This document shows positions 1-49,442 of a stretch of DNA of 49,442 bases, in pieces. The position numbers and the translations under genes are program-made. The stretch is from positions 1 through 49,442 of the forward strand of contig CALXLL010000006.1 in assembly GCA_944389185.1 (NCBI GenBank), read 5' to 3'. Positions within the stretch are counted from its first letter, which is position 1. Each line of letters begins with the position of its first letter. The notes beneath the pieces were generated by a model that searched no databases, was not told the origin of the DNA, and saw only the letters and a list, made by a program, of their open reading frames with translations. Source of the stretch: an uncultured Alphaproteobacteria bacterium. GTDB lineage: Bacteria; Pseudomonadota; Alphaproteobacteria; Rs-D84.

Positions 1-4
1 ATAA

Positions 5-146
5 GAACCGACGAGTGCGTTTGCATGTCATCAAGTGTCCCAACATATTTTTATCGCAAAAAAAAATGGTGGAGCTGATCGGACTCGAACCGACGAGTGC
101 GTTTGCATGTCATCAAGTGTCCCAACATATTTTTATCGCAAAAAAA
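5..146. repeat. tandem ~80-bp repeat built from the tRNA-Ala 3' end
   Basis: Two consecutive units, 5-66 (cut by the window edge) and 67-146, carry the same sequence apart from A-run length; the third repeat start at 147 is the real tRNA-Ala. The period is 80-82 bp. Each unit holds the 30-nt tRNA 3' end including CCA, a degenerate anticodon-arm-like stretch, and an A-run spacer. Confidence 0.85.
67..126 (-). pseudogene. truncated tRNA-Ala copy
   Basis: Positions 67-96 are identical to the 3' 30 nt of the tRNA-Ala at 147-222 (T arm, 3' acceptor strand and CCA). Positions 97-126 resemble its anticodon arm and part of its D arm, with several substitutions and indels. The 5' acceptor strand is missing, so no cloverleaf can form. 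A second such fragment lies at 5-44. It lies directly downstream of the real gene in the direction of transcription and could be cotranscribed with it. Confidence 0.7.
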
Positions 147-222
147 TGGTGGAGCTGATCGGACTCGAACCGACGACCCCTTGCATGCCATGCAAGTGCT
201 CTACCAACTGAGCTACAACCCC
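147..222 (-). tRNA. tRNA-Ala(GGC)
   Basis: The 76-nt minus-strand sequence folds as a full cloverleaf. The 7-nt anticodon loop has GGC at the centre, the T arm has the TTCGAGT core, and CCA is encoded. The acceptor stem GGGGTTG pairs with CAGCTCC through two G-U pairs. It reads away from frr. Confidence 0.95.
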
Positions 223-303
223 ATCTTCGCGATAATTTTATATTTCTTCTTGCCAAATGTCAAATCAATTTGCTAATCTCTTTTTTATATAAGGAGTTTC
301 ATC

Positions 304-864
304 ATGGATTATCAAGCACTGAAAGCTGAAGTAGAGCAGAAAACTCTACAAACTTTGGAAGTTTTAAAAGAAGAATATGCTGGTTTGCGCACTGGTCGTG
401 CTTCTGTTCATTTATTGGACGGTATTCGCGTTCCTGTTTACGGTTCTGATATGCCGATAAATCAAGTTGCAACTGTTGCTACACCGGATAATCAGACGTT
501 AAGCGTAACTGTTTGGGATATTAATAATGCAGGTGCCGTTGAAAAAGCTATTCGTGATTCTGGTTTGGGTTTGAATCCAATGACTGCTGGTGGCGTTATA
601 CGTTTAAACATGCCGCCGCTTACCGAAGAACGTCGTCGTGAATTGACGAAAGTTGCGGGAAAATACGCGGAAGAAGCGAAGATATCTATGCGCAATATCA
701 GACAAGACGCTATGGGAAAAATCAAGCGCGCTGTTTCTGACAAAGAAATATCCGAAGACGATCAGCGCAGGTTTGAAGATGATTTACAGAAAGTCTTTGA
801 TGCCAGAAGTGCAGAGGTTGATTCTTTGGCAAAACAGAAAGAAGCCGACATTATGGCAGTATAA
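304..864 (+). CDS. frr: ribosome recycling factor
   Basis: 186 aa, the usual length for RRF. With EF-G it splits post-termination ribosomes into subunits in the cytoplasm. The N-terminus has the typical Leu/Glu-rich helix followed by the highly conserved GLRTGRAS segment (about residues 27-34), and the central NMPPLTEERR motif lies near residue 100. The start is supported by AAGGAG about 9 nt upstream. It opens the translation/envelope run frr-uppS-cdsA-rseP-bamA, with 26 nt to uppS. The pyrH and tsf genes that commonly precede frr are not here; a tRNA gene takes that place. Confidence 0.97.
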   Translation: MDYQALKAEVEQKTLQTLEVLKEEYAGLRTGRASVHLLDGIRVPVYGSDMPINQVATVATPDNQTLSVTVWDINNAGAVEKAIRDSGLGLNPMTAGGVIRLNMPPLTEERRRELTKVAGKYAEEAKISMRNIRQDAMGKIKRAVSDKEISEDDQRRFEDDLQKVFDARSAEVDSLAKQKEADIMAV

Positions 865-890
865 CTTTAAGAATAATATTGGATTAAAAT

Positions 891-1655
891 ATGTTAAATT
901 TATTTAAGAAAAAAGAAAAAAAAGCCTTAGATTCTGCGGTTAAGACGCCTCAGCATATTGCATTTATTTGTGACGGGAATCGTCGCTGGGCCGAAGCCAG
1001 GGGATTACCGCCATTGGCGGGGCACAAAGCCGGTATTTCCAACTTTGAAAATATGGTTGATTGGTTTATCGGCAAGGGTGTTTCTACGATTACTTTCTTT
1101 TTATTTTCCACTGAAAACTGGAACAGGTCAAAAGAAGAAGTCGATTTTCTGATGGATTTGTTTTATACAGAATTGAAGAAGAATATGAAACACGCGCTGG
1201 AAAAGAACTTGCGTTATCGCGTTATCGGAAGTCGCGGCGGTAAGTTGCCTAAAAAGCTGGCCGATTTATGCGATGAACTGGAAGCTGTTTCAGCAGAAAA
1301 TACAGGTGGAACTGTTGTATTTGCTTTGAATTACGGCGGGCAAGATGAAATAGTTGACGCGGTTAACGCAGCAATTGCGGAAGGGAAACCTGTAGACAAA
1401 GCGACATTTGAAACATTCTTAGATACGGGTGATTTATTGCCTATTGATTTAATGGTAAGAACAAGTAATGAATATCGTATTTCTAACTTCTTGTTATGGA
1501 AGCTGGCTTATGCAGAGTTATTATTTGTCCCGCAACATTGGCCAGATATGATAAAAAGCGAAAAATTATGGAAGTATACTTTGGAAGAGTTTACAAAAAG
1601 AAATCGTCGTTTTGGTGGCGGTAAAAAGGCTAATTATTCTGGCAAGAAAAAATAA
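891..1655 (+). CDS. uppS: isoprenyl (undecaprenyl diphosphate) synthase
   Basis: 254 aa cis-prenyltransferase that condenses isopentenyl diphosphate onto farnesyl diphosphate to give undecaprenyl diphosphate, the lipid carrier for peptidoglycan and O-antigen. The family signature DGNRRWA is at residues 28-34, with the catalytic Asp at 28. GHKAG and the FSTENW block follow. The C-terminal RTSNEYRISNFLLWKLAYAE region is the substrate/Mg-binding segment. The C-terminal tail is Lys/Gly-rich. It is 26 nt after frr and 13 nt before cdsA, so probably cotranscribed. Confidence 0.96.
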   Translation: MLNLFKKKEKKALDSAVKTPQHIAFICDGNRRWAEARGLPPLAGHKAGISNFENMVDWFIGKGVSTITFFLFSTENWNRSKEEVDFLMDLFYTELKKNMKHALEKNLRYRVIGSRGGKLPKKLADLCDELEAVSAENTGGTVVFALNYGGQDEIVDAVNAAIAEGKPVDKATFETFLDTGDLLPIDLMVRTSNEYRISNFLLWKLAYAELLFVPQHWPDMIKSEKLWKYTLEEFTKRNRRFGGGKKANYSGKKK

Positions 1656-1668
1656 AAAGGAATCAGTT

Positions 1669-2319
1669 ATGTCAAATACTAACAAAAGAGTTTTGGTCGG
1701 TGTAATAATGGCTTTGATAGCAGTCGGGGCTGGGGTATTAGAATATTTCGGTATATCGGCGGTCAGATATCTTGGGTTGGCTGTTGTGGTTTTGATGATT
1801 ATAGAGATGATAAAGTGTATATGTCAGACCAAGAAATCTTTATTATTAAAAGACAAAAACTGGTTAATTTTTGGCGGTTTCCTAGCGTGGTTATTCGTTA
1901 TGTTGGCGGCTGTTAACGTTGTTGGTAATCGTCCTTGGATAATATTACTTTTATTATTGATAATAAGCTTTGCAGATATTGGGGCTTGGTTCTTTGGCAG
2001 GTTATTAGGTGGTGATAAGATGTGGGAAAGATTATCCGCAGGAAAAACTTGGGCGGGACAGATTGCCGGCATACTTTGCGGGACGTTTGCTTCTATTATG
2101 TATGGTTTGCTGGGAACGGATATATTCATGCCGCAGTTAATGTGGATAGGTATAAGTTTGTCTTTACTATCCCAATATGGGGACTTGACAGCAAGCTGGA
2201 TAAAGCGCAGAATGGGCATAAAAGATTTTGGAAATATATTACCTGGTCATGGGGGAATAATAGACAGGTTTGACGGTTGGATTTATACTTTACCTTTGGT
2301 ATGGTTGGTAATGTTATAA
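1669..2319 (+). CDS. cdsA: phosphatidate cytidylyltransferase
   Basis: 216 aa integral membrane enzyme that makes CDP-diacylglycerol from phosphatidate and CTP, the branch point of phospholipid synthesis. Several hydrophobic segments fill the N-terminal two thirds. The C-terminus carries the family signature: SWIKRRMGIKDFGN, then PGHGGIIDRFDG. It is shorter than the 270-285 aa common in Proteobacteria, lacking some N-terminal helices. The ATG at 1669 is chosen because AAAGGA precedes it; an in-frame start at 1612 would overlap uppS by 44 nt. dxr, which often follows cdsA, is absent. Confidence 0.93.
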   Translation: MSNTNKRVLVGVIMALIAVGAGVLEYFGISAVRYLGLAVVVLMIIEMIKCICQTKKSLLLKDKNWLIFGGFLAWLFVMLAAVNVVGNRPWIILLLLLIISFADIGAWFFGRLLGGDKMWERLSAGKTWAGQIAGILCGTFASIMYGLLGTDIFMPQLMWIGISLSLLSQYGDLTASWIKRRMGIKDFGNILPGHGGIIDRFDGWIYTLPLVWLVML

Positions 2320-2342
2320 TTTTTATGTAAAGGAAAGGAATT

Positions 2343-3401
2343 ATGCAGATTATTCTTACAATAGTTGCATTGCTAATAGTTTTGGGAGTCGTGGTTTTTG
2401 TTCACGAACTTGGTCATTTTATGGCGGCGCGTTGGGCCGGGGTAAAAGTTAATACTTTTTCAATTGGTTTTGGACCTGCAATAGTAAAGTGGCACGACAG
2501 GCGTGGAACGTTATGGAAACTTGCGTGGGTTCCTTTGGGTGGGTATGTATCAATTTACGGTCAAGAAGATATGTTTGACCGGAAAAAATTCAAAGATTTA
2601 CCGGAAGAAAAGAAAAAGGGGCATTATTTATCTGCACCTGCTTGGAAGCAGTTTATAATAATCGCTTCTGGTGTATTGATGAATTTTATTTTAGCTTGGT
2701 TTATATATTCCGCCATGTTTATGTTTCAGCCTAAAAACGTTCAACTGCCGGTTATAGGGCAAGTAATACAGGAAAGTGTGGCCTTTAATGCAGGCGTAAA
2801 GCCAGGTGACGTTATTATAAGAATAGACGATGAAAAGATTACTAATTGGGGTGAACTTATAATAGCCAAAGAATTGGCTGCAAATCGTGATGCGGAAGTG
2901 GTTCTTGTTCGTGGGGAAGATTTAGTGCAAGTGAAGTTATCGCCTGCTGAACGTTGGGGGTTGGTTGCAGACGGCAGTAAGACAGAGTTAAGGAAAAAGG
3001 GATTTTTTGACGGTTTGTATGCGGGTGCGCGAGAAACTTATTATCAATCAAAAACGCTGCTTGTGGTATTAAAGCAGATAATAACTGGCGAAAGGTCATC
3101 CAAACAGCTGGGGTCTTTTATAACTATTGCGGAAGTTTCTGGTAAAGCAATGGCTATGGGGTTCTTTGCGTTTTTATCAATAATTGCTTTATTATCAGTA
3201 AACCTTGCAATTATTAATTTATTACCTTTACCTGTTTTGGATGGTGGGTATTTATTGATTCTGATAATAGAGGCAATTACAAGGAAAAAACTTGAAGGTA
3301 AAGCAATGGAAATCGCGATAATGTGCGGTTGGGTATTTATCTTATTTTTATTTGCTTTGACTATGTGGAACGATTTAGCAAGAGTTTTTGGGTTAAATTA
3401 A
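2343..3401 (+). CDS. rseP: RIP metalloprotease RseP (site-2 protease)
   Basis: 352 aa intramembrane zinc protease of the inner membrane. In relatives it cleaves anti-sigma factors and remnant signal peptides. The HExxH zinc motif is HELGH at residues 21-25 in the first membrane helix. A PDZ domain occupies roughly residues 130-200 (around NAGVKPGDVI). The second catalytic motif PLPVLDGGYL lies in a C-terminal helix. AAGGAAAGGA gives a strong ribosome site. It ends 1 nt before bamA starts, the usual coupling. No rseA/rpoE lies in the window, so its substrate cannot be named. Confidence 0.95.
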   Translation: MQIILTIVALLIVLGVVVFVHELGHFMAARWAGVKVNTFSIGFGPAIVKWHDRRGTLWKLAWVPLGGYVSIYGQEDMFDRKKFKDLPEEKKKGHYLSAPAWKQFIIIASGVLMNFILAWFIYSAMFMFQPKNVQLPVIGQVIQESVAFNAGVKPGDVIIRIDDEKITNWGELIIAKELAANRDAEVVLVRGEDLVQVKLSPAERWGLVADGSKTELRKKGFFDGLYAGARETYYQSKTLLVVLKQIITGERSSKQLGSFITIAEVSGKAMAMGFFAFLSIIALLSVNLAIINLLPLPVLDGGYLLILIIEAITRKKLEGKAMEIAIMCGWVFILFLFALTMWNDLARVFGLN

Positions 3402-3402
3402 G

Positions 3403-5691
3403 ATGAAAAAAAGCACATTATTTTTAGCGTCAAGTTTTATGTTGTTTCCTTTGTATTCGGAAGCTGCGACTGTTGCCAGAATTGACGTATATGGTAATCA
3501 GCGTATGGACAAAGAGTCAATCCGCATTTTATCTGAAGTAAAAATTGGTGACAACGTTAATTCTGAAAAGGCAAATCAGATAGCAAAGTCTTTACAGTCA
3601 AGTGGTTATTTTTCGAAAGTCAGCGTTACGATGGACGGTAATGTTCTTAAAATAAATATTACCGAAGCACCCATTATAAATAAAGTAACTGTGGAAGGTA
3701 ACGACGAAATATCCGCAGATGACTTAAAGAAAGAAATAAAAGCGACAGAACGGACTTCGTATGACGAAGCTGTAATAGGGGCAGACGTTCAACGTATGCT
3801 TACAATTTACCAACGTAAAGGTTTCTTTGGAACTAAAATAGAGCCTAAGAAGATAGAGCTTAGTGATAACAGAGTAAACATAGTATATGAAATTCAAGAA
3901 GGGCATCCGACTTATATTACCGACATAGATTTTGAAGGAAATACGGTCTTTTCTGATGCGGCATTACGCGGTGCGATATTGTCCAGAGAACATGCTTGGT
4001 GGCGGTTTATGACTCAGTTTGACGTATTTGATGAAGACAGAATTCAATACGATCAGCAGATGTTGGCTCAGTTTTATATGCGCAGCGGTTACGTTGACTT
4101 CAAAGTCAAAGACGTTAAAGGGACGTTTACACCGGACAGGCAATATTATTCTGTCGTATTTACCGTTGATGAAGGTAATCAATATAAACTGGGTAAAATA
4201 ACGATAGATAATCCTTTTTCTGATGTCCCAGACGACAAGCTGTATGACGTATTAGAAGTTAAGGAAGGAGAAGTCTATAACATAGACGATGTAGACGTTT
4301 CGATGTCTGCTTTGCGTGGTGCTGTTGCAGATTATGGTTATGCTTTTATAAACGTGGACCCAATACCAACAAAGAACGACGAAGAACAGACGATAGATTT
4401 AGAGTTTAAGATAGAAAAGACGAACAGAATATATTTGAATAGTATAAATATACTTGGTAACGTTCGCACTTTCGATTCTGTAATAGAACAGTTATTACCG
4501 ATGCGTTCGGGTGACCCATTTTCTTTACAAACCATAGAAGAAGGTCGCCAGCAGTTAATGCGCACAAGATTTTTTAAAGACGTTCAAATGGTCCCTACAA
4601 GGGTAGCCGATGAAAATATGATGAATTTGGACGTAAAGGTGGAAGAGCAACCTACAGGGGAATTATCCGGCGGTATTGGGTGGTCAAACATAAACGGTTT
4701 TATGGTTGATGCTGGTATAACTGAAACTAACTTTATGGGGCGTGGTCAAGTTGTTCAATTAAGGGGTTCGCTGGCGCAGTATCAAAGGCAGGCTTTGCTT
4801 AGTTTTACAGAACCTTATTTATTTGGGCGGCCGTTATCTGCTGGGTTTGACGTTTCTTATACGATGTATAATTATTCTTCACTTGGTGGTTTTGGTTATG
4901 ACAGGGATTCTTTCAGTGTTTCCGGACGTATGGGTTGGAAATTGACGGATCATTGGACTCAATCTGTCCGATTGTCTGCTTCGTTTGACCAGAATTATGA
5001 TTTACAAGCTGCAAACGGTTGGATGAAAGCAGAATTGTATACTTTGGGGACTTATTTCAAATATCATAATTTAGATACAAACTTTGCACAGAATACGCAC
5101 ACGGGGGTTGTGGGAAATATAGGTGTTTCTTATACAGGGTTCGGTGGAACGGAAAGCTTTATGCGTTATAATGCAGATATTACAGGAATGGTGAAGTTTT
5201 GGGACGATAGATGGCAATTGCGTTCTTCATTAGAATTCGGGTTGCTGCAATCTATTGATGGGGGGTATATATCGCGCGTGTATAGGTATTTCTTGGGGGG
5301 TGAATCTTTACGTGGTTTTGACATTGCCGGGGTTGGTTCAAGAAATTGGGCTTATACTACGTATTCTTTGGGTGGATTATGGAAAGTAAACGGTTCTACA
5401 CAATTAAACTTTCCTATATTTATACCGGACGAGTATCAGATAAAAGGTTTCATATTTGCTGACTATGGTATTCTTGGAAAACCGCCGAAAGAGGAATATA
5501 TGTATCCATACCCGCCAACCAGTGATTCAAAACCGAATTATATAGATAGTGATATAAGAACGTCTGTTGGGTTTGGTATTTATTGGAACACTCCGATGGG
5601 GCCCATGAATTTTTCTTGGGGGTGGCCGCTGAAGATGAACGAGTATGATAGAGAACAAAGATTTTTATTATCGTTTGAAACGCAGTTTTAA
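3403..5691 (+). CDS. bamA: outer membrane protein assembly factor BamA
   Basis: 762 aa Omp85 protein, the core of the BAM complex that folds beta-barrel proteins into the outer membrane. A Sec signal peptide (about residues 1-22, ending SEA) precedes five POTRA-type repeats (about 23-420) and a 16-strand-type barrel. The barrel has the conserved loop-6 RGF motif (in SLRGFDIAG) and ends in the C-terminal Phe signature FETQF. Length is normal. It directly abuts rseP (stop TAA then GATG). The skp, lpxD, fabZ and lpxA genes that often follow are not present; a new promoter begins at 5694. Confidence 0.96.
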   Translation: MKKSTLFLASSFMLFPLYSEAATVARIDVYGNQRMDKESIRILSEVKIGDNVNSEKANQIAKSLQSSGYFSKVSVTMDGNVLKINITEAPIINKVTVEGNDEISADDLKKEIKATERTSYDEAVIGADVQRMLTIYQRKGFFGTKIEPKKIELSDNRVNIVYEIQEGHPTYITDIDFEGNTVFSDAALRGAILSREHAWWRFMTQFDVFDEDRIQYDQQMLAQFYMRSGYVDFKVKDVKGTFTPDRQYYSVVFTVDEGNQYKLGKITIDNPFSDVPDDKLYDVLEVKEGEVYNIDDVDVSMSALRGAVADYGYAFINVDPIPTKNDEEQTIDLEFKIEKTNRIYLNSINILGNVRTFDSVIEQLLPMRSGDPFSLQTIEEGRQQLMRTRFFKDVQMVPTRVADENMMNLDVKVEEQPTGELSGGIGWSNINGFMVDAGITETNFMGRGQVVQLRGSLAQYQRQALLSFTEPYLFGRPLSAGFDVSYTMYNYSSLGGFGYDRDSFSVSGRMGWKLTDHWTQSVRLSASFDQNYDLQAANGWMKAELYTLGTYFKYHNLDTNFAQNTHTGVVGNIGVSYTGFGGTESFMRYNADITGMVKFWDDRWQLRSSLEFGLLQSIDGGYISRVYRYFLGGESLRGFDIAGVGSRNWAYTTYSLGGLWKVNGSTQLNFPIFIPDEYQIKGFIFADYGILGKPPKEEYMYPYPPTSDSKPNYIDSDIRTSVGFGIYWNTPMGPMNFSWGWPLKMNEYDREQRFLLSFETQF

Positions 5692-5693
5692 GC

Positions 5694-5723
5694 TTGACGG
5701 GAATATAAGATTTTTCTTATAAT
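5694..5723 (+). promoter_or_regulatory. sigma70-type promoter
   Basis: TTGACG at 5694-5699, an 18-bp spacer and a perfect TATAAT at 5718-5723. It starts 3 bp after the bamA stop codon and would drive the small lipoprotein at 5748 and possibly the VirB8-like genes. Confidence 0.7.
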
Positions 5724-5747
5724 TTAGTTAACGCAAGGGGGAAAAGG

Positions 5748-5894
5748 ATGAAAAAAATATTATTAGGTTTGTTTGTTGTTTTGGCGTTGGCTGGTTGCGG
5801 GCAGATATATGATCGTGAACCTGTCGGTGTAGGTTACGATAATAATGAATTAAAGTTAAGTCCTTGTGCTTGCATAATGGTATATCAGGCTTAA
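5748..5894 (+). CDS. small lipoprotein (48 aa)
   Basis: Forty-eight codons starting MKKILLGLFV with lipobox LAGC (Cys at residue 17), so the mature peptide would be about 32 residues anchored by an N-terminal lipid. The mature part has a CAC pair near the C-terminus. A strong ribosome site (GGGGGAAAAGG) lies just before the ATG and a near-consensus promoter is 25 bp upstream. No family was recognised. It resembles the entericidin/lysis-protein size class only in size, which is not evidence of function. Confidence 0.7.
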   Translation: MKKILLGLFVVLALAGCGQIYDREPVGVGYDNNELKLSPCACIMVYQA

Positions 5895-5922
5895 AAAGCG
5901 TTGCTTGATTTAGGGGGGAATT

Positions 5923-6615
5923 GTGGATTATCCAAATGGGTATGATGTTCCGGCATTTCCTGCGGGAAAAAGACTTGCGATTTCCCGATTTATGGGTATT
6001 GGTATTTTGTTTTTGGTATTGGCTTTATTTTTTCTTGCCTGTCTTTTGATTTGGAGTGTTAAATCAGAAAAAGTTGATCCATTTTTAGTGACAACTAATC
6101 CCGTAACGGGGGAATGGAGTATTGTTGGGCATTCTCATGGTGAAAAAGAATATTCTTCGTATTATGCTTTGCAAAATGCTTTAATAAATAAGTTCGTTCA
6201 AGATTGGTTTTTTATTTCCGATAACCAACAAGAAAACGAAGAATTATGGAAAGCTTGTGATAGAGTAGAAGACTGTGCGAATGAAAACTATTCTATGTAT
6301 ACAAGCAAATATTGTAATATATATTGTTCTTGCGGTGAAAACTTGTTTTCAAGTTTCACGGAATACGTTTTACCTGTTTATCAAGATATGTTTAAGCAGG
6401 GGGATGCTTTAAGTTTAGATTCAAGCAGCTTGAAAATAAGTCCTTATGGCAAAGTTAGTCAGAATGGCGGGGCATGGCTAGTTCAAGGTAAAGTCGTTTC
6501 TGATATAGAAGGAGAAATGAATATAATTGCTTTTGTAAAAGTTGCCAGAAACGTAAAGTTTTATCCCAGAACTTTAGGCTTTTACATAGCTGATTTTAAT
6601 TCGTATAGGTTATGA
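5923..6615 (+). CDS. VirB8-like bitopic membrane protein
   Basis: 230 aa with a GTG start behind GGGGGG. A cytoplasmic N-terminus of about 22 residues precedes one membrane helix (about 24-46) and a periplasmic domain. The stretch after the helix, DPFLVTTNPVTGEW followed by an alternating helix (ALQNALINKFVQDW), has the layout of VirB8/TrbF/DotI periplasmic domains with an NTF2-like fold. Unusually it has a Cys cluster (CSCG around residue 136). The next gene overlaps by 4 nt and has the same architecture. No other type IV secretion gene is in the window. The VirB8 assignment rests on motif and topology only. Confidence 0.55.
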   Translation: MDYPNGYDVPAFPAGKRLAISRFMGIGILFLVLALFFLACLLIWSVKSEKVDPFLVTTNPVTGEWSIVGHSHGEKEYSSYYALQNALINKFVQDWFFISDNQQENEELWKACDRVEDCANENYSMYTSKYCNIYCSCGENLFSSFTEYVLPVYQDMFKQGDALSLDSSSLKISPYGKVSQNGGAWLVQGKVVSDIEGEMNIIAFVKVARNVKFYPRTLGFYIADFNSYRL

Positions 6616-7262
6616 TAAGGAAGTTGATATTATTTTTATTAGGTTTGATAATATTGGCATTAACTTTTGTTGTGCTTGTATTTTCTGGTGCCGTTTACAA
6701 TTCTACGGACAAAATAAAAGTGGAACCCTTTTTCTTTCAGTTGAATAATTTATATTCTATGCGTGTTGGTGTTCCTGCCGGTGTTGAAGATCTTGGGGAA
6801 GATAAAATAATAGAAAGGCTTATAAAGAAATATGTATTAGAGTATTTTTACGTAACGCCAGACGCAGAAAACATAGCCGAAAGAATGTCAGCAGGAAGCC
6901 CTTTGTATCAAATGTCTTCTTCTGAAGTTTTTGATGAATGGCTGAATACGGAAGCAACGACCATACAGGCGCTTGCTGAAAGCGATGTTTTTAGAATGGT
7001 GGACATAAAGGATGAAATTCAGAAACCTGTTGGCAGTGACTATTGGGTAGTTAATTACGCGTTAAACACATGGTCCAATCCAAATGATTTATTTGAAACG
7101 CCCGTTGTTACGCGTGGGGTTATGTTTATGAATATTATTTACGAGCCTGGTATTCGTCAGTCTATTATAGATATGGGAATTCATAATTATTTGGATAAAG
7201 GTGGTAATATTTCAGATGTATTTAAGTTCCGGGTTACAAAACTAATAGTTCAACCAATTTAA
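6612..7262 (+). CDS. VirB8-like bitopic membrane protein, second copy
   Basis: 216 aa, start overlapping the previous stop (ATGA). A short positively charged N-terminus, one membrane helix (about residues 5-28), then a soluble domain beginning KIKVEPFFFQLNN and a long helix IIERLIKKYVLEYFYV, matching in layout the upstream protein (KVDPFLV..., LINKFVQDWFFI). The two are probably distant paralogues forming a hetero-oligomer, as VirB8-type proteins multimerise. It lacks the Cys cluster of its partner. The downstream secreted protein starts 8 nt after the stop, suggesting one operon and one envelope-spanning assembly. Confidence 0.5.
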   Translation: MIRKLILFLLGLIILALTFVVLVFSGAVYNSTDKIKVEPFFFQLNNLYSMRVGVPAGVEDLGEDKIIERLIKKYVLEYFYVTPDAENIAERMSAGSPLYQMSSSEVFDEWLNTEATTIQALAESDVFRMVDIKDEIQKPVGSDYWVVNYALNTWSNPNDLFETPVVTRGVMFMNIIYEPGIRQSIIDMGIHNYLDKGGNISDVFKFRVTKLIVQPI

Positions 7263-7270
7263 GGTAAAAT

Positions 7271-8044
7271 ATGAAAAAGATATTATTTGTATTTATGTTT
7301 TTTTTAAGCGGCATTGCAAAAGCAGCTACGGGTGATTCTTTTGACTTTGATAATTTTGCTATTGTTGACAGTGGCGATGCAGATTTGACAATGGATACAT
7401 ACACTATAAATGCAGATGCCAGTCCTGTAAATGTGGGTGGGTTTGATATTGCCGGGGTAATGTTAGGAATGCCTTTTGAAGATGTTCAGACCTTATTTTT
7501 TAAAACCAAAGGTTTATACAGTCCCAGGGAAAAAGACAGCATTATTTATACTATACAAAAAGATTGGAAATACAATTTAGATTATGAATGTAGACAGCAG
7601 AATATTTTTGCTCCGAAGGAATTAGAATATTGCATAAATAGTTTGGCAAAAAATCGTGGTTTATTATATGCTTCGGAATTGCATCTTGTGCGCGAGTTAA
7701 CCGGTGAAACGTTAGTTATATATTTTACAAGTAATGCAACGGATAATCTTGTCTGGAAGATAGAATATAATAACGATGTAAACGAGATAGAAGGTGCTGC
7801 CGAAAAGTTTGAAGACCAAAGACAAAAAAAGATACTTGCTTTTTGGCAAAACGTCCTAGATAAGTATGGTGCCCCTAATTCTGGGACTGATAAATGGCTT
7901 ACTACTGAAAACTCTTATGATCCAATGATGACGGCTTATTATGGCGCATTAGAACTTGTTGATATGGGGCGGTATTCTTCTGATGTGGCAAAAAATATTC
8001 AGCAAGCAAGGGAAAACTTTCAGGCAAAACCTTATGCTTTTTAA
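7271..8044 (+). CDS. secreted protein of unknown function
   Basis: 257 aa with a clear Sec signal peptide (KKILFVFMFFLSGIAKAA, cleavage near residue 19). The mature part is acidic, and includes a GFDIAGVMLGMPFEDVQTLF stretch that resembles segments seen in bacterial periplasmic proteins with a repeated 'G..LGM..ev' signature. Two Cys at about residues 102 and 116 could form a disulfide. It follows the two VirB8-like genes by 8 nt, so it may work with them in the periplasm. No enzyme motif was recognised. Its end overlaps yraN by 11 nt in another frame. Confidence 0.7.
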   Translation: MKKILFVFMFFLSGIAKAATGDSFDFDNFAIVDSGDADLTMDTYTINADASPVNVGGFDIAGVMLGMPFEDVQTLFFKTKGLYSPREKDSIIYTIQKDWKYNLDYECRQQNIFAPKELEYCINSLAKNRGLLYASELHLVRELTGETLVIYFTSNATDNLVWKIEYNNDVNEIEGAAEKFEDQRQKKILAFWQNVLDKYGAPNSGTDKWLTTENSYDPMMTAYYGALELVDMGRYSSDVAKNIQQARENFQAKPYAF

Positions 8045-8396
8045 CAAACAAAACATATCTTCTTATCGCGTTGGTTTAAAAGCCGAATTGATTGCAAGAT
8101 GGTATCTGCGCATTCATGGTTTTCGTATATTACAGACACGATACGTGACGGGTAAGAATACTAATCGTGCAGAAATAGATATTATAGCAAAGAAAAAAGA
8201 TTTAATTATCTTTGTAGAAGTAAAAAGTCGTTCTGATATATTGAAAGCATGGGATGCGATAACGGATAGTCAAATAAAAAGGCTTCGGTTGGCGGCGGAA
8301 AATTATTTATCTGTTAAACGTTGGCATGGTTGTGCCAGATACGATGTAATTTTCGTGCACGGTTATAAAGTCACTTGGATGCAAGGCGTAATATAA
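8034..8396 (+). CDS. yraN: UPF0102 (YraN) endonuclease-like protein
   Basis: 120 aa, the family's usual length. It has the Holliday-junction-resolvase-like PD-(D/E)xK core: RAEIDIIAKKKDLIIFVEVKSR supplies Glu, Asp and the E-V-K triad. A YRVGLKAELIARWYLRIHGF helix precedes it, as in YraN. The ATG at 8034 is inside the end of the upstream gene; earlier in-frame starts would run further into that gene and do not match the family. YraN is often beside rsmI, but not here. Its cellular role is still unclear in the family. Confidence 0.88.
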   Translation: MLFNKQNISSYRVGLKAELIARWYLRIHGFRILQTRYVTGKNTNRAEIDIIAKKKDLIIFVEVKSRSDILKAWDAITDSQIKRLRLAAENYLSVKRWHGCARYDVIFVHGYKVTWMQGVI

Positions 8397-8399
8397 AGC

Positions 8400-8428
8400 T
8401 TGTTAGCGTATAGTTTATATTGTATAAT
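8400..8428 (+). promoter_or_regulatory. sigma70-type promoter
   Basis: TTGTTA at 8400-8405, a 17-bp spacer and TATAAT at 8423-8428, placed 31 bp before the small lipoprotein start at 8460. Confidence 0.6.
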
Positions 8429-8459
8429 CGTAATGTGTTTTTAAATAAAGGAGACAAAC

Positions 8460-8609
8460 ATGAAAAAAGTAATGCTTGCGTTATTTGCAGTTTTAACATT
8501 GGCGGCATGCACAGGAACATATAAACAAGGTAATTGTGAATATGATTTCTTATTACACAAAGATATTTCTATTTCTAAATTAATTGGTAATGCAACTGGT
8601 GGTTGCTAA
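8460..8609 (+). CDS. small lipoprotein (49 aa)
   Basis: Forty-nine codons: basic start, hydrophobic stretch and lipobox LAAC with the lipidated Cys at residue 17, then a 32-residue mature peptide with two further Cys (26 and the C-terminal residue 49). AAAGGAG lies 7 nt before the ATG. It has its own promoter (8400-8428) and terminator (8622-8649), so it is a monocistronic, probably abundant, lipopeptide. It shows the same leader plan as the 48-aa gene at 5748 but a different mature part. No family recognised. Confidence 0.72.
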   Translation: MKKVMLALFAVLTLAACTGTYKQGNCEYDFLLHKDISISKLIGNATGGC

Positions 8610-8621
8610 TTAAAAGTTTAT

Positions 8622-8649
8622 AAAAAATCCCGCTTTTGCGGGATTTTTT
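8622..8649. terminator. bidirectional terminator
   Basis: A-run plus TCCCGC / GCGGGA stem with TTTT loop and six T's after it. It sits between the small lipoprotein and the convergent ackA and can serve both. Confidence 0.9.
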
Positions 8650-8654
8650 ATTTG

Positions 8655-9896
8655 TTATTTTGCAAAACTGTAATCCATCTTTAAATGATCTGGGTTATAA
8701 GTTCCGTTCATAATAGCCAAAGTATCTTCTACGATAACAAGTTCTTCATTTGTAGCTATCATGAATATTTTTACTTTGCTGTCAGGTGTGCTGATTTCCA
8801 TTTCATCAACGCCTTTACGAGCCAAAGCAACTGCGTTCTTTTCTTTATCAAGCTTTATACCAAGCTCTTCCAGACCGTCGCAGAACTTTTCACGAAGATA
8901 ATCGTCGTTTTCACCGACACCTGCTGTAAATACTATTGCGTCAACGTGACCAAGTTCAGCCATGAAAGCACCGATATACTTTTTAACGTTATGAGCTTCC
9001 ATTTGAATAGCTAAACGGCAAGCGTCATTAGTTTCTTTATTTGCTTCCACGTCGCGTCTATCTGCAAAGCATTCAGTTAAACCAAGCAAACCTGAATCTT
9101 TGTTCAAATGTTTTTGCATTTGATCAGCCGATAAATTAAGTCTTTGCATAACATATAATACTACACCTGGGTCAAGATCACCTGGACGAGTTCCCATTGT
9201 AAGACCTGCCAAAGGCGTCATACCCAAAGAAGTATCAACGGAAACGCCGTTGCGTATAGCAGTAGCAGAAGCACCAGACCCGATATGTAATGTTATTAAA
9301 TTGCACTTATCTGCCGGTTTACCAAGCATTTTTGCAGCGCGTTTAGAAACATATAAATGGCTGGTTCCGTGGAAACCGTATCTACGAACGCCCAGTTCAG
9401 TATACCAAGCGTTTGGGACCGCGTAACGGTAAGCGTAATCAGGCATAGTCTGATGGAAAGCGGTATCAAATACTGCGACTTGCTTTGCGTTTGGAAGTAA
9501 TTGTTGTGCAGCGACTATACCAACCAAAGCAGCAGGATTATGAAGCGGGGCAATTGCGGACAATTCATCAATTGTTTTTATTACTTCGTCAGTAATTTCA
9601 ACGGAAGAAGCAAACTTATCACCACCCAACACGACGCGATGACCTACGCCACCGATTTCGTTCATATCAATAGATGCTTCGCGAAGCATGAACATAACTA
9701 CATTTAAAGCTTCGTTATGGTTAGCCATAACAGTTTCTTTCTTTTGTTTCGTTCCATCAGGATATTTCTGAGTTAAAAAAGAATCTGGCATACCGATTTT
9801 TTCAACATTACCACCGACAACTACTTTTTTAGAGTCTGCATCAAATACCTGATATTTTAATGAAGATGAACCGCAGTTCAAAGCAAGTATATACAT
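8655..9896 (-). CDS. ackA: acetate kinase
   Basis: 413 aa enzyme interconverting acetyl phosphate + ADP and acetate + ATP in the cytoplasm. The N-terminal ASKHA signature NCGSSSLKYQVFD is at residues 8-20. The catalytic His region RRYGFHGTSH follows near residue 178, as does GTRPGDLDPGV, the second family signature. Length is slightly above the typical 400. AAGGGG lies upstream of the ATG. phosphotransacetylase (pta), the usual neighbour, is not in the window. The presence of ackA fits fermentative energy metabolism. Confidence 0.97.
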   Translation of the reverse strand: MYILALNCGSSSLKYQVFDADSKKVVVGGNVEKIGMPDSFLTQKYPDGTKQKKETVMANHNEALNVVMFMLREASIDMNEIGGVGHRVVLGGDKFASSVEITDEVIKTIDELSAIAPLHNPAALVGIVAAQQLLPNAKQVAVFDTAFHQTMPDYAYRYAVPNAWYTELGVRRYGFHGTSHLYVSKRAAKMLGKPADKCNLITLHIGSGASATAIRNGVSVDTSLGMTPLAGLTMGTRPGDLDPGVVLYVMQRLNLSADQMQKHLNKDSGLLGLTECFADRRDVEANKETNDACRLAIQMEAHNVKKYIGAFMAELGHVDAIVFTAGVGENDDYLREKFCDGLEELGIKLDKEKNAVALARKGVDEMEISTPDSKVKIFMIATNEELVIVEDTLAIMNGTYNPDHLKMDYSFAK

Positions 9897-9946
9897 TTGT
9901 TAACCCCTTTTTTACGCGACAAGCATAGCAAATGTTTTAATATGTT

Positions 9947-10528
9947 TCAACAGTAAAGTCTGAATTGCAGCTTCCAATTATCGTTTGTGATGTTTGTGGT
10001 TTTACCGGTTGTTTTATTGCTTACCCAAAAGTTTTCTTGACCTATAAGTAACAAAGCATTTAAGCCGTTTTCGTCTTCATAAAGTTGTGGGGCAGGGCTG
10101 GTTCTGCTTCCTATCCCCCAAGCCGTTACTTCTTCACCTGTCGTATAACCTGCTTCAGGCGTTTGACATATTAACACGCAACCAGCAAACAAATATGAAT
10201 CTTGTATAGGGAAGGTGTATAATGAAGCAACCTGATTTGTGACTCTCATAAGTGAACTTGTTAAGCACTTTATATATGAACAAGAGAAGCGCTGGAATAA
10301 GCTTTCCCAAAAAGAGTCAGGAACGCTGTTTATATCAAAATCGGAAGTTGCAGAAGAGCTGCCTGGGTTTACTTCGTCCTTGCGCGCCAGTGCAAAGCCA
10401 CCAAGTGTTTGTCCGTCGTGGACTCGGATAGTTTTTGCGTCTTTATCAAACGTTATTTCACCATCTAAACCAGTAAAGTTATCGTTCTGAGCACCAGAAC
10501 CACGTCTGATTTGTAAAATCTTTGCCAT
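9947..10528 (-). CDS. phage-tail-fibre-like N-terminal domain protein
   Basis: 193 aa. The first 50 residues (LQIRRGSGAQNDNFTG, GEITFDKDAKTIRVHDG, LGGFALAR) match the pattern of the N-terminal domain found on phage tail fibres and major tropism determinant proteins, which joins a fibre to a baseplate or to another fibre protein. A Gly/Ser linker follows, then a C-terminal domain of unknown type with four Cys. No other phage structural gene is adjacent apart from an uncharacterised helical protein upstream, and a terminator separates the two. It could be a remnant or a domesticated surface or tail-like component. AAAGGA lies before the ATG. Confidence 0.65.
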   Translation of the reverse strand: MAKILQIRRGSGAQNDNFTGLDGEITFDKDAKTIRVHDGQTLGGFALARKDEVNPGSSSATSDFDINSVPDSFWESLFQRFSCSYIKCLTSSLMRVTNQVASLYTFPIQDSYLFAGCVLICQTPEAGYTTGEEVTAWGIGSRTSPAPQLYEDENGLNALLLIGQENFWVSNKTTGKTTNITNDNWKLQFRLYC

Positions 10529-10566
10529 AAAAAATCCTTTTTAATATAAATAATATGAAAATAAAA

Positions 10567-10588
10567 AAAGCACCCGAAAAGGTGCTTT
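10567..10588. terminator. terminator after the 654-aa gene
   Basis: AAAGCACC / GGTGCTTT stem with CGAAAA loop; on the minus strand it is followed by a run of T's. On the plus strand a T-run follows after six bases. Confidence 0.85.
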
Positions 10589-10639
10589 GAATTGTTTTTT
10601 ATTATATCATAAAAAACATAAAAAATCAATAAGTAAAAA

Positions 10640-12604
10640 TTATCTTCCGATATTATGCGTGCGATAAAAATCTTCGAACTTTTGATCGATAAGTCTTGTA
10701 GTAGCGCCACCGACAACAATATCCTTTGTGTTTTTCTTTTGAATAGCAGAGTGTTTCATAAATGGGTTATAATCTTTGGATATACTGCTGTTTACAAAAT
10801 CCCAGAAGGCGAAAAGTTCTTCAAATTTTGCCTTATTTGCTGGATTTCTATAATCGATAGATTTTGCAGCTTGTTTAATTCTATTCGTGCCATTCTTGAA
10901 TTTAACGCCCTTTTGACGAACAAGCTTATTTTTTAAGAAATTAGCCGTTTCAAAACCTGCTCTGACTGTGGCTTGCATAGTTTTATCAATTGCGGTTGTT
11001 AAGCCCCTCATGAAACCGTTGTTATTAAAAGAAAGGCTTTTGTCACTGAAAATAGACATTTCAGAATTAGCTTTTTTCAAATTATCACGAATTGAAGATG
11101 TAGAAGCGCCGTATCTGACCATTGCCAAAGTTTCCAAAGCGGTTTTAGCTTCTTTTTCTTTACCGTTATGGACGGCATCAATTATTATTTCTTGCACTAT
11201 ATAGCGCATTTGGTCACCGTCTTTCGTTGCTTCTGCGAAAGCTTTGGTTTTTGATAATTTTTCTAAAACGTCGGTAAAATATTTAAAGTCGTCTTTTGCT
11301 TTTGGTGCCAAAGCGCTTTTAATTTTGTCCTTATTTTCAAGAATCTTAGCCAACCCGTCTGTCGGTTTAATTTTATTTTTGATTATTTCACCGACTATGT
11401 AAGAAGCGTTAGTAGAATAGATGTGTCTTTTATGTCTTGCTGTCCATCTGCCGAAAACGTCATCTTTCCATTTTTTTACTTTATCTTTAGCCCTATCAAG
11501 CAATCTTTTTCTATCGTCATACTTTGGTGGCAGATAGTTCTTTGAATTTGGGTCAGAAAAATTAGTTTTGTTTTTTGCGATGAATATATTTGAGGCTATA
11601 TCGCTATTATATGTATTAAAAGCATTTAAGACGTCTTCTTTTTTTATAAGAGTTTTTATTATGTCTGAAAAAGCGTTGTCAAAACGGTCAAGCTCATCAT
11701 CCGTGATTTTTCGTGGTTTTGTAATGTTTTCTAAAGATTGACTTTTGTCTTCAAATATTTGGTCTGGAGAGATAATAGTAAAGGGGGTTAAGCCTTTCGC
11801 AATTAAATCGGATTCATATGCGATTAAATATTGTATAAGTTGTTGTGTAATACGTAATGTTTTGGGCGTGAAATGACCGCTTCTTAAATTAGAGGCTGTT
11901 GACGAAATTATAGAAGCTTCTATTCCAAGGCCTGTAAAAAAATTGATTATACCAGAATCAGAAAGGTATTTAGATATTGCATAAGCATTGGATATAAGCT
12001 CTGGTAACGGTTCTATAAATACAGAAAATTCGGGGACTCCTTTTTTCTGCATTTCTTCTGGCGAATAATTTAGAATATCCACAATTTTTTGCAAGCGTTT
12101 AAGCTGTTTTTTATCTGTTTTATAAGAACCATCAGATAGTTTTGTTATAAACTTATTAAGCTGTTCGCGATCCAGTGTTGGATCTTCTTTTCGAAGGTAT
12201 GCAGAAACATTCGTATTTGATAAATAATTTGTAAGCTCTGTTTTTTTTGAATCTATCAGAGTTGCTACGGTTGGATTTACTTCAAATTTTTCTACAGCAA
12301 GACCAGGGCCATAAAACTTATCAACGAATTCTTTTACATCGGTCTTGTCTTTAAAGTCTTTTATATTGTCGGAAATGTCATAAAAAACAGATTGGAACTT
12401 TTCGTATATATCTCGTCTATTATCGGTATCTGGTATTTCTGTTTTAAAGTCAGGTATTGGTGCAGTCAAATCCCAAGACATTTGGTCTTTGGTGCCAATT
12501 TTTTTGTCTTTATATTCTTTAAATCTGGCGCGTTGAGCGTCATTCATCGTCAACAGGTTTAACTGTTTTGATAAATCAATAAGGAAATCATTAAAATCAG
12601 CCAT
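10640..12604 (-). CDS. large helical protein of unknown function
   Basis: 654 aa, hydrophilic, Lys/Asp/Asn-rich and predicted by eye to be almost wholly alpha-helical with many charged heptad-like stretches. No signal peptide or membrane span. The start MADFNDF at 12604 is chosen because AAAGGG precedes it; the longer reading frame upstream has no ribosome site. A C-terminal segment DIVVGGATTRLIDQKFEDFYRTHNIGR is the only Gly-containing patch. No family recognised. Position next to a tail-fibre-like gene suggests a phage-derived structural or scaffold protein, or an effector; this is inference. Confidence 0.7.
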   Translation of the reverse strand: MADFNDFLIDLSKQLNLLTMNDAQRARFKEYKDKKIGTKDQMSWDLTAPIPDFKTEIPDTDNRRDIYEKFQSVFYDISDNIKDFKDKTDVKEFVDKFYGPGLAVEKFEVNPTVATLIDSKKTELTNYLSNTNVSAYLRKEDPTLDREQLNKFITKLSDGSYKTDKKQLKRLQKIVDILNYSPEEMQKKGVPEFSVFIEPLPELISNAYAISKYLSDSGIINFFTGLGIEASIISSTASNLRSGHFTPKTLRITQQLIQYLIAYESDLIAKGLTPFTIISPDQIFEDKSQSLENITKPRKITDDELDRFDNAFSDIIKTLIKKEDVLNAFNTYNSDIASNIFIAKNKTNFSDPNSKNYLPPKYDDRKRLLDRAKDKVKKWKDDVFGRWTARHKRHIYSTNASYIVGEIIKNKIKPTDGLAKILENKDKIKSALAPKAKDDFKYFTDVLEKLSKTKAFAEATKDGDQMRYIVQEIIIDAVHNGKEKEAKTALETLAMVRYGASTSSIRDNLKKANSEMSIFSDKSLSFNNNGFMRGLTTAIDKTMQATVRAGFETANFLKNKLVRQKGVKFKNGTNRIKQAAKSIDYRNPANKAKFEELFAFWDFVNSSISKDYNPFMKHSAIQKKNTKDIVVGGATTRLIDQKFEDFYRTHNIGR

Positions 12605-12702
12605 ATTAACCCTTTTGCCAGATATATAAGTTATTATAATGAAAGTTTGACAAAATATCAACGTTTTATATATCATTGTTTCAAGTTAAGGAAGGTGCCA
12701 GC

Positions 12703-13953
12703 ATGCAAAAATTAAAGGATATTAAGCGGTTCTTATTTGATGTATATGCTTTTTCGTTTTTGAATAAGTTTCTGCTTTTGACGCCTGTTTATACAATCTT
12801 TATGCAAGAAAATGGTATGAACGGTTTTCAGTTATCGTCTTTATTCGTAATTTTGTCTATTGGGACTTTCGTCATGCAGATACCTTCTACGTGGATTGCA
12901 AGCAAGATAGGTAATAAAAGAGCCGTAGCTTTAGGACAATGTTTGAAAATAATCGGTTTCTTACTTTGGTTTGCGTTTCCGTCTTATTGGATTTTTGCGC
13001 TTGGTATGTTTTTGTGGGGAATGCAAGTTGCTTTCTTTAACGTTTCATTTGAAGGTATGTTGTATGACGAGCTGGCCGCAAGAAATAAGCAAAATTATTA
13101 TACGAAAGTTCTTGGTATACGATATAACGTCCAGTCCATAGGTCTAGCTTTGGCGGCTTTCGGTTCGTTGCTGTTATACATAGGTTATAATTGGATTGTA
13201 TGGCTTTCGGTTCTTACAATGCTTTTATCGGTTTTGTGTATTTTAAGAATAAAAACTATTGCTTGTAATACTGCAAAGCAGACGCAGAATAAAGAAGGTT
13301 TCTTAAAAAGATTTACCGAAGGTTTGAAAGTCAGCTTAAAGATACCATATGTTTCAAGTTTGCTTTTGTTGGCTTTGTTTGTTGCAAATGCCACATATCT
13401 TAACGAGTTTATAAGCCCGATAAGTTTAGATATCGGCGTTAAACCAGAGCTGGTCGGTTTAGTGCAGTTTTTCTTACTTATATGTTATATCATAGGTCAA
13501 ACGTTTGCTTACAAGTTTTCCAAAGTCAGACCTTTGATCATCGGTTTAGGGATTTTTACGGCCGGTGCTTGCTTTATATTGTTTTCAATATTTTATTCTG
13601 TATATGGGCTTTGGATATTAGGTTTGTCTTATGTCATTTTCAGCGCTATAAATATATTGCTTTATTCAAAGTTCCAGTCGGCACTGCCAGCAAAGCATCG
13701 TGCCGCCATGCTTTCTGTATATAGTATAGGTGATAATATATTTTACATAGGAACTTGTATGATAATAGGTTTGGGGGAAAGCTTTGGTAGTTGGCGTTAT
13801 AGTATAATGATTCTTGGTGGGGTATTAGTCATGGCTGGTATTTGGTCTATATTCTTTATGAAGCGCGAAAAAGTAAAAACAAAAACAGTTAATGAAATAA
13901 AGTCGGACTTTAAACGTATTTGCGTGAAAGACAATCAAAGAAACATAGTATAA
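12703..13953 (+). CDS. MFS transporter
   Basis: 416 aa with about twelve hydrophobic segments in two halves separated by a charged loop near residue 200 (TAKQTQNKEGFLKRF). The loop between helices 2 and 3 has the MFS-like pattern ASKIGNKRAVALGQ, a variant of the GxxxDRxGRR motif. AAGGAAGG precedes ATG 12703; the longer frame from 12676 lacks a ribosome site. Substrate cannot be read from the sequence; the family contains drug, sugar and metabolite carriers. It is divergent from the 654-aa gene. Confidence 0.85.
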   Translation: MQKLKDIKRFLFDVYAFSFLNKFLLLTPVYTIFMQENGMNGFQLSSLFVILSIGTFVMQIPSTWIASKIGNKRAVALGQCLKIIGFLLWFAFPSYWIFALGMFLWGMQVAFFNVSFEGMLYDELAARNKQNYYTKVLGIRYNVQSIGLALAAFGSLLLYIGYNWIVWLSVLTMLLSVLCILRIKTIACNTAKQTQNKEGFLKRFTEGLKVSLKIPYVSSLLLLALFVANATYLNEFISPISLDIGVKPELVGLVQFFLLICYIIGQTFAYKFSKVRPLIIGLGIFTAGACFILFSIFYSVYGLWILGLSYVIFSAINILLYSKFQSALPAKHRAAMLSVYSIGDNIFYIGTCMIIGLGESFGSWRYSIMILGGVLVMAGIWSIFFMKREKVKTKTVNEIKSDFKRICVKDNQRNIV

Positions 13954-14002
13954 GAAAGCGTTCTTATAAACACGTTAACAAAAATATTTTAATATTGTCA
14001 GC

Positions 14003-14668
14003 ATGAGGACGGATTTAAAGAACCTTTTGCTAAAGACTATACCATTTATATTATCTGTGATCGGCGGTGTAATAATATTTATAATATCGCTGGACAATGT
14101 AAAAGATCCGAATGTAAGCGGTTTATTAGATAACGTTGCGGCGTCTTTATTATCAATTCCGTTAGTATTTTTGTTGTATGATTACACTAATTACAGGATA
14201 TCCAGACAAGTAAATAGGACGATAGCGAATACGGTGTTAGACAAGACCAATTCTGTAATGCTTAGTATAGCGGCAGTATTAAGGAACAGTCTTGGCTTAC
14301 GAGGTCGTTTTCAGATAGGGTCGTTTAATAAATTACAAGGTTGGTCTTTGAAAAAAATATCGGGAAGACTACATATATCTTCAAAAGATATGAGCAATTT
14401 AAGAACATACAGGTTTGAGTTAGATGAATTATTATATCGCAGTAGTAATGGCAGTGTGCTATCAGAAGATCAGGCACAGGTTTTATTAATCATAAGCCGA
14501 GAAATATCTCATTTGATAACGGAAAGCAATTTCAAGCATGACAAGCAATCTGCATCCAAGCACATAAAGAAGATAATAGATGGGATAGTCAGCTGGCAAG
14601 AAGCATCAATCAGTCTTTCGGATCATTTAGAAGATATTGCCGGTCAGGCAGAATCCGAGTCTTTTTAA
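14003..14668 (+). CDS. membrane protein of unknown function
   Basis: 221 aa with two N-terminal membrane helices (about residues 11-29 and 44-60) in hairpin topology, then a 150-residue cytoplasmic, helix-rich domain. The loop between the helices is short (VKDPNVSGLLDNVA). The arrangement resembles small two-helix sensor or scaffold proteins but no domain was recognised. No obvious Shine-Dalgarno precedes the ATG. Its last 4 nt overlap the end of the convergent phospholipase-D gene. Confidence 0.65.
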   Translation: MRTDLKNLLLKTIPFILSVIGGVIIFIISLDNVKDPNVSGLLDNVAASLLSIPLVFLLYDYTNYRISRQVNRTIANTVLDKTNSVMLSIAAVLRNSLGLRGRFQIGSFNKLQGWSLKKISGRLHISSKDMSNLRTYRFELDELLYRSSNGSVLSEDQAQVLLIISREISHLITESNFKHDKQSASKHIKKIIDGIVSWQEASISLSDHLEDIAGQAESESF

Positions 14669-15687
14669 TCGGCGTAGTATTTCCATAAATATTTGAAATG
14701 TTCAGAATATTCTTTGTCTGGTTGATTAAAGAATATACAGTTTTCCGCATTTGAGTTACTTGCGTTATTCGTCCAGTTATAAGAGCCCGTCACGATACTT
14801 TTATCATCAAATACGGCAAATTTATTGTGCATAATTTTATGACCGGAATTGATTACGACGGGTATACCTGCATTTTTTATTTCGTCAATTAAAGAGCGCT
14901 TACCTTTAGATTGAAGTCTGTCAGTAATGACTTTTATTTTTGCGCCTCGTTCTTTTGCGTTTATAATGGCGTCCACTATATTTTGATTAGTAATGGAATA
15001 GACGGCGATATCAATTTTTTTAGCTTTATTAATTTCAGCGATGATATTATTTTCGCAGTCAAGGCCAGGTGTAAAATAAATCTGCATCCATTTTTTATTT
15101 GAAATGGTTGGAGAAGGAGCGGTTTCTTTTATTGTTTTTAAATTTTCTTTTTCAGTTTTGTCCGTTAACTTTTTCCAAAAAGAAACTTTTTCTTCGGGTT
15201 TTGGTATATTTAATATTTCAAAAACTTCGTTTTCCGCTTTACTATCTTTTTGTGCAATTAAAATAACAATATTTTTGTCGTCTTTTTTTGCGATGACTAA
15301 CAAATCACCGGGATATGCAGAGCGCATAACATCATTTTTACGATAATATAATTTATATTTTCGTTTACCATTTAACGATTTTGGCGTATAGTAATACCAA
15401 GTTGTTTCGTCAACGTTTTCTAATTTATTTTCACCATAATAAACGAATTGAGTATCATAATAAACTTTAGTTGTTCCCAATACATTTATTAAAGGTTTTG
15501 TTCCTTGTATTTCTATGCTGGTGCTGTTATTATTTTTATAAAGCGAGTCGTTTCTTGCAAGTGTTTTAACGGCTACGCTTTGATATTTTGATAAATCCGA
15601 AATTTCAAACGCAAAAACTTGTATACTGTTTATAAAAAAACAAAAGCCTATACAAATCTTTGCGAAAAATAAGAATAATTTACTCAT
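14665..15687 (-). CDS. secreted phospholipase-D-family protein, probable nuclease
   Basis: 340 aa with a Sec signal peptide (residues about 5-26, ending VFAF). The C-terminal 150 residues form a PLD domain: LDCENNIIAEINKAKKIDIAVY starts it and HNKFAVFD is a complete HxKx4D motif followed by GSYNWTNNAS. Only one HKD motif is present, so it should act as a dimer like the Nuc/BfiI subgroup. The N-terminal part (about 30-190) is not recognised. Start at 15687 gives the signal peptide; a longer frame would prevent it. It lies 17 nt downstream of the DNA methyltransferase. Confidence 0.82.
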   Translation of the reverse strand: MSKLFLFFAKICIGFCFFINSIQVFAFEISDLSKYQSVAVKTLARNDSLYKNNNSTSIEIQGTKPLINVLGTTKVYYDTQFVYYGENKLENVDETTWYYYTPKSLNGKRKYKLYYRKNDVMRSAYPGDLLVIAKKDDKNIVILIAQKDSKAENEVFEILNIPKPEEKVSFWKKLTDKTEKENLKTIKETAPSPTISNKKWMQIYFTPGLDCENNIIAEINKAKKIDIAVYSITNQNIVDAIINAKERGAKIKVITDRLQSKGKRSLIDEIKNAGIPVVINSGHKIMHNKFAVFDDKSIVTGSYNWTNNASNSNAENCIFFNQPDKEYSEHFKYLWKYYAD

Positions 15688-15704
15688 AAAAATATAATTG
15701 CCAA

Positions 15705-16586
15705 TCAAGAAATCTTTTTCAAGTGTAAAAGAACTTGTTCGGATACTAATTTGACGCAATCGGGAATTATACCGTTACCAAGTTGTTTCCTTATGCGAGA
15801 AGAAGATAAGCCTTTTGGAAATAAGAAGGAGTCTGGTAGCCCCATGAGTTTTTGCGTTTCTTTTAACGTTATTTCGTGTTCAACGCCGTCAACTATATAA
15901 TGCATCCAATTGTATGGCTCGTTGTATTTTTTGTGGTTGTGCGCCGTTAATACCGTATAGCCGATTTCTCTATTACAAGTTTTGCTTTTAAATACGTCCT
16001 TCATAGTGAATTTCAAAGGAACAGGAGCAGGAAACTTAAAACCGCTTGTTTCTTGATTTTCGCCACGAAAACCAACCATAAACACTCTTTGTCTTATCTG
16101 CGGTATACCGCAATCACAACCTTTTATTACTTTGTAATGAAAAGAATAACCTGCGTTTCTAAATAAGTCATGAATTATACGAAAGCTTCTGCCACCTTCG
16201 GCAGTAAGAAGACCTTTTACGTTTTCTAATATAAAAGCTTTCGGTTTACGGTGCTTGATGATATTCAGAACGTAAAAGAACATATTTCCTTTATCGTCTT
16301 TGTCGTCTTTTAAGCCTTTGCGAAGACCGGCCATAGAAAAAGACTGACAAGGGGGGCTTCCTACTAAAATATCAAAAGGCGGAATATCTTCGGGGTTTAT
16401 TTTACGAATATCTTCTGGATATTGGTTGTTTTTTATACAGGGCAGGTCAGGGAAGTTCGCCGTAAATGTTTGTCGGGCGTATTTATCAATTTCGCAGGAT
16501 AAGACATTTTCCATAGGAAGTTCTTGCAAGCCCAGTTCCCAGCCACCTATTCCAGAGAATAGGTTAATATACTTATAAGTATTCAT
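15705..16586 (-). CDS. DNA cytosine-5 methyltransferase
   Basis: 293 aa. Motif I FSGIGGWELG (residues 10-19) binds SAM, motif IV GSPPCQS carries the catalytic Cys80, motif VI is ENVKG, motif VIII is QIRQRVF and motif X is KQLGNGI near the C-terminus. The target recognition region is short, as in compact enzymes with 4-6 bp sites; the site cannot be deduced. AAGGAG precedes the ATG. No restriction enzyme is adjacent apart from the PLD-family protein 17 nt downstream, which has a signal peptide, so it is either an orphan methyltransferase or unusual in partnership. Confidence 0.95.
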   Translation of the reverse strand: MNTYKYINLFSGIGGWELGLQELPMENVLSCEIDKYARQTFTANFPDLPCIKNNQYPEDIRKINPEDIPPFDILVGSPPCQSFSMAGLRKGLKDDKDDKGNMFFYVLNIIKHRKPKAFILENVKGLLTAEGGRSFRIIHDLFRNAGYSFHYKVIKGCDCGIPQIRQRVFMVGFRGENQETSGFKFPAPVPLKFTMKDVFKSKTCNREIGYTVLTAHNHKKYNEPYNWMHYIVDGVEHEITLKETQKLMGLPDSFLFPKGLSSSRIRKQLGNGIIPDCVKLVSEQVLLHLKKIS

Positions 16587-16638
16587 GATATCTCCTTGGT
16601 ATAAAAAAAGCCCGCCAAGAATTGCGAGCAAAAAAAAC

Positions 16639-16655
16639 AGCGACATAAAGTCGCT
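16639..16655. terminator. hairpin with T-rich 3' side
   Basis: AGCGAC / GTCGCT stem with ATAAA loop between tRNA-Lys and the methyltransferase. On the minus strand it is followed by a T-run. It could be a second stop for the tRNA transcript or an upstream attenuator of the methyltransferase. Confidence 0.5.
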
Positions 16656-16710
16656 TTTAAGATGAAAATAATTATATCATAAACCAAGCCAAAAATCAAA
16701 CGAAAAATAA

Positions 16711-16732
16711 AAAACCGCGGGGGTGCGGTTTT
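16711..16732 (-). terminator. tRNA-Lys terminator
   Basis: AAAACCGC / GCGGTTTT stem just after the tRNA 3' end on the minus strand, followed by T's. Confidence 0.8.
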
Positions 16733-16736
16733 ATCT

Positions 16737-16812
16737 TGGTGGGGACACAGGGACTCGAACCCTGGACCCAATGATTAAAAGTCATTTGCTCTACCAACTG
16801 AGCTATGTCCCC
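16737..16812 (-). tRNA. tRNA-Lys(TTT)
   Basis: 76-nt cloverleaf with acceptor GGGGACA / TGTCCCC, D arm AGCTCAGTTGGTAGAGC, anticodon loop CTTTTAA (TTT), T arm TTCGAGT and encoded CCA. Confidence 0.96.
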
Positions 16813-16962
16813 AAAACCGAACCGGAAATAAGATACTTTTCAGCATCTTTTTCCGTAGTTCGCCGCAAATTATGACATAGTTTTTTATTAAAATCAAGCA
16901 GAAATTGACTTTTTTGTAATATTATATTTATGCTATACTATAATTTAATAGAGAGGTCCTGT

Positions 16963-17670
16963 ATGTATATTGATGCGCATTGTCATATCGGCGAAAATAT
17001 GCAAGAACTAAATAAAACTTCGGTTAAGTTCGCTTTGGTTAATTCGGCAACAGAATACGATTGGCAAAAAATTATAAAGCTTTCTAAACTAAATATCGGT
17101 TTCGTCGGTGCCATAGGTTTTCATCCTTGGTATATCAAAGACTTAAAAAAGGGTTGGCAGAACAGGTTAAAAGAATTATTGATAGAAAATCCAGAATTAA
17201 GCATCGGTGAAATCGGCTTAGATAAATACAAACCTGATATAGACATGCAAGAGCAAGTTTTTATAGAACAGTTAAATATAGCTTGTGAATTACAAAGAAC
17301 AGTAAGTCTTCATTGTGTCGGTGCCTGGGATAAGGTGCTTCAGGTTTTTAAGAGTTTTCAAAAAAGGTTACCGAAATATATAATATGTCACTCTTTTAAT
17401 GGGTCGCTTGATATATTAAATAAGTTAGTGAAAAATTATGGATCTTATATTTCATATTCTCCTATGGTCATAAAAAGTGAAAGTGATAAGGTCAAGAACT
17501 TAATAAAAGAAACGCCCAAGGACAAGCTTTTAATAGAAAGCGACAGTTCTGATACAAGCCTGTGCTTGCAAGTTGCAGATTTTATTGCAACAATCAGACC
17601 AGAAGAAGACATAAAAAATCAAATATATAAAAACGGTTTATTGGTAATAAGAAATGGACAGATTGCATAG
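16963..17670 (+). CDS. TatD-family metal-dependent hydrolase
   Basis: 235 aa. The N-terminal IDAHCHIGE has the metal-binding HxH pair; IGEIGLDKY gives the conserved Glu, SLHCVGAW a metal His, CHSFNG another and LLIESDSSD the Asp (usually ETD). These mark the TatD DNase amidohydrolase fold, about 20-30 residues shorter than typical members. Substrate is uncertain; TatD proteins act as 3'-5' exonucleases in some species. ATG 16963 is chosen because HxH lies at residues 5-7 as usual; an upstream in-frame start at 16930 is possible. It overlaps tcdA by 17 nt. Confidence 0.85.
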   Translation: MYIDAHCHIGENMQELNKTSVKFALVNSATEYDWQKIIKLSKLNIGFVGAIGFHPWYIKDLKKGWQNRLKELLIENPELSIGEIGLDKYKPDIDMQEQVFIEQLNIACELQRTVSLHCVGAWDKVLQVFKSFQKRLPKYIICHSFNGSLDILNKLVKNYGSYISYSPMVIKSESDKVKNLIKETPKDKLLIESDSSDTSLCLQVADFIATIRPEEDIKNQIYKNGLLVIRNGQIA

Positions 17671-18334
17671 GTTAAGATTATTGCTGGGAAATCATGCGCT
17701 GGATAAATTAAGAGAATCAACGGTAATGGTTGTTGGTTGTGGTGCGGTTGGTTCTTTTGCGATAGAAGCTTTGGCAAGAAGCGGTATAGGTCATTTAATT
17801 TTGATTGATAGTGACAGAATAGAGGAAAGTAATATAAACCGTCAGTTATTTGCGCTGGTAAGCACGGTTGGTAAAGATAAGGTTGAAGTTGCCAAAGAAA
17901 GAGTCAAAGATATAAATCCAGACATTCAGGTTGATGCGATAAAAATATTTTTTGATGATAAGACAGAGCTAAGTTTTTTACCGGACTTTGTGATAGATGC
18001 CATAGATACAGTAGAATCCAAGATTGCTTTATATAAGTGGTGTGAAAGTAAAAGTATAAAGTTTATATCAAGTATGGGCGCGGCGTTAAAGACTGATAGC
18101 AGTAAGATAATTATTGATAAAATAAGTAGGACTAAAGTATGTCCGTTGGCTAAGAAGATAAGGGGGCAGGTAAAAGAGCAAGGAATAAAAGATTTTACTG
18201 TTGTATATTCTACAGAGCCTGCCAAGAAAACTACGCAAGCTGGTCATATTCTTGGTTCTATGATAAGTGTGACGGGAAGTTTTGGTTTGTATATGGCTGA
18301 ATACGCTATAAAAACGTTGACAAGTAATATTTGA
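17654..18334 (+). CDS. tcdA: tRNA threonylcarbamoyladenosine dehydratase
   Basis: 226 aa ThiF/E1-like protein. The nucleotide-binding GCGAVGSFAIEALARSG (about residues 29-45), followed by DSDRIEESNINRQL, is the signature; this includes the Arg and Asn that contact ATP. A Cys-containing KVCPLAKKIR segment follows near residue 161. TcdA (YgdL/CsdL) cyclises t6A at position 37 of ANN-decoding tRNAs with ATP. It is slightly shorter than E. coli TcdA (268 aa). Translation is coupled to the TatD-like gene by overlap. Confidence 0.85.
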   Translation: MDRLHRLRLLLGNHALDKLRESTVMVVGCGAVGSFAIEALARSGIGHLILIDSDRIEESNINRQLFALVSTVGKDKVEVAKERVKDINPDIQVDAIKIFFDDKTELSFLPDFVIDAIDTVESKIALYKWCESKSIKFISSMGAALKTDSSKIIIDKISRTKVCPLAKKIRGQVKEQGIKDFTVVYSTEPAKKTTQAGHILGSMISVTGSFGLYMAEYAIKTLTSNI

Positions 18335-18346
18335 AAAAACTACAAT
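18317..18346 (+). promoter_or_regulatory. sigma70-type promoter
   Basis: TTGACA at 18317-18322, an 18-bp spacer and TACAAT at 18341-18346, 20 bp upstream of the Cys-rich protein gene. Confidence 0.65.
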
Positions 18347-18365
18347 CAAAGTAAGGGAAAATATT

Positions 18366-19247
18366 ATGCGTTTAATGAATAAGTTTTGTGTCTTTTATTT
18401 ATTGGCTTTGATATTACAGGTTCAAGATTCTTATGGAATAACGACTGCACCGCCATACGGCGTCACAAGCAATGACAAAGGGGTATGTAATAAAGTAGAT
18501 TGCGACTATACGATAATGACCGACAATTCTGTTCAAAATCAAATTAATTTAGATAATTGTCAGAATACGATAAAGATTTGTTATACTAATGCTGAGCTAT
18601 CGGGTGGCGGTTTGACTTCTACACCAGTATCGGTCCAAGTTTGCACAGAATGTGATGATGGTTACACGTTCGACGATCAATATTCAGAAGTGGATAGTAA
18701 TCGAGCAAGTTTTTGCACAGTAAGATTTAAAACTTGTATAGAGGATACATCTGGTGGTATAGAATTAAGTTGCCCTTCTGAATGCCCAAAAGAAGATAAT
18801 TGGACCGAGTCTCCAACGAACGATTTAAAAGAGCTTAAATGTGAAAGACCAACTGTTGGTTTGCCTTATTGTATCAGTCGTTGTGCAGAAGGTAAGGCGT
18901 ATGAAGTCACGAGAAACGGTAAACCCATACCAGAAGAATCTGATGGCTTGTATTGTTTAGAATGTCCTGACAACGGCATTTGTTCGGATGGAAAGCTTAT
19001 TTGTGAAGCAGGAAGTTATAGGTCAAGTGCGCTAATGATTGGTTATAAGGGTGTTTATACTTGTGAAATCTGCCCTGACGTTAAAGGGGTTCCTGCAGTG
19101 TCTGAAGCAGGATCGACCAGGGTGACACAGTGTTATGTCCAAAAAAATATAGAATTAGAAGACGATACGGGGTATTTTAAGTTTAAGACCAAAGATTGTT
19201 TTTATACAAATCCTACTTCTTCCATTATCCCTGTGCCGGGTGTATAG
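18366..19247 (+). CDS. secreted Cys-rich protein, family copy A
   Basis: 293 aa with a signal peptide (about residues 1-24, ending SYG). The mature part has about 25 Cys in spaced pairs such as CTECDDGYTF, CPSECP, CAEGKAYE, CLECPDNG and CEICPDVKGV. Two further genes nearby (20655 and 21560) share the same order: a Cys framework, a tail of C.CP.L.GV...T..T.CY.P followed by a GxFxF.xxCxY motif near the end. All are exported and disulfide-rich, so surface or periplasmic. The pattern resembles EGF/TNFR-like knob repeats, but no named family was recognised. AAGGGAAAA precedes the ATG. Confidence 0.78.
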   Translation: MRLMNKFCVFYLLALILQVQDSYGITTAPPYGVTSNDKGVCNKVDCDYTIMTDNSVQNQINLDNCQNTIKICYTNAELSGGGLTSTPVSVQVCTECDDGYTFDDQYSEVDSNRASFCTVRFKTCIEDTSGGIELSCPSECPKEDNWTESPTNDLKELKCERPTVGLPYCISRCAEGKAYEVTRNGKPIPEESDGLYCLECPDNGICSDGKLICEAGSYRSSALMIGYKGVYTCEICPDVKGVPAVSEAGSTRVTQCYVQKNIELEDDTGYFKFKTKDCFYTNPTSSIIPVPGV

Positions 19248-19342
19248 GTTTGTGTCGATATTAAGGCAATATGTTTAAGTGTATTTTGTTGTATTACTTG
19301 GATTTTGTGGATAAGAACCTTTTCCTATATAGCTTATTAGAA

Positions 19343-19371
19343 TTGCAAGACATAAAAAAAAGCTTTATAAT
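19343..19371 (+). promoter_or_regulatory. sigma70-type promoter
   Basis: TTGCAA at 19343-19348, a 17-bp spacer and TATAAT at 19366-19371, 46 bp upstream of the DUF378 start. Confidence 0.65.
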
Positions 19372-19417
19372 AGCATTGTCTTTTCAAAGACGAAATATTT
19401 TAAAAGGAGAAAAAAAG

Positions 19418-19627
19418 ATGAGAGGATTTACAAATTATGTCCTGAAACCGTTAACTTTTATCGGCGCTATAAATTGGGGTCTGATAGGTTTATTTGGCTT
19501 TGATTTAGTTGCGTTTTTATTTGGTGCAGGCAGTTTACTTAGTGCCATAGTATACAGCTTGGTAGGTATAGCTGCTGTTGTTTGGTTAATAATAATGTTA
19601 ATGGACAATTCAAGTCGTAAAGAATAA
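19418..19627 (+). CDS. DUF378 family small membrane protein
   Basis: 69 aa with two membrane helices. The pattern LKPLTFIGAINWGLIGLFGFDLVAF followed by LVGIAAVVWLIIM is the DUF378 (YuzA-like) signature, whose function is unknown. The ATG at 19418 has AAAAGGAG upstream; the longer frame from 19271 lacks a ribosome site and crosses the promoter. It is monocistronic, with its own promoter and terminator. Confidence 0.88.
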   Translation: MRGFTNYVLKPLTFIGAINWGLIGLFGFDLVAFLFGAGSLLSAIVYSLVGIAAVVWLIIMLMDNSSRKE

Positions 19628-19652
19628 TAAAAAACGGTATTCATGTCACAAC

Positions 19653-19684
19653 CGCCCCAAAAAGCACACAGGGGCGTTTTTTTT
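19653..19684 (+). terminator. terminator after DUF378 gene
   Basis: CGCCCC / GGGGCG stem with a 12-nt loop followed by eight T's. Confidence 0.85.
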
Positions 19685-20012
19685 ATCTTCTTTTTTTATG
19701 TGTCATGGCATGCAAAGCGTTTGAGACAATAGTTTTATCTTCAAAATTAAGGTGCCATTTTTCCAATGCAATTTTATAAAGTTCTTTTTTATGTTCCATA
19801 AATGTTTCTGGTGACATATCTGCTTTTATAGAATTGCATATTTTATGAGCAGGTCGCAGATTAGACAATTCATCTTGTCCGCCTAACTTTTTTGGTATCC
19901 AATGGTCGATGCTAACTTTTTGTTTTTTTAGTATAGGTTGGTTACAAATTGCGCAGCAAATTTCTTCGTGTTTAATTTCAATTTTCAGAGTAATTATAAT
20001 CTTATTTTGCAT
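19683..20012 (-). CDS. HNH endonuclease domain protein
   Basis: 109 aa. CAICNQPI supplies a CxxC zinc-ribbon half; VSIDHWIPKKLGGQDELSNLRPAHKICNSIKAD is a full HNH motif (DH, then N, then H) with a further Cys. Compact HNH proteins of this type occur as restriction-like nucleases, phage homing enzymes or packaging factors. No partner gene is adjacent: a terminator overlaps its 3' end and no methylase is next to it, so its biological role is open. It has no signal peptide. The ATG at 20012 has no strong ribosome site. Confidence 0.8.
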   Translation of the reverse strand: MQNKIIITLKIEIKHEEICCAICNQPILKKQKVSIDHWIPKKLGGQDELSNLRPAHKICNSIKADMSPETFMEHKKELYKIALEKWHLNFEDKTIVSNALHAMTHKKRR

Positions 20013-20240
20013 TGGTTAATACCGTTATTTTATCATGCTACGAAGAAATTATGTGTGTTTATAGGAAGCAAATCAAATATAAAAAAAGAAAAACGGGTAA
20101 AAAAACAGCTGGACAAAAAGCCTATTATTTTGGTATAAAAGCATAATACAACTAAATACGCACGTAAAATGTTACTTTATTTCTTTTAATATTGTTTATG
20201 TTTTTGGTAGTTATATTAAATTGATTGGCAGGGGGAAAAT

Positions 20241-20510
20241 ATGCATTCTATTAAAAAGATATATAACGAATACGGTTTAGATTTTGACAATAACCGTTAT
20301 GGCTTCGGTCAAAGTAGCGAAATAGAGTATACCGACGGGACAGAAATGCGGACTCATGAAAAGGTTAAGATAAAAAAAGTTCAAGCAAAATATTTAAGAA
20401 TCTGGATAGGTAAGATTGTTATGGTAATAGATAGTGAAAAACCACATTTATCTTTCAAAAAGAAAGATAGATGGAACTTTAAGATAGTATACGGAAAAAG
20501 CGGTAAATAA
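20241..20510 (+). CDS. hypothetical protein (89 aa)
   Basis: Short, Lys-rich, without a signal peptide or membrane span. The middle segment alternates hydrophobic and charged residues (KVKIKKVQAKYLRIWIGKIVMVID), suggesting a small beta-rich domain. A strong GGGGG ribosome site is 5 nt before the ATG. The preceding 228 bases (20013-20240) hold no gene that I can support. No family recognised. Confidence 0.55.
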   Translation: MHSIKKIYNEYGLDFDNNRYGFGQSSEIEYTDGTEMRTHEKVKIKKVQAKYLRIWIGKIVMVIDSEKPHLSFKKKDRWNFKIVYGKSGK

Positions 20511-20552
20511 ACAAAATAATATGTAAATATTTTTTATATAATTAATTTTTAA

Positions 20553-20582
20553 TTGACAGTTATTTTTTTATAAATGTATAAT
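20553..20582 (+). promoter_or_regulatory. sigma70 promoter
   Basis: Perfect TTGACA (20553-20558), an 18-bp spacer and perfect TATAAT (20577-20582) ahead of Cys-rich copy B. Confidence 0.8.
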
Positions 20583-20654
20583 AAAAATAACTTACAAAAA
20601 TGTTATGTTTAAATCGTTAAAATATGTAAAACATAAGACCAAAGAGGGATAGTT

Positions 20655-21452
20655 ATGCAAAATAAGTTTATTAAGATTTTAAGTTTTTTAACGGTCTTAT
20701 TTTTATATAACAGCGGTGCACAAGCTGTTTCGGCTATGGTGTCTGTTGGGGCCACTGGAACAAATTGCGTTGATTTTTCAGATGAATCAACTTGTAATAC
20801 TATTGGTTGCGTTTTGGATAGAACAAGTGGAATTGGTGGGCAGAATTGTTCTGGTTATGAACTTATATGTTATCGTTCAGAGACTTCTGGTGGAGCTACT
20901 GGCTCTACTAACTATTATGTCAAATCTTGCACTTCTTGTCCTACGGGTTATACTTTGTCTATTACACCAAAATCGGTTAAAAGTAAGTATGCTTCGGCTT
21001 GCACGGTTAAGTTTAAAACCTGCACAAAAACAACCGGTGGAACAGTTTGTCCTTCAAATTGTCCCACCACGTCTTGGACAAATACGACAAGTAATCGTCA
21101 GGTAAGATGTGTGACAACTTCTAAAGTACCAAGTTGTGAATACAGATGTCAGAAGAATTATTATAAAACCAGCACCTTGAATCCGCCCACATGTACCGCT
21201 TGTCCACGTTATGCGACTTGCAGTTACGGCGACATTCTTTGTAACCGAGGAACATGGCGAACAAACACAATAAATGGCTTGTATACAAGGGTTACATGTA
21301 CACCGTGCCCTTCTTTAGATGGGGTTCAGGGAACTACAGCACCTAATACGCAAACAGTCTATATAACTGCTTGCTATATACCTGCAAATACGCCGATAAC
21401 GAATTCTATTGGGACGTATATATTTAAAGAGAATTGTAACTACAGTAATTAA
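20655..21452 (+). CDS. secreted Cys-rich protein, family copy B
   Basis: 265 aa with a signal peptide (about 1-24, ending AQA). Mature part has over 20 Cys in pairs (CTSCPTGYTLS, CPSNCPTT, CEYRCQKNYY, CTACPRYATC, CTPCPSLDGV) and ends ENCNYSN. Its first half is nearly identical, even at DNA level, to copy C (21560), while the second half diverges, and copy A (18366) shares only the Cys framework and tail. This mosaic points to gene conversion or a recent partial duplication. AGAGGG is upstream of the ATG. Function unknown; the disulfide-rich secreted design suggests surface exposure. Confidence 0.8.
   Translation: MQNKFIKILSFLTVLFLYNSGAQAVSAMVSVGATGTNCVDFSDESTCNTIGCVLDRTSGIGGQNCSGYELICYRSETSGGATGSTNYYVKSCTSCPTGYTLSITPKSVKSKYASACTVKFKTCTKTTGGTVCPSNCPTTSWTNTTSNRQVRCVTTSKVPSCEYRCQKNYYKTSTLNPPTCTACPRYATCSYGDILCNRGTWRTNTINGLYTRVTCTPCPSLDGVQGTTAPNTQTVYITACYIPANTPITNSIGTYIFKENCNYSN
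20742..20968 (+). repeat. duplicated 227-bp block, copy 1
   Basis: Aligns without gaps to 21650-21876 with about ten mismatches by eye; the flanking sequence is much less similar. It codes the N-terminal Cys block of the secreted proteins. Confidence 0.88.
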
Positions 21453-21466
21453 TTTGCTGTTTATAA

Positions 21467-21496
21467 TTGACAATATGTTTTTTATAACGGTATAAT
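21467..21496 (+). promoter_or_regulatory. sigma70 promoter
   Basis: TTGACA (21467-21472), 18-bp spacer, TATAAT (21491-21496). It begins 15 bp after the stop codon of copy B and drives copy C. Confidence 0.8.
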
Positions 21497-21559
21497 TAAA
21501 TCAAGTTTAAGAAATGGTTGTCTTACAAAGTGCGGCTTCAAGACCAGAGGAGAATAAGT

Positions 21560-22384
21560 ATGTTGAATAAAATAATAAAGTCATTTGGTATTTGTTTATC
21601 TATTTTATTTATATATAACAATTGCGCATATGGTATAACCGCGGGTTCTTCTGTTGGGGCCACTGGAACAAATTGCGTTGATTTTTCAGATGAATCAACT
21701 TGTAATACTATTGAGTGCGTTTTGGATAGAACAAGTGGAATTGGTGGGCAGAATTGTTCTGGTTATGAACTTATATGTTATCGTTCAGAGGGTTCTGGTG
21801 GCGCAGTTATCTCTACTAACTATTATGTCAAATCTTGCACTTCTTGTCCTACGGGTTATACTTTGTCTATTACACCGGTTAAAAGTAATTATGCTACGGC
21901 CTGCACAGTTAAGTTTAAAAACTGCGTAGAAGTAGGAGGTGGGACTACCGTAGAATGTCCTGATGCGTGTCCTTCAGAGACGGAATATACACCCACAACA
22001 CTTAACAGAGAAGCCATTTGTGAAAAGACCGCCACCAGCGCAACTTGTAAATACCGTTGTCAAGATGGATTTTATAATATAGCGCCTGGTCGAGTGATCC
22101 CAAATTGCGCAAGATGTGCAGCAAATGCTACTTGTACTGAGGGGATTCTACTTTGTAATCAAGGAACTTGGAGAAAAAATAATAATAATCCTTCTCAGGG
22201 GACAATAACAGTAACATGCAACTTATGTCCTAAATTGGAAGGCGTAAAAGGTACGGTCAGGGGAACTACAGAACCTAATACGCAAACAACTAAAGTGACG
22301 GCTTGTTATATACCTAAAGATCAAAGCATCAAGGATCCTTCAGGGACTTTTAACTTCATAGAAAATTGTTATTATAGCGAGTGA
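21560..22384 (+). CDS. secreted Cys-rich protein, family copy C
   Basis: 274 aa with a signal peptide (about 1-26, ending AYG). Same Cys framework as copies A and B: CTSCPTGYTLS, CPDACPSE, CKYRCQDGFY, CARCAANATC, CNLCPKLEGV and the end ENCYYSE. The start at 21560 is chosen because GAGGAGAA precedes it and gives a clean signal peptide; an in-frame start at 21518 would spoil it. Residues of about the first half are almost identical to copy B. It has its own promoter and terminator. Function unknown. Confidence 0.8.
   Translation: MLNKIIKSFGICLSILFIYNNCAYGITAGSSVGATGTNCVDFSDESTCNTIECVLDRTSGIGGQNCSGYELICYRSEGSGGAVISTNYYVKSCTSCPTGYTLSITPVKSNYATACTVKFKNCVEVGGGTTVECPDACPSETEYTPTTLNREAICEKTATSATCKYRCQDGFYNIAPGRVIPNCARCAANATCTEGILLCNQGTWRKNNNNPSQGTITVTCNLCPKLEGVKGTVRGTTEPNTQTTKVTACYIPKDQSIKDPSGTFNFIENCYYSE
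21650..21876 (+). repeat. duplicated 227-bp block, copy 2
   Basis: Second copy of the block at 20742-20968, in the same orientation and 908 bp away. Confidence 0.88.
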
Positions 22385-22402
22385 TAAAGATTAAGATAAA
22401 AC

Positions 22403-22440
22403 AAAAAAGACCATTTCTTTTAATAGAAGTGGTCTTTTTT
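22403..22440 (+). terminator. terminator after copy C
   Basis: Long stem AAAAGACCA.TTCT / AGAA.TGGTCTTTT with a loop of about six bases, ending in a T-run. Confidence 0.85.
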
Positions 22441-22473
22441 GATAGCCGTCAGCTTTACGGTTTATAATAAAAC

Positions 22474-22505
22474 TTGACAATTTTATTTTATGGTGTAAGT
22501 ATAAT
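22474..22505 (+). promoter_or_regulatory. possible promoter, long spacer
   Basis: Perfect TTGACA (22474-22479) and TATAAT (22500-22505), but with a 20-bp spacer, so strength is doubtful. Confidence 0.45.
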
Positions 22506-22529
22506 GCGAGTTAAATAAAAGGATTTTTC

Positions 22530-22787
22530 ATGTTTTCCCAAGAAAAAAAGTTGAATATAGCAAAGTGTAATGGATGTAAAGAAAAGTGTGTTTTAGATGC
22601 TTTGAAATCCGAATGGTTTGAAGAAAGTAATTTATATTATCCAATGATAGGCGGAAAAATGATAAAAACCTATACAAACAGATGGGGTTATGATGTATTG
22701 GCTATAACCAAAGGCAGAGAAAATACTATTAAACGCGCATTTGAAATAGCAAAGCTTTGCGATAATTATAATACCATAAGCAGATAA
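22530..22787 (+). CDS. hypothetical Cys-motif protein (85 aa)
   Basis: Cytoplasmic by appearance, no leader. The N-terminal IAKCNGCKEKCVLD is a CxxCxxxC triad that could bind zinc or an Fe-S cluster. The rest is a small mixed domain (GGKMIKTYTNRWGYDVLAITKGR). AAAGGA lies 8 nt upstream of the ATG, and terminators on both sides make it monocistronic. No family recognised. Confidence 0.6.
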   Translation: MFSQEKKLNIAKCNGCKEKCVLDALKSEWFEESNLYYPMIGGKMIKTYTNRWGYDVLAITKGRENTIKRAFEIAKLCDNYNTISR

Positions 22788-22797
22788 GATTTATTAT

Positions 22798-22834
22798 TTA
22801 AAAAAACTCTGATTTCTTAATCAGAGTTTTTTTA
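22798..22834. terminator. bidirectional terminator
   Basis: AAACTCTGATT / AATCAGAGTTT stem, loop TCTT, A-run before and T-run after. Serves the 85-aa gene and the convergent lipoprotein. Confidence 0.88.
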
Positions 22835-22835
22835 G

Positions 22836-24131
22836 TCATTTAGGTCTGTTGGGGCTTAGGTTGCTTGACTCTCCTTTGACGCCAAACACCATATCCATAT
22901 TTACTCCGTCTGCACCTTCATCAAATTTTACCATACCGACGGCTTCGGTTGGAACGTTGTTTTCAGGAACAGAAGCGTAATAATTTATATCTGTTTCAGC
23001 GTCAGAAACATTTACTATACCGTCTTCGTTTGCAGCAGTTGTCAACTGCATGTCATATTTGTTCGTATTTGGTTTATAATTTGAAAACGATACGTTTGAA
23101 CCGTTCACTTCTACATCATACCAATTATCAAAGCTGGCGGTTAATGTGGACGTTCCTGATTCTTTATTAAAGTTTAATGTGGCACTGTCATCTGCAAGAT
23201 TCAATGTGTTTTCACCTTTGGTCACATTTGCCAAGGCTTGTCCGTTAAACTCTAAATCTTGCGCTATATTTTCGGCAGCGATTTCTTTTTCTGGGTATCC
23301 ACCCATAAATAAGACGTTGCTTTCAATCGTGCTTAATACTTCGTTCGTAATTTGGTTGTTATTCGTTATGTTATAAAACCCAAAGTCTGAATATGATAAT
23401 CCCAGCTCTTTCCCCACCGAGTTATAAGTTAATGTATTTTTTACAAAGTCTTCATTATCAACTTCTATATTAGAAAACTGGTTTCCGTTTTCAATATCTT
23501 TGAAAGTTTTGGTTGATAAACCGTCATCTAAAGTCACTTTTGCGATAGTCCCGTCAGATTCAACGGTAAAAGATATTTGGACGTCATCAACCGTTTTGAT
23601 TACAGCTTGGTCAGCAGATAGTAATACTGCGTTATTTAACAAATTGTTAGCGATAGAGTTAAAGGAGTTTTCATTACCGTCGCGCCATTTAACAAAGCAA
23701 TCGGCAGAATAAGCCGCACTGGTATTACCAAAGCATCTATTTAATCGGTTATCTATTACGTAAACGGCCATATGGAATAAGGTCATATTATCTTTGAATT
23801 GATTTTCTATTTCCGTTGTTGTTTTGTTTCCGGATGTTAACCATAAAGCTGCATTAGCTATATCAAGTCTATCGATATTATTTCCGACGCCCGGATTATA
23901 ATTTGACCATTGGTTAAGTCTATAATTTATATATTTTTCAACTTGAACCTTGTTTCTGGAATACATACTTGTAAGTTTTTTATTATTGTTGACGGCGTCG
24001 TTGTTAAAATTACCCATAGGATTTGTAGGGTTTTGACCAGAGCTTGAATCGCGATAAGGAAAATTCAAATCACCCGTCTGTGCGCAAGCTGATAAAATAG
24101 CAATCAAAGATAAATAGCAGAAAGCTTTCAT
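22836..24131 (-). CDS. lipoprotein with C-terminal barrel-like domain
   Basis: 431 aa. Lipobox LSAC with Cys at residue 16, then an Asn/Pro-rich linker. The N-terminal half (about 40-240) is a distinct helical/mixed domain with one Cys pair. The C-terminal 200 residues (from SVGKELGLSYSDFGFY) match the 279-aa lipoprotein at 24274: ATLNFNKESGTSTLTASFDNWYDV, VSFSNYK and PTEAVGMVKF recur in order. This strand-rich pattern recalls the barrel domains of TbpB/factor-H-binding-type surface lipoproteins; that is inference. The start MKAFCYL at 24131 follows GGAGAAGGAA and makes the lipobox. Confidence 0.72.
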   Translation of the reverse strand: MKAFCYLSLIAILSACAQTGDLNFPYRDSSSGQNPTNPMGNFNNDAVNNNKKLTSMYSRNKVQVEKYINYRLNQWSNYNPGVGNNIDRLDIANAALWLTSGNKTTTEIENQFKDNMTLFHMAVYVIDNRLNRCFGNTSAAYSADCFVKWRDGNENSFNSIANNLLNNAVLLSADQAVIKTVDDVQISFTVESDGTIAKVTLDDGLSTKTFKDIENGNQFSNIEVDNEDFVKNTLTYNSVGKELGLSYSDFGFYNITNNNQITNEVLSTIESNVLFMGGYPEKEIAAENIAQDLEFNGQALANVTKGENTLNLADDSATLNFNKESGTSTLTASFDNWYDVEVNGSNVSFSNYKPNTNKYDMQLTTAANEDGIVNVSDAETDINYYASVPENNVPTEAVGMVKFDEGADGVNMDMVFGVKGESSNLSPNRPK

Positions 24132-24216
24132 TTTTCCTTCTCCTTTTCCATACATAAGAATTATAGCGATAAAGAGCAAAACTACGCAAGGTAATTATTT
24201 TCTTGTATAAAGACTC

Positions 24217-24245
24217 TTGTTTATGGGGGCTTTTTTGTGTATAAT
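24217..24245 (+). promoter_or_regulatory. putative promoter
   Basis: TTGTTT (24217-24222), 17-bp spacer, TATAAT (24240-24245), in the 142-bp divergent region between the two lipoprotein genes. Confidence 0.55.
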
Positions 24246-24273
24246 GTATATATAAGAGACAGAGGAGAATCTA

Positions 24274-25113
24274 TTGAAAAAACTTACTTATTTATTAATG
24301 GTTTTGCTGATTGCTGCTTGCGGTGGTGGCGGCGGCGGTTATACCGCTTCTTGTCTTGGGACAAGCGAAGGTTGTGTTTCAAGAGTGCCCACGGAAGCCA
24401 GAGGTGATGATCCTCGTAACCCTAGTGATGATAGAGGTGATAGCTTGGATAGAGTGCCAAGCGAAGGTCGCGGTGGCGGTTCTCATAACCCTATTGGTGG
24501 CAGGGGCGATGAAGGCGACAGAACTCCGGCTGAAGGGCGGGGTAATTCGGCCGTGTCAACGGGAACAAGGACTTCAAGTTTGCCTCAAATACAAGACGTA
24601 AGTTATAAATCTTTGGGAAAAGAACTTGGGTTATCTTATGCAGATTTTGGAACTTATATAAGTAAAGATACAACTCAATCTGATGCTTATTTTTCTGGGG
24701 CTTTTATCAGCGGTAATGAAGAATATAAGATATTTATTAAAGATATAAAGCAGGATTTGGTGTTTAAGGGAAGGGCAGTTGGTAATGCTTCTTCGGATAC
24801 AGAGATGATTGAATTGGACGGTCCGGCAGAGCTTAATTTTAATAAAGCAACAGGTATCAGCACTTTGGGTGCCAGCTTTGATAACTGGTATGATATTCAG
24901 GTTCGTGACGATGAAAAAGGAGTAATAGAGTTTAGCAATTATAAAAACGATAATGGTATAATGAAAATAGATTCTGAAGATAAAATAATTACGGACGGGG
25001 CGAAAATGGAAGTCGGTTATTTTGGTGGTTCACAAGTTCCAACGGAAGCGGCAGGAAGGGTTGAGTTTGAAGACCGTGATATAAAAATGGATATTTCTTT
25101 TGGTGTAAAATAA
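24274..25113 (+). CDS. lipoprotein with repeat linker and barrel-like domain
   Basis: 279 aa with a TTG start behind AGAGGAGA. Lipobox IAAC with Cys at 16, followed by six Gly. Residues about 30-95 are a degenerate tandem repeat in which (V/T)P(T/S/A)E(A/G)RG recurs about every 20 residues with DDP/NP(S/I) between, giving a charged disordered stalk. The C-terminal domain from YKSLGKELGLSYADFGTY is homologous to that of the divergent 431-aa neighbour. The design is surface lipoprotein: anchor, stalk, folded head. Ligand unknown. Confidence 0.72.
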   Translation: MKKLTYLLMVLLIAACGGGGGGYTASCLGTSEGCVSRVPTEARGDDPRNPSDDRGDSLDRVPSEGRGGGSHNPIGGRGDEGDRTPAEGRGNSAVSTGTRTSSLPQIQDVSYKSLGKELGLSYADFGTYISKDTTQSDAYFSGAFISGNEEYKIFIKDIKQDLVFKGRAVGNASSDTEMIELDGPAELNFNKATGISTLGASFDNWYDIQVRDDEKGVIEFSNYKNDNGIMKIDSEDKIITDGAKMEVGYFGGSQVPTEAAGRVEFEDRDIKMDISFGVK

Positions 25114-25134
25114 AACCGTCATAAAGACGGTTTT
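25112..25134. terminator. bidirectional terminator
   Basis: AAAACCGTC / GACGGTTTT stem with ATAAA loop between two convergent genes. Confidence 0.88.
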
Positions 25135-25135
25135 A

Positions 25136-25507
25136 TTATTTGATACGTTGTTTAAAAAGATTCTTAATAAAATCTAATGTTTTTCTACGCGTCTTTTTGA
25201 ATTTAATTTTATTTTCATCTTTACGGATTCTTGCGTTTATAGTTTCAAATATTGCATTGCGTTTATTTTCAGGTATAGTTAATAGTGTTTTATAATTAGA
25301 TATGTTATAAATTTCACCTGTTTCGTGTATTAAGCGTAGCGCACCGATGTTTGTCACAATAGAACCGTTATTATTTTCTTGCCAGACACATACTCTTGGG
25401 TCTTCTATTGCTTTCATAAGAGTTTCAATTCCAGAACTTAAAAATATAGGTGTTTCGCCCATTAAAAATAAGTCCATATCGTATGCAAAAGATTTTTGTT
25501 GTGTCAT
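25136..25507 (-). CDS. hypothetical protein (123 aa)
   Basis: Hydrophilic, basic C-terminus (KTRRKTLDFIKNLFKQRIK), no leader. It contains a strand-helix pattern around VCVWQENNNGSIVTNIGALRLI. It lies 16 nt downstream of the 71-aa membrane protein gene and is probably cotranscribed with it. No family recognised. Confidence 0.5.
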   Translation of the reverse strand: MTQQKSFAYDMDLFLMGETPIFLSSGIETLMKAIEDPRVCVWQENNNGSIVTNIGALRLIHETGEIYNISNYKTLLTIPENKRNAIFETINARIRKDENKIKFKKTRRKTLDFIKNLFKQRIK

Positions 25508-25523
25508 ATTATTTCCATTTAAT

Positions 25524-25739
25524 TTATCTTTGTTTTTTACTTGAAATTTGTGCGGCTATTACTGCTATGCTTGTGATTGACAGAAAAGCACCGCCACCCA
25601 TAATCCACAAATCTTCTTTAGTTATTTCACCTTCTGGTGGCATCATCATCCAGGCACCTAAAATCATAGTAGCAAAAGGTGATACTGCCAATAAGAATCT
25701 ATCTAGTTTCGAACGAGGGTCTGTTAATTTCTTGCTCAT
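25524..25739 (-). CDS. small two-helix membrane protein (71 aa)
   Basis: Two hydrophobic helices (about residues 16-34 and 46-64) separated by an acidic loop (PPEGEITKEDLW). N-terminus is basic, C-terminus KKQR. AAAGG precedes the ATG. A holin-like look is possible but not supported by other phage genes. Forms a two-gene unit with the downstream 123-aa gene. Confidence 0.55.
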   Translation of the reverse strand: MSKKLTDPRSKLDRFLLAVSPFATMILGAWMMMPPEGEITKEDLWIMGGGAFLSITSIAVIAAQISSKKQR

Positions 25740-25841
25740 AATTTTTACCTTTTGATTTATATCATAGACTATAAAAAATATTTGTCAAATGTATTTATAG
25801 TATAAAATATTCTTATTTATATAAAGTTGTCATATCTATAA

Positions 25842-25869
25842 TTGACAGGTTTGTAATGATTAGTATAAT
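25842..25869 (+). promoter_or_regulatory. tRNA-Val promoter
   Basis: TTGACA (25842-25847), 16-bp spacer, TATAAT (25864-25869), 14 bp upstream of the tRNA. Confidence 0.8.
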
Positions 25870-25882
25870 TAAGTTCTGTTAA

Positions 25883-25959
25883 GGGTGATTAGCTCAGTTG
25901 GTCAGAGCGATACGTTCACATCGTATAGGTCGTTGGTTCAAGTCCAATATCACCCACCA
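25883..25959 (+). tRNA. tRNA-Val(CAC)
   Basis: 77-nt cloverleaf with anticodon loop TTCACAT (CAC), D arm AGCTCAGTTGGTCAGAGC, T arm TTCAAGT, and encoded CCA. CAC reads GUG; other tRNA-Val genes would be needed for the other codons. Confidence 0.95.
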
Positions 25960-26038
25960 TTTTTTGTGTTTATAATAATATACAAAATCTTAAAAATTAC
26001 TTATTGCAAAGAAGACTTCGATTTTTTTTAAATAAATG

Positions 26039-26088
26039 TTGACACTGTGTCAGATTTTTAGTTATAATATATCTGACACAACGTCAGA
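26039..26088 (+). promoter_or_regulatory. TetR-operon promoter with two palindromic operators
   Basis: TTGACA (26039-26044), an 18-bp spacer and TATAAT (26063-26068). The perfect palindrome TGACAC-T-GTGTCA (26040-26052) covers the -35 box, and TCTGAC-acaac-GTCAGA (26072-26088) sits just after the -10. They share the core GACAC/GTCAGA and are about 34 bp apart centre to centre. Placement predicts repression by the TetR protein encoded directly downstream. Confidence 0.78.
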
Positions 26089-26106
26089 TTCGGAAAGGGG
26101 AATATA

Positions 26107-26745
26107 ATGCAAAATCTTGCGCACAGTGATAAACGTAAAAGCGAAATAGTAAAAGCTTGTCGGGCTTTGTATAAAAAAATGAATTTTAAAGAAATTACTA
26201 TAAAAGAAATAAGCGAATATACCAGTTTTTCCAGACCTTCTATTTATAACTATTTTGAAACGAAAGAAAGTATTTTTCTTGAAATATTTAGGGAAGAGTA
26301 TGCTTTATGGTGTGCGGATATGGAAAACATTATCGCAAAGTATAAGAAACTTACAGTAAAAAGTTTTTCTGAAAAACTGGCTTTGACACTAGAAAATCGC
26401 CCGACTTTGTTAAAGTTGTTATCTATGAACTTATACGATTTAGAAGAAAATTGCAGTTTGTATGATTTGACGCTTTTTAAGCGGGAATATAAACGGGCTT
26501 TGGATACGGTTGAAAAATTGTTGCTGGTTTATTTTCCGGCAATGACAAAGGTTGAAACGAACAGATTTATTTATATATTCTTCCCATTTATGTTTGGACT
26601 TTATCCTTATGCAAACGCTACGAATAAGCAAAAAGACGCAATGGTTGCAGCCGGCATAAACTTTCCTAAAAAAACTGTATATGATTTTGCTTACCAAGCT
26701 ATATATCTATTACTAAACAATAAAAAAAGGGGGGGAAATGAATAG
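26107..26745 (+). CDS. TetR family transcriptional regulator
   Basis: 212 aa. The N-terminal helix-turn-helix (about 10-55: IVKACRALYKKMNFKEITIKEISEYTSFSRPSIYNYFETKESIF) is textbook TetR. The C-terminal helical domain would bind an effector; nothing identifies it. GGAAAGGGG is the ribosome site. Its stop overlaps the flavodoxin start by 8 nt, so it leads the operon. The palindromes upstream fit autoregulation and control of the whole redox operon. Confidence 0.93.
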   Translation: MQNLAHSDKRKSEIVKACRALYKKMNFKEITIKEISEYTSFSRPSIYNYFETKESIFLEIFREEYALWCADMENIIAKYKKLTVKSFSEKLALTLENRPTLLKLLSMNLYDLEENCSLYDLTLFKREYKRALDTVEKLLLVYFPAMTKVETNRFIYIFFPFMFGLYPYANATNKQKDAMVAAGINFPKKTVYDFAYQAIYLLLNNKKRGGNE

Positions 26746-27229
26746 TGTATTATCTTCTATTCTTATTGTATATTTTTCTGTAACTGGAACAACGGCCGGT
26801 GTTGCGCAAAAGTTAGCTTCTGCACTGAATGCACCGATTTATGAAATAAAAGCGAAGCAACCTTATACAGAAGCAGATTTAAATTGGAACGATGAAAATA
26901 GTCGCTCTTCTTTAGAGATGGCTGATATACTTCCGTATCCGGAACTGGATGATTTAAACGCGCCCGTTAAAGAATATAAAACAATATTTTTAGGGTTTCC
27001 AATATGGTGGGGAACATCGCCTAAAATAGTAAACCAGTTTGTAAAGTCTTACGACTTGTCTGGTAAGAAAATAATTTTGTTTGCAACATCTGGGTCCAGT
27101 GGTCTTGGTGATACGGCTTACGATTTAAAGAAAGACGCAACGGGCAGTCCTGAAATTATAAACGGCAGACGCTTTCCTGCAAGCGTCAGCACAGAAGAAT
27201 TAAAAACTTGGGCAGAAAGTATAATATAA
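26738..27229 (+). CDS. flavodoxin family protein
   Basis: 163 aa. SILIVYFSVTGTT is the FMN phosphate-binding loop (S/T-rich, residues 7-19), GFPIWWGTSPK the second FMN loop with aromatic residues, and FATSGSSGLGD the third. These are features of the flavodoxin_4 group of NAD(P)H-linked reductases and electron carriers. Unlike its neighbours it has no targeting leader. A run GGGGGG is the ribosome site. It would feed electrons or act as a flavin reductase in the operon. Confidence 0.9.
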   Translation: MNSVLSSILIVYFSVTGTTAGVAQKLASALNAPIYEIKAKQPYTEADLNWNDENSRSSLEMADILPYPELDDLNAPVKEYKTIFLGFPIWWGTSPKIVNQFVKSYDLSGKKIILFATSGSSGLGDTAYDLKKDATGSPEIINGRRFPASVSTEELKTWAESII

Positions 27230-27244
27230 AGAAAAGGAAGAACT

Positions 27245-28282
27245 ATGAAAACGCCAATAATAATAGGTTTAACATTAATAGGAATAGCAGCAATTGTAAT
27301 AGGAGTAAAAAGTATGACAAAACAATCTTGGGATAAAACATTTCCGCGAAACGAAAATGTTACAGTTGAAAAAGTAAAATTCAAGAACCGATTTGGTATA
27401 GAATTAGTTGGAGACTTGTATATGCCAAAAGATAAGCCTGCAGACAAGTCTGCTGCAATAGCTATTTCTGGACCTTTTGGTGCGGATAAGGAACAGGCTT
27501 CTGGGCTGTATGCACAAGAGCTGGCCAGTCGTGGCTTTATAACATTGGCTTTTGATCCTTCGTTCACTGGTGAAAGTGGTGGTTCTGTTCGTAATATAGC
27601 TTCACCAGAAATTAGTATAGAAGATATTTCTGCAGCGGTCGACTTTTTATCCAATAACAAAGACGTAGATGCAGAAAAGATAGGTGTGCTTGGTATTTGT
27701 GGTTTTGGTGGTTTTGCGCTAAGTGCATCTGCTATAGATACTCGTATTAAAGCTACGGTTACATCAACTATGTATGATATGAGTCGTGTAAACGCAAACG
27801 GGTATTTTGATTCAATGACTGCCGAAGATAGACAGGCGTTAAAAGAAAAGCTTAATGCACAGCGCACGGTGGATTTTGCTTCTGGTACTTATGCTGTTGG
27901 GGAAGGTTTACCGCAAGAAATAACCGGAAATGAACCGCAATACGTTCAGGATTATTATGATTATTATAAAACATCACGTGGTTATCACCCGCGCTCAAAG
28001 AATTCCACAACGGATTGGACGCTAACGACAGCTCTGCCATTTATGAATATGCCAATTTTGTCATATATAAATGAAATTCGCACACCTGTTTTAATGATTC
28101 ACGGAGAAAAAGCTCATAGTCGTTATTTCAGTGAAGATGCATTTAAGCAATTGACTGGTGACAATAAAGAATTAATGATTATCCCAGATGCAGTTCATGT
28201 AGACTTGTATGACGGCGGCGAAAATCATGACAAGATTCCATTTGATAAAATTGAATCGTTCTTTAAAGATAACTTAAAATAA
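27245..28282 (+). CDS. alpha/beta hydrolase (dienelactone hydrolase type)
   Basis: 345 aa. An N-terminal hydrophobic helix of 23 residues (signal anchor) precedes the enzyme. GICGFGG is the nucleophile elbow with Cys, as in dienelactone hydrolases (usual serine hydrolases have GxSxG). FDPSFTGESGG, the HGEKAHSRYFSE acid region, and PDAVHVDL (catalytic His) follow. YcjY-like proteins with the same organisation occur in many gut anaerobes. An in-frame ATG at 27314 has AGGAG 8 nt upstream at the leader boundary, so a leaderless form could also be made. Substrate unknown. Confidence 0.85.
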   Translation: MKTPIIIGLTLIGIAAIVIGVKSMTKQSWDKTFPRNENVTVEKVKFKNRFGIELVGDLYMPKDKPADKSAAIAISGPFGADKEQASGLYAQELASRGFITLAFDPSFTGESGGSVRNIASPEISIEDISAAVDFLSNNKDVDAEKIGVLGICGFGGFALSASAIDTRIKATVTSTMYDMSRVNANGYFDSMTAEDRQALKEKLNAQRTVDFASGTYAVGEGLPQEITGNEPQYVQDYYDYYKTSRGYHPRSKNSTTDWTLTTALPFMNMPILSYINEIRTPVLMIHGEKAHSRYFSEDAFKQLTGDNKELMIIPDAVHVDLYDGGENHDKIPFDKIESFFKDNLK

Positions 28283-28296
28283 AAAAGTTTAAACAG

Positions 28297-28722
28297 ATGG
28301 CAAAAAACTTATGTTTTATATTAGGTTTATCAGTATTTATGTGCTTACCTGTAAAAGCAAAGGAAAATATAATGAAAGTATATTGTGGTAATAAGTCACT
28401 GGATATAGAATTGGCGGATAATTTATCTGCCAAAGCATTTGCAGAAAAGTTATCAGATGGTGATATAACTGTTAAAATGTCTGATTATGGTGGTTTTGAA
28501 AAAACAGGAAAACTAGGATTTGATTTACCCCGGTCAGACGAAAATATAAAAACATCTGCTGGTGATGTTATTTTATATTCAGGTAATACAATCTCTATTT
28601 ATTATGATGAAAATGACTGGAAGCTTACTCGTATTGGTAAGATACCGAATATGACCAGGGAAAGCATGCTTGATTTTTTCGGGGGGTATGGTGATACAGA
28701 TATTATATTTTCATTAAAATAA
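28297..28722 (+). CDS. exported cyclophilin-like domain protein
   Basis: 141 aa with a signal peptide (about residues 1-22, ending VKA). The mature part begins MKVYCGNKSLDIELADNLSAKAFAEKL and continues with SDYGGFEKTGKLGFDLPRSDENI, GDVILYSGNTISIYY and TRIGKIPN; this is the small cyclophilin-like beta-barrel family often encoded beside flavodoxin and aldo-keto reductase genes. The upstream ATG has no good ribosome site, whereas the in-frame ATG at 28372 has AAAGGA 7 nt upstream. Either start is possible. Substrate unknown. Confidence 0.8.
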   Translation: MAKNLCFILGLSVFMCLPVKAKENIMKVYCGNKSLDIELADNLSAKAFAEKLSDGDITVKMSDYGGFEKTGKLGFDLPRSDENIKTSAGDVILYSGNTISIYYDENDWKLTRIGKIPNMTRESMLDFFGGYGDTDIIFSLK

Positions 28723-28735
28723 AACGGGGGAAAAG

Positions 28736-29590
28736 ATGAGAAGAACGATAACCATGCTAGCATTAGTTACAACTTTAACGGCGTGCGATTCTGCGCCAGA
28801 TAATTCTGTAAATAAATCAAAGGAAAATAATATGGGGGAAAAAATAGTTCAAACGGCTGGACGCGATCAATTAGGTGATTTTGCACCGCAGTTCGCGCAC
28901 TTTAATGATGATATTTTATTCGGTGAAAATTGGAACAATACAGACATAGATTTAAAAACCAAAAGCATAGTGACGATTGTGTCTTTGATGAGTCAGGGTA
29001 TAACAGATTCTTCACTTACATACCACCTACAAACGGCCAAGGATAACGGCGTAACGAAATCTGAAATAGTAGGAATTATTACACACAATGCGTTTTATGC
29101 TGGTTGGCCAAAAGCATGGGCAGTATTCAGATTGGCACAAAGTGTCTGGACGGAAAACGAACCTGTTCTTACAGAAAAAGATAAATATCAACAGACAATA
29201 ATGTTTCCTATTGGTGAACCGAATGATGCGTATGCGCAATATTTCGTTGGTCAAAGTTATCTAGCTCCGATTTCCAGTGAACAAATAAAGTTTTCTAATG
29301 TTACGTTTGAACCTGGTTGCAGAAACAATTGGCATATACATCATGCAAAAACAGGTGGTGGTCAGATGCTAGTTGGTGTCGGCGGTCGTGGTTATTATCA
29401 AGAGTGGGGAAAAGAGCCGGTTGAAATAAAAGAAGGCACTGTTATTCATATACCAGCGGGCGTAAAGCATTGGCATGGTGCAGCTCCAGATTCTTGGTTT
29501 TCACATCTAGCGTTTGAGTTAGATGGTGAAGATACTTCTAATGAATGGCTTGAACCGGTTTCTGATGAAGATTACAATAAGTTAAAATAA
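28736..29590 (+). CDS. carboxymuconolactone decarboxylase/cupin fusion lipoprotein
   Basis: 284 aa. Lipobox LTAC with Cys at 17. Residues about 45-130 form a CMD-like domain (TKSIVTIVSLMSQGIT, then EIVGIITHNAFYAGWPKAW), without the redox CxxC of AhpD, so not a peroxidase of that type. Residues about 165-265 are a cupin: NWHIHH, GGRGYYQEWGKE, IHIPAGVKHWHGAAPD give metal-ligand His. The in-frame ATG at 28832 has AAAGGA 7 nt upstream. GGGGGAAA precedes the first ATG. Such fusions often accompany flavodoxins. Substrate unknown. Confidence 0.85.
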   Translation: MRRTITMLALVTTLTACDSAPDNSVNKSKENNMGEKIVQTAGRDQLGDFAPQFAHFNDDILFGENWNNTDIDLKTKSIVTIVSLMSQGITDSSLTYHLQTAKDNGVTKSEIVGIITHNAFYAGWPKAWAVFRLAQSVWTENEPVLTEKDKYQQTIMFPIGEPNDAYAQYFVGQSYLAPISSEQIKFSNVTFEPGCRNNWHIHHAKTGGGQMLVGVGGRGYYQEWGKEPVEIKEGTVIHIPAGVKHWHGAAPDSWFSHLAFELDGEDTSNEWLEPVSDEDYNKLK

Positions 29591-29603
29591 AAACGAGATA
29601 TAT

Positions 29604-30599
29604 ATGAACTATAAAAAAATAGGTATATTTCTTGGGTGTGCTGTGATATTGATGATAATATCAAGCATAATGACGATAAATATGATTAAAGCGGAGACAA
29701 ATATGAAAAACGAACCAGCAAAAGTATATTACGTAAAGGAAATCACACCAGAAAATCTTATAAAAGTGTATGATGCGCTTGGGGTAAATCTGAAAGGCAA
29801 GGTAGGTGTAAAAGTTTCTACCGGCGAAGCGGGTTCGCGCGGTTATTTAAAGGCGGAGTTAATAGGGCCACTTGTTCATAAATTAAACGGGACTATTTTA
29901 GAGTGTAATACTGCTTATGCCGGACAACGCAATACGGTTGAAGACCACTTAAAAGTTGCTGAAGAGCATGGTTTTACTAAGTTTGCGGACGTAGATATTA
30001 TGGATGCCGAAGGTGAAAAGAAAATCCCTGTTAATAACGGAAAGCACTTAAAGTATAACCTTGTGGGGACTCATTTAGACAATTATGACTCTATACTTAA
30101 CTTAGCGCATGGCAAGGGGCATGCAATGGGTGGTTTTGGTGCGAATTTAAAGAATCAGTCTATTGGTATAGCGTCCAGGAACGGTAAAGCTTATATTCAT
30201 TCGGCTGGTTTTACCGAAGACCCGGATATATTGTGGTCTAATTTACCAGAGCAGCAAGCGTTTATAGAGTCTATGGCAGAAGCGGCAAAATCGGTCAGCG
30301 ATTATTTTGCGTCGCAAGGCAAGCAGATAGTATACATAACTGTAATGAACTTTTTGTCGGTTGATTGTGATTGTGATGCACATCAGACGGATCCAGTTAT
30401 GGCGGACTTAGGGATAATAGCCTCAACAGATCCAGTAGCGAACGACCAAGCGTTTGTAGATATGATATATGCATCTAAAGACCCAGGGGCTAAGAAATTA
30501 CAGGAACGAATTGACAGACAGATGGGACGTCATATATTACCGTATGCGGAATCGCTTGGCCTTGGAACGACTAAATACGAACTGATAGAGTTAGATTAA
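29604..30599 (+). CDS. DUF362-like protein, membrane anchored
   Basis: 331 aa. An N-terminal hydrophobic helix (about residues 5-28) anchors or exports it. The body fits DUF362 (VGVKVSTGEAG, then GPLVHKLNGTILECNTAYAGQRN, NLAHGKGHAMGGFGANLKN, and DPVANDQAFVDMIY). Some DUF362 proteins carry an Fe-S ferredoxin domain, which is absent here, though a CDCD motif is present (VDCDCDAH). An in-frame ATG at 29703 has GGAG 6 nt upstream and would make a leaderless form. Function unknown; likely redox-linked by context. Confidence 0.8.
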   Translation: MNYKKIGIFLGCAVILMIISSIMTINMIKAETNMKNEPAKVYYVKEITPENLIKVYDALGVNLKGKVGVKVSTGEAGSRGYLKAELIGPLVHKLNGTILECNTAYAGQRNTVEDHLKVAEEHGFTKFADVDIMDAEGEKKIPVNNGKHLKYNLVGTHLDNYDSILNLAHGKGHAMGGFGANLKNQSIGIASRNGKAYIHSAGFTEDPDILWSNLPEQQAFIESMAEAAKSVSDYFASQGKQIVYITVMNFLSVDCDCDAHQTDPVMADLGIIASTDPVANDQAFVDMIYASKDPGAKKLQERIDRQMGRHILPYAESLGLGTTKYELIELD

Positions 30600-30608
30600 T
30601 TGAAAGCT

Positions 30609-31052
30609 ATGAAAGAATCTTTAACGGCCGATAAGCTGCAAGAGCTATTCGGAGTAAATTATCAATTTATAGAATGTTTTAATTATGACGATTGGAAGCT
30701 TAAAGGTGGTAAAGGCGTTTCAAAAAAAGACGGTATAATTTATAAAAGTTTCAGAAACATTTTGAAAAGCGATTCTCGTTTTAATAACAGTTGTGAATTG
30801 GTAGCTATTATTTCATTAAGTATATGTCCATATCCGTATTCGGAAAGTCCTTTTGTTGGTCAGGTTGTAAGGAAGCCGAAGTATGTAAAACCGAACGAGA
30901 AGTTTTTAGGTGAAAGTGGTTATGCAGGGACGATAGTGTGCCGTGATAAAAAGACGGGGAAAATAGAATTGGATTTTATTTTTTACACCAATTGTCTTTA
31001 CTGTACACACATAATGTGCAGACAAATTAAAAGAGATCGCATATATTTATAA
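30609..31052 (+). CDS. hypothetical protein (147 aa)
   Basis: Last gene of the redox operon. No leader. Basic; a Cys-rich C-terminus (YTNCLYCTHIMCRQ, CxxCxxxxC) could bind metal or a cluster. It starts either at TTG 30600, which touches the previous stop, or at ATG 30609; neither has a clear ribosome site, so coupling is likely. It overlaps the end of the convergent specificity-subunit gene by 6 nt. No family recognised. Confidence 0.55.
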   Translation: MKESLTADKLQELFGVNYQFIECFNYDDWKLKGGKGVSKKDGIIYKSFRNILKSDSRFNNSCELVAIISLSICPYPYSESPFVGQVVRKPKYVKPNEKFLGESGYAGTIVCRDKKTGKIELDFIFYTNCLYCTHIMCRQIKRDRIYL

Positions 31053-32153
31053 TTTAATATCTGGTTTTATCTGGACGTCATTTAGTACATTAAGTAAATC
31101 TATCAGCTTTTGCTTATTGTGTGCTAACGTTTTATATCTTGATACTATGCATTGTTGTATTTTTAAATCAAAGTCACCATTCTCTTTTATAGGAATCGGA
31201 ATTGAAATATTTTTGATGATTTCTTTTGTTACCCTACGATTTTGATCGCCTATAGCCAAATTTGGTAATAAGCCATTCAAAAAATAAGCAACATATTCTA
31301 TGTCTATATTAGAATCAATGCATTTTTTAGTTCTTAGTAATCCACAATGTGTTGTCATACTAAATTTTCCTTGACGTACAAAAACCCTTCCTGCATATAT
31401 ACCATCTGTTGTCCACGTTAGCCATTTAGATTCGCCAGAGTCAAAATCATATGTGTCTATAGAAGCTATTTTACCGTCGTTTTTTGTTTGACTAGAATAA
31501 ACAGGATATTTGCCATAGTGGCTTAGAAAATATTTTTGCGTATATTTTGCCTTCCCTTTAAAAAAATCAAATATTTCAGATAGGGGCTTTTCTTTGGTTT
31601 TATTTATATTATTTTCATCCAATTTTATAGTACTGTTTTCGACTATATCTAAAATGTTTGATAAATAAGTTTGCAGATTTAAAATCTTTTCGGTTTGTAT
31701 AGCTATTTGTTTTTGTGTGTTTAAATCAAAAGAACCGTCATTTTTGATGGGGATATCCAAATATAATGCCTTAAGTTTATCAACCCCAGCTTTGTTTCCC
31801 CAAGCGAATCCATTGGCAAAAATTCTATCTTGAACGGCTTGTCTAAGAAAATTCATATCTAATATATTTAAGTATTTTTGTTTCAAACATAAAGGTCTAT
31901 GATCGTCGGTTGTTGTAAATTTATGAGAATGAAAAAAAACATAACCAACAGAACCATTTCGATTCCAACCCAAACAGTTTTCAAAAAAACGTATTTTGGG
32001 AATTTCTGCTATATAGCCTATAGGTTTCCCATCTTTTCGGCTACCATAAACAGGAATTTCTCCTTGGTTTTTTCTAATGAAATCTTTTGTAATCCCTGCC
32101 GATATTGGAGGAAAGTCAAATAGTTCTGTAAAAGATAATGTTGCTGTTTTCAT
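31047..32153 (-). CDS. type I-like specificity subunit (HsdS-like)
   Basis: 368 aa. Two target-recognition domains, each starting with a short conserved lead-in (LSFTELFDFPPISAGI and LSEIFDFFKGKAKYTQKY), separated by a helical spacer rich in Gln/Lys (NTQKQIAIQTEKILNLQTYL) and followed by a second similar helix (QQCIVSRYKTLAHNKQKL). The two-fold layout (TRD-helix-TRD-helix) identifies HsdS. Its ATG overlaps the RM gene stop (ATGA), so they are translated together. It sets DNA sequence specificity; two TRDs predict a bipartite site. Confidence 0.88.
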   Translation of the reverse strand: MKTATLSFTELFDFPPISAGITKDFIRKNQGEIPVYGSRKDGKPIGYIAEIPKIRFFENCLGWNRNGSVGYVFFHSHKFTTTDDHRPLCLKQKYLNILDMNFLRQAVQDRIFANGFAWGNKAGVDKLKALYLDIPIKNDGSFDLNTQKQIAIQTEKILNLQTYLSNILDIVENSTIKLDENNINKTKEKPLSEIFDFFKGKAKYTQKYFLSHYGKYPVYSSQTKNDGKIASIDTYDFDSGESKWLTWTTDGIYAGRVFVRQGKFSMTTHCGLLRTKKCIDSNIDIEYVAYFLNGLLPNLAIGDQNRRVTKEIIKNISIPIPIKENGDFDLKIQQCIVSRYKTLAHNKQKLIDLLNVLNDVQIKPDIKL

Positions 32154-34222
32154 GATTTGTTTTTTATAAAATCTGTTAATACTTTTTGAACATCGGCGAT
32201 AAAATCGTAAAATTCGGTTTCTGATATTTCTGTTACAGCTTCTTCTATTCCTAAATCTTTTTTTTCCTCACTAGACCAATCTCTATCAATAAGCCACATC
32301 TGTTCTGTCAATCTTTCTATGGGCTGAACTTTACATCTAGGGTCAGATGTAGAAAAGTCCTTTGGACTTATCATAAATTGACGAAATAAGCGAGACATTT
32401 TGGGTAAGTCGTTTTTATCTGGTTCTTCAAAACGGTTGGCGTCTTTGGTTTCACCTATCTCAGAAATTAAATATGTAAAGACTGGCGATGTTTGTTGATA
32501 GCGACAATCTTTCTTAGTAATAATTAAAATATAGGTTTTTTTAGGGGTGGCGAAAAAAGTCCTACTTGGTAATGAAATAATACCATTTACTTCGCAACTG
32601 TCCAATATTTTATTGCGCAGAGTTTTATCTGCGGTTCTGGTGAATAAGCCGTCAGGAACGATTATATAAGCCCTGCCCCCAGGTTTTAATGCGCCTATTA
32701 TCCATTCAATTGCCAAACCTTCAAGGCCATTCCCGTTAGAAGGGTACATACCCTTAAGTCCTCTTTCTTCTATTTCTTTTTTTATTGTCAACGCACCAGT
32801 TGTAACGTATGGTGGGTTGGTGAGTATTAAATCAAAGTAGTTGTTTTTATTAGTGATTTGTAGCGTCCCTAAATTGTCTTTAATTAAATGGAAAGTTTTA
32901 TTAAAGACTTTCTCAGAAAATTCTTTTGTTGATTTGGGAAATTGGGCTAACAAATCAGATAAATATATCAACATATTAGCCTTTGCTAAAATAATGGTTC
33001 TTTCATCATCTTTTTCGTCAGAACCCTTGTCATAACCAATCACCTCTGATAGAGGTGATATAACTCCATTGACAGGACGAAACTGTTTTTTTATTTTTGG
33101 AAAAGAATTGATGAATTCTAAAGGAAATCCTCCAACACCACAAAAAGGATCGCAAACTTTTATATCATCCCTAACACTTTCTGGGTTAATCATGTCTATA
33201 ACTGCTTTTACCACGTTGCGGGGGGTAAAATATTGACCAAGGGCAGCTACTCCTGCTGATTGGCGTAGAAAACTCTCATATAATCGTGTTTTAAAGGATT
33301 TATCTATATTTTTAAAAGAACCGTATTCTTCTTCATACTTTGCAAATTCTTCTAAAATTTGGGCGAACAAACCAGATTGGCTTATGTTAGGTTCTCCTTT
33401 TTCATTAACAAAAATGGTGCCATTAAATATTGTTGTGTTATCTATGGTGCTAGCGGGAAACATTTCTTCTTTTATAGTTTTTCTGGTTGTAGAGGCATAA
33501 ATACGTAAAGCAAGATCTCGTTGTTTATTTTTAGCAATTTTATATATGTGGTTAAAAGATAATTCTGTTGGTAAGATAGATAAATCAGACAAAAATTTAA
33601 ATATGAAAATTTCTACAACATTATATAAACATTTTTCTGGGTCTTTTCCTGTGCTAATCCATATTTTCTGCCAAACTCTATTAGCTAGGGTAGTTGGGTT
33701 AAGAACTATTTCGGGAATGATATTACAGTCAGAATCAAGGTTTTCACATTTTTTTAATAATGTCACCAATTCTGCTTTTTCTTCATCTGTAGACGTGTCA
33801 GATATATTTAATCTGTGCCTAATAGGGATACCATTTTCTTTTAGTTCAATTTTGTCTTTAGAAAACCAGTATGTATTTCCACCGTTATTATCTGTCGCTA
33901 TTACAATATTGCACCCTAAAACATTAGCAAGTTCGGAGTACCATTGAGTTATTACATCTTCTGCCGATTTTTTTGATTTGATTTTACCAGTAGGAGCCTT
34001 TGCTTCGATCAAAGCTTTAATCGTATTTTTGCCACTAATTATCAAGCCGTCAGGTTTATTGCTAGTTAATTTACCGTATGCATGTCTAGGAAGTATACCT
34101 GCTTTTTGTAGTTGCCCTACAGTTGTCGCACCAATTTTCACATAATGCCAATCTTCACATAATGGTATATCTACAAAATGGTCTGATAATTCTTCACTAA
34201 CGGCCAACCTATAATCATGCAT
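32150..34222 (-). CDS. fused nuclease/N6-adenine DNA methylase (BcgI-like RM subunit)
   Basis: 690 aa. N-terminal PD-(D/E)xK-like nuclease: Pro57-Asp58, Glu73-Ala-Lys75 (KPDGL ... LIEAKAP). A helical link leads to the methylase core: SAM motif DPFCGVGG (358-365) and catalytic NPPY (469-472), then a typical type I M-subunit C-terminus. No separate HsdR follows. A single chain with R and M plus a separate S of about 370 aa matches the plan and size of BcgI (637 + 341 aa), a type IIB enzyme. GGAAAGG precedes ATG 34222; an upstream GTG at 34231 is possible. Confidence 0.82.
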   Translation of the reverse strand: MHDYRLAVSEELSDHFVDIPLCEDWHYVKIGATTVGQLQKAGILPRHAYGKLTSNKPDGLIISGKNTIKALIEAKAPTGKIKSKKSAEDVITQWYSELANVLGCNIVIATDNNGGNTYWFSKDKIELKENGIPIRHRLNISDTSTDEEKAELVTLLKKCENLDSDCNIIPEIVLNPTTLANRVWQKIWISTGKDPEKCLYNVVEIFIFKFLSDLSILPTELSFNHIYKIAKNKQRDLALRIYASTTRKTIKEEMFPASTIDNTTIFNGTIFVNEKGEPNISQSGLFAQILEEFAKYEEEYGSFKNIDKSFKTRLYESFLRQSAGVAALGQYFTPRNVVKAVIDMINPESVRDDIKVCDPFCGVGGFPLEFINSFPKIKKQFRPVNGVISPLSEVIGYDKGSDEKDDERTIILAKANMLIYLSDLLAQFPKSTKEFSEKVFNKTFHLIKDNLGTLQITNKNNYFDLILTNPPYVTTGALTIKKEIEERGLKGMYPSNGNGLEGLAIEWIIGALKPGGRAYIIVPDGLFTRTADKTLRNKILDSCEVNGIISLPSRTFFATPKKTYILIITKKDCRYQQTSPVFTYLISEIGETKDANRFEEPDKNDLPKMSRLFRQFMISPKDFSTSDPRCKVQPIERLTEQMWLIDRDWSSEEKKDLGIEEAVTEISETEFYDFIADVQKVLTDFIKNKS

Positions 34223-34313
34223 TATTAACACCTTTCCTGATCCCTATAAATATAAATAGCAAAAATTTCGTGGGTCTTTCAAGAGAAAAGATGTTTTTAG
34301 AATAATGTTTGTT

Positions 34314-34532
34314 CTAATATGTAAAGTTTTTTAGTTTCCACACGCCTGCTATTTGGGTGAGTTTGCGGTTGAGTTGTTTTAATTCTATACGTAAATGTTT
34401 CGGAGGTTGACCGTCATAAATCCTGTTAAGTTTAAGTTCCAACCTTCTTAAAGCCCTTTGAGCAGAAAAATATAGCATCTCAAATTGTGCCTTATCATTT
34501 GGTTTAATATCATCAAAATGTTTGAAGTTCAT
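34314..34532 (-). CDS. hypothetical protein (72 aa)
   Basis: Helical, basic, without leader: FEMLYFSAQRALRRLELKLNRIYDG and LRIELKQLNRKL look like two amphipathic helices. AAAGGGG lies 6 nt before the ATG at 34532. It is 91 bp upstream of the RM gene and in the same orientation. It could be a small regulator of the RM system (a C-protein role), but it lacks a recognisable helix-turn-helix, so this is weak. No family recognised. Confidence 0.5.
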   Translation of the reverse strand: MNFKHFDDIKPNDKAQFEMLYFSAQRALRRLELKLNRIYDGQPPKHLRIELKQLNRKLTQIAGVWKLKNFTY

Positions 34533-34740
34533 ATGCAACCCCTTTAAAAGTTGTTGCATTTGTGCTTATTCTTTCGTCTTTGTCCAGTTATTTATTGAAA
34601 AATAAAAAGTGCAAAAATAAAAACACATATTTGACACATAGGAAAAAATCGTATTTTTATAACTGTTTGATTTTTGTGCGTTTTAGTCTTGTGACTGACG
34701 GAATAGCGTTCCATAGTTCGCAGGCAAAAAGAGGCTCTTT

Positions 34741-34863
34741 TCAGGTATGAAATCAATACTGAAATCAGCCCTGAAATCAATACTGAAATCAGGTATGATT
34801 TCATCACGATTTCATCTCTGATTTCAAGTATGAAATCTGTGTGATTTCAGAGATGATTTCAGC
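34741..34863. repeat. array of TGAAATCA-type repeats (left)
   Basis: About ten copies of TGAAATCA or its complement TGATTTCA at about 12-bp spacing, first in one orientation and then mixed. A similar array occurs at 37350-37478 on the other side of the recombinase/metK-like element. The gene-free stretch 34533-35340 otherwise holds only the tRNA-Asn fragment, its terminator and the recombinase terminator. Confidence 0.75.
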
Positions 34864-34983
34864 AGTAATGGTATATATTACTGTGTGTCAAATATGTGTT
34901 TTTGTTTTACCTTTATGGCAATTTAGAGCCACTTTCATCCAATTTTGCATAAAAATGGAGCGACCCCCAGACAATAAAAAAAA

Positions 34984-35001
34984 TCCGCAGAAATCTGCGG
35001 A
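34984..35001 (-). terminator. terminator copy beside the tRNA-Asn fragment
   Basis: TCCGCAG / CTGCGGA stem with AAAT loop, followed by T's on the minus strand. It duplicates the terminator at 37619-37636. Confidence 0.75.
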
Positions 35002-35007
35002 AATCTG

Positions 35008-35053
35008 TGGCTCGGGCAACTGGACTCGAACCAGTGACATACGGATTAACAGT
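35008..35053 (-). pseudogene. 3' fragment of tRNA-Asn (attachment-site-like)
   Basis: 46 nt identical to the 3' part of the intact tRNA-Asn at 37643-37718 (anticodon arm 3' side, T arm, acceptor 3' strand, CCA). Identity ends abruptly at 35053. Its 5' half is missing. This is the signature of element insertion at a tRNA gene. Confidence 0.88.
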
Positions 35054-35241
35054 ATCTGCGATTCAGAGGGGTGTTAAATTTCAATTTTGTCGCAGATTTC
35101 TGCGTGTTCTAGCGAATTAAAAAAATGTAAAAAATAGCCATTTTTTTGATTGCTGTGTAGCGGCTGTGTAAAATACAGACCTGTCTAAAACATACCCATT
35201 TGGAACTAAATCCAGATTTATACAAAATGACCTAAAGAAAA

Positions 35242-35261
35242 ACCACCCACAAAGGGGTGGT
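35242..35261 (-). terminator. terminator after the recombinase
   Basis: ACCACCC / GGGTGGT stem, loop of about six, then T's on the minus strand, 80 bp past the recombinase stop. Confidence 0.7.
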
Positions 35262-35340
35262 GCAAAAAAGAAAAAGACGACCTAAGCCGTCCATTTGAAT
35301 TACCGCTAATCCCCCCCTAAAAAATCGCAGATGTACCATA

Positions 35341-35940
35341 TCAAATGGACACACGCTCACGAATAAACTTTGAAACGGTTATCCTGTGAACACCATTGAT
35401 ACGAGCAATACCACTCTTTGAGATGTTATTGTTTAGCAATTCCCTAACTAAGGTCTCTTTGCCGCTAAGTTTGACATATGTATTTTTGCGACCCACTGGA
35501 CGACCAAGAATCCTGCCTTCAGCCTTCATACGCATCAAAGCTTCCTTGGTGCGCTGGCTTATCAGATTACGCTCAATCTCGGCAGACAAGCCGAAAGCGA
35601 ATGCCAGAACCTTGGATTGGATGTCGGCCCCCAGACGGTAACCGTCCTTAATGGTCCAGACCTGGACATCCTTATCCATGCATAAATGAAGAATACTCAT
35701 CACCTGCAGCAGGTTACGACCAAGCCTGGATAGTTCCGAGGCAATTAGTATATCGCCTTTCTCGAGCCGCTTTAACAGTTTTCCCAGTTGACGTTTGCTA
35801 AGTGCTTTTGTCGCACTGATTGTTTCATTGATCCACTGGTCAATAACCAGGTTGTTTTTATCCACGTATTGACTAATTTCAAAACGTTGGTTCTCAGTAG
35901 TTTGTTTGTCGGTGCTGACTCGAATATAGCCGTATATCAT
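35341..35940 (-). CDS. serine recombinase (resolvase/invertase)
   Basis: 199 aa. YGYIRVSTDKQTTENQR contains the nucleophile Ser9. ASELSRLGRN is the second conserved catalytic block, and the C-terminus (SKSGIARINGVHRITVSKFI) is a helix-turn-helix. Size and sequence are of the small Hin/Mpi invertase class; the N-terminus resembles Bacteroides-type recombinases. AAAGGAGT precedes the ATG with nearly the same context as the metK-like gene start. It is probably the mobility or inversion enzyme of the element. Confidence 0.95.
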   Translation of the reverse strand: MIYGYIRVSTDKQTTENQRFEISQYVDKNNLVIDQWINETISATKALSKRQLGKLLKRLEKGDILIASELSRLGRNLLQVMSILHLCMDKDVQVWTIKDGYRLGADIQSKVLAFAFGLSAEIERNLISQRTKEALMRMKAEGRILGRPVGRKNTYVKLSGKETLVRELLNNNISKSGIARINGVHRITVSKFIRERVSI

Positions 35941-36150
35941 AGCTTACTCCTTTGTTAAATACAGCACATACATTTTATAAACAATTTTTGATATACAACA
36001 TACAAAAGGATTTTTTTCCAGCCTTTTTATTGCTAAACGAACTTTAAGCAACCTAGATACAATATAAATTTGGATTTTTACTACAAAAATACAATCAGTA
36101 TGAAACAAAAGGCGAAATTTTGAAAACAGTTCCTGTTGTAACAGCAGAAT

Positions 36151-36178
36151 AAAAAACGGGGCGGTAGCCCCGTTTTTT
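36151..36178. terminator. terminator after the metK-like gene
   Basis: AAAAAACGGGGC / GCCCCGTTTTTT stem with a 4-base GGTA loop, 36163-36166. Strong in either direction. Confidence 0.92.
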
Positions 36179-37196
36179 ATTCGTCTTTGAATAATATCCC
36201 AGATATACCAGACTTGCATAAGTCCGCATAGATAGGCCTGTTAAGTCCAAACATTCGGATTAGATTTATTGGTTTTTGGTATACTGTCATATCTTGATAC
36301 GATGTGACCTCATCTTTGACAGTTTTTATCAATGCACTTGGTAATTCCGATTTGCCAATGCATGAAGACAGGTAAACAAAGCATTCATCGTTGTCTTTCA
36401 AATTAGTGCATGCCAAAAAGCGTGCATAAATATTCAGGCTCAAATCTGCTTTGCTAGGGTCTTTGGTCCATGGACTGCCACCACCAATAGGGCAAGCGGT
36501 AGAATAAAAATCACAGGCTAATTTACGACCTGTTATGCCACAATCAGCGATTGAACTGTGATATGTATAACGGCCTGTGCCATTTATGATGATGTGCGCT
36601 GGCTTTTCGCCCAGAACAGAAACCACAAAATCGCTCAGGTCTTCGTCTTTCAACATAGGTATGGCAACGATAGCGGTCTCTATTTTATCATCATTTAAGG
36701 TGATTTGAGTCTTGATGTCCAACCCTAGGTTGTCGGATTGACGGGCTTTGTCATACAAGGCGTTATTTAACTTTTTGGCCAGATATAATTCCCGATTGAT
36801 TTTCTGTTCGTTTTGGCAAGCATATCCAACGAATACACCCTGGTCGCCCCAACCATCGGCATCAACCCCTTGCGAGATATCAGCAGATTGAACACCAATC
36901 AGGTTGATTACATTGATTTTAGATGGGTTGATAGCATAATCGCCCCATATAGAGTAATAACGTTCATCATATCCTATTTCGGCCAGCGCTGTCTTTACCA
37001 GAGCGGTCAAATCACCTAGTTTTGCAGATGTGGTCACTTCACCACCCAGAATTACAGTATTGTCTTTAATCATAACTTCAACCGCATAACGAAGATTAGT
37101 GTCTTGTTCGATTAAACGATCCAGTATATATGAAGAGATATAATCAGCAGTTTTATCTGGATGACCGATTGAAACGGCTTCGGCTGTTTTTTGCAT
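36177..37196 (-). CDS. divergent S-adenosylmethionine synthetase
   Basis: 339 aa, about 50 residues shorter than typical MetK (about 384-400). It would make SAM from ATP and methionine. Family blocks are present: EAVSIGHPDKTADYIS (ATP-binding HPDK), GGEVTTSAK, DGWGDQGVFVGYACQ (GxGDQG motif), GTGRYTY, GITGRKLACD, and GGGSPWTKDPSKADLS, where canonical GGGAFSGKD is altered to Pro-Trp-Thr but Lys-Asp is kept. The C-terminus is short. ATG 37196 has AAAGGAG; a 23-aa longer frame starts at 37265. A SAM-II-like riboswitch precedes it. Confidence 0.87.
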   Translation of the reverse strand: MQKTAEAVSIGHPDKTADYISSYILDRLIEQDTNLRYAVEVMIKDNTVILGGEVTTSAKLGDLTALVKTALAEIGYDERYYSIWGDYAINPSKINVINLIGVQSADISQGVDADGWGDQGVFVGYACQNEQKINRELYLAKKLNNALYDKARQSDNLGLDIKTQITLNDDKIETAIVAIPMLKDEDLSDFVVSVLGEKPAHIIINGTGRYTYHSSIADCGITGRKLACDFYSTACPIGGGSPWTKDPSKADLSLNIYARFLACTNLKDNDECFVYLSSCIGKSELPSALIKTVKDEVTSYQDMTVYQKPINLIRMFGLNRPIYADLCKSGISGILFKDE

Positions 37197-37204
37197 AGTT
37201 GACT

Positions 37205-37232
37205 CCTTTGGTTTAGCAAAAATAACCAAAGG
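37205..37232 (-). promoter_or_regulatory. expression-platform hairpin over the ribosome site
   Basis: On the minus strand, CCTTTGGTT (37232-37224) pairs with AACCAAAGG (37213-37205), 9 bp with a 10-nt loop. The 3' arm contains most of AAAGGAG, the ribosome site of ATG 37196. Just upstream, AAATCCACC (37239-37231) is the perfect complement of GGTGGATTT in the aptamer (37321-37313), so the two structures may be alternatives. Confidence 0.65.
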
Positions 37233-37272
37233 TGGATTTGAATACAAAGGCTGAAAATTTTGCATAAAAAAA

Positions 37273-37324
37273 CCCCATGTTTAGTCCATTTATAGGCAGG
37301 ACAAGTCTGGTTAAATCCACCTTA
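37273..37324 (-). promoter_or_regulatory. SAM-II-like riboswitch aptamer
   Basis: Minus-strand elements in order match the SAM-II consensus: a P1 5' arm AGGTG, the invariant GATTTAACC, GTCC, P1 3' arm TGCCT, the conserved ATAAATG, GGAC, CTAAA, then GGGG. P1 pairs AGGTG with TGCCT through two G-U wobble pairs, P2 pairs GTCC (37302-37299) with GGAC (37287-37284), and CC of AACC can pair with the terminal GG. The GGGG is 7 nt ahead of ATG 37265. Matching the class is strong; ligand binding is inference. Confidence 0.78.
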
Positions 37325-37329
37325 TAAAC

Positions 37330-37335
37330 AGTATA
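37330..37335 (-). promoter_or_regulatory. putative -10 box of the metK-like gene
   Basis: TATACT on the minus strand, placed so that transcription would begin at about 37323-37325, the first base of the aptamer. No convincing -35 within 16-18 bp, so low confidence. Confidence 0.45.
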
Positions 37336-37349
37336 GTATCAGAAAACAG

Positions 37350-37478
37350 GTATGAAATCAAGGTATAAAATAGGGCATAAAAGAACCTGTGAAATCAGTT
37401 GTGAAATCAGTTATTAAATCGGTTATGAAATCAAGTTTGAAATCAGATTTAGAATCAATTATGGAATCAAAAAGTAAT
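37350..37478. repeat. array of TGAAATCA-type repeats (right)
   Basis: About eight degenerate TGAAATCA units at about 12-bp spacing, all in one orientation, between the riboswitch and the tRNA-Asn terminator. It matches the left array at 34741-34863. Confidence 0.7.
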
Positions 37479-37618
37479 CAGATATGAAAAGAAAAGTATA
37501 GGGCATACTGCTGATTTTAATATGTGTTTATATGTGTTTTTATTTTTGGGCTAGAACAATTTTAAGCAACTTTGGTCCAATTTTGAAAAAAATCCTAGAC
37601 ACAAAAACAACAAAAAAA

Positions 37619-37636
37619 TCCGCAGAAATCTGCGGA
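37619..37636 (-). terminator. tRNA-Asn terminator
   Basis: TCCGCAG / CTGCGGA stem with AAAT loop and a T-run on the minus strand, 6 bp past the tRNA. Confidence 0.85.
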
Positions 37637-37642
37637 AATCCT

Positions 37643-37718
37643 TGGCTCGGGCAACTGGACTCGAACCAGTGACATACGGATTAACAGTCCGTTGTTCTAC
37701 CGACTGAACTATGCCCGA
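37643..37718 (-). tRNA. tRNA-Asn(GTT)
   Basis: 76-nt cloverleaf: TCGGGCA / TGCCCGA acceptor, D arm GTTCAGTCGGTAGAAC, anticodon loop CTGTTAA (GTT), T arm TTCGAGT, and CCA. It is the intact copy of the element's flank. Confidence 0.95.
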
Positions 37719-37842
37719 ATAACGTGCTACATATTATAATACTTTTTTTCTCTTTTCAAGTCTTTTTTTTATCTGTTGATACTTACCTTTTTTGGTGCTA
37801 TATTTCTTAACGTCCAATAATTAATAACTATAAGGAAGTAAA

Positions 37843-38661
37843 ATGTTATTGAAAGGAAAAAAGATTCTTATCACAGGCGTAGCTAACGATTGGTCTATGG
37901 CTTGGGCCATCGCTAAACGCGCCCATGAAGAAGGTGCAGAAATTGCTATGCCTTATGCAATGCCTAATCTGGAAAAACGAGTTCGACCATTGGCAGAATC
38001 TATTAATGCAGACTTCGTCCAAGAATGCAACGTTCAAAACGATGAACAAATGGACGCCTTGTTTAACGCTATACAAGAAAAATGGGGCCGTCTAGACGGT
38101 ATGCTACATGCTATCGCTTTTTCAGATAAAAACGAATTAACCGGTAGATACGCCGATACAACACGCGATAACTTCAAAAATACTATGGATATTTCCGTCT
38201 ATTCTTTGGTCGATTTGACTCGCAGAGCTTCTAAGCTTATGACAGACGGTGGCAGTATAGTTGCTTTAACTTATTTCGGCGGGGAAAAGTCTGTACCTAA
38301 TTATAATGTTATGGGCGTTGCTAAATCTGCTTTAGACAGCAGCGTTCGTTATCTGGCTGCGGACCTAGGTAAAGATAAAATTCGCGTAAATGCTATCAGC
38401 GCAGGTCCTATTTTGACACTTGCTTCTTCCGGAGTCGGTGGAATTAAGTCTATGCTTCGCTTGAACGCAGAAACAACTCCGCTGCGTCGTAATATGACTT
38501 TGGACGATGTATCTGGTGCGGCAGTTTATTTGTTTAGTAATTTATCAAGCGCCGTTACAGGTGAAGTTCATCACGTTGATTGTGGTTATTCTACAACAGG
38601 TATGATGCCAAACGAAATGAAAGACATTTTGTTGAAAGCTTTGGATGAAGAAGCTAAATAA
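37843..38661 (+). CDS. fabI: enoyl-[acyl-carrier-protein] reductase (NADH)
   Basis: 272 aa short-chain dehydrogenase that performs the last step of fatty-acid elongation with NADH. N-terminal GVANDWSMAWAI is the FabI-type nucleotide loop. The catalytic segment YFGGEKSVPNYNVMGVAKSAL contains the Tyr-x6-Lys of FabI. TLASSGVGG fits the substrate loop. Length is typical (about 260-275). AAGGAA precedes the ATG. Susceptibility to triclosan-type inhibitors is not judged here. Confidence 0.96.
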   Translation: MLLKGKKILITGVANDWSMAWAIAKRAHEEGAEIAMPYAMPNLEKRVRPLAESINADFVQECNVQNDEQMDALFNAIQEKWGRLDGMLHAIAFSDKNELTGRYADTTRDNFKNTMDISVYSLVDLTRRASKLMTDGGSIVALTYFGGEKSVPNYNVMGVAKSALDSSVRYLAADLGKDKIRVNAISAGPILTLASSGVGGIKSMLRLNAETTPLRRNMTLDDVSGAAVYLFSNLSSAVTGEVHHVDCGYSTTGMMPNEMKDILLKALDEEAK

Positions 38662-38676
38662 AATGATACTGTTAAG

Positions 38677-38707
38677 AAAAAAAGCTCGCTGTTTAGCGGG
38701 CTTTTTT
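38677..38707 (+). terminator. terminator after fabI
   Basis: AAAAGCTCGCT / AGCGGGCTTTT stem with one G-T pair and a GTTT loop, ending in T's. Confidence 0.85.
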
Positions 38708-38736
38708 GTTGTTTTATTTGAAGATTTTTTCTATAA

Positions 38737-40725
<1,989 letters not shown>

Positions 40726-40728
40726 AAT

Positions 40729-40753
40729 AAAACCCGCAATAGCGGGATTTTTT
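40729..40753. terminator. bidirectional terminator
   Basis: AACCCGC / GCGGGATT stem with AATA loop between ligA and the convergent barrel gene, T-run at each end. Confidence 0.88.
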
Positions 40754-41450
40754 ATAAACTGAATTTGTAAGCGGCACCAAGGTATAATTGCAAGCCGTAA
40801 ATACTTGTTTCTGCATAATTGCCTGCGTTATTTTTATGTTCTGTATAGCCATAGTCTTGATATTTTAAGCCAAGATTTAAATCGATTCTTTGGTTAAGTG
40901 CAAAATTAATTCCAACCAACGCTTGCCATGACATATCCATACGGAAATCACCGGCACCATAAGCTGCAGACCAAATTGCGCTGGCGCCTATACCAAGTCC
41001 AAAGTATGGTGCCACAGCACCACCGTATTCTTTAAATAAATAAACGTTCAGCATATTAGACCAGATGTCATAATTAAAATCGTTTGAATTTTTTTGAAAA
41101 CTTGTTCCAAGGTAAGCAGATTCAAGTTCTATTTTTACATAGTCTGTAAGCCTGTTGCCGAATACTAAACCAAAGGCGATATCTTCGTCGTAAAAAGTTG
41201 AATTACTTGATTCAAAAGGTTTAAAGTCGAATTTTATACTTTCGTTTTTATAAAGCCTAAGTCCCAGATATGTTTCGTGATTTGATTTAATTGATGTGCT
41301 GGCTGGTTCCGAAGTTTCTGAAATTATCGGTTCTTCATATATTATTTCTTCTTCGTCATAATCTGCGTATTCGGACCAATCTTCCCAATCGTCTGAAAAA
41401 GCCGGTGTAGTGATGGTTAAACATATTATTAAAGCCAAAAGTTTTTTCAT
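40752..41450 (-). CDS. outer-membrane beta-barrel protein
   Basis: 232 aa with a signal peptide (about 1-19, ending AFS). A 45-residue acidic, Glu/Asp/Tyr-rich linker precedes an OmpA/OmpW-like eight-strand barrel: alternating strands, VAPYFGLGIGASAIW and NLGLKYQDYGYTEH. The C-terminus ends LYLGAAYKFSL, close to the barrel terminal strand rule. Probably a surface porin or adhesin. AGAGATATT precedes the ATG. Confidence 0.8.
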   Translation of the reverse strand: MKKLLALIICLTITTPAFSDDWEDWSEYADYDEEEIIYEEPIISETSEPASTSIKSNHETYLGLRLYKNESIKFDFKPFESSNSTFYDEDIAFGLVFGNRLTDYVKIELESAYLGTSFQKNSNDFNYDIWSNMLNVYLFKEYGGAVAPYFGLGIGASAIWSAAYGAGDFRMDMSWQALVGINFALNQRIDLNLGLKYQDYGYTEHKNNAGNYAETSIYGLQLYLGAAYKFSL

Positions 41451-41545
41451 AATATCTCTCTATTTTTTATGATAAACATTATATTTATAAAATCTGGAAA
41501 AACGCAAGTTGTTTATGTTATACTTTGATAAAAGGAGAAAATAAG

Positions 41546-43312
41546 GTGTTCCGCAACGGCAATAAAAATAGATTGCAAGATAAACAAAAACCTAACTGGC
41601 GAACAAGGTTTTTGGTGTTTTGTATAAATATGTTTTTATTGTTAATTGCTGGTATAGCGATTTATGTGACGATAGTCTTTTTACAGATGCCGTCTTTGGA
41701 TGCGATATTAAATGAAACCAGACCTGCTGCGGTGATGTTCCTTGATAAGAACGGGCATGAAATAAGAAGCACAAATCGTATAATGGGAACGCCCGTTTCA
41801 GTTGAAACTTTGCCTCCTTATGTATGGCAAGCAATAGTTGCAATAGAAGATAAAAGGTATTTTCAACATGGCCCCATTGATATACGTGGAATTACGCGTG
41901 CAGTGTTATCAAACTTGATACATGGGCGATTAGCGGCAGGTGGTTCTTCTATAACTCAGCAGACGGCGAAAAATATTTTCTTATCGCGTGAAAAAAAGAT
42001 TTCCAGAAAGATTCAAGAGTTAATATTATCTTATTGGCTTGAAAACAGATTTGATAAGAATCAAATACTTGATTTATATATGAACAGAGTTTCTTTGGTT
42101 GGCGGAATGCGTGGAATAGATGCGGCTTCAAGGCTTATGTTTCAGACGCCGGCTAATGATATGAGTCTTGCTCAGGCGGCTCAGATAGTGGCTATGCTGA
42201 AAGCGCCGACGACTTATAGCCCGTTAAAGAATCCTGAAAGAAATATAGCGCGTGCAAGAATTATTTTACAAGAAATGGTTCGTCAGGGGTATATAACTTT
42301 GAACCAAGCAAAAATTGCAGCAAAAGAACTTGGGCCTGCAACGCCGGCACCAGATACAAATATATACAGATATTGGACAGATTTTGTTCTTGATGAAGTG
42401 CGGTCAAGAATAGGTGCGTTTGAATCTGACATGCTTGTGTATACTACCATAGATATGAATTTGCAGGAACGTATTGCCGATATTTTGCCGCAAAAAGTCG
42501 GTGATTATCAAGGGGCAGTAGTGGCTATGAATTATGACGGTGCAATAAGAAGTATGGTTGGCGGAACGAACTATCAAGACAGTCAGTTTAACCGTGTGCT
42601 TGCCAAGCGTCAACCAGGCAGCACTTTTAAGCCAGTTGTTTATTTGGTCGCATTGGAAAACGGTATGACGCCAGAAAGTTATGTTAATGATTCGCCTTTT
42701 GCGGTTGGGGATTACAATCCGAAAAACTATAACGAAAAATATTACGGCGATATAAGTTTGGCCACGGCATTTGCGAAAAGCGTTAATTCTGTTCCTGTTA
42801 AGCTGACGCATACTTTTGGTATTGATTCTATATTAGATATGGCAGGCAGATTAGGGGTAGGCACGAAGCTAAGACGCGAATATTCTACTGTTCTGGGGGC
42901 ATCAGAAATGAGTTTGCTTGATTTAACCACTATGTATGCGGTTATATGGAACAACGGGCAATCGGTAAGACCTTATTCTATCACTAAAATAACAGACACT
43001 TTTGGAAACGTTATATACGAACGCAATCCTTCAGACCCGATACAAATATTAATGCCGGATACGGTTATGTATATGACCGAGCTTTTATCAGATGTTGTAA
43101 AGCTTGGTGGAACAGGGCATCGTGCGCAAGTTGCTGGCGTAATCGGTGGGAAAACAGGAACAAGTAACGATAACAGAGATGCTTGGTTCATAGGTGCAAC
43201 GAATGATTTAGTAATGGGTGTTTGGGTTGGTAACGATGATTTTACTCCGATGAGCTCTAAAATAACAGGTGGAACAATTCCTGCCGAAATATTCAAAGAA
43301 ACGGTAAAATAA
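41546..43312 (+). CDS. bifunctional penicillin-binding protein (class A)
   Basis: 588 aa with a GTG start, AAAGGAG upstream. A short cytoplasmic tail and one membrane helix (about residues 20-43) precede a GT51 glycosyltransferase (EDKRYFQHG with catalytic Glu101; GGSSITQQTAKN) and a transpeptidase (STFK with Ser359/Lys362, SVN, KTGTSND). It polymerises and crosslinks peptidoglycan in the periplasm. Compact relative to PBP1A (about 800-850), lacking the extra OB domain. A TTG at 41525 is a less likely start. Confidence 0.95.
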   Translation: MFRNGNKNRLQDKQKPNWRTRFLVFCINMFLLLIAGIAIYVTIVFLQMPSLDAILNETRPAAVMFLDKNGHEIRSTNRIMGTPVSVETLPPYVWQAIVAIEDKRYFQHGPIDIRGITRAVLSNLIHGRLAAGGSSITQQTAKNIFLSREKKISRKIQELILSYWLENRFDKNQILDLYMNRVSLVGGMRGIDAASRLMFQTPANDMSLAQAAQIVAMLKAPTTYSPLKNPERNIARARIILQEMVRQGYITLNQAKIAAKELGPATPAPDTNIYRYWTDFVLDEVRSRIGAFESDMLVYTTIDMNLQERIADILPQKVGDYQGAVVAMNYDGAIRSMVGGTNYQDSQFNRVLAKRQPGSTFKPVVYLVALENGMTPESYVNDSPFAVGDYNPKNYNEKYYGDISLATAFAKSVNSVPVKLTHTFGIDSILDMAGRLGVGTKLRREYSTVLGASEMSLLDLTTMYAVIWNNGQSVRPYSITKITDTFGNVIYERNPSDPIQILMPDTVMYMTELLSDVVKLGGTGHRAQVAGVIGGKTGTSNDNRDAWFIGATNDLVMGVWVGNDDFTPMSSKITGGTIPAEIFKETVK

Positions 43313-43360
43313 GAATATAAAACATTTTTTTCTTTAATAATTTGTGATATAATGTAAAAC

Positions 43361-44338
43361 ATGAGAAGAGGATGTTTGTCTTTTGCTGTCCTTGTTTTGT
43401 GCGGTTTTATAAGCACTGCACATGCTAACTGGGAATATTCCGGTGTATATGTTGGGGACGGCGCATATCAAGATGATGGCAGTCGTTTTGTTTTATCTTT
43501 TCGCGCTGGTGCGTCAATGGGATTGGCAAGTGTAAAAAACCAAGTTGGAACTTTAGCCACCGGTTATTGGTATAACGAATCAAATAACACAGTTATAACA
43601 GATGCTTATTATCAAGATTGTATTGATAAAGGACAATGCTCGGGTTATGTTTATGCAGGTATTGCTGATTTGGCAGATGTGCCAGTCAGCAAAAACTTTT
43701 CTTCTTTTTCTTTTGCCGCGGGGGCTAGTGTAGGTTGGACGATACCGAATACACCGCAATGGCGCATAGAACTGGGATGGGATACAATACAGAAAAGTGA
43801 ATATAACGCATCACCTTTGTTTGAAGGGGAAGTGCCATTGGTTGGCGGTGACGTTTCTAATGTTGCGATTTATCTTGAAAGCAGCAGCTTGCAATCAGAA
43901 GTGACGACAGATGTCATAAGTGCTATGGCTTTTTATGATTTTTATGACGGGTTATATAAACCGACCAGAAAGGCTATACCTTACGTTGGATTTGGTATAG
44001 GTTATGCTGATACTAAAACGGTTATGAACTTGGCAGATTTATACGGTGACTTATCTACAGATGCTAATTTAATTAATTTTGGTAAGGTTGATAGTAACGG
44101 AATCTTGCAGTTTAATCGTTCGGAAGTAAATACTGCGAACATAGCAGGGGTTTTAGCGGCTGGTTTTTCTTACGGTATAAACGACAGTTTATTTTTAGAT
44201 TTGGGTGCAAGACTTACTTATATTCCGAAAATAAAATGGGCTTTGGTTAACGAAGATGATACCAATCAAAGAGATTGGATAAGTGCAGACAATTTAATTT
44301 ACGCTAATATAATGCTGGGCGTAAGGTTTGAATTTTGA
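43361..44338 (+). CDS. outer-membrane barrel protein (P44/Msp2-like look)
   Basis: 325 aa with a signal peptide (about residues 1-22, ending AHA). Mature part shows strands alternating with loops (AGASMGLASVK, SFAAGASVGWTIP, IPYVGFGIGYADTK, LFLDLGARLTYIPK) and ends IMLGVRFEF with the terminal Phe. The repeated 'AGASxG' pattern recalls surface-antigen barrels of the OmpW/Msp type in Alphaproteobacteria; family not certain. No strong ribosome site; it starts 48 bp after the PBP stop. Confidence 0.75.
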   Translation: MRRGCLSFAVLVLCGFISTAHANWEYSGVYVGDGAYQDDGSRFVLSFRAGASMGLASVKNQVGTLATGYWYNESNNTVITDAYYQDCIDKGQCSGYVYAGIADLADVPVSKNFSSFSFAAGASVGWTIPNTPQWRIELGWDTIQKSEYNASPLFEGEVPLVGGDVSNVAIYLESSSLQSEVTTDVISAMAFYDFYDGLYKPTRKAIPYVGFGIGYADTKTVMNLADLYGDLSTDANLINFGKVDSNGILQFNRSEVNTANIAGVLAAGFSYGINDSLFLDLGARLTYIPKIKWALVNEDDTNQRDWISADNLIYANIMLGVRFEF

Positions 44339-44346
44339 TAAATAAT

Positions 44347-44372
44347 AAAAAACCGCTTTTAATGCGGTTTTA
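44347..44372. terminator. bidirectional terminator
   Basis: AAAACCGC / GCGGTTTT stem with TTTTAAT loop between two convergent genes. Confidence 0.86.
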
Positions 44373-45896
44373 TTTCACACCGTATTTTCCTCGATTAATT
44401 GGTCGATAAGACAAAGCTTCGGCCAAGTCTGTCATTTCAATGTTATCGGAATCTCTTAAATCTGCTATCGTTCTGGCTATTCTTTTTATTCTGTTATATC
44501 CACGTGCGGACATAGACATCTTTTCTGCTGCGTTGTTTAAGAAGTTGGTAAGTTCTTCTGACAGCGGGACGTATTTTTCAAAATCTGGTCCGTCTAATAA
44601 AGCATTAAGTTTACCTTGACGTTGTATTTGTCTTTTATAAGCTTTAATAACACGTGTTCTAATCTGGTCGCTTGTTTCGCTTTTTTTATTTGATTCTTGC
44701 TTATTCATTTCCCACGGGTTTACGGGGTCAACGTCAACATGCAAGTCTATTCTATCCAGCAAAGGGCCCGATATTTTGTTTTGATAAGCTTCAGCGCATC
44801 TTGGGGCTTTTGTGCAAGCCAAAGCGGCGTTTCCAAGATGCCCGCAAGGACAAGGGTTCATAGCGGCAATCAGCTGAAATCTTGCGGGGTATACCGCGTT
44901 TCTTTTTGCACGTGATATAAGTATTTTACCGGATTCCATAGGTTGACGAAGTATTTCAAGCGTGGCGCGATTAAATTCTGGCAGTTCATCAAGGAATAGA
45001 ACGCCGTTATGAGCCAAAGAAATTTCGCCCGGTCGTGCATCCGAAGCGCCTCCTGCCAAAGCGACAGGGCTGGCGGTATGATGAACGCTGCGAAAAGGTC
45101 TTGCGGTTATTAAGTTGTTGTCTTTCAGTTGACCTGCAATAGAGTAAATGATAGATGTTTCTAATATTTCTTCTGGGGTCATTTCTGGCATAATTGTCGG
45201 CAGTCTTGACGCCAGCATAGTTTTACCTGAACCTGGGGGACCCACCATAAGCATTGCGTGACCGCCGGCGGCAGCGATTTCCAAAGCGCGTTTTGCGCTT
45301 TCTTGACCTTTAACATCGGACATATCGCCAACCGATAAAGAGTTTTGAGTAATAGATTGTTTTAATTCCGGTAATGGCAGAATCTGCGTGCCTTTAAAGT
45401 GATTTATTAATTCTATAACGTGAAACGGGGCAAGTATGTTATTATGTCCTGCCCATCTTGCTTCTGAACCTTGCACGCCTGGGCAGATTATTCCTAAGCC
45501 TTTATTATTGGCCCATACGCTTGCCGGCAAAACGCCGACGGTTTTTACTATTGAACCATTAAGACCGACTTCACCAAGAATTACATATTTGGAAAGCTCT
45601 GGTTCTGGAAGTATACCAATAGCGCATAATATTCCGCATAAAATCGGTAAGTCAAAATGAGAACCTGTTTTTTCCAAATCTGCCGGTGACAAATTAACAG
45701 TTAATCGCTTTGGTGGCAGGGAAAGATTCAAAGCAGACAGAACGTTTCGTATTCTTTCTGCGGATTCTTTAACGGCTCTATCAGCCAGTCCGATGATATT
45801 AAACTCTGGTTTAGAAAGGCCGGAAGACAGCTGGACTTGGACGTCTATTTCAGTAGCTTCCATACCGTTAAATATTAAAGACTTTAATGATATCAT
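44370..45896 (-). CDS. comM: YifB/ComM family AAA+ ATPase
   Basis: 508 aa. N-terminal Lon-protease-like domain (NGMEATEIDVQVQLSSGLSKPEFNIIGL), central Mg-chelatase AAA+ domain with Walker A GPPGSGKTML and Walker B LFLDELPEF, and a C-terminal domain. ComM is a hexameric DNA helicase that promotes branch migration in natural transformation. Full length. The stop codon lies within the terminator shared with the barrel gene. No other competence gene is here. Confidence 0.95.
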   Translation of the reverse strand: MISLKSLIFNGMEATEIDVQVQLSSGLSKPEFNIIGLADRAVKESAERIRNVLSALNLSLPPKRLTVNLSPADLEKTGSHFDLPILCGILCAIGILPEPELSKYVILGEVGLNGSIVKTVGVLPASVWANNKGLGIICPGVQGSEARWAGHNNILAPFHVIELINHFKGTQILPLPELKQSITQNSLSVGDMSDVKGQESAKRALEIAAAGGHAMLMVGPPGSGKTMLASRLPTIMPEMTPEEILETSIIYSIAGQLKDNNLITARPFRSVHHTASPVALAGGASDARPGEISLAHNGVLFLDELPEFNRATLEILRQPMESGKILISRAKRNAVYPARFQLIAAMNPCPCGHLGNAALACTKAPRCAEAYQNKISGPLLDRIDLHVDVDPVNPWEMNKQESNKKSETSDQIRTRVIKAYKRQIQRQGKLNALLDGPDFEKYVPLSEELTNFLNNAAEKMSMSARGYNRIKRIARTIADLRDSDNIEMTDLAEALSYRPINRGKYGVK

Positions 45897-45968
45897 ATTT
45901 GATATATTAAAACTTGCGCTTATTCAATTCAAGTTATAAAATACCCGAAAAGTAAGAAAGGAAAAATT

Positions 45969-46853
45969 ATGGCGGTAAAGCAAACTAGCAAAGCGAAAGA
46001 ATGGTTTAACACGATTTTTTACGGTGTTTTAATTGCGCTGGTATTCAGAAGTTTTTTATTAGAGCCGTTTAATATCCCGTCAGGTTCTATGATACCGACG
46101 CTTGAAGTTGGGGATCATATATTTGTAAAGAAGTGGGCGTATGGTTATTCCAGATATTCATTTCCTTTTGGTTCTTGGCATCTTTGGAACGGTCGCTTTT
46201 TATCGTCAGAACCCGAAGTAGGTGATATAATCGTATTCAGGAATCCTATTAACGAGCAGCAAGATTATATAAAAAGACTGATTGGTAAAGAGGGGGACAC
46301 CATACAGATGATAAACGGCAGGTTGCATATAAACGGTGTTCAAGTTCCCAGGGAAAACCCCCAGCGTTATATAGTTGCGACTTTACCGAAATCGTTAAAG
46401 CGCGTAGGGTATTACAAGGACGATATTTCCATTAAGGGTAATAAGATATTAATAGACGACAAACCTGTAGATTTTAATTACACGATAGAATATAAAAGCG
46501 ATAATTTCTGCAACGAATATCGCGGTGCTTGCGGTATATTTGAAGCCGTAGAATACACGGAAACTTTACCGAATGGTGTCAAGCATCAGATTATAGAGTT
46601 TTCAGATAACGCGATGTTTGATAACACGCCGGCGTTTACGGTTCCTGCGGGTCATTATTTCTTTATGGGCGACAACCGCGACAACAGCGGTGACAGTCGT
46701 GCTGACATAGGTTTTATACCAAGGGACAACTTATTGGGTCAAGCATGGTTTATATGGTATTCACATAATTACTATGCGCCGATGATATCGGTATGGTCTT
46801 GGGGCAACAAGATGCGTTGGGACAGAATAGGAACGGGGTTAGGTGACAAATGA
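45969..46853 (+). CDS. lepB: signal peptidase I
   Basis: 294 aa. One N-terminal membrane helix (about 14-32), then SGSMIPTL with catalytic Ser40, the Lys102 region (DYIKRLIGKEGD), and the signature GDNRDNSGDSR. It removes signal peptides from exported proteins on the outer face of the inner membrane. AAGGAAAA is upstream. Stop overlaps rnc by 4 nt, the common lepB-rnc pair. Confidence 0.97.
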   Translation: MAVKQTSKAKEWFNTIFYGVLIALVFRSFLLEPFNIPSGSMIPTLEVGDHIFVKKWAYGYSRYSFPFGSWHLWNGRFLSSEPEVGDIIVFRNPINEQQDYIKRLIGKEGDTIQMINGRLHINGVQVPRENPQRYIVATLPKSLKRVGYYKDDISIKGNKILIDDKPVDFNYTIEYKSDNFCNEYRGACGIFEAVEYTETLPNGVKHQIIEFSDNAMFDNTPAFTVPAGHYFFMGDNRDNSGDSRADIGFIPRDNLLGQAWFIWYSHNYYAPMISVWSWGNKMRWDRIGTGLGDK

Positions 46854-47488
46854 CGAAACTAGATTACGATTTTAAGGACAAAAAGTTATTGGATTTAGCG
46901 CTGACGCAAAGCGGTGTAGATTCAGTTCATAATAACGAAAGATTAGAGTTTATAGGCGATCGAGTTCTTGGGTTAACGATAGCGCTTATGCTGTATAAGA
47001 TGTATCCGGACGAAGACGAAGGTGGTTTGGCACGTCGTCATGCGGTATTAGTATCTACTGGGACACTAGCGGACATCGGTATAAGCATAGGTTTAGACAA
47101 AAAGATAAGGCACGGTCATTTGACTGGGGGTAAAGCGCGTCATACAATTGCCAATGGGATGGAGGCTTTTTTGGGTGCGATATTTCTAGACGGTGGTTTC
47201 AGCGCTGCGCAGAACGTGATACAAAGCTTATGGAACGAGTTGGCTAGATCAGAAAAGATAGCGTCCAAAGATGCCAAGACCGAATTGCAAGAGCTTGTTC
47301 AAAAGCACGCGAATGGTGAATTACCCAAGTATAATTATTCAGAAGCGAAAGGTTTATCGCACAGTCCGACGTTTACGGTGACGGTTAGCGCGATGGGTTA
47401 CAGTGCAACGGGTCAGGGCAGTTCGAAGAAGATAGCCAGCACGCAGGCAGCGGAAGAGCTATTAAAAGTCTTGCATTTTAAGAAATAA
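46850..47488 (+). CDS. rnc: ribonuclease III
   Basis: 212 aa double-strand-specific endoribonuclease for rRNA and mRNA processing. Signature NERLEFIGDRVLGL (residues 29-42) carries the acidic catalytic residues, with NGMEAFLGAIFLDGG as the second block. A C-terminal dsRNA-binding domain begins near DAKTELQELVQ and ends KIASTQAAEELL. Length is slightly below the usual 220-230. Start overlaps lepB by 4 nt. Confidence 0.96.
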   Translation: MTKLDYDFKDKKLLDLALTQSGVDSVHNNERLEFIGDRVLGLTIALMLYKMYPDEDEGGLARRHAVLVSTGTLADIGISIGLDKKIRHGHLTGGKARHTIANGMEAFLGAIFLDGGFSAAQNVIQSLWNELARSEKIASKDAKTELQELVQKHANGELPKYNYSEAKGLSHSPTFTVTVSAMGYSATGQGSSKKIASTQAAEELLKVLHFKK

Positions 47489-47521
47489 GCCATTAAAATC
47501 TGGGAAAACAAAGGATAAAAG

Positions 47522-47878
47522 ATGTTCACGATTTTATTAGTATTGTTAATCATCGTATCGGTATTTATGATAGGTATAATATTGTTGCAAAAGTCAGAAG
47601 GCAGTGGTATGTCGGGGTCATCGGCGGCGTCTATGTTTGGCGGTGCGTTGACAGGTGCTGCGGCGGGGAACTTTTTGACGAAAGCGACTGCATGGTTGGC
47701 AACTATATTTTTCATTTTATGTGCTTTGCTGGCATTGGTATCTTCCAAGTCTGACATGGCGACGCAACAAAGCGAATTAAGACAAGAATTGATAGAGCAA
47801 GAAGCAACAGGTGGCACGACTACGAACGAGCTACCAGTATCAACCGAAGCGCCTGCACAACCTGTCAGTGCAGAATAA
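47522..47878 (+). CDS. secG: preprotein translocase subunit SecG
   Basis: 118 aa with two membrane helices (about 2-22 and 55-75). The loop region SGMSGSSAASMFGGALTGAAAGNFLTKATAWLA is the conserved SecG core. The tail is acidic and Thr/Gln/Glu-rich. It joins SecYE in the inner membrane. Ribosome site AAAGGA. It is 33 nt after rnc. Confidence 0.92.
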   Translation: MFTILLVLLIIVSVFMIGIILLQKSEGSGMSGSSAASMFGGALTGAAAGNFLTKATAWLATIFFILCALLALVSSKSDMATQQSELRQELIEQEATGGTTTNELPVSTEAPAQPVSAE

Positions 47879-47895
47879 AAAGAAATAAGAAAGTT

Positions 47896-47925
47896 AAAAA
47901 AATCCCGCTTAACGCGGGATTTTTA
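47896..47925. terminator. bidirectional terminator
   Basis: ATCCCGC / GCGGGAT stem with TTAAC loop, flanked by A and T runs, between secG and the convergent H1-tail gene. Confidence 0.85.
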
Positions 47926-47938
47926 ATATTAGGTTAAA

Positions 47939-48241
47939 TTATTTTTTTGAAGGTTTTTTAACGGCTTTTTTTGGCGCTGCTTTTTTAGCAACAGCTTTTT
48001 TTGCAGTCTTATCAGCAGTTTTGCTTTCTGCTGGTTTGGCTGGTTCGGCTTTCAAGCCTTTTTTGATTTCGTTATACAGTATTACGCCGCAGAAGCAAGC
48101 GACAACTGCGCCGAAAGCGGAAATCAAGCCAGATAATACGCCGTCAGAAAAAGCGACGAAGAACACGATTGCGACTATAAAAATGACAGTAGCAACGATG
48201 TTTTTGGACAAGATTTTTAAGATTTTTTCAAAAGTTTTCAT
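47939..48241 (-). CDS. membrane protein with histone-H1-like tail
   Basis: 100 aa. Two membrane helices (about residues 11-31 and 37-56) and a basic tail: EPAKPAESKTADKTAKKAVAKKAAP then KKAVKKPSKK, Lys/Ala/Pro-rich as in bacterial histone-H1-like proteins. Combined with the helices this could tether nucleic acid or polyanions to the membrane, which is inference. AAGGAAC precedes the ATG. Confidence 0.65.
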   Translation of the reverse strand: MKTFEKILKILSKNIVATVIFIVAIVFFVAFSDGVLSGLISAFGAVVACFCGVILYNEIKKGLKAEPAKPAESKTADKTAKKAVAKKAAPKKAVKKPSKK

Positions 48242-48301
48242 TTTAAGTTCCTTTTCGTTTGGACGGTTTTATTATATCATAATTCAGTAAAAAAGTCTAT
48301 G

Positions 48302-48327
48302 AAAAAAGACCTGGCGCAGCAGGTCTT
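48302..48327 (-). terminator. terminator after the beta-solenoid membrane protein
   Basis: AAGACCTG / CAGGTCTT stem, 6-nt loop, then T's on the minus strand, 20 bp past the gene at 48347. Confidence 0.85.
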
Positions 48328-48346
48328 ATTTCCAAGGGAGTATTTC

Positions 48347-49114
48347 TTAGATGATTATTTGTCCGCCGACCCTTGCTGTTTTAGGCAGTGGTCCGAAAGA
48401 AGATGTTGGGTTGACGTAAATATTACCTGTGACGGTAAAATCCCCGCAGAACTGCAACATATTAACGTCACGCAAGAACAGATTGCCGTCAATTACGGTA
48501 TTGCAAGGCAGAATATACTTGCGCATATTTTGCAAGTAAAGGTTGCCTTTGATTACGTCACCGGATTTCAGCATTTTATCGGCACCGCGGCTGTCGATTA
48601 TTACGTCACCATACATAGTGTTATTGACTTTTGCGGTTTGTTTAACGGTAGTTTCGCAAACTTTCACGGCGACTACGCTGACAGGTTTTGCGACGAATTT
48701 TCTTGTTTCTGGTTCGCGTTTAATAGGCAAAGCAGGGGGTGTTGCCAGGGTTGTTTTAGTATTATTTAGATTATTATTTGGTAAAGTCGGTGTTGGTATA
48801 TTTTGTTCAGGTATATTTTGCTTTGCGACAATGACGACAGTTTTTTTATTAGCGTTTACCAAGTCAACTATCAGCATAGAGAACAAAACGATAATAGCGG
48901 ATAATAAAGTCAGGTTAACAAGACCGATAAGGTCTATACAGCGGACCCAGTTCCAGAAAGCGCGTGCACCTTTGGTGACAATCATGAAGGGGTAAGCGAT
49001 AATTTGCTTTGTTTTGGTCCACAAGCGACTGGAAGATTTTGCATTATTTTTTTTACTTGTTTTTTTTCTTGCCAATTTTCTGGACGCTATTTTCATTTTA
49101 AGTGTTTTGAACAT
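48347..49114 (-). CDS. bitopic membrane protein with beta-solenoid-like domain
   Basis: 255 aa. Basic N-terminal 35 residues (many Lys/Arg), one membrane helix (about 63-87), a Pro/Thr/Asn-rich linker (about 100-140), and a C-terminal 90 residues with repeated strand-turns: GDVIIDSRGADK, GDVIKGNLYLQN, TVIDGNLFLRD, FTVTGNIYV. These read as a polymer-forming (bactofilin-like or other) right-handed coil. Function unknown. The opposite-strand frame at 48299-48769 is rejected. Confidence 0.7.
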   Translation of the reverse strand: MFKTLKMKIASRKLARKKTSKKNNAKSSSRLWTKTKQIIAYPFMIVTKGARAFWNWVRCIDLIGLVNLTLLSAIIVLFSMLIVDLVNANKKTVVIVAKQNIPEQNIPTPTLPNNNLNNTKTTLATPPALPIKREPETRKFVAKPVSVVAVKVCETTVKQTAKVNNTMYGDVIIDSRGADKMLKSGDVIKGNLYLQNMRKYILPCNTVIDGNLFLRDVNMLQFCGDFTVTGNIYVNPTSSFGPLPKTARVGGQIII

Positions 49115-49144
49115 GCGACAGCCTTTTGTTAATTATTTTTCGTC

Positions 49145-49196
49145 ATTATACCCTAAAAATATACTTTGTCAACTATTTTGTCAATATTTTTGTCAA
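49145..49196 (-). promoter_or_regulatory. promoter with triple -35 boxes
   Basis: On the minus strand TTGACA recurs at 49196-49191, 49184-49179 and 49172-49167, exactly 12 bp apart. The last is 16 bp from a perfect TATAAT at 49150-49145. It drives the 255-aa gene 31 bp away. Confidence 0.72.
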
Positions 49197-49235
49197 GTGA
49201 CTGGTGTGCTGGGGGTATGGGAACAAATGGGGAAT

Positions 49236-49264
49236 AAAAAATCCGCCGTTATGGCGGATTTTTT
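49236..49264. terminator. terminator at end of partial gene
   Basis: AAATCCGCC / GGCGGATTT stem with GTTAT loop. It serves the minus-strand partial gene ending at 49305. Confidence 0.82.
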
Positions 49265-49304
49265 GCGGATGCACTTTTCAGGCGGGGTCTGTTGTCAAAT
49301 CAGA

Positions 49305-49442
49305 TTATTTCCATGCAGTTGGTATAGAACTGTAATCTGATAACCTCGTCGCACCATAATACATATCATTAACATGACTGCTGGTTGCGCCGGTAAAGAA
49401 GTCATATAAATATGTTCCATTTGGCATTCTGGCAGACGGACC
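49305..49442 (-). CDS. C-terminus of a gene running off the window
   Basis: 45 codons plus stop on the minus strand; the start lies beyond the window end. The visible end includes NGTYLYDFFTGATSSHVND and YYGATRLSDYSSIP, Tyr/Ser/Thr-rich. A hydrophilic, surface-protein-like composition; no family recognised from this stub. A hairpin terminator follows. Confidence 0.6.
   Translation of the reverse strand, partial: GPSARMPNGTYLYDFFTGATSSHVNDMYYGATRLSDYSSIPTAWK

Follow-up and report, generated by a model that had tools for sequence, protein, structure and literature searches.

A SAM-II-type aptamer missed by library models precedes a mobile SAM synthetase gene in gut Alphaproteobacteria and may control it through two ribosome sites

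Does the leader of a mobile SAM synthetase gene (metK) contain a riboswitch of the SAM-II type, and how could such an RNA control the enzyme? The question is raised by the stretch of DNA analysed here (the window; 49,442 nucleotides from an uncultured Alphaproteobacteria bacterium), for which an earlier note, made from the sequence alone, had proposed a SAM-II-like riboswitch in front of the synthetase at 37196-37335 on the minus strand. Every sequence element named in that note was present on the minus strand, i.e. the core element GATTTAACC at 37317-37309, GTCC at 37302-37299 opposite GGAC at 37287-37284, ATAAATG and CTAAA. The aptamer and its immediate surroundings comprise the following features:

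37269-37326, minus strand: SAM-II-type aptamer of 58 nt, matched by the homologue-built model R1 (73.9 bits) and supported by covariation
37318-37322, minus strand: 5' strand of P1, AGGTG, the partner of TGCCT at 37294-37298; three of the five P1 pairs are changed on both sides across homologues
37294-37298, minus strand: 3' strand of P1, TGCCT, pairing with AGGTG and including two G-U pairs; covariation
37308-37310, minus strand: 5' strand of P2a, CCA, pairing with the TGG of SD1; U-A/A-U swap in homologues
37275-37277, minus strand: 3' strand of P2a, TGG, overlapping SD1; covariation
37299-37304, minus strand: 5' strand of P2b, TTGTCC, invariant save for C-G to U-A in three homologues; presumably holds the equivalents of U20 and U21 of PDB 2QWY
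37281-37287, minus strand: 3' strand of P2b, GGACTAA, covariation; taken to hold the equivalents of U44, A45 and A46 of 2QWY
37273-37276, minus strand: SD1, GGGG, putative ribosome site of a leader ORF, lying within P2a when ligand is bound
37330-37335, minus strand: -10-like box TATACT, recognised by sequence

The presumed assignment of pocket residues to 2QWY positions was checked against the pocket triples of SAM-II. Boxes resembling a -10 element were found upstream of P1 at 43 of 96 homologous sites, with approximately 21 expected and 42 in one control window; TATACT is a weakly supported candidate promoter box.

The Rfam library was silent on this RNA. Searches at gathering and permissive thresholds gave no match of any family at the site and no SAM-family match in the homologues. 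The two models with which the earlier note had proposed to check the site both failed to match: with RF00521 (SAM-II) the site was empty at E<=10 and permissive scans of homologues were empty too, and RF01826 (SAM-V) did not match the site. The RF00521 model does detect canonical copies in other Alphaproteobacteria. We attribute the silence at the site to Rfam models that do not cover this subclass. Single-sequence folding was dropped as evidence of significance, the window sequence alone being not unusually stable against shuffles (z -1.3). Since the fold of the window alone is unremarkable, the case rests on comparison.

We built a covariance model, R1, from homologues. R1 matched the window aptamer with an E value of 1e-19, the window copy being part of the training set, and it also matched, outside the training set, before metK in another family of the same order, with 61.9 and 58.8 bits. 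Across the order, matches were obtained in 64 of 201 genomes (E 0.01; a few weak), and the aptamer lies just upstream of 63 of the 77 metK loci (named MAGs, mostly gut and rumen). The other 14 loci include some cut by contig ends, one in which the aptamer is lost and approximately ten with different leaders. Against canonical SAM-II loci R1 gave no match. Among 236 genomes searched with the core pattern, 48 contained it, every one of them a member of the same genus, and the reversed pattern gave zero matches; the same RNA stands upstream of the synthetases of the genus wherever the sequence is long enough. An identical locus in genome G167 was left out as an independent copy because a second fabI copy indicates that the contig may be from a near relative or mis-binned.

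Among 37 distinct sequences, 97.3% of the helix cells were paired, and double-sided changes occupied 35 cells compared with 7.6 in shuffles; the sequences are kin, so that these counts are not of independent events, but changes in P1 nonetheless occurred in several lineages. When the partner strand was slid, pairing fell to 27-55%. Each of P1, P2a and P2b contained at least one compensatory pair, with swaps among, for example, G-C, C-G, U-A and A-U in P1, U-A and A-U in P2a, and C-G and U-A in P2b. Thus, of the two comparative observations that the earlier note had listed as speaking against its proposal, the missing Rfam score was indeed encountered, but a lack of compensatory changes was not, such changes being plentiful in all three helices. 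By the homologue model and by covariation, the aptamer before the synthetase is real.

How is this RNA related to SAM-II? SAM-II riboswitches bind SAM and discriminate strongly against SAH. In known SAM-II RNAs, the pocket triples U11-A45-U21 and U12-A46-U20 are fully conserved (PMC3764141). The columns that match both triples were invariant in our alignments A1 and A3. All 20 of 20 canonical SAM-II copies read GATTTG..UUGC..GCUAAA; the core here reads GATTTA..UUGU(C/U)C..G(G/A)ACUAAA. Compared with the canonical P2b pairs G22-C43 and C23-G42 (UUGC/GCUAAA), the G-C pair is kept and U-A stands in place of C23-G42, a substitution in which both partners changed. The GG of the SD in the 3' strand of P2a is invariant or nearly so, and paired. 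Finally, a locus before a metK relative of 52% identity (L256, 1440-1490, plus strand) contains the canonical UUGC/GCUAAA core, and this leader, judged by its sequence, bridges the RNA described here and canonical SAM-II. The MAG with this locus is labelled Spirochaetaceae and is thus outside the Alphaproteobacteria unless mis-binned. Because of the invariant triples and the bridging leader, we classify the RNA, from sequence comparison, as a variant of the SAM-II family that does not reach the RF00521 gathering cut-off.

The RNA resembles SAM-II in its compact Sargasso Sea form (RF00521; 2QWY) in having an H-type pseudoknot with P1, P2a and P2b, the GATTTA, UUG and CUAAA core with both major-groove triples, and an SD placed in the 3' strand of P2a. 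Unlike 2QWY, it has U-A for C23-G42, a longer P2b (GUCC/GGAC) and a short P1 of approximately 5 bp, and unlike RF00521 RNAs it is Rfam-silent, has mobile metK genes and a family of uncharacterised proteins as targets, and uses a second-SD platform in one clade. SAM-V (RF01826) has been grouped with SAM-II in one family (PMC6914780), yet does not match at the site. The SAM/SAH riboswitch (RF01727) of Rhodobacterales metK genes (PMC2864571) is likewise a small pseudoknot aptamer before an alphaproteobacterial metK, but it is a different motif with no match in the all-Rfam search, and the core here is that of SAM-II.

Downstream of the aptamer, the leader contains the features on which control of metK would depend:

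37197-37265, minus strand: leader ORF, starting at ATG 37265; it has no stop here and shares its frame with metK
37229-37239, minus strand: anti-aptamer AAATCCACCTT, an 11-nt perfect complement of AAGGTGGATTT at 37323-37313; duplex -14.1 kcal/mol
37205-37232, minus strand: 9-bp hairpin sequestering SD2, formed by CCTTTGGTT at 37232-37224 and AACCAAAGG at 37213-37205; -9.7 kcal/mol
37203-37209, minus strand: SD2, AAAGGAG, of metK, covered by the hairpin; the metK ATG is at 37196-37194

The 9-bp hairpin over AAAGGAG, as described in the earlier note, was confirmed by the sequence. The complement between aptamer and anti-aptamer is perfect, as that note had stated, but extends over 11 nt (AAATCCACCTT against AAGGTGGATTT) rather than 9 nt. 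Leaders with two SDs form one clade that includes the window (support 100/99; 20 proteins). Across this clade the anti-aptamer is conserved, with changes retained as G-U, and the stem of the SD2 hairpin is nearly invariant while its loop varies; because the stem hardly varies, the hairpin is without covariation support.

In folding calculations, occupancy of the aptamer raised the energy for opening SD2 in 37 of 37 leaders, by 4.7 kcal/mol on average, and the effect persisted across three choices of 3' end (4.7-6.1 kcal/mol). When the aptamer was replaced by shuffled sequence in 16 leaders, the effect was gone (0.07 versus 4.2). For the window leader alone, it ranged from 1.0 to 6.3 kcal/mol, varying with the 3' end chosen. 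All 37 distinct leaders keep the leader ORF open through SD2, compared with 6 and 9 of 37 for the other two frames and 17% of shuffles. Where the ORF is not fused to metK, it ends at -3, +17, +44 or +85 nt relative to the metK ATG; its peptide, stop and frame relative to metK differ among homologues. An ORF that is always open while frame and peptide vary agrees better with coupling than with a role for the peptide itself. What the analysis shows is the conserved covarying RNA, its linkage to the gene, the alternative pairings calculated for the leaders and the universally open leader ORF. In one locus (L207), the aptamer upstream of 1501 has been naturally deleted between GGTGGATTT and TTTCCCG while the anti-aptamer and the SD2 hairpin are retained, i.e. 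it represents a natural sensor knockout.

We consider it probable that this SAM-II-type riboswitch switches the mobile metK off when SAM is plentiful by means of two coupled SD sites; SAM as the ligand, the direction of control and the coupling are inferred. With SAM bound, P1 and the pseudoknot would form and the GG of SD1 would be tied up in P2a, leaving the leader ORF silent. Because the 5' aptamer strand would be held in P1/L1, the anti-aptamer strand would build the 9-bp hairpin that hides SD2. Without SAM, the 5' aptamer strand and the anti-aptamer would pair over 11 bp, removing CCTT from the hairpin and freeing SD2. SD1 would also be free, and ribosomes on the leader ORF would traverse the hairpin and hold it open, such that metK is translated from ATG 37196. 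The aptamer/anti-aptamer/hairpin switch proposed in the earlier note holds up in conservation and in the SD2 folding calculations.

That note had offered, as an alternative to this switch, the classic SAM-II mechanism with GGGG as the ribosome site of ATG 37265. Both mechanisms appear to be real and layered: in the clade of the window, GGGG would serve the leader ORF upstream of the SD2 switch, and the classic form is usual in divergent homologues. In most of the divergent copies, the P2a-paired GGAG acts as the metK ribosome site, the end of GGACUAA and the ATG are 14-15 nt apart, and the arrangement is, by its sequence, that of classic SAM-II; in such direct-type homologues the counterpart of SD1 immediately precedes metK itself. 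We propose that the two-step platform arose once from the direct form, in which metK uses the aptamer GGAG as its own ribosome site. Leaders of a third group carry, downstream of the aptamer, either a hairpin and a U-run or a different hairpin that covers the metK SD; we infer that SAM would turn expression off there too. In the metK leaders of L245, L246, L249 and L251, the aptamer is followed by a hairpin with a U-run, and the GGAG strand, when free, could base-pair with the 5' arm of this hairpin (CGGA/TCCG), which suggests a termination platform. Folding placed a hairpin ahead of the U run in L245, although a consensus terminator scan on this leader found none. In leaders of the L224 and L227 types, the metK SD is covered by a CCTTT/AAAGG hairpin for which SD1 could compete.

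Precedents exist for parts of this arrangement. In the Sargasso Sea SAM-II RNA, the SD lies in the aptamer in the classic arrangement (PMC9373788). In the Sinorhizobium meliloti metA SAM-II RNA, the SD is likewise part of the aptamer, and translation begins at a second AUG (AUG2) 74 nt further on; AUG1 and AUG2 share a reading frame, a terminator lies between the two, and AUG2 depends on the aptamer SD (PMC9373788). Unlike metA, the metK leaders described here possess an SD2 of their own within a hairpin, together with an anti-aptamer and a leader ORF whose frame is variable. The B12 riboswitch of Mycobacterium tuberculosis ppe2 acts through a uORF by termination-reinitiation (PMC11260477), so that, as in our scheme, the main gene depends on a leader ORF whose translation is governed by a riboswitch; aptamer and ligand are different, and the coupling, measured there, is proposed here.

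The ppe2 precedent (PMC11260477) also speaks for a scheme in which only the leader ORF matters, SAM hiding SD1 and metK being translated only by coupling or reinitiation with the anti-aptamer secondary. The ORF that is open through SD2 in all leaders, and that ends near the metK ATG or is fused to metK, agrees with this scheme; however, the anti-aptamer is conserved with changes that preserve G-U pairing, and the calculated switching of SD2 is lost with shuffled aptamers. We regard the scheme as possible but rather unlikely. An RNA that resembles SAM-II but senses SAH, MTA, SAM-AMP or another adenosyl compound appears improbable. The altered P2b pair, the P1 that is shorter than in canonical SAM-II, the failure of Rfam to recognise the RNA and its presence before a family of unknown function would suit such a sensor, but the pocket residues that contact the sulfonium are invariant, the main target is a SAM synthetase, and the bridging L256 sequence has the canonical core.

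Because the RNA is mostly found in front of metK, it could in principle serve autogenous control, with MetK binding to a conserved site, rather than bind a ligand. This is very improbable, as the RNA also precedes the uncharacterised family in genomes G058 and G011, where no MetK was found. Chance resemblance in AT-rich DNA, to which the lack of an Rfam match and the z of only -1.3 might point, has next to no probability: it is already refuted by the comparative data, i.e. the reversed-pattern control with zero matches, the covariation and the strict gene linkage. Our preferred reading remains the switch with two coupled SD sites.

The gene behind the switch lies on a small island with the following features:

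36177-37196, minus strand: phage-type SAM synthetase (MetK) of 339 aa; Pfam MetK domains, phrog_1569 with 252 bits
35341-35940, minus strand: small serine recombinase of the Mpi-type invertase family; NF009949 with 316.5 bits against a cut-off of 272
34977-35053, no strand assigned: left repeat of the tRNA-Asn 3' end (att-like), 97% identical to 37612-37688
37612-37688, no strand assigned: right repeat of the tRNA-Asn 3' end, overlapping an intact tRNA-Asn at 37643-37718

The 77-nt repeats enclose approximately 2.6 kb with the recombinase and metK, and in a relative (L176) metK lies between the same two repeats at tRNA-Asn. The recombinase presumably moves the metK island. The location of the synthetase on a mobile element, as the earlier note had it, is borne out by the flanking repeats and the recombinase; the link that it drew to a neighbouring restriction system is not. 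In the near-identical contig L171, the metK island is present and the segment 30966-34894 with the restriction-modification genes is absent. We therefore rejected an association of MetK with restriction-modification: those genes are a separate tandem insertion, and their proximity is coincidental. The segment encodes an N6 methylase with, by eye, a PD-(D/E)xK-like N-terminus, and a specificity subunit. Tandem insertions at tRNA-Asn mark a hotspot. Repeats of TGAAATCA / TGATTTCA at 34741-34788 and 37346-37442, i.e. near the left repeat and upstream of the aptamer, are possibly binding sites of the recombinase.

All three MetK domains (Pfam) are present in the enzyme, and alignment to a solved MetK indicated that its catalytic motifs are intact (HPDK, GDQG, the K of the DIKTQ region, DCGxTGRK and KDPSK). 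With TIGR01034 it scored 174.7 and did not reach the cut-off of 309.4; the phage family phrog_1569 fits better. It is apparently the only MetK in the genome. In a protein search across the genus, 33 of 96 genomes returned the synthetase, and none of the searched genomes of the genus (approximately 0.6-1.1 Mb) had a MetK above the TIGR01034 cut-off. In about two thirds of them (genomes of approximately 0.9 Mb) no MetK was found at all, which suggests SAM import or another source. The relatives' hosts are gut and rumen Alphaproteobacteria MAGs.

The same aptamer also stands directly in front of genes for uncharacterised proteins of 145-193 aa (family X; 13 aligned, from L063, L064, L068, L070, L071, L072, L076, L137, L141-L144 and L147). 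Family X had no match in Pfam, PHROGs or PADLOC, and was found in 3 of 59 genomes sampled, each time behind the aptamer. Its structure was predicted with confidence by AlphaFold (pLDDT 88.9), and the predicted fold had no match in the PDB. In several family X aptamers, GUCC/GGAC of P2b is replaced by GUUC/GAAC. Separately, the aptamer at L139 (G177:C43) precedes a 394-aa ORF (from 919, plus strand) with a sub-threshold match to Pfam S-AdoMet_lyase (E 0.04), and a short ORF behind the aptamer at L091 (2138-2371, plus strand) matches the C-terminal part of ADP-ribosylglycohydrolase.

We lean, by a modest degree, towards the view that these RNAs constitute an unrecognised subclass of the SAM-II family, which so far is nearly confined to gut Alphaproteobacteria with reduced genomes where the usual chromosomal metK was not found, acts on phage-type, mobile metK genes through several platforms (direct SD, terminator-like, and a relay of two SDs and a leader ORF), and has as a further target a new protein family of no known fold, with a probable link to SAM metabolism or anti-restriction. 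The library models for SAM-II would thus miss a whole branch, and the targets of SAM-II would come to include SAM synthetases on mobile elements as well as a family of uncharacterised proteins. The RNA is also a clear example of an aptamer that gained a second regulatory layer in a single clade. Family X, so far seen only behind the switch, may lead to a new SAM-linked function. Finally, the chromosomal gene needed for an essential cofactor appears to have been lost in these bacteria, and in about one third of the genomes a mobile gene equipped with a sensor of its own takes its place.
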